Source of the DNA: a virus
Virus record (IMG/VR): IMGVR_UViG_3300025138_000500
Location: 1 to 20,366 of that record
Reading direction: 5' to 3' (one strand)
Length of the DNA stretch: 20,366 nt
Shown here piece after piece: positions 1 to 20,366 of this stretch; positions within the stretch are counted from its first letter, which is position 1, and each line of letters starts with the position of its first letter. The notes beneath the pieces were generated by a model, which made no database searches, was not told the origin of the DNA, and worked only from the letters and a program-made list of their open reading frames with translations. The translations under genes were made by a program, and so were the position numbers.

Positions 1-1075
1 TACGAACATTCATTGCGGTCTCCAAGTTTTGTAGCACATAATTCAATAATTTTTGAGGTTTCATATCATCTAAAGCGTCTTTTTTATACACATGCTTTGA
101 AACAGGACACTCTATCCAGCCCTCTTTGTTAAATCTTAACCACAAATCATCCACATATATTTGAACTCTTTGAAAAAATTCCAGATTTTTAAACTGCTCG
201 AATACTCCTCCGTATAGTTGTTTGAATGTTAACTCTTTAGATTTTTGATAATCCACTCCATACATTTTTGCAAAGGCCTTGTGAATATCTTCATCACCAA
301 AATCATACCCCACCAACAACCCCAAAAGAGTAGGATGATAAGCACCAATATCCAACTCAATAAACTTATCGTTACGTGGAATGAAACTCTTCCTACATCC
401 ATTATCCTTGTTAAGTGCTGCGTAATTGATTCCATTGAATTTATTTGCGGGTCTAGTTGTTAATGTTTTAAAGTTGTACTGCGTGTATACATATTCGCTA
501 CGCTCATCGTAAAAGTGCGATTTGAATTCTTCTCTATTAATTCGTATACCACTTTGCTCCACGGCGTTGAATACCACTGTGGCTTTTGTGTTGTAAAAGT
601 CGTTGATTGGCTCATTTATCTTATCTTTTAAGTCGTTAAATATATTTTCACAATATTCATAATGTTTAACAATTGGTATTATTCTATTTATGTCTCCCTT
701 ATTGGGGTATTTGTTGTAAAAGTAATTATGTGTTTGAGTTGATTCTGGTATATACGTAGGTGTAGTTAATGTAATGTCAAAAAGCTTTTGTAATATCAAA
801 TAATGCAAAAATTCCTTCTTATCACGTACATACACTTTATCTAATGTGTCTAACACACATTTTATTGCGTCTATACCAACATTTAACGTCTCGCTATGGT
901 CGTTTGTCAATATAAAACCTTTTGCGGCATTTAACGGGCGAATATAAACAGCACAAATACCACTTTTTGTGGGATGCTCTACATTAGAATATGGAATTAT
1001 TTCAACAAATGCTTCCTCCCTAACATAATTTTTAAATACTTCTAACTGCTTATCATCTTCAACTAACCAAAACAT
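1..1075 (-). CDS. DNA polymerase, family A (Pol I-like), divergent; partial, C-terminus beyond the left edge
   Basis: Template-directed DNA synthesis in phage replication. I translated this frame by hand: it is open from an ATG at 1075 to the edge (358 codons), with no stop in the window. Visible family A landmarks: a palm entry resembling L..ME..GI (VFNAVEQSGIRI, near residue 170); a T.RP..KFN..NY block; motif A near D242 (IELDIGAYHP) followed by DIH at 263-265; motif B with K280, F284 and YG at 288-289 in the Pol I K-x3-F-x3-YG spacing; then N345-x3-Q349 as in the Pol I N..MQ region. Motif C (HDE) lies off the window. Oddities: the motif A Glu (Pol I E710) aligns with His, and the motif B Arg is absent. 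Residues 1-150 look like a degenerate exonuclease-type domain with no clear metal-binding carboxylates. Codons are richer in C and G than in the tail genes. A 49-nt gap with a possible promoter precedes it. It could be a polymerase-like protein of altered activity. Confidence 0.72.
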   Translation of the reverse strand, partial: MFWLVEDDKQLEVFKNYVREEAFVEIIPYSNVEHPTKSGICAVYIRPLNAAKGFILTNDHSETLNVGIDAIKCVLDTLDKVYVRDKKEFLHYLILQKLFDITLTTPTYIPESTQTHNYFYNKYPNKGDINRIIPIVKHYEYCENIFNDLKDKINEPINDFYNTKATVVFNAVEQSGIRINREEFKSHFYDERSEYVYTQYNFKTLTTRPANKFNGINYAALNKDNGCRKSFIPRNDKFIELDIGAYHPTLLGLLVGYDFGDEDIHKAFAKMYGVDYQKSKELTFKQLYGGVFEQFKNLEFFQRVQIYVDDLWLRFNKEGWIECPVSKHVYKKDALDDMKPQKLLNYVLQNLETAMNVR

Positions 1076-1091
1076 AACTCTTATTTTGGTT

Positions 1092-1122
1092 CAATATACG
1101 ATGAATTTATCTACAATCCAAA
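1092..1122 (-). promoter_or_regulatory. Candidate Bacteroidota-type promoter for the polymerase gene
   Basis: On the minus strand, TTTG (1119-1122) is followed by 20 nt and then TATATTG (1092-1098), 16 nt before the ATG at 1075. The Bacteroides primary-sigma consensus is TTTG at -33 and TAnnTTTG at -7 with a 19-21 nt spacer, so this is a near match lacking one T. It lies in the only gap that separates the tail operon from the replication gene. In AT-rich DNA such a match can arise by chance, so this is a suggestion. Confidence 0.35.
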
Positions 1123-1124
1123 CT

Positions 1125-1952
1125 TTAAGGGAACACCACTTCAGGTAAAAGAGGATCTAGATAATCATGTGTAGTTGATATGTGTTTTGCTCCTACCATT
1201 GGACCTTTTTTAGGATGAATGTGAAAAGATCCAGAATAAGGGGCACCTGTTCTTCTGTTAATATATTCAGTACCATCAGTCATTAAATCATTTTTAATGG
1301 CTTGAGGTCTGTAGAATTTTGTAAAATCATTATTTAAAAAATCTTTAAAACCTTGTTTACCTAAATTTCTTTCTAAGATGTTTACTTGTGATAAATTAGC
1401 TTGATATAAATTTCTTGGTTCCCCAACTAAACTCCATTGTATACGAAATGTCCTATAAGGGATAAAATTATAAGCAGGATTTTTATCTTTCATTTTTGTA
1501 TAAGTATTCTTATCTAATTCTAAATACTTTATTTCATTAATTTTGCAAGCAAAATATCTTATATAAAATCCATTTTCATAATCTGTTTCTAGTGGAGTAG
1601 AGTAAAACTGTTGAGGAGTTATTTGGGTTGAAGAAATATCTACTTGATTGATGTTATTATAAACATCAATATCTTTCATATTTTGATATTGACCCGGTGT
1701 TACTTCCATATCATAATTAGCAGTATATTGTTGAAATTCTTGGTTTTGTGAATCTTGTATTTCAATATTTTCTGTTGTGTCAATCTTAATTATTTGGATA
1801 GATGGGCTATCATCTTGATTTACTCCTGTATAAAATGTGCCATCATACATAGACCAATAATAACCTATATATTCTTCACCATCAGATAATTTTTTATACT
1901 CATTTCCTCGAGTATATAAATTAGTTTTTATTCTATTTTTAGGTATATACAT
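1125..1952 (-). CDS. Unknown phage structural protein with an internal repeat, probably baseplate-associated
   Basis: A 275-residue protein of unassigned function; no signal peptide or membrane segment. It contains the same short pattern twice. Residues about 23-45 read SDGEEYIGYYWSMYDGTFYTG and residues about 225-248 read TDGTEYINRRTGAPYSGSFH: a T/S-D-G-x-E-Y-I start, then Y-x-G-x-[FY]. The centre (about 127-213) is rich in aromatic and basic residues (GFYIRYFACKINE, then FRIQWSLVG), a pattern I associate with uncharacterised virion proteins of large marine myoviruses. It is the last gene of the baseplate operon, 5 nt after the DUF5675-like gene, with no Shine-Dalgarno. The position suggests a peripheral baseplate or fibre-attachment part; that role is inferred from neighbours only. 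Confidence 0.6.
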   Translation of the reverse strand: MYIPKNRIKTNLYTRGNEYKKLSDGEEYIGYYWSMYDGTFYTGVNQDDSPSIQIIKIDTTENIEIQDSQNQEFQQYTANYDMEVTPGQYQNMKDIDVYNNINQVDISSTQITPQQFYSTPLETDYENGFYIRYFACKINEIKYLELDKNTYTKMKDKNPAYNFIPYRTFRIQWSLVGEPRNLYQANLSQVNILERNLGKQGFKDFLNNDFTKFYRPQAIKNDLMTDGTEYINRRTGAPYSGSFHIHPKKGPMVGAKHISTTHDYLDPLLPEVVFP

Positions 1953-1957
1953 AATTA

Positions 1958-2668
1958 TTATTTAGGAGCTATGTAAAGGTTTGGTAATAAATTTGACTGT
2001 TCTGCTGTCCTTCTAACTTGTCTATTAAATGAATTTTGAACTTCAGTATCAATTAAAGATATATCTGTTTCATTAGATACAGATTTATCACCTGATATTT
2101 CCATTTTAAAAGAGCCAATACTATATAAAGTATTTAATAATTTATTTAATGCTTGTTGTGATTGTTCTTTAGAAGGTGATAAATAAAATGATCCTGTTCC
2201 TTTTTGTATACCTAATTGGTTAGTTTGATCGTTAAATTTTAATCCTAACCCTATGCATCCTTGTAAATTTTTAGTTGCTTTTGGGGCAGCATATATTAAT
2301 ATAGAACCTCTAGTATAACCACTTCCAGTTATTCTATTATCTTGGTAGCCCCCATCATCATTTCCTATTAACCAAAAACATCTACCATATTTACCACTAC
2401 TATAAGATATAACTCTATAATTACCAGTTGGAACACAACTAATACCATTTTGATTATTATTCCAAGGTAATTCTACAGTTGCTAAAGAATATAAAATATT
2501 TTCATTTCTATCTAAAATATCCATTATACCTAATGTTTGAGTACTATCATCCATTATTCTACGTAATCTTATTCTTAACAATTCTTCACTTGCAGGTAAT
2601 GGAGGAGGTGCTGGGGGTAAATTATTACCTACTGTGGCTTGAGCAAATGTTGTTATATTTATTCCCAT
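1958..2668 (-). CDS. DUF5675-like protein in the baseplate operon
   Basis: A 236-residue protein. Residues about 40-165 follow the DUF5675 pattern: a strand-rich start, VELPWNNNQNGISCVPTGNY (compare LE.PW..N...SCIP.G.Y), then a R-x-x-I-L-I segment (RGSILIYAAP) and a GCIGLG box (NLQGCIGLG). In most members I recall, the I-x-I segment is followed by His (I.IH..N); here it is Tyr, so if that His is functional this copy has lost it. The H..GC arrangement of the family recalls L,D-transpeptidase active sites, which is resemblance only. The N-terminus has a proline run (PPAPPPLP). The C-terminal ~70 residues are polar and unassigned. The gene starts 4 nt after the 804-aa gene's stop and ends 5 nt before the next start, so it is translationally linked to baseplate genes. 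Likely role: baseplate component or cell-wall-facing domain. Confidence 0.6.
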   Translation of the reverse strand: MGINITTFAQATVGNNLPPAPPPLPASEELLRIRLRRIMDDSTQTLGIMDILDRNENILYSLATVELPWNNNQNGISCVPTGNYRVISYSSGKYGRCFWLIGNDDGGYQDNRITGSGYTRGSILIYAAPKATKNLQGCIGLGLKFNDQTNQLGIQKGTGSFYLSPSKEQSQQALNKLLNTLYSIGSFKMEISGDKSVSNETDISLIDTEVQNSFNRQVRRTAEQSNLLPNLYIAPK

Positions 2669-2672
2669 TTTA

Positions 2673-5087
2673 TTAGTTTGTAGGTGTTGATTGAGTATTT
2701 AAAGTTGTTGTCCATGCACTACCGTCTATTTTATGATCTGTACCTTTAATTATAAGTTTAATTTTATTTTCATCATAAGCTGGTGGTAATACTTTACCAT
2801 CTATTCTAAAGGTTTCATAAAGTCTTATACCTGATATACCATCCATTTCTAAAGAAAGGTTAAAAGGTAGGAAAAAAGAAGCTGGAGTTTTATTAACACC
2901 ACCTTCTGAAATTGGACTTTGTAAATACCCAGTTAAAAGTTGCATAAATTGACCATGTAAAGATTGAAATTGATCTACATATTCTTTAGCCCATTGTCTA
3001 TCACTATAACAATCTTGATATGAATTATCTTTTGATGAGAAAAAAGCTCTAATAGGATCAAAAAATCCTATATTTGCTGTAATTTTTAAAAATGTTTGGT
3101 TAAGTTTTGATAACTGACTTTCTACTTTTGCTCCTGCTGCTGCTGCTGCTGCTCCCCCTGCTGTACTATCATCTCCCTCAGAGGTTTTTTCGGGAATAAT
3201 TCTATCTATTAAACCTGCATTATATTTTGAAAAAGATGTTGAATTACCTCCTGTTTGGTTTCCATTAGCTTGTGCCCCAATTGTAACCATAGTAGCAAAA
3301 TTGGATGGTATACTTCCATCTAAATTTACATTTCGTATAAAAGATCCTTTACCAAAAGTATTAAATTTACATGGTTTTCTTCCTGTAGATGGAGCCTCTT
3401 TGATTAATTTTTGAGGTGAATTTTCTATAAATTGGATTTTAGTTGAATCTTGATTTAATTTTACTGTAATATCATTAATACTTCCTGTTGCTTTATTCAT
3501 ACCAGATAGAACTAAATTTAAAAAATCAAGAACGGATTTAGCCCCATCATCATCTTCGGGTGATTCATCTAAACATTTTGCTATAAAATGAGTATTTAAT
3601 AATACCTGTGATAATCTTCCATTTAAATCATCATACCTAAATGATGGTTCATATGTACCAACTAATTTTTTTCTAAAAGCTTCTGAACTATTATTACCAC
3701 TACCTGGTGTTGGATATTTTAAAGTGTATCTATCACGTAAACTAGGTGGGATAGTTCCACCATTAAATGCAGCTATAGCTCTTGCTTCTGCAGTGTCTTG
3801 TTGAACCCATTTTACTCCATCAGCAAATGGGATAAGACATACTCTTGGATTAGCTGATAAATTTCCTGAAGGGCAGTTAAATAATGTCAAGTCTGATTTA
3901 TCTGCAGAATTTGCATTATATTTACCTAAATATTCAAAATTTAAATCAAATGCACAATTAGGTACAGTTTTGCTTTTTAACATAATATTTTGTTGTAACC
4001 AAGCTATAAGAAAACCAAATGTTATAAACATATTTGGATTTCCATATTCTCCTTCAACTCCTGAATTTCCTTGATTACATTGGAGAATAGCATTTTTTAC
4101 TACTAAATCCTTTGATTGTTTATAATTTTTAGATGGTATTGCAAATCCTTCAATTACCCCATCTTGTGGAGTGAACCTTAGGGGCCCAGCAAAAGCACCT
4201 AATTCATCAGTATAAACTTGATAACCCGGTGGTATACTATATATACCATATAACCATGTACTTAATGAATCTTTAGTAGCATTATTTATTAAAGGAAATT
4301 CACCATCCAAAGGATCAGTATCCTCTTCTTGATCCCCTGATTTTTCTGTTTTATTTAATGATGAATTTATTTTAAGAGTTTCTATTACATCCCCTATTCC
4401 AACTAAATCAACTGTAATATCATAACTTCCATCAGGGTTAAAATTCCATTTAAAATTTGTTACTTTTCCAAAAATACCTTCGTAATTTCCACATTTTATT
4501 TTTCTTTCACCTTTTATTTTTTCTATTATATCATATTGGTTTGAACCCCCACTCATAAAAGATCTTAAAGCAGGTGAAGAAAAACCATCATATGATTGAA
4601 GATTTCCATTTGTATCTAAATACACACTCCACCCAAATTCCAAAAGTAAAGTATACCCAGGTCTCATGTATAATTTATCTATTAATTCAAATTGTTGTTT
4701 ACTATAACATTTTATTGAAATTTCTGATTTAGATAAAGCTCCATTATTTATAAATTTTACAGAAGCGTTAGTTATACCCGGCATTGGTACTTGTCCTCTT
4801 TGGTTAATACCTCCCCAACCATAAACACCTGTTTTTGTAGAAGATGTTAAACCAGACACTCGTGTACCATTAATATTTGTAGTACCCCCTTGTAATATTA
4901 AACTTTTAGCTAAAGTACCACCATCATTATCAACATCAATTGAACTTGCTAATCTAATCCATGGTGTTTTTGATTGTTGATATAATGTATCCTTAGCATT
5001 TTCTCCACTACCTCTATTTAAAGAGGCTTGTCTTAAATTTACTTGTTTAGTTACCCAACCTTCAAAATCTTGTCCTAATATATTCAT
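2673..5087 (-). CDS. Large baseplate structural protein, hub-like
   Basis: An 804-residue virion protein. Features suggesting a baseplate hub or late-control (gp27/gpD)-type fold: residues about 139-160, RPGYTLLLEFGWSVYLD, a segment typical of large-phage hub-like proteins; residues about 197-236, GIFGKVTNFKWNFNPDGSYD, continuing into a DLVGIGDVIETLKIN strand; and a C-terminal 735-804 block (LSLEMDGISGIRLYETF, then IKGTDHKIDGSAWTTTLNT) of the kind seen at the end of hub domains. A linker with an alanine run (GGAAAAAAGAK, near residue 650) separates the middle from the C-terminal helices. The gene starts 2 nt after the gp53/LysM-like gene's stop and is followed after 4 nt by the DUF5675-like gene, so it sits within the baseplate operon. 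The assignment rests on local patterns and position; it could instead be a wedge protein. Confidence 0.6.
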   Translation of the reverse strand: MNILGQDFEGWVTKQVNLRQASLNRGSGENAKDTLYQQSKTPWIRLASSIDVDNDGGTLAKSLILQGGTTNINGTRVSGLTSSTKTGVYGWGGINQRGQVPMPGITNASVKFINNGALSKSEISIKCYSKQQFELIDKLYMRPGYTLLLEFGWSVYLDTNGNLQSYDGFSSPALRSFMSGGSNQYDIIEKIKGERKIKCGNYEGIFGKVTNFKWNFNPDGSYDITVDLVGIGDVIETLKINSSLNKTEKSGDQEEDTDPLDGEFPLINNATKDSLSTWLYGIYSIPPGYQVYTDELGAFAGPLRFTPQDGVIEGFAIPSKNYKQSKDLVVKNAILQCNQGNSGVEGEYGNPNMFITFGFLIAWLQQNIMLKSKTVPNCAFDLNFEYLGKYNANSADKSDLTLFNCPSGNLSANPRVCLIPFADGVKWVQQDTAEARAIAAFNGGTIPPSLRDRYTLKYPTPGSGNNSSEAFRKKLVGTYEPSFRYDDLNGRLSQVLLNTHFIAKCLDESPEDDDGAKSVLDFLNLVLSGMNKATGSINDITVKLNQDSTKIQFIENSPQKLIKEAPSTGRKPCKFNTFGKGSFIRNVNLDGSIPSNFATMVTIGAQANGNQTGGNSTSFSKYNAGLIDRIIPEKTSEGDDSTAGGAAAAAAGAKVESQLSKLNQTFLKITANIGFFDPIRAFFSSKDNSYQDCYSDRQWAKEYVDQFQSLHGQFMQLLTGYLQSPISEGGVNKTPASFFLPFNLSLEMDGISGIRLYETFRIDGKVLPPAYDENKIKLIIKGTDHKIDGSAWTTTLNTQSTPTN

Positions 5088-5089
5088 TT

Positions 5090-5413
5090 TTATAACTCAT
5101 TTAAATCCCTATATTCATCTACTATTGTACTAATATCCTGAGGGATTGCTATTTGTGAACCTGGTGGTAAATAAATTGAACCAAAACTAACTTTGTTTGG
5201 ATTTCTGATTGCTATTATCCAATATAAAGTTACATCTCCATAAAATTGATAAGCTAAAGCATCTAATCTATCACCAAATTCTGTCTCAACATAAATATCT
5301 TTTTCGCTGGCTCCAACCTCAGGATAAGAAACTGTATCATAGTACTTATCTCCTAGAGTTCCAACGTAAGGATTTTCATTTCTTATTTCTTGTATGGTTT
5401 CGTATCTATTCAT
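5090..5413 (-). CDS. LysM-like baseplate wedge protein (T4 gp53-type)
   Basis: A 107-residue protein. The C-terminal two thirds (about 40-95) form a LysM-like unit: FGDRLDALAYQFYGDVTLYW, then IIAIRNPNK and YLPPGSQIAIP. The D-R-L-D-x-L-A-x-x-F-Y-G-D core, a W-I-I-A helix and a final L-x-P-G-x-x-I-x-I-P strand are the hallmarks of gp53/LysM baseplate proteins of contractile-tailed phages. In T4, gp53 clamps neighbouring wedges around the hub (established); the same role here is inference. The first 35 residues are tyrosine- and acid-rich. It is packed 4 nt after the 837-aa gene and 2 nt before the 804-aa gene. No Shine-Dalgarno is present; the leader is AT-rich (TAAAATT before ATG). Confidence 0.75.
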   Translation of the reverse strand: MNRYETIQEIRNENPYVGTLGDKYYDTVSYPEVGASEKDIYVETEFGDRLDALAYQFYGDVTLYWIIAIRNPNKVSFGSIYLPPGSQIAIPQDISTIVDEYRDLNEL

Positions 5414-5417
5414 AATT

Positions 5418-7931
5418 TTATACAGGTGTTGATCCGTCTCTATTGTAAGACTTATAGAGTGTATTATAGTTTGTATTTCCTGATGAATTAGCTAATGCAA
5501 TATATTCTTGTTCACCATAACTTGTAATATTTCCTAAAGGATCAAATTTATTTTGTTGAATTTCAGGAATAAATTTCTGTATTGGGATAAATGTAAATCC
5601 TGATACTTTTATCATATGGGGCATTTGTTTAACTGATTTGTCTTCCCCTCCATCTTCATTAATTGCTATTTCCCAAGGTGATTCCTCAGGTATTCCATAA
5701 CTTAAACCCGTAATAATACCAGGTTGGTCATATAAATAACCTCCCATTGTTAAACGTACTATATTTCCTCTCATATAACCACCACTACTATAATCAGGTG
5801 CTAATGATGATGCTAAATAATTTAATTTTTTATACATTGGGATTAATTCAGCTTTTGATTGAGCATAAACTGTCCACCCCATAGAAATTTCTCTTCCAAA
5901 TCCTTTATAATTATATAATTCTTCACCTCTACCTACATATTGAACAGGATCCCATTTAGCTGTGTAATTATCATTAAACTCATTTATAAATGCTCTAAAA
6001 TGTATGTAAGTATTTTGTGATGGTGTATCAAAATTCATAACAGCTATATTAAAAGCAACTGAGTCTTGAGTTGCTTTTTCATCGTCTACTTGAGTACCTT
6101 GGTATATTGGTGTAGCAGTAAGTTTATCTAAAGCTACATATGTATCAGCATTTAACCCATAATTTAAAACATTCTTTGTAACTTGATTAGTTTTCCCAAT
6201 TAGTTCTCCTGCATTTTGTCCTGGGTCTCCTAAATTTATTCTTTTACTTTGTCTATGTTTTTGATAATTCGGTGATAATGATAATATTTTACTGCTTCCT
6301 AAAGCGGCTTTCATCTGCGTATTATTTTCAAAATCACCAGCAGATGTTTTTTTTCTAAAATCTAGAGGATTTTTTATCCCTGTATTATTACCTTGTGAAC
6401 TTAAACTATTTTGATATAATTGTGTTTGTGTTTGTACAAAAGTATTACCTTTTTTTATATTAGCTAAATCTGATGTTAAAGGAGATGAGTATACATTTGC
6501 ATTAAAAGTTTGAGGATTTTTAAAACCATCGGGCTGAAAAAAATATTCATTAGAACCAACTATTTCTTCTAATTCAGTTGGAAGAAAAGCTGCAATACCC
6601 GTACCTAAAACCCCCATTATTGATGAAGCTTGATCTGGGAAGATTTCAACAAATTTGTTACTAACTGAGGATTTAAATAGATTTCCTCTTATTACTTGTC
6701 CAATAGTATCTGCCCCACCATCTACACCTTGTTCAATAGTTGGAGAATAACTATTTAATGCTGAATAATTATCAGGACCAAGGTAATTTCTAAATTTAGT
6801 TACTTTATCAAAATCATTATCTATAACTAGATTATCTTGTCCTATCCAACTAATATTTTCAAAATCCCCAGAACTAAATCTATTAGTTATACCTAAACTA
6901 TTACCATTAATATAAGCTAAAGAAGCTCCTGGGTTACTAGCATCATTAACATCATATCCATTAGAATTTATTGAAGGGCGTATAAAAGCTGCATAATTAC
7001 CTTTAGATGGTATATAATCAATTGTATTGGTAGCATTTCCAATAAGTGGTGCTCCTAAAAATGAATCAAAATTAACACCATTTAATTGTGCCTGGTTAGA
7101 TGCTAAACCATCTGTGCCATAAAACCCACTTAATTTTACTAATGGATTATTTTGTCCTGTTCTTTGATCAGTAAAGGGAATTGTAGTCCTACCAACTGTT
7201 CCTCCTATTGAATTAGGTCCCCCACCATATCTTGTAATAAATCTGTTTTTTCTTCCTCCTAATTGAATTCTTCCTCTTCCTGTTTTTTCTCCAACACCTG
7301 TACTAACAGCATTTTGTAATAAAACTAATCTATTTTGTTCTTCTCCTCCACTTCCAATATTTTGGGCATTAACAGCCCCAAAATAACTATTTATACCACC
7401 ACTACTTGTTCCTATAGTCCTACCATCTGTTATTCTTAAAGGAATATTATCAGTAATTGGATTTACTCCAAATAAATTTATAGAACCCGGTGCTATAGGT
7501 GCTAAACCAGTTTGTAATAATGTACTAGCAGGTAAGTATAAACCTTGATTAATAGTTCCAAAACCATACCCACCCCCAAAAGAAGCTTCGGTTTTTACAC
7601 TTTGACGAGATAATACATTTTGTTTAGCTATAAATTCAAAGCCATTTGGGGATCTTGTATCAAATAATAATTTTGTTAATCTACTAACATCTTCTTCAGC
7701 AGCCGGAAGTGCTAAACCACCTCCCCTTAAAAAGAAATCAATACCGCCTAGTGCAGCAGGTTCTGGAGGTAAACCCTCCATAGTTTGAAAAGTTTGATTT
7801 GGGTTGTTATATTCAACGTTTGGTATATCTTTCGGTATGAAAGGTTGACCACTCCATGCTCCATTTTGCCTGTCACCTCCATTAGTAGTAAATTTCAACT
7901 TGTTTAATACTGTAGTTGAAGTTATTAACAT
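5418..7931 (-). CDS. Large tail/baseplate structural protein, possibly a tail-tube initiator or tube-baseplate adaptor
   Basis: An 837-residue protein. The first ~600 residues are Gly/Asn/Ser-rich and low in recognisable domains. Residues about 617-765 look like a tube or baseplate domain: IHFRAFINEFNDNYTAKWDP, then QYVGRGEELYNYKGFGREIS with M-G-W-T-V-Y, then a K-L-N-Y-L-A-S helix and MRGNIVRLTMGGYLYDQPG with I-I-T-G-L-S-Y. The V-G-R-G-E-x-x-Y-x-Y-x-G-F-x-R-x-I-S motif recurs in structural proteins of large myoviruses and is compatible with a tube-like beta barrel (gp48/gp54-type role). I could not fix the family. It lies between the tape-measure region and the gp53-like gene, where tube-initiator genes often sit. 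The 25-nt gap before its ATG lacks a good copy of the intergenic 15-nt motif, so it may be read through from upstream. Confidence 0.6.
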   Translation of the reverse strand: MLITSTTVLNKLKFTTNGGDRQNGAWSGQPFIPKDIPNVEYNNPNQTFQTMEGLPPEPAALGGIDFFLRGGGLALPAAEEDVSRLTKLLFDTRSPNGFEFIAKQNVLSRQSVKTEASFGGGYGFGTINQGLYLPASTLLQTGLAPIAPGSINLFGVNPITDNIPLRITDGRTIGTSSGGINSYFGAVNAQNIGSGGEEQNRLVLLQNAVSTGVGEKTGRGRIQLGGRKNRFITRYGGGPNSIGGTVGRTTIPFTDQRTGQNNPLVKLSGFYGTDGLASNQAQLNGVNFDSFLGAPLIGNATNTIDYIPSKGNYAAFIRPSINSNGYDVNDASNPGASLAYINGNSLGITNRFSSGDFENISWIGQDNLVIDNDFDKVTKFRNYLGPDNYSALNSYSPTIEQGVDGGADTIGQVIRGNLFKSSVSNKFVEIFPDQASSIMGVLGTGIAAFLPTELEEIVGSNEYFFQPDGFKNPQTFNANVYSSPLTSDLANIKKGNTFVQTQTQLYQNSLSSQGNNTGIKNPLDFRKKTSAGDFENNTQMKAALGSSKILSLSPNYQKHRQSKRINLGDPGQNAGELIGKTNQVTKNVLNYGLNADTYVALDKLTATPIYQGTQVDDEKATQDSVAFNIAVMNFDTPSQNTYIHFRAFINEFNDNYTAKWDPVQYVGRGEELYNYKGFGREISMGWTVYAQSKAELIPMYKKLNYLASSLAPDYSSGGYMRGNIVRLTMGGYLYDQPGIITGLSYGIPEESPWEIAINEDGGEDKSVKQMPHMIKVSGFTFIPIQKFIPEIQQNKFDPLGNITSYGEQEYIALANSSGNTNYNTLYKSYNRDGSTPV

Positions 7932-7956
7932 AATTAGATGTTATTTATTATTATCT

Positions 7957-8361
7957 TTATCTTAAGAGGCTATCTCCTCTTCCTTGAAATCTATTTGCTG
8001 CTAATGCCCCATCTTGACCACCTTGAGCTAGTATAAAATCATCATATGTAGATTGATTATTATAATTTCTAAATCCAGCTGCTGCTGCACCTGTATTTTG
8101 AGGTCCTGTAAATGCCTGTAATTCAGTTGGTTGAGGTAATGCATTATTTCCTTTAGCTCCATTAAAATTTGTAAATCTAACTCTTTCTACAGTAGCTGCA
8201 CTCGGATTACCATCGTATGAATATAAATCATGTAATGTTGATGTTGCTATATTTGGATTTGCTAGTGAAGGACTTGTTGCGATAGGTTGTGAGGGATTGT
8301 TAGGATATCCTAATCTTGAACCTCCTCCTATTTCAAATCTATTTTCTAATGATTGTGCCAT
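7957..8361 (-). CDS. Small uncharacterised protein between tape measure and baseplate genes
   Basis: A 134-residue protein, unrecognised. It is Gly/Asn/Ala/Gln-rich with few charged residues, an N-terminus MAQSLENRFEIGGGSRLGYP and a C-terminus ending NRFQGRGDSLLR. It has no membrane segment, signal peptide or cysteine. Such extended polar proteins next to the tape measure are often minor virion components; that is inference. It is preceded by the 15-nt intergenic motif 18 nt upstream of the ATG and an A-rich leader, so it may head its own transcript. The frame is open with codon use like its neighbours and the start fits the gap after the tape measure gene, so I take it as real. Confidence 0.55.
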   Translation of the reverse strand: MAQSLENRFEIGGGSRLGYPNNPSQPIATSPSLANPNIATSTLHDLYSYDGNPSAATVERVRFTNFNGAKGNNALPQPTELQAFTGPQNTGAAAAGFRNYNNQSTYDDFILAQGGQDGALAANRFQGRGDSLLR

Positions 8362-8379
8362 AATTTTTTATTTTAATTA

Positions 8380-8394
8380 TTTTATTATAAATAT
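8380..8394 (-). promoter_or_regulatory. Candidate late promoter motif before the 134-aa gene
   Basis: Minus-strand ATATTTATAATAAAA, identical over 15 nt to the copy before the tape measure gene, sits 18 nt upstream of the ATG at 8361 and overlaps the last base of the tape measure stop codon. The repetition before several gene starts is seen directly; promoter function is inferred. Confidence 0.5.
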
Positions 8395-10796
8395 TAACCT
8401 ATTCCAGAAGATGCAATTGTTAAGCTTTTTCCTACTTTATTACCATCCATATAAACATCACCTCCTTCAGTTACTACAGCTATTAATTCATCTAATTTTT
8501 TTAATAGTTGGGATTCGTTATTATTATCTTCTCCCCCACCTGCACCAAATACACCAGCTAATTCAATTAATGGAGCAGATACTAAACCTAAAGCACTTAA
8601 AGCACCTAATATTGGCAATGCTCCTATTCCAGCTAATGCTACAGCCATAAGTCCTCCAGCAATGCCAAATAATGCAGGTCCTAATAATAACATTGGTCCA
8701 ATATTTTCCATTGAAACTGCTTCCATTATTAATACAAATCCTTCTGCTGTTTTTGTTATTATAGTACCAATACCATCAAATACAGCAGTTATTACAGTAC
8801 CAAATGCTTTAATACCAGGTGCGGCTAATCCTAAAGCTGCTCCTAAAGCTATCATTGCAACTGATATTAACCCTACACCTATGGCTATATATGCTAGTTG
8901 TGGGCCTTTTAGAGCTTTACCAAGAGCTGCTAAACCCTTTCCAAGTCCTGTAAGGAAACCTTGCATTATTTTCCCTGCTCCTGGTTTTAGATTTTTAGAA
9001 GATTTTGTTAATTTATCTGTCACATCACCAGTTTTATCTCCTCCTGTTAATCCTTTTAAAGAACCCATTATACCTTGTCCCTGTTTTAAATTTTTAAAAT
9101 ATTGTAAAGCACCTGCGGCAACTTTAAACATATTCATAGCCATACTTTTTAAAGCAGGGGCTGATTTTTTAACTAAAGATATAGCAATTGCGGCCATAAT
9201 TCCTTTTAATACCAAACCATTAGATACAAATTGTAGTATATAAGTTAAAGGGCCAGCTAAAGCTTCTGTTATTTTATTTATTGATTTTTCAATTTGTTGT
9301 TGTAAACCTAATCTTTTTGCTTCTTCTAAAGATATACCTGCTGCTTTTGCTGCTTGTTCTGTTGATAAGTCACCTTGTATTTTTTGTGCATATATCATTT
9401 TAGACATTTCTTCTCTAGACATACCCATAGCTTTAGCTGTAGCTTCTTGTTGTATTCTATTACCAGAAGCAAATGCTTTTAATATACCTTCATTTTTTCC
9501 TATTTCTTTAGATAGACCTTCTAAATCATTTGCTAAAGCTAATTGTCTAGCTTTATCTAAATTTAATTGTTTACCTGTAAGCAATTCAGCTTCCATTTCT
9601 GCTTGAATAGAAGATTCAAATTGTAATATAGAACCTGCTATATCATCTACTTGTTGTAAAGAAAGTCCTAATTTTCTAGCTTCCATAGCAGCATCCTGTA
9701 TGTTGTCTGCTGAACTGCCCATCGATAATGAAACTGCTGCAGAAACACTTCCTACATCTTCCATTACACCTTTAAAATTTATACCAACTTTTTCTGTTCC
9801 AACAAAATCTCTAAATGATGATTCCATATTAGCAGAAACTTCTGCTAATGGTTTACCTGATAATTTAGCAAATTTAGCTAATTGGGCTGCTTCATGAGCA
9901 CCTAATCCCATATTTTCAGTTAATTGTGCTACTTCATTAATTGTTTCAGGAGAAAATACAACGGCTGCATTAATCCCTAATTCTTTAGATAGCATACTTG
10001 CTGATTTTATATACTCACCAGTAGTAATAAGACCCGTATTTAAAGTATCTGTTAGATCTATATTTTGACCAGTTATTGATCTAAATACTTTTTGTTGTTT
10101 TTCAATTTCTCCTGCTGATTTTAGGATTTTTGCAAATACTATTGTTGGATCAGTCATGGCATCAAGAGCAGAGCCTAATACTTGACCAACTCCATAAGCT
10201 GCTACTTCAAGTTTAGCAAAAGCACCCCCAGTCCTAGCTGCTTTTTGCTGTATTTTACCCATTATTTCATCAGCATTAATAAGATCTCCAATTATGGGGA
10301 TTTTGGAAATCCCCTTTACTATTGCCCCAATAGCACCCATCTTTTTTTCAAGGGCTTCTGCTTCTGATTGTTGTTGTCTTAATATTGCTAAATGTGCTGC
10401 TTCAGCCTCATCTAATTCTGCTAATTGTCTATTTAATGTATCTTTTAATCCATTTTGTTCAGCTGATAGTGAATTAATGGTTCTTTCAATAATTTCCCTT
10501 TTTATTGCTCTATCTTCTATCTGTTTTGCAATATCAGAAGATTTTAATTGACCTGATATTAACTTTTGTTGATTTTTTATAGTATCATCTAATCCTTTAG
10601 CTAATCCTTTTATACCTCTTACAATATCGCCAGCAAATATTTCAGAAACTTGTTTACTTTCATCTTTTACATCTTGAAGAGCATTTTTAACTGCATTAGA
10701 TAAATTATTAGCAATACTAATTATAGTATTCTCAATAACAGATAAATCTTTGTTAAGTTCTTTTGCTATTTTTTTATTTTTATCTAAATCAGCCAT
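8394..10796 (-). CDS. Tail tape measure protein
   Basis: An 800-residue protein that would fill the tail tube, set its length and leave during DNA ejection (family knowledge). Residues 1-170 are helical and coiled-coil-like (many K/E/Q/L, for example LDEAEAAHLAILRQQQSEAE). Residues about 180-510 are Ala/Glu/Lys-rich helices. Hydrophobic segments lie near 525-545, 633-660 and 700-751 (LLLGPALFGIAGGLMAVALA and following). The C-terminus ends in a short GGDVYMDGNKVGKSL element that I associate with tape measures of large phages. If the usual ~0.15 nm per residue holds, the tail would be about 120 nm. It follows the chaperone frameshift pair, the canonical order. A hairpin and a copy of the 15-nt motif lie just upstream; the leader before ATG is CCCTTTA, with no Shine-Dalgarno. 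Confidence 0.85.
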   Translation of the reverse strand: MADLDKNKKIAKELNKDLSVIENTIISIANNLSNAVKNALQDVKDESKQVSEIFAGDIVRGIKGLAKGLDDTIKNQQKLISGQLKSSDIAKQIEDRAIKREIIERTINSLSAEQNGLKDTLNRQLAELDEAEAAHLAILRQQQSEAEALEKKMGAIGAIVKGISKIPIIGDLINADEIMGKIQQKAARTGGAFAKLEVAAYGVGQVLGSALDAMTDPTIVFAKILKSAGEIEKQQKVFRSITGQNIDLTDTLNTGLITTGEYIKSASMLSKELGINAAVVFSPETINEVAQLTENMGLGAHEAAQLAKFAKLSGKPLAEVSANMESSFRDFVGTEKVGINFKGVMEDVGSVSAAVSLSMGSSADNIQDAAMEARKLGLSLQQVDDIAGSILQFESSIQAEMEAELLTGKQLNLDKARQLALANDLEGLSKEIGKNEGILKAFASGNRIQQEATAKAMGMSREEMSKMIYAQKIQGDLSTEQAAKAAGISLEEAKRLGLQQQIEKSINKITEALAGPLTYILQFVSNGLVLKGIMAAIAISLVKKSAPALKSMAMNMFKVAAGALQYFKNLKQGQGIMGSLKGLTGGDKTGDVTDKLTKSSKNLKPGAGKIMQGFLTGLGKGLAALGKALKGPQLAYIAIGVGLISVAMIALGAALGLAAPGIKAFGTVITAVFDGIGTIITKTAEGFVLIMEAVSMENIGPMLLLGPALFGIAGGLMAVALAGIGALPILGALSALGLVSAPLIELAGVFGAGGGEDNNNESQLLKKLDELIAVVTEGGDVYMDGNKVGKSLTIASSGIG

Positions 10797-10803
10797 TAAA
10801 GGG

Positions 10804-10818
10804 TTTTATTATAAATAT
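10804..10818 (-). promoter_or_regulatory. Candidate late promoter motif before the tape measure gene
   Basis: Minus-strand ATATTTATAATAAAA lies 7 nt upstream of the tape measure ATG (10796), directly after a terminator-like hairpin. If it is a -10 type element, the leader would be only a few nucleotides long. Confidence 0.5.
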
Positions 10819-10819
10819 C

Positions 10820-10842
10820 AAAAGCATCTATTTTTTAGATGC
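10820..10842 (-). terminator. Weak terminator-like hairpin at the end of the chaperone extension
   Basis: Minus strand: GCATCTA, loop AAAAA, TAGATGC, then TTTT. The 7-bp stem has three G-C pairs and spans the TAG stop (10830-10828) of the frameshift extension. Short stem and short T-tract make a weak intrinsic terminator or a transcript-end stabiliser. Confidence 0.4.
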
Positions 10843-11121
10843 CTTTGTTGAATAGGTAGGTTTTGGTTTTACATTTTTTAGAAATTCAGGTGATGTTACT
10901 TTACCATCTGTAGTTACAGATTTAGTATTACTATTATTTCCTTGAGCTTTTTTAACTCTAGCATTTTCTTCTACATAAAAATCATTTATTTTAGAAAAAG
11001 TAAAACTACGTAGCCATATAGGCATATTATAAATAGTATGCCAGTCATAACCACCCTTACCATGAAATACTATATCATGGATTTGAGAAAATAAACTTAT
11101 TCTATAAGTCTGAGTCAGGCC
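10828..11121 (-). CDS. Frameshift extension (GT-type second part) of the gp26-family tail assembly protein
   Basis: This frame is open from just after a TAG at 11139-11137 to a TAG at 10830-10828. It lies +1 relative to the upstream chaperone frame and overlaps its last codons. The first in-frame ATG is only at 11025 (65 codons), with no ribosome-binding sequence, yet the 32 codons before it look coding: FSQIHDIVFHGKGGYDWHTI runs smoothly into YNMPIWLRSFTFSKINDFY, a pattern typical of the T part of tail chaperones (short helix, then P-x-W-L-R). The rest is a Lys/Ser/Thr-rich tail ending TKASKK. Reached by a +1 or -2 shift at the T7 run (11122-11128), it would add 97 residues to residue 243 of the chaperone, giving a fusion of about 340 residues. 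Its place just before the tape measure matches lambda G/GT. The alternative is an independent 65-aa gene. Confidence 0.6.
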   Translation of the reverse strand, partial: GLTQTYRISLFSQIHDIVFHGKGGYDWHTIYNMPIWLRSFTFSKINDFYVEENARVKKAQGNNSNTKSVTTDGKVTSPEFLKNVKPKPTYSTKASKK

Positions 11122-11851
11122 AAAAAAAGTTAAGCCCTATCGGGACTGTAATGTCCTCGTCGCCACCTTCTAATGTATCAATTGATACTGTTAAATCAAC
11201 ATCAGGTTGAAAATCCTTAATGTAATTTCTAAACGCTCTTGAATCTTGTGCTAAAAAATAATTATCCACAAAATTTCTAATGTCTTTAGAATCTTCAGAA
11301 CCATCTACAGATACTATCATATGTTTAAGACGTGTTGATAATTCCGGTGTATTATTTTTATTAATTTTCTTTAATCCTTTTAATTCATTATCAATTTTAG
11401 TTTCATCTTTGTGTGTTAAAAGTTTAAACGTAAGCATTGTTTCAGATTTAGGACAAGTAAATGGAAATTCATTTTTACCTTGCTTAAATTTAGATTTATC
11501 AAAATCTTTATTTTCTAAAGATGATAGATCTATTGTAACTTTTTCATTTTTATATGTAAACTCATATTCACTACCGTAACCTAATATTCTAGCAGCAATT
11601 AATAATGCATTTTTGTCACCAACTATTAAATCTTTATAATCCACTTTAGATACTATTAATGCTTCTAATAATTTATCTATTACTGTGCCTTTTTGAATAT
11701 ATGATTGGTTAGTAAGTATATCTTCTTCTTTAGCAGTCATGTACTTCATTTCTACTTTTCCAGATGATAATGGATTGTCTTTTGGGTAAACTATCCCATT
11801 TGAAGGTAGTTCTACTACTTCTGATGGGTATTTTTGTGTTTCTTCACTCAT
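11102..11851 (-). CDS. gp26-family tail/baseplate assembly protein in the tail-chaperone (G-like) position
   Basis: A 249-residue protein. The N-terminus carries the signature I associate with the T4 gp26 family: VVELPSNGIVYPKDNPLSSG, then KVEMKYMTAKEEDILTNQSY and a K-G-T-V-I-D-K-L-L helix, followed by a G-D-K-N-A-L-L-I-A-A-R-I-L-G-Y-G-S-E-Y segment; residues about 125-150 (FPFTCPKSETMLTFKLLTHK) resemble the metal-site-like CP region of the family with only one Cys left. T4 gp26 is annotated as a baseplate hub or assembly protein. Here the gene lies between tail tube and tape measure, exactly where lambda-type G chaperones lie, and its end overlaps an open +1 frame at a T7 run. I infer a tape-measure chaperone. 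The gene starts after a strong terminator, so it should have its own start signal or rely on read-through; leader AAATAAAAGAT, no Shine-Dalgarno. Confidence 0.7.
   Translation of the reverse strand: MSEETQKYPSEVVELPSNGIVYPKDNPLSSGKVEMKYMTAKEEDILTNQSYIQKGTVIDKLLEALIVSKVDYKDLIVGDKNALLIAARILGYGSEYEFTYKNEKVTIDLSSLENKDFDKSKFKQGKNEFPFTCPKSETMLTFKLLTHKDETKIDNELKGLKKINKNNTPELSTRLKHMIVSVDGSEDSKDIRNFVDNYFLAQDSRAFRNYIKDFQPDVDLTVSIDTLEGGDEDITVPIGLNFFWPDSDL
11122..11128 (-). promoter_or_regulatory. Candidate slippery site for programmed +1 or -2 frameshift
   Basis: Seven T in a row, read in the zero frame as AAC TTT TTT TGG (codons 241-244 of the chaperone gene). A shift of +1 or -2 here enters the downstream frame with GGC CTG. 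The zero-frame stop (11104-11102) and the last stop in the +1 frame (11139-11137) bracket the possible shift to about 12 codons, and this run is the only obvious slippery sequence in that bracket. Confidence 0.55.
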
Positions 11852-11882
11852 ATCTTTTATTTAGTTATAACTTAATTTCGTG

Positions 11883-11891
11883 TATACATAT
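11883..11891 (-). promoter_or_regulatory. Possible partial copy of the intergenic promoter motif before the chaperone gene
   Basis: Minus-strand ATATGTATA matches the first nine bases of the motif copy before the tail tube gene, but the A-rich second half is missing. It lies between the terminator and the chaperone ATG (11851), 31 nt upstream of it. Weak evidence. Confidence 0.25.
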
Positions 11892-11898
11892 TTAATAT

Positions 11899-11925
11899 AA
11901 AAAAAAGCTTGACCGAAGCCAAGCT
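11899..11925 (-). terminator. Rho-independent terminator after the tail tube gene
   Basis: Minus strand: an 8-bp stem AGCTTGGC / GTCAAGCT closed by the extra-stable C(TTCG)G tetraloop (hairpin 11906-11925), with one G-T pair, followed by eight T (11899-11906). It begins 25 nt after the tail tube stop. This is the clearest terminator in the window and would make sheath/tube transcripts end here while limiting the chaperone and tape measure genes. Confidence 0.85.
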
Positions 11926-11950
11926 ATTCTTAAAATTATGTAATTTCTTT

Positions 11951-12439
11951 TTAGAAATTTAATACACAGTAATCCATTCCTAGAGTTAATGAAACATCTT
12001 GAGCTTCCGCTTCAGTATCCCAATTAAATCCTTTAAATGTTGCATCTTTTATAAATGAACCTTTTAATATCCATTCTGATACTACATCACCTACAGGTCC
12101 TAATACATTAATAGTTACATCTTTTTTATAGAAATCAGAGTAACCATCTCTACCCGTTACAGATTCATGGTGTAATCTTACCCACTCCATTACTGCTTGA
12201 GCTCCTGATGGTGTAATTGGATCGTATAATGTCATAGACACATCCGCCCATTTAGCTTTACCTTTTACTTTTCTATAAGTATTGATATGATTAAGTACTA
12301 TTTCACCTTGCTCTACCTTAATTTCACCTACTTCTTTGATCATATATGATGGTATACCATCTACATACATTATAAATCTATTGGCAACTTTTGGTTCAAA
12401 AGCTGTGAAAAACATTTCGTTTGGATTTACTACTGCCAT
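11951..12439 (-). CDS. gp19: Tail tube protein (T4 gp19-like)
   Basis: A 162-residue protein that should form the inner tail tube by stacking hexameric rings. Length matches T4 gp19 (163). Family traits seen: F-E-P-K-V-A-N-R-F-I-M-Y-V-D-G-I-P-S-Y near residues 14-32, then a K-V-E-Q-G-E-I-V-L strand; the conserved turn K-G-K-A-K-W-A-D-V-S-M-T-L-Y-D-P-I-T-P-S near 58-77; and the ending ILKGSFIKDATFKGFNWDTE with DVSLTLGMDYCVLNF, which parallels the gp19 C-terminus (GAF-I...F..L.W....V.I.L...YD..). It directly follows the sheath gene, the usual order, and is followed by a strong terminator. A copy of the 15-nt motif is 15 nt before the ATG; the leader is an A/T run without Shine-Dalgarno. Confidence 0.92.
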   Translation of the reverse strand: MAVVNPNEMFFTAFEPKVANRFIMYVDGIPSYMIKEVGEIKVEQGEIVLNHINTYRKVKGKAKWADVSMTLYDPITPSGAQAVMEWVRLHHESVTGRDGYSDFYKKDVTINVLGPVGDVVSEWILKGSFIKDATFKGFNWDTEAEAQDVSLTLGMDYCVLNF

Positions 12440-12454
12440 TTTATTATTATTTTA

Positions 12455-12469
12455 TTTTATTATACATAT
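12455..12469 (-). promoter_or_regulatory. Candidate late promoter motif before the tail tube gene
   Basis: Minus-strand ATATGTATAATAAAA, one mismatch to the tape measure copy, 15 nt upstream of the tube ATG (12439) in the 45-nt sheath-tube gap. It overlaps a small inverted repeat, ACATA-A-TATGT. Confidence 0.5.
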
Positions 12470-12484
12470 TATGTTTTATACTTC

Positions 12485-15400
12485 TTATGATGGAAATTCA
12501 GCTCCAGTTGGTAAAATGTTGAAATCTAAGTAAATAAATTCAGCTGTTTTAGTTGGTTGGATATAAATTGCACCCACCATTTGGTTTCTATCAACTACAT
12601 CTGGCCCATTATTAGCAGAATCCATTTGTACTTTAAAGGCATATAATCCTTGTCTTTGTTGTACTGATTCTAAGTATGGATTAACTTGTGCTAAGAAATT
12701 ATTTCTTGTTGCTGCCGTGTTTTGTTCAAATACTAAATTATCAGCAATTTGTACAATAAATGATTTTAAGGCTATTAATAATCTTCTAACATTAATTCTA
12801 TCTAAAGCTGATGCTGTTGATTGTAAAGTTTTCTGTCCAAATACTACAACTCCTCTTCCTGGGAACGTTGCTATTGGATTTACTTTACCTGTATATAAAC
12901 TATCTCTATTAGATTGTGTTAATTTTCTTTGTGCCTGTACTACCGTATTTAAACCACCTCTATTAATTCCAGCGGGTGCGAACCAAGCTTCACTTGTTCT
13001 GTCATTAAACGCGTACACACCAGGAATAACCGATGATGGTACGGTCCATACTAACTGTCTTGAATCTGGGTCATTTAATTGAATCCAAGGCCAATAAGTT
13101 GCTGCATATGAATTATCAATTGAAGCAGCTTGTGTTTTTGCTGTTTCTACTGTTCCTCCTGAATAATTAACTACATCTATAACTGCTATAGCATCTCCTC
13201 TTCCTTGTGTATTTGATAATAATGTATTCATTGGAGTTGCCCAAGTTGAAGATGCGTAATATAAACCAGGTGCAGAAATAATATTATATTGATAATCATC
13301 TTTATTTGCTAACAAATTAAATGCATCTGTGTATGTTTGTGCTTCTGTTGGAGTCATACCTTGTGAATTAGCATCTGTTATTGCATCATAATATTTAGCT
13401 TGTGTATATACTGGGAATCCTGTTTGTGAAAATAATGCTCCATTAGCTCCACCAAATGATCCACTTGCATTATCTGGTAAGAAATCAGCATACGCTGGAT
13501 TTGCTGTTCCATTATTATCAAAATAATTTGGAGTTTTTGCATTTACTGATTTTACTCTTACGTATCTTGAAGATACTGGGTAGTTTCCAACTGTACTAAT
13601 ATATGGATCTGTTGTTCCAGCTCCATTAAATACTTTTGTCATGTTACCTATTATTCTTTCTATGTAATTAGATGATTTTGGGTCTAATGATACATTAGGG
13701 TATATTTCTAATACTCTTTTAGCTGTTTGTGTGTCATTACCTTGTCTAATAATTACACTAAATGTTCCACTTGCTACATCTCTTCCTTGTATTTCCCATC
13801 TAATATTACTAGCAGTTCCACCAGTTAATGTTCCATTTGCTCCTGTAGCATCACCAGCATTCATTATAGTTCCATCAGATATTGTTTCTAATTCAAAAGC
13901 TACATCATCTACAAAATCTGCATCTTGTAAATCTATATCTATTGCTGATGTTGGACTACCAATTACTCCGGTTGCTATTTCAATGTCATTTGAATTAGTA
14001 AATGTAGTAGCTCCTTGTGTAACTAACACAATTGAAGTTGGTTCAATTACTAAGTTATTTAAATTATCTTGAGTATTACTTGCATTTACTGCTAGTGCAG
14101 CTGCTACTGCTCCTGATGCATTTTCTAAATCACCTGATACTAAAGTAAATGATACAGTACTACCAATTCCTGTAATATTTCCGGAATCTATTGTAATTAT
14201 ATTATCTGCTTGAAATCCTTCTACAAATGTTGCATCTGTTGGAGTTATACTAATTACTTCTGTTAATAAATTACCTTGAGCCACTGAGAATGCTCTAGCA
14301 CCTCCTGTTACACCACTACCAAATGGTGTACCTGTTAAAGTATTTAAATCTGCTGCAGCAATTGTTATTACTGTAGAATCTGTATACCCTGAAGTTCCTG
14401 TAGCATCAGTAATAGTAAGTGTATCTACGTCACCACCATTTTGAGTTAAAGTAAATGTACCACCTGCTCCACCACCAGCAATACCACCTCCAGAACCAAT
14501 TAAATCTGCTAATGTTAATCCTGTTGCAGATGTACCTGTTGCATTTGCGAAAGCTGAACCACCCGCTGCTATTGTTGGAGTTGAAGTACTTAATTTTCCT
14601 GCTGATGAGTCAAATATACAATTAAATGTAGCACCTGATCCTTGAGAAGTTCCGCCACTTACTGAGTATGTGTTTGAACCTGCTCCGGATGTACCTTCTA
14701 CTAAAGTTACATTACCAGGAGCTGCTGTTCCTACTGTATTTACTACAGTTGGAGTTTTAGCTGCTACTTTAAGCATTCCTGATCCTAAAGATCCTGCTGG
14801 GATAGTTATTATATCACCTGCTACATATCCTGTTCCGGCATTAATTACTTCTATTTCTGTAATTGTAGCTCTTTGTGTAGTTGTTAATTGTGCTCCAGTT
14901 GTAACTTTAACTGTTGCTCCTGTTCCTGTTCCACCAGTTACTGAAATTGCTGTACTTGATCCAAATACTGTACTAACAAGACAATCTACTGGGTTAGTAC
15001 CTGCAGCAACTAATGCTGCAAAACTACCTGCAGTTCCTATTGTATTAGCAGTTCCATTATATATTTGTCCTATTGCAGTTCCTCTTACTACGTTAAATGT
15101 AGCATCAGAAGCTCCTCCATCTTTTGTAGAAGCAACTGCTGAAAAAGTTCCAGCTGTACCTCCTCTACCTGTTATTCCTGCTGATCCTGTAAAATTATAA
15201 GGGCTAGGATTTAATGCCGTACTAGTTACATTATTTTCAATTACTGAAGAAGATGCAGGAGTCCATGATCCTGAAGCTACTCTATTTACTATTAATGATG
15301 TACCACCATTTTGAAAGTAATTATATGCTGAAATAGATGTAAAGTATGTGAATTCGTCTGAACCACTCGCAAATGTACTACCAAAATTTGCTAGATATTC

Positions 15401-15550
15401 TGAGTAGCTTGTTACTAACTTAGGAATGTTTACACTACCTAAAACAGTTGGTCCAACTACACAAGCTCCTGCTTGTATTGGTTGTGAAGTTACTTGAGAT
15501 TGATCATTTTCTCTTGCTAGTACCCCTGGGGAAATTAATGTTTCTGCCAT
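12485..15550 (-). CDS. gp18: Tail sheath protein (T4 gp18-like) with a large internal insertion
   Basis: A 1021-residue contractile sheath protein, against 659 for T4 gp18. Residues 1-108 are the classic sheath N-terminus: ISPGVLARENDQSQV, then GACVVGPTVLGSVNIPKLV, SYSEYLANFGS and AYNYFQNGGTSLIVNRV. Recognisable sheath sequence resumes near residue 580 with IRWEIQGRDVASGTFSVIIR, QGNDTQTAKRVLEIYPNVSL and DPKSSNYIERIIGN, and the C-terminal domain (about 815-1015) is strong: YWPWIQLNDPDSRQLVWTVP, PAGINRGGL, the INVRRLLIALKSFI helix and VGAIYIQPTKTAEFIYLDFN. Between about 110 and 575 lies an insertion rich in Gly, Thr, Ser and Ala with repeated GxGY.xGD.I.I elements (INAGTGYVAGDIITIPAGSL), probably beta-rich domains on the outer surface. 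No frameshift or stop occurs in it. A copy of the 15-nt motif lies 10 nt before the ATG. Confidence 0.93.
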   Translation of the reverse strand: MAETLISPGVLARENDQSQVTSQPIQAGACVVGPTVLGSVNIPKLVTSYSEYLANFGSTFASGSDEFTYFTSISAYNYFQNGGTSLIVNRVASGSWTPASSSVIENNVTSTALNPSPYNFTGSAGITGRGGTAGTFSAVASTKDGGASDATFNVVRGTAIGQIYNGTANTIGTAGSFAALVAAGTNPVDCLVSTVFGSSTAISVTGGTGTGATVKVTTGAQLTTTQRATITEIEVINAGTGYVAGDIITIPAGSLGSGMLKVAAKTPTVVNTVGTAAPGNVTLVEGTSGAGSNTYSVSGGTSQGSGATFNCIFDSSAGKLSTSTPTIAAGGSAFANATGTSATGLTLADLIGSGGGIAGGGAGGTFTLTQNGGDVDTLTITDATGTSGYTDSTVITIAAADLNTLTGTPFGSGVTGGARAFSVAQGNLLTEVISITPTDATFVEGFQADNIITIDSGNITGIGSTVSFTLVSGDLENASGAVAAALAVNASNTQDNLNNLVIEPTSIVLVTQGATTFTNSNDIEIATGVIGSPTSAIDIDLQDADFVDDVAFELETISDGTIMNAGDATGANGTLTGGTASNIRWEIQGRDVASGTFSVIIRQGNDTQTAKRVLEIYPNVSLDPKSSNYIERIIGNMTKVFNGAGTTDPYISTVGNYPVSSRYVRVKSVNAKTPNYFDNNGTANPAYADFLPDNASGSFGGANGALFSQTGFPVYTQAKYYDAITDANSQGMTPTEAQTYTDAFNLLANKDDYQYNIISAPGLYYASSTWATPMNTLLSNTQGRGDAIAVIDVVNYSGGTVETAKTQAASIDNSYAATYWPWIQLNDPDSRQLVWTVPSSVIPGVYAFNDRTSEAWFAPAGINRGGLNTVVQAQRKLTQSNRDSLYTGKVNPIATFPGRGVVVFGQKTLQSTASALDRINVRRLLIALKSFIVQIADNLVFEQNTAATRNNFLAQVNPYLESVQQRQGLYAFKVQMDSANNGPDVVDRNQMVGAIYIQPTKTAEFIYLDFNILPTGAEFPS

Positions 15551-15560
15551 TTTATGTTAT

Positions 15561-15575
15561 TTTTATGATAAATAT
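15561..15575 (-). promoter_or_regulatory. Candidate late promoter motif before the sheath gene
   Basis: Minus-strand ATATTTATCATAAAA, one mismatch to the tape measure copy, 10 nt upstream of the sheath ATG (15550). Confidence 0.5.
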
Positions 15576-15578
15576 ACT

Positions 15579-15595
15579 AAATTTTTTCAAAATTT
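15579..15595 (-). other. AT-only inverted repeat at the end of the coiled-coil gene
   Basis: Minus-strand AAATTTT-GAA-AAAATTT, a perfect 7-bp inverted repeat touching the stop codon of the small coiled-coil gene, 3 nt before the promoter-like motif. No T-tract follows, so it is a poor terminator; it may be compositional. Confidence 0.3.
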
Positions 15596-15852
15596 TATTT
15601 ACTTGGTAAAAATTCACCAGTTTCTAATGAAATAGTACCTGGTCCGTATTTTTCTTCTAATTCTTTAGCAAGTATTGCTTCTTCTTGCTGTAAACCTTGC
15701 AAACTTAATTTTAATTGTTCTTTTTTTATTTGTATGTTATAATTCTGTACCTCTACAACGCCTGAAATTTCTGTAATACTTTTTAATCTATCTTTTAATT
15801 CTTGAATTTTACTAATTTCATCTTTTTCTAAAACTTGTTTTTTCTTAATCAT
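15595..15852 (-). CDS. Small coiled-coil protein upstream of the tail sheath
   Basis: Unknown function. From the chosen start it is 85 residues: MIKKKQVLEKDEISKIQELK, a highly charged helix with heptad-like Ile/Leu spacing, a short break (EISGVVEVQNYN), a second Lys/Glu/Gln helix (about 43-68), and the ending EKYGPGTISLETGEFLPSK. The K-Y-G-x-G-x-I-x-L-x-T-G-E-F ending is a pattern I associate with small proteins of T4-like marine phages. The frame also has an ATG at 15873 adding MYNKINR, but that ATG lies inside a copy of the intergenic 15-nt motif (15861-15875), which precedes other genes rather than being translated, so I prefer the ATG at 15852. It could be a minor structural or assembly protein; position before the sheath is the only clue. 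Confidence 0.65.
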   Translation of the reverse strand: MIKKKQVLEKDEISKIQELKDRLKSITEISGVVEVQNYNIQIKKEQLKLSLQGLQQEEAILAKELEEKYGPGTISLETGEFLPSK

Positions 15853-15860
15853 TCGATTTA

Positions 15861-15875
15861 TTTTGTTATACATAT
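15861..15875 (-). promoter_or_regulatory. Candidate late promoter motif before the coiled-coil gene; decides its start
   Basis: Minus-strand ATATGTATAACAAAA, two mismatches to the tape measure copy, ends 8 nt before the ATG at 15852 and contains the alternative ATG at 15873. An inverted repeat ATTAGA-gattt-TCTAAT (15874-15890) lies immediately upstream. Confidence 0.45.
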
Positions 15876-15907
15876 TAGAAAATCTCTAATAATGTATATT
15901 TTTTAAA

Positions 15908-16645
15908 TTAACTAACACCATTTACTTTATTTATGTCTGTTGATAATATTGCATTAATTTTATTTATATTAGCTGATGCTATAGCATTAACAGGATTAGG
16001 ATAACCAGTAGCTGCATCTGCATGTACTACTACTAAATTTGCTCTACTAGTTCCAGAATTTGCAAAACTAAGAGTATTCTCTATATTCCCAAAACTTTCT
16101 TCAACTGCTGTATTAGCAAAATCATAAGTATAATTCATTAAACATACACATAACTCTCCCCCAGAATTAGCATTAGTAATAGCTGCTGCATTTAATGCAA
16201 CTGAATTATTAGTATTAGCAGACCAATTTGTTGATTGGAATGCAGAATAACTTGTAAATGATGTTGTAGAATTAAAAACTAATGGATAGTCTGATGTTGC
16301 TATAGTTCCAAAATCATTATCCGAATTAGCTCTAGCTACTATCCAATCTCCATTTTGATTAGCAGCATTTGTACCCCCTCGCGCTTTAAGAGTTATAGAT
16401 GAAATGGTTGTTCCTATACTTGATAAGTCAAAATAAAAATAAGCTCTCTTATTTGAGGTAAAAACAGAACCACCCCTTGCTGCTTCCATTTTACAAGCAA
16501 AATTTTCATTAGCTCCAGTACTAGCTACTGAATTTCCAGTAGTTGTATTTGATCCTCTTACAGTCGCCCAAGAAGCAGATGGAGTACCACCAGTAGTTTT
16601 ATCTACTCTTCCTTGAGATGAATAATAAACCGTAGTTGTTGCCAT
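15908..16645 (-). CDS. Beta-rich tail fibre or adhesin-like protein
   Basis: A 245-residue protein in the host-contact cassette. It starts MATTTVYYSSQGRVDKTTGG; the middle has RAYFYFDLSSIGTTISSITL, a pattern of DNRLRE-type or jelly-roll domains (an aromatic F-D-L-S-S-I strand, then S-x-x-L-x-A-R), and further Asn/Thr/Ser-rich strands, two of them with Cys (LCVCLMNYTYDF). The C-terminal 30 residues carry a short repeat, ANINKINAI then TDINKVNGV, preceded by NPVNAI. This I-N-K-[IV]-N-[AG]-[IV] repeat occurs at the ends of other phage fibre-type proteins I have seen, perhaps an attachment or trimerisation element. The ATG follows the TAA of the methyltransferase gene with no gap (TAAATG), so the two are probably translationally coupled. 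Receptor binding or capsid/tail decoration is inferred. Confidence 0.55.
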   Translation of the reverse strand: MATTTVYYSSQGRVDKTTGGTPSASWATVRGSNTTTGNSVASTGANENFACKMEAARGGSVFTSNKRAYFYFDLSSIGTTISSITLKARGGTNAANQNGDWIVARANSDNDFGTIATSDYPLVFNSTTSFTSYSAFQSTNWSANTNNSVALNAAAITNANSGGELCVCLMNYTYDFANTAVEESFGNIENTLSFANSGTSRANLVVVHADAATGYPNPVNAIASANINKINAILSTDINKVNGVS

Positions 16646-17203
16646 TTAAAACTGTTTTTTAGGTAGATAATACTGACTATGGTTAAAATATTGATTTGTG
16701 GGTGGGTTAACATCATGTATATCAAATGTAACATTATCAAATCCCATAGAAAGTTCTTCATTACTACCCCACCATGTTGCTCTTCCACCTGCTTTCATAA
16801 ATGAAGGTATTAATCCCCAAATATCTGTATTATTTAAATCACCCCAAGTATCGTAAAATAAACCATCATAAGTACTTAAAGTATCTTTTATATCATACCA
16901 ACTACCTTCTAATATAGTTACATTAGGTTTATCTGCAGCCCATGCTTGAGCTTTTGTAATTACTTGTGGGTGGTTTTCTATAATAGTATGTGTATTAATA
17001 GTATGTTGTTGAATATAACCAGCTGATATTCCCATTCCAAACCCTATTTCAAGAATATCTCCACCCCCCTCACAAGCATAAGCTGCTGAAGCTGACATTA
17101 TAGTATCTTCCCAATCCATCATTACTTCTAAAGTTTGATTTGATGAGTTTACATAAGTAATTTTATCACTTTCAAATGTTAGATTTGATGATAGATATGT
17201 CAT
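16646..17203 (-). CDS. SAM-dependent N-methyltransferase of the guanidinoacetate/arginine (GAMT/RMT2) type
   Basis: A 185-residue class I methyltransferase. It parallels GAMT along most of its length: V-M-M-D-W-E-D-T-I-M at 27-36 (VMERWETPYM in human GAMT, from memory); SAM-binding motif I GGGDILEIGFGMGIS at 46-60 (GGRVLEVGFGMAIA); the acidic post-I strand THTIIENHPQV at 71-81; ILEGSWYDI at 97-105; and the catalytic-side loop YDGLFYDTWGDL at 112-123 (FDGILYDTYPL), keeping the Asp of the YDT box. The C-terminal part is shorter than the ~236-residue animal enzyme, with an unusual RATWWGSNEEL strand. GAMT-type enzymes methylate the guanidino group of guanidinoacetate or the delta-nitrogen of protein arginine; the substrate here is unknown. 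The gene lies 10 nt after the fibre gene and abuts the adhesin-like gene (TAAATG), so modification of a fibre protein or a host surface molecule is possible. High confidence in fold, low in substrate. Confidence 0.8.
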   Translation of the reverse strand: MTYLSSNLTFESDKITYVNSSNQTLEVMMDWEDTIMSASAAYACEGGGDILEIGFGMGISAGYIQQHTINTHTIIENHPQVITKAQAWAADKPNVTILEGSWYDIKDTLSTYDGLFYDTWGDLNNTDIWGLIPSFMKAGGRATWWGSNEELSMGFDNVTFDIHDVNPPTNQYFNHSQYYLPKKQF

Positions 17204-17213
17204 AATTTAATTA

Positions 17214-20200
17214 TTAACTAATTGTTATAAATGTTTTATCAGGGTCAAAATAAATACAATCATCATTTACAGCATAACCAGCAATTCTAGCCCAACCAGA
17301 TGATGGAACTGTGTTTGTTAAACTACCTGCAGTATTTGATAAATAAAGTGGTTGACCAATATTAAATCCATGACCTTCAAGCCCAGCAAATCCTTGTAGC
17401 ATCATACCATCAGCTTGTGAACCACCTCCCATTGCCATAGCTAATAAATGACTAGCATGATCTTCATCTTGATTAGCATCTGCTAAATCCCAAGTTCCAC
17501 TTGTTGTAAGATAATATACTTTATATTGTGTTACAATTTGATTTGCAATATCTCTTTCAGAAATACCTGAAAATTCTTGATCAGCTAATCCTGCTTTAAA
17601 CGATATAACTGCTCTTTCATTAAATGATAATTGACTAAGAGATGGTGATGAAGTTTCAACTACTGTAATATGTTGTTCAGTTGCTAAATTTGGTGATGAA
17701 CCATTTAAGGTCATTATACCATTATTGGTTGTTCCTGTTATTGTAGCTGTTCCTGAAGTACCTGATGAACCACTACCTCCATTTGAACCTGATGTACCTG
17801 ATGAACCATTAGATCCGTTTGATCCTGATGTACCTGAAGAACCGTTTGATCCACTTGTTCCTGATGAACCATTTTCTCCTGGTTCACCTGGTTCACCTTG
17901 TACACCACTTGTACCTGAAGAACCGTTTGATCCACTTGTTCCTGATGAACCATTACCTCCATTAGAACCTGAAGTTCCTGATGAACCTGATGTTCCTGAA
18001 GAACCATTAGATCCGTTTGAACCTGATGTACCTGAAGAACCTGAAGTACCTGATGAACCATTTGATCCGTTTGAACCTGAAGTACCTGATGAACCTGAAG
18101 TTCCTGAAGAACCATTAGATCCGTTTGAACCTGAAGTTCCTGATGAACCACTTGTTCCTGATGAACCATTAGATCCGTTTGAACCTGAAGTTCCTGAAGA
18201 ACCATTAGATCCGTTTGAACCTGAAGTTCCTGATGAACCACTTGTTCCTGATGAACCGTTTGATCCGTTTGAACCTGAAGTTCCTGAAGAACCATTAGAT
18301 CCGTTTGAACCTGATGTACCTGATGAACCGTTTGAACCTGATGTACCTGAAGAACCATTAGATCCGTTTGAACCTGAAGTACCTGATGAGCCACTTGTTC
18401 CTGATGAACCGTTTGATCCGTTTGAACCTGATGTACCTGAAGAACCATTAGATCCGTTTGAACCTGAAGTACCTGATGAGCCACTTGTTCCTGATGAACC
18501 GTTTGATCCGTTTGAACCTGATGTACCTGATGAACCGTTTGATCCGTTTGAACCTGATGTACCTGATGAACCTGAATTACCTGTTACAGCAAAGTTTATT
18601 ACTACATCATCATTAGTAGCAAATGCTGAATATGTAAGTGCTGATACCCCAAATTGAATATAATTGGTTTGATTAGTTAATGATGTTACTTTTGCAATTA
18701 ATATTTCAGTATCACTATTTTCTCTTTGTATAGTAACAGTTCCAAATCCTGTAGTTGAGTTGCCTGAATCATCCCATGAATTTAACCACGTTAATTGGGA
18801 TACACCATTTTGGTCTGTTTTATTTATGTTTAATTGATTAGTACCATTATAAGAGAAAAATCCATTTGAATTTAAACCTGAATTATTAAATCTATATGGA
18901 ACTCCACCTCTATCACCTGATGATCCTGATGAACCTGACGTTCCTGATGAACCATTAGATCCGTTTGAACCTGATGTACCTGATGAACCATTTGACCCAT
19001 TTGAACCTGAAGTTCCTGATGATCCACTTGTTCCTGATGAACCATTTGATCCATTTGATCCTGATGTACCTGAAGAACCTGAAGTTCCTGATGAACCATT
19101 TGATCCATTTGATCCTGATGTACCTGAAGAACCATTTGATCCTGATGTACCTGAAGAACCATTAGATCCATTAGAACCTGATGTACCTGAAGAACCCGAA
19201 GTTCCTGAAGAACCATTTGATCCGTTTGAACCTGAAGTTCCTGATGAACCTGAAGTTCCGGATGAACCTGACGTTCCTGATGAACCATTAGATCCGTTTG
19301 ATCCTGATGTACCTGAAGAACCTGAAGTTCCTGAAGAACCATTTGATCCATTAGAACCCGAAGTTCCTGATGAACCATTAGAACCATTTGATCCTGATGT
19401 ACCTGATGAACCTGATGTTCCTGATGAACCGTTTGATCCATTTGAACCTGAAGTTCCACTGGAACCTGCAGTACCTGAAGTACCAGATGCTCCACTTACT
19501 CCTGAAGTTCCTGATGAACCACTTGTTCCTGATGAACCACTTGTTCCTGATGAACCATTTGATCCATTTGAACCTGAAGTTCCTGATGAACCTGATGTTC
19601 CTGATGAACCGTTAGATCCGTTTGAACCTGATGTTCCTGATGAGCCTGAAGTTCCTGATGAACCGTTTGATCCATTTGAACCTGACGTACCTGATGAACC
19701 ACTTGTTCCTGATGAACCACTTGTTCCTGATGAACCATTTGATCCATTTGATCCTGATGTACCTGATGAACCTGATGTTCCTGAAGAACCGTTTGATCCA
19801 TTTGAACCTGAAGTTCCTGAAGAACCTGATGTACCTGAAGAACCATTAGATCCGTTTGATCCTGATGTACCTGATGAACCTGATGTTCCACTTGAACCTG
19901 AATCTCCAAATGCTGCAAATGATACTACAACTTTATCATTAGTTGAAAATGCACTTTCAGATAATTCTGTAACTCCAAATTGAATATAATTAGTTTGATT
20001 AGTTAATGATGTTACTTTAGCAACTAATATTGATGCTCCACTATCTCTTTCTTGTAAAGTAACTACACCAAACCCATTTGTACTGTCACCTGTGTCATCC
20101 CATGAATTTAACCACGTTAATTGGGATACGCCATTCCCATCTGTTTTATTAATTGATAATGTATTACTACCATTATAATATAAAAATCCGTTTGAATTTA

Positions 20201-20366
20201 TACCCGAATTGTTAAATGTGTATGGAACTCCACCTCTATCACCTGATGATCCTGATGAACCTGACGTTCCTGATGAGCCGTTTGATCCATTAGAACCTGA
20301 CGTACCTGATGAACCACTTGTTCCTGATGAACCTGATGTTCCTGAAGAACCATTAGATCCGTTTGA
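17214..20366 (-). CDS. Collagen-like fibre protein with repeated modules and C-terminal knob; N-terminus beyond the right edge
   Basis: One minus-strand frame is open from the right edge (first codon TCA at 20366) to a TAA near 17214: 1050 visible residues. The ATG at 17714 (MTLNGSS) is internal, not the start, because the collagen frame runs straight into it (GTTNNGIMTLNG). Architecture from N to C: a short G-X-Y block; a ~108-residue module (GVPYTFNNSGINSNGF ... SQLTWLNSWDD ... TNQTNYIQFGV); ~109 G-X-Y triplets; a second module copy; ~92 G-X-Y triplets; then a ~180-residue C-terminal domain with ISERDIANQI, DEDHASHLLAMAMGGGSQAD, GQPLYLSNTAGSLTNT, RIAGYAV and IYFDPDKTF, a knob pattern known from phage fibre proteins. 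Triplets are mostly GSS, GTS and GSN, with few prolines (GEPGEP near the C-terminal end). Such proteins form trimeric rods on virions. Likely role: tail fibre or virion appendage. No intact start is visible. Confidence 0.85.
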   Translation of the reverse strand, partial: SNGSNGSSGTSGSSGTSGSSGTSGSNGSNGSSGTSGSSGSSGDRGGVPYTFNNSGINSNGFLYYNGSNTLSINKTDGNGVSQLTWLNSWDDTGDSTNGFGVVTLQERDSGASILVAKVTSLTNQTNYIQFGVTELSESAFSTNDKVVVSFAAFGDSGSSGTSGSSGTSGSNGSNGSSGTSGSSGTSGSNGSNGSSGTSGSSGTSGSNGSNGSSGTSGSSGTSGSSGTSGSNGSNGSSGTSGSSGTSGSNGSNGSSGTSGSSGTSGSNGSNGSSGTSGSSGTSGSSGTSGVSGASGTSGTAGSSGTSGSNGSNGSSGTSGSSGTSGSNGSNGSSGTSGSNGSNGSSGTSGSSGTSGSNGSNGSSGTSGSSGTSGSSGTSGSNGSNGSSGTSGSSGTSGSNGSNGSSGTSGSNGSSGTSGSNGSNGSSGTSGSSGTSGSNGSNGSSGTSGSSGTSGSNGSNGSSGTSGSNGSNGSSGTSGSSGSSGDRGGVPYRFNNSGLNSNGFFSYNGTNQLNINKTDQNGVSQLTWLNSWDDSGNSTTGFGTVTIQRENSDTEILIAKVTSLTNQTNYIQFGVSALTYSAFATNDDVVINFAVTGNSGSSGTSGSNGSNGSSGTSGSNGSNGSSGTSGSSGTSGSNGSNGSSGTSGSNGSNGSSGTSGSSGTSGSNGSNGSSGTSGSNGSSGTSGSNGSNGSSGTSGSNGSNGSSGTSGSSGTSGSNGSNGSSGTSGSNGSNGSSGTSGSSGTSGSNGSNGSSGTSGSSGTSGSNGSNGSSGTSGSSGTSGSNGSNGSSGTSGSSGTSGSNGGNGSSGTSGSNGSSGTSGVQGEPGEPGENGSSGTSGSNGSSGTSGSNGSNGSSGTSGSNGGSGSSGTSGTATITGTTNNGIMTLNGSSPNLATEQHITVVETSSPSLSQLSFNERAVISFKAGLADQEFSGISERDIANQIVTQYKVYYLTTSGTWDLADANQDEDHASHLLAMAMGGGSQADGMMLQGFAGLEGHGFNIGQPLYLSNTAGSLTNTVPSSGWARIAGYAVNDDCIYFDPDKTFITIS
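17745..18577 (-). repeat. Collagen-like G-X-Y coding repeat, C-terminal block
   Basis: About 92 Gly-X-Y triplets, mainly GSS, GTS and GSN, built from 9-nt units such as GGTTCATCA and GGTACATCA. The block ends with a distinct GEPGEPGEN stretch. Low complexity; the antisense strand is also open here. Confidence 0.9.
18577..18902 (-). repeat. Fibre module, copy 2 (C-terminal copy)
   Basis: About 108 residues: PYRFNNSGLNSNGFFSYNGT ... INKTDQNGVSQLTWLNSWDD ... ILIAKVTSLTNQTNYIQFGV ... INFAVTGN. It matches the copy at 19903-20228 at a constant offset of 1326 bp (442 codons), with no indels; the last ~25 residues diverge most. Confidence 0.85.
18915..19897 (-). repeat. Collagen-like G-X-Y coding repeat, middle block
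   Basis: About 109 Gly-X-Y triplets between the two module copies, nearly all from S, T and N, with a small variant island (GVSGASGTSGTAG) near 19480-19500. Confidence 0.9.
19903..20228 (-). repeat. Fibre module, copy 1 (N-terminal visible copy)
   Basis: About 108 residues: PYTFNNSGINSNGFLYYNGS ... INKTDGNGVSQLTWLNSWDD ... ILVAKVTSLTNQTNYIQFGV ... SFAAFGD. Same length and register as copy 2; W-L-N-S-W-D-D and T-N-Q-T-N-Y-I-Q-F-G-V are identical. Confidence 0.85.
20240..20366 (-). repeat. Collagen-like G-X-Y coding repeat, cut by the right edge
   Basis: About 14 Gly-X-Y triplets (SNGSNGSSGTSG and on) leading into GDRGGVPY of module copy 1; continues beyond the window. Confidence 0.85.

Follow-up and report, generated by a model that had tools for sequence, protein, structure and literature searches.

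The window, meaning the whole stretch of 20,366 nucleotides that was analysed, is a fragment of a contractile-tailed phage. On its minus strand the genes for the sheath and the tail tube are followed by a gp26-like gene, an ORF in the +1 frame and the tape measure gene. The phage is T4-like, with hosts probably of the Flavobacteria type; the host link is drawn from two relatives, Flavobacterium phage immuto and one contig of a Flavobacteriales MAG. The features of the locus are the following:

12485-15550, minus strand: sheath gene, upstream of the tube gene in the minus-strand gene order.
11951..12439, minus strand: tail tube gene (phrog_4542 tail tube, E 8.5e-21), lying next upstream, as is usual around tail chaperone genes.
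11102..11851, minus strand: gp26-like gene, short form (TAC-N / G-like, 249 aa).
11153..11161, minus strand: purine-rich, Shine-Dalgarno (SD)-like element GACGAGGAC, a candidate stimulator.
10828-11139, minus strand: ORF in the +1 frame, between the TAG at 11139-11137 and the stop at 10830-10828.
11122..11128, minus strand: slippery run TTT TTT T (AAC TTT TTT TGG in frame 0).
10828..11121, minus strand: +1-frame extension (T-like, 97 aa plus stop), beginning GLTQTYRISLFSQIHDIVFHGKGGYDWHTIYNMPIWLR; its first codon is GGC at 11121-11119.
11102..11104, minus strand: frame-0 stop TAG, six codons past the slip codon, read directly.
10831..11851, minus strand: predicted long form (TAC-NC / GT-like, 340 aa), with the +1 shift at 11123-11128.
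8394..10796, minus strand: tape measure gene (phrog_167 tail length tape measure protein, E 8.9e-06), the presumed client of the chaperone.

In frame 0, the 3′ end of the gp26-like gene reads CTT AAC TTT TTT TGG CCT GAC TCA GAC TTA TAG. If one base is skipped after TTT TTT, the product continues as NFF-GLTQTYRISLFSQIHDIVFHGKGGYDWHTIYNMPIWLR and the frame stays open to 10828. The first ATG of the +1 frame, at 11027-11025, lies 32 codons beyond the shift point. A preliminary description of this DNA had placed here a gp26-family gene of 249 codons ending at 11102, a +1 ORF from 11139 to 10828, a T7 run at 11122-11128 and an ATG at 11025, and all of these coordinates are correct. As in frameshifted tail chaperones, the gene stands between the tail tube gene upstream and the tape measure gene immediately downstream, and a conserved out-of-frame extension is joined to the conserved slippery site near its 3′ end.

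The short form alone matches phrog_150 with an E-value of 4.9e-11 (residues 8-243 on profile positions 12-232). For the fused protein of 340 aa, whose profile comparison had been suggested beforehand, the E-value is 3.8e-13 and the match reaches profile position 274 of 282. This longer match and the alignment indicate that the long form carries a gp51-type C-terminal part. PF12322 was not reached by the short form at E 0.1, and phrog_634 gave no match on its own. Both gp26 and gp51 of phage T4 belong to PF12322 / phrog_150; the C-terminal part (phrog_634) is present in gp51 only.

The structures of the short form and of the extension were predicted separately. The AlphaFold2 model of the short form has a pLDDT of 89.8 and matches gp26-family proteins in BFVD down to an E-value of 1.1e-19. 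Among solved tail chaperones, the fold search placed that of HK97 (2ob9) at rank 9 with an E-value of 3.1 and a probability of 0.15, which is not significant. The extension is predicted to be helical (pLDDT 73), and the fold search with it returned tubulin-type matches only, which are meaningless. Sequence searches detected no solved relatives for the fusion or for T4 gp51.

To follow the junction through related phages, IMG/VR was scanned with the gp26-like protein and the best 80 of at least 598 relatives were kept; codon counts and pN/pS values are based on 73 non-redundant loci. No plasmid relatives were found. With the exception of one contig that has an indel and a few that are truncated, the relatives of this first scan carry TTT[C/T]TTT in frame, followed by CCTGA. 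Wherever the contig is long enough, the +1 frame is open for about 76-118 codons after the run, and nearly all homologues have a frame-0 stop within a few codons of it. A second, partly overlapping retrieval recovered the run and the open +1 frame in 80 of 81 loci. Both are also kept in the distant Rhodothermus phage RM378 (23.6% identity) and in Microcystis phage Mel-JY01. The combination of an in-frame run and an open +1 frame is far beyond chance.

The first slip codon is TTT in 73/73 loci, with zero codon entropy; at other highly conserved Phe columns, 8-30% of the loci have TTC. About 110 highly conserved positions show synonymous codon variation among the 73 loci, the exceptions being the slip codon and the next two codons (GGC, CTG), the latter two being invariant because coding in two frames constrains them. 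The codon that would re-pair one base downstream is likewise invariant, as all 73 loci read TTTYTTT, the pattern for a P-site slip on YUU-U. The A-site codon of the homologues is a sense codon, namely TGG, TAC or TTC. In the second scan the downstream CCTGAC varies (CCAGAC, CCTCAA, CCTGAT, CCTGAA) and TTTYTTT stays constant; therefore, the run is the constrained element. The conservation of the T run that had been asked about thus holds for TTTYTTT, but not for T7 as such, since 14 of the 73 loci (19%) carry TTTCTTT. A −1 heptamer of the type X_XXY_YYZ does not describe the site, since it is the +1 frame that holds the extension, and reading in the −1 frame ends at the conserved TGA within CCTGAC.

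Taken together, the gp26-like gene and the +1 ORF that overlaps it are best read, with a probability of roughly 0.88 and on the basis of sequence comparison, as one tail assembly chaperone gene of the lambda G/GT type, whose short and long forms would arise by +1 programmed frameshifting. Most ribosomes would stop at the TAG at 11104 and release the short form of 249 aa. A fraction would shift by +1 at YUU-U while the P site holds UUU, or CUU in some relatives, the P-site UUU re-pairing with the UUU one base downstream. These ribosomes would continue in the +1 frame to give the long form of 340 aa, ending in the helical extension. Like lambda G and GT, the two forms would then cover the tape measure protein and bring in tube subunits. 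We infer the occurrence of the shift in the cell as well as its efficiency. The roles of lambda G and GT toward the tape measure and the tube (PMC5009743) suggest by analogy that binding to the tape measure protein is common to both forms here and that the tube would be recruited through the extension. The preliminary description had put forward that a frameshift fuses a gp26-family chaperone to a GT-like extension ahead of the tape measure gene, and every test proposed there that was run supported this.

A real frameshift could also serve to make structural parts of the baseplate hub instead of tail assembly chaperones. The family is annotated as 'baseplate hub', and some older work on T4 put gp26 in the hub (PMC3004832). 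However, the gene directly precedes the tape measure gene and follows those of tube and sheath, and it encodes a short/long pair with the shift near the 3′ end. Furthermore, both T4 proteins, gp26 and gp51, are counted among the hub assembly chaperones, and gp51 is indispensable although the particle does not contain it (PMC3004832). Later literature, according to a title cited in PMC12846349, treats the tail chaperone genes of T4-like phages as identified. The hub reading is therefore improbable, and a tail chaperone pair is the best reading because the gene encodes a short/long pair, lies just ahead of the tape measure gene and is homologous to the T4 hub assembly chaperones.

Slippage of RNA polymerase on the T run, by which a share of the mRNA would be one U short and would be decoded normally, is still less probable. 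The run is a homopolymeric T7 in most loci, which would suit it, but seven T's are short for slippage and the loci with TTTCTTT, which hold runs of three only, retain the same +1 ORF.

The extension could further be a separate protein with an independent start at the ATG at 11025 or at a non-ATG codon and thus no fusion at all. Here, the codons ahead of the first ATG are informative. Codons 247-275 of the fusion all precede it and have a pN/pS of 0.34, compared with 0.38 for the gp26 body, which agrees with the earlier impression that the sequence upstream of 11025 looks coding; towards its far end, the extension shows little conservation (pN/pS 0.82). Between the window and a close relative (L003), the stretch ahead of the ATG differs by six synonymous changes and one non-synonymous change. 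Purifying selection thus acts upstream of any ATG. Stops between the run and 11025, which would have spoken against a fusion, occur in none of the homologues.

The first ATG stands at codon 32 or 36 of the extension in most loci (range 32-36), and Met is found at the 11025 position in 69 of 73. An SD-like sequence precedes this first ATG in 3/73 loci, but as starts in these phages lack SD sequences, its absence is no bar to initiation. Nevertheless, the ATG lies inside a conserved domain, with 29 codons upstream under gp26-like purifying selection; in 4 of the 73 loci the Met is replaced by Phe or Leu, and two loci (L076 and L080) have no ATG within the first 45 codons of the extension. An independent start would also leave the invariant TTT at the slip codon unexplained. 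The sole exception among the 81 loci of the second retrieval, L188 (around position 2220-2600), demonstrates that a separate ORF is possible. There, the run reads TTC TTC TGG and the slippery T run is lost; the extension forms a separate ORF with its own ATG, reads MDVSNKTRNQLAFFGLTPESA and contains FFGLT, the very sequence that a +1 shift yields. In this locus, loss of the run goes with a separate means of expressing the extension. For the window and the other relatives, the comparison disfavours an independent start, which we regard as very unlikely.

A −2 shift as in phage Mu, which the preliminary description had left open beside +1, would land in the same frame and would find re-pairing permitted by T7, but it is rejected as hardly credible, since in the TTTCTTT loci a tRNA decoding CUU and slipping by −2 onto UUC pairs badly, whereas a +1 slip onto UUU pairs as in prfB (CUU-U), and L188 encodes FFGLT, the +1 product, and not FFFGLT; of that earlier proposal for a T4-like phage, the +1 part on the T-rich site stands.

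The +1 frameshift reading can be compared with the arrangement in other T4-like phages. Of the two T4 homologues, gp26 corresponds to the short form and gp51, which has the extension in frame, to the long form. In contrast to the single frameshifted gene proposed here, T4 encodes them by two separate genes on opposite strands, and the end of its gp26 lies three residues beyond the junction column.

In cyanophage S-PM2 (150471-151363), gp26 and an annotated gp51 of 57 aa are followed by a large gene that occupies the place of the tape measure. The sequence U_UUU_UUC immediately ahead of the gp26 stop is common to all 58 non-redundant cyanophage relatives and leads by −1 into gp51; in 22 of these 58, the first eight codons include neither ATG nor GTG nor TTG. 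A frameshift is therefore the simpler reading for the cyanophages. P-HM1, S-RIM8 and S-N03 have the same U_UUU_UUC site, and the two genes are annotated as joined in none of these three. The gp51 entries of cyanophages in databases start 3-19 codons too late (L096-L175, S-PM2, P-HM1, S-RIM8, S-N03). Gene order, junction column and an extension in an overlapping frame are shared between cyanophages and the window; the cyanophages differ in using −1 at U_UUU_UUC and in an SD-like element that ends 8-10 nt upstream in 38/58.

Similar −1 layouts are present in VH7D, pf16, ACP17 and OLIVR6. A +1 layout is seen in RM378, LR756508, Listeria LIS04 and Streptococcus GXN1; in all of these but RM378, the exact slip codon is less certain. 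In the alignment, +1 and −1 users have their junctions in one column (LR756508 one column earlier). A profile of the cyanophage extensions matches the C-terminus of T4 gp51 with an E-value of 3.9e-7. The +1 extension profile, after five distant +1 relatives had been added, matches the cyanophage extensions with 1.1e-4, compared with 0.062 for the best shuffled decoy; the direct profile-profile comparison of the narrow extension set with the T4/cyanophage extension is weak (hhalign probability 27%). Sequence comparison shows the extension to be homologous to that of gp51.

Outside the T4-like phages, a close counterpart in organization is gpG/gpGT of lambda, together with its counterparts in other long-tailed phages. 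These share a short protein and a frameshifted long one, a shift near the 3′ end and a gene directly upstream of the tape measure gene. However, lambda shifts by −1 on G_GGA_AAG, whereas a +1 shift on TTTYTTT is proposed here, and there is no detectable sequence similarity. With respect to the shift itself, the +1 frameshift of prfB (YUU-U) is similar, as the codon in the P site, CUU or UUU, re-pairs with UUU one base on and an SD-like sequence lies upstream; TTT replaces CTT at the slip of some prfB genes (PMC12421855). In prfB, a stop codon occupies the A site and the SD-like sequence is immediately upstream. In this phage group, by contrast, the A-site codon is a sense codon (UGG, UAC or UUC), and the SD-like element lies 24-33 nt ahead of the slip. 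For the tail chaperone gene of a myovirus, +1 has been proposed ('very likely +1') in the haloarchaeal HSTV-2 (PMC5009743). This is an archaeal virus, likened here by the type of shift and not by sequence.

The SD-like element itself is unusual in its setting. GGAGG, AGGAG or GAGGA occurs at −45 to −18 of the slip in 55/73 loci, compared with 5/73 in a control stretch. Most relatives have the form GAGGAGG, and the window has GACGAGGAC. Around the element, GAG use is 70% compared with 14% elsewhere, and the local G+C is 0.53 compared with 0.34. No SD-like sequence was found at 72 gp26 starts, 65 tape measure starts and the starts of 10 window genes. Bacteroidia rarely use SD sequences, yet retain the SD-dependent +1 shift in prfB (PMC8710568). 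The element is a candidate frameshift stimulator, a role that is only suggested because the spacing exceeds that of known SD-stimulated shifts.

Folding of the alignment revealed no conserved downstream RNA fold, and single-sequence signals were weak (mean z −0.2 to −1.1); therefore, no pseudoknot is claimed. Upstream CCN-ATN-GGN hairpins, seen by eye in some loci, were discarded, as they are absent in relatives with other codons there.

A wider scenario, which we consider possible but rather doubtful, is that a T4-superfamily lineage of Bacteroidota-type hosts swapped the −1 shift of its relatives for a sense-codon +1 shift, which would be stimulated by an internal anti-Shine-Dalgarno contact at the unusually long distance of 24-33 nt, although these phages and their likely hosts lack SD starts. 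A −1 poly-T signal in the TAC genes of T4-like phages is reportedly a finding of Vladimirov and colleagues from 2022. Frameshifted tail chaperones as a kind are already known, as are the proposed +1 in HSTV-2 and the identification of the T4-like tail chaperones. The last was announced in 2022, as far as the title of the paper tells (Vladimirov, Gautam and Davidson; Virology 566:9-15; title in PMC12846349), and the earlier proposal that gp26 relatives are tail chaperones agrees with that title. In PMC5009743, the T4-like group was presented as the exception to frameshifting in tail genes. A search of the open-access literature found the +1 version with TTTYTTT reported nowhere for this lineage, and this version of the T4-like tail chaperone frameshift appears to be new.

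For a large group of aquatic T4-like phages, the reading would correct the annotation of an essential tail gene that is widely misannotated. Currently, the long chaperone form is split in databases into a 'baseplate hub' protein and a hypothetical or missing fragment. Furthermore, one homologous chaperone family would reach the same junction in three ways, namely a +1 shift, a −1 shift and two separate genes in T4, so that the evolution of recoding direction becomes directly testable. An internal SD-like element in genomes without SD starts also offers a way into the use of the anti-SD by Bacteroidota ribosomes.

Some further observations concern the remaining genes of the window. The tail sheath (12485-15550, minus strand) is very long with 1021 aa, and conserved sheath domains are found only from residue 741; it is so read as having a large N-terminal part or insert ahead of them. 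At 17214-20366 (minus strand), a tail-fibre-like ORF of >1050 aa with collagen-like GSNGSSGTSG repeats runs off the window; along part of its length, the opposite strand has a spurious open frame. Between the fibre-region genes, a methyltransferase-like protein is encoded at 16646-17203 (minus strand; PF13649, E 1.5e-4, under the curated cut-off). In the baseplate region, 1958-2668 (minus strand) encodes a DUF5675-domain protein (E 2e-10).
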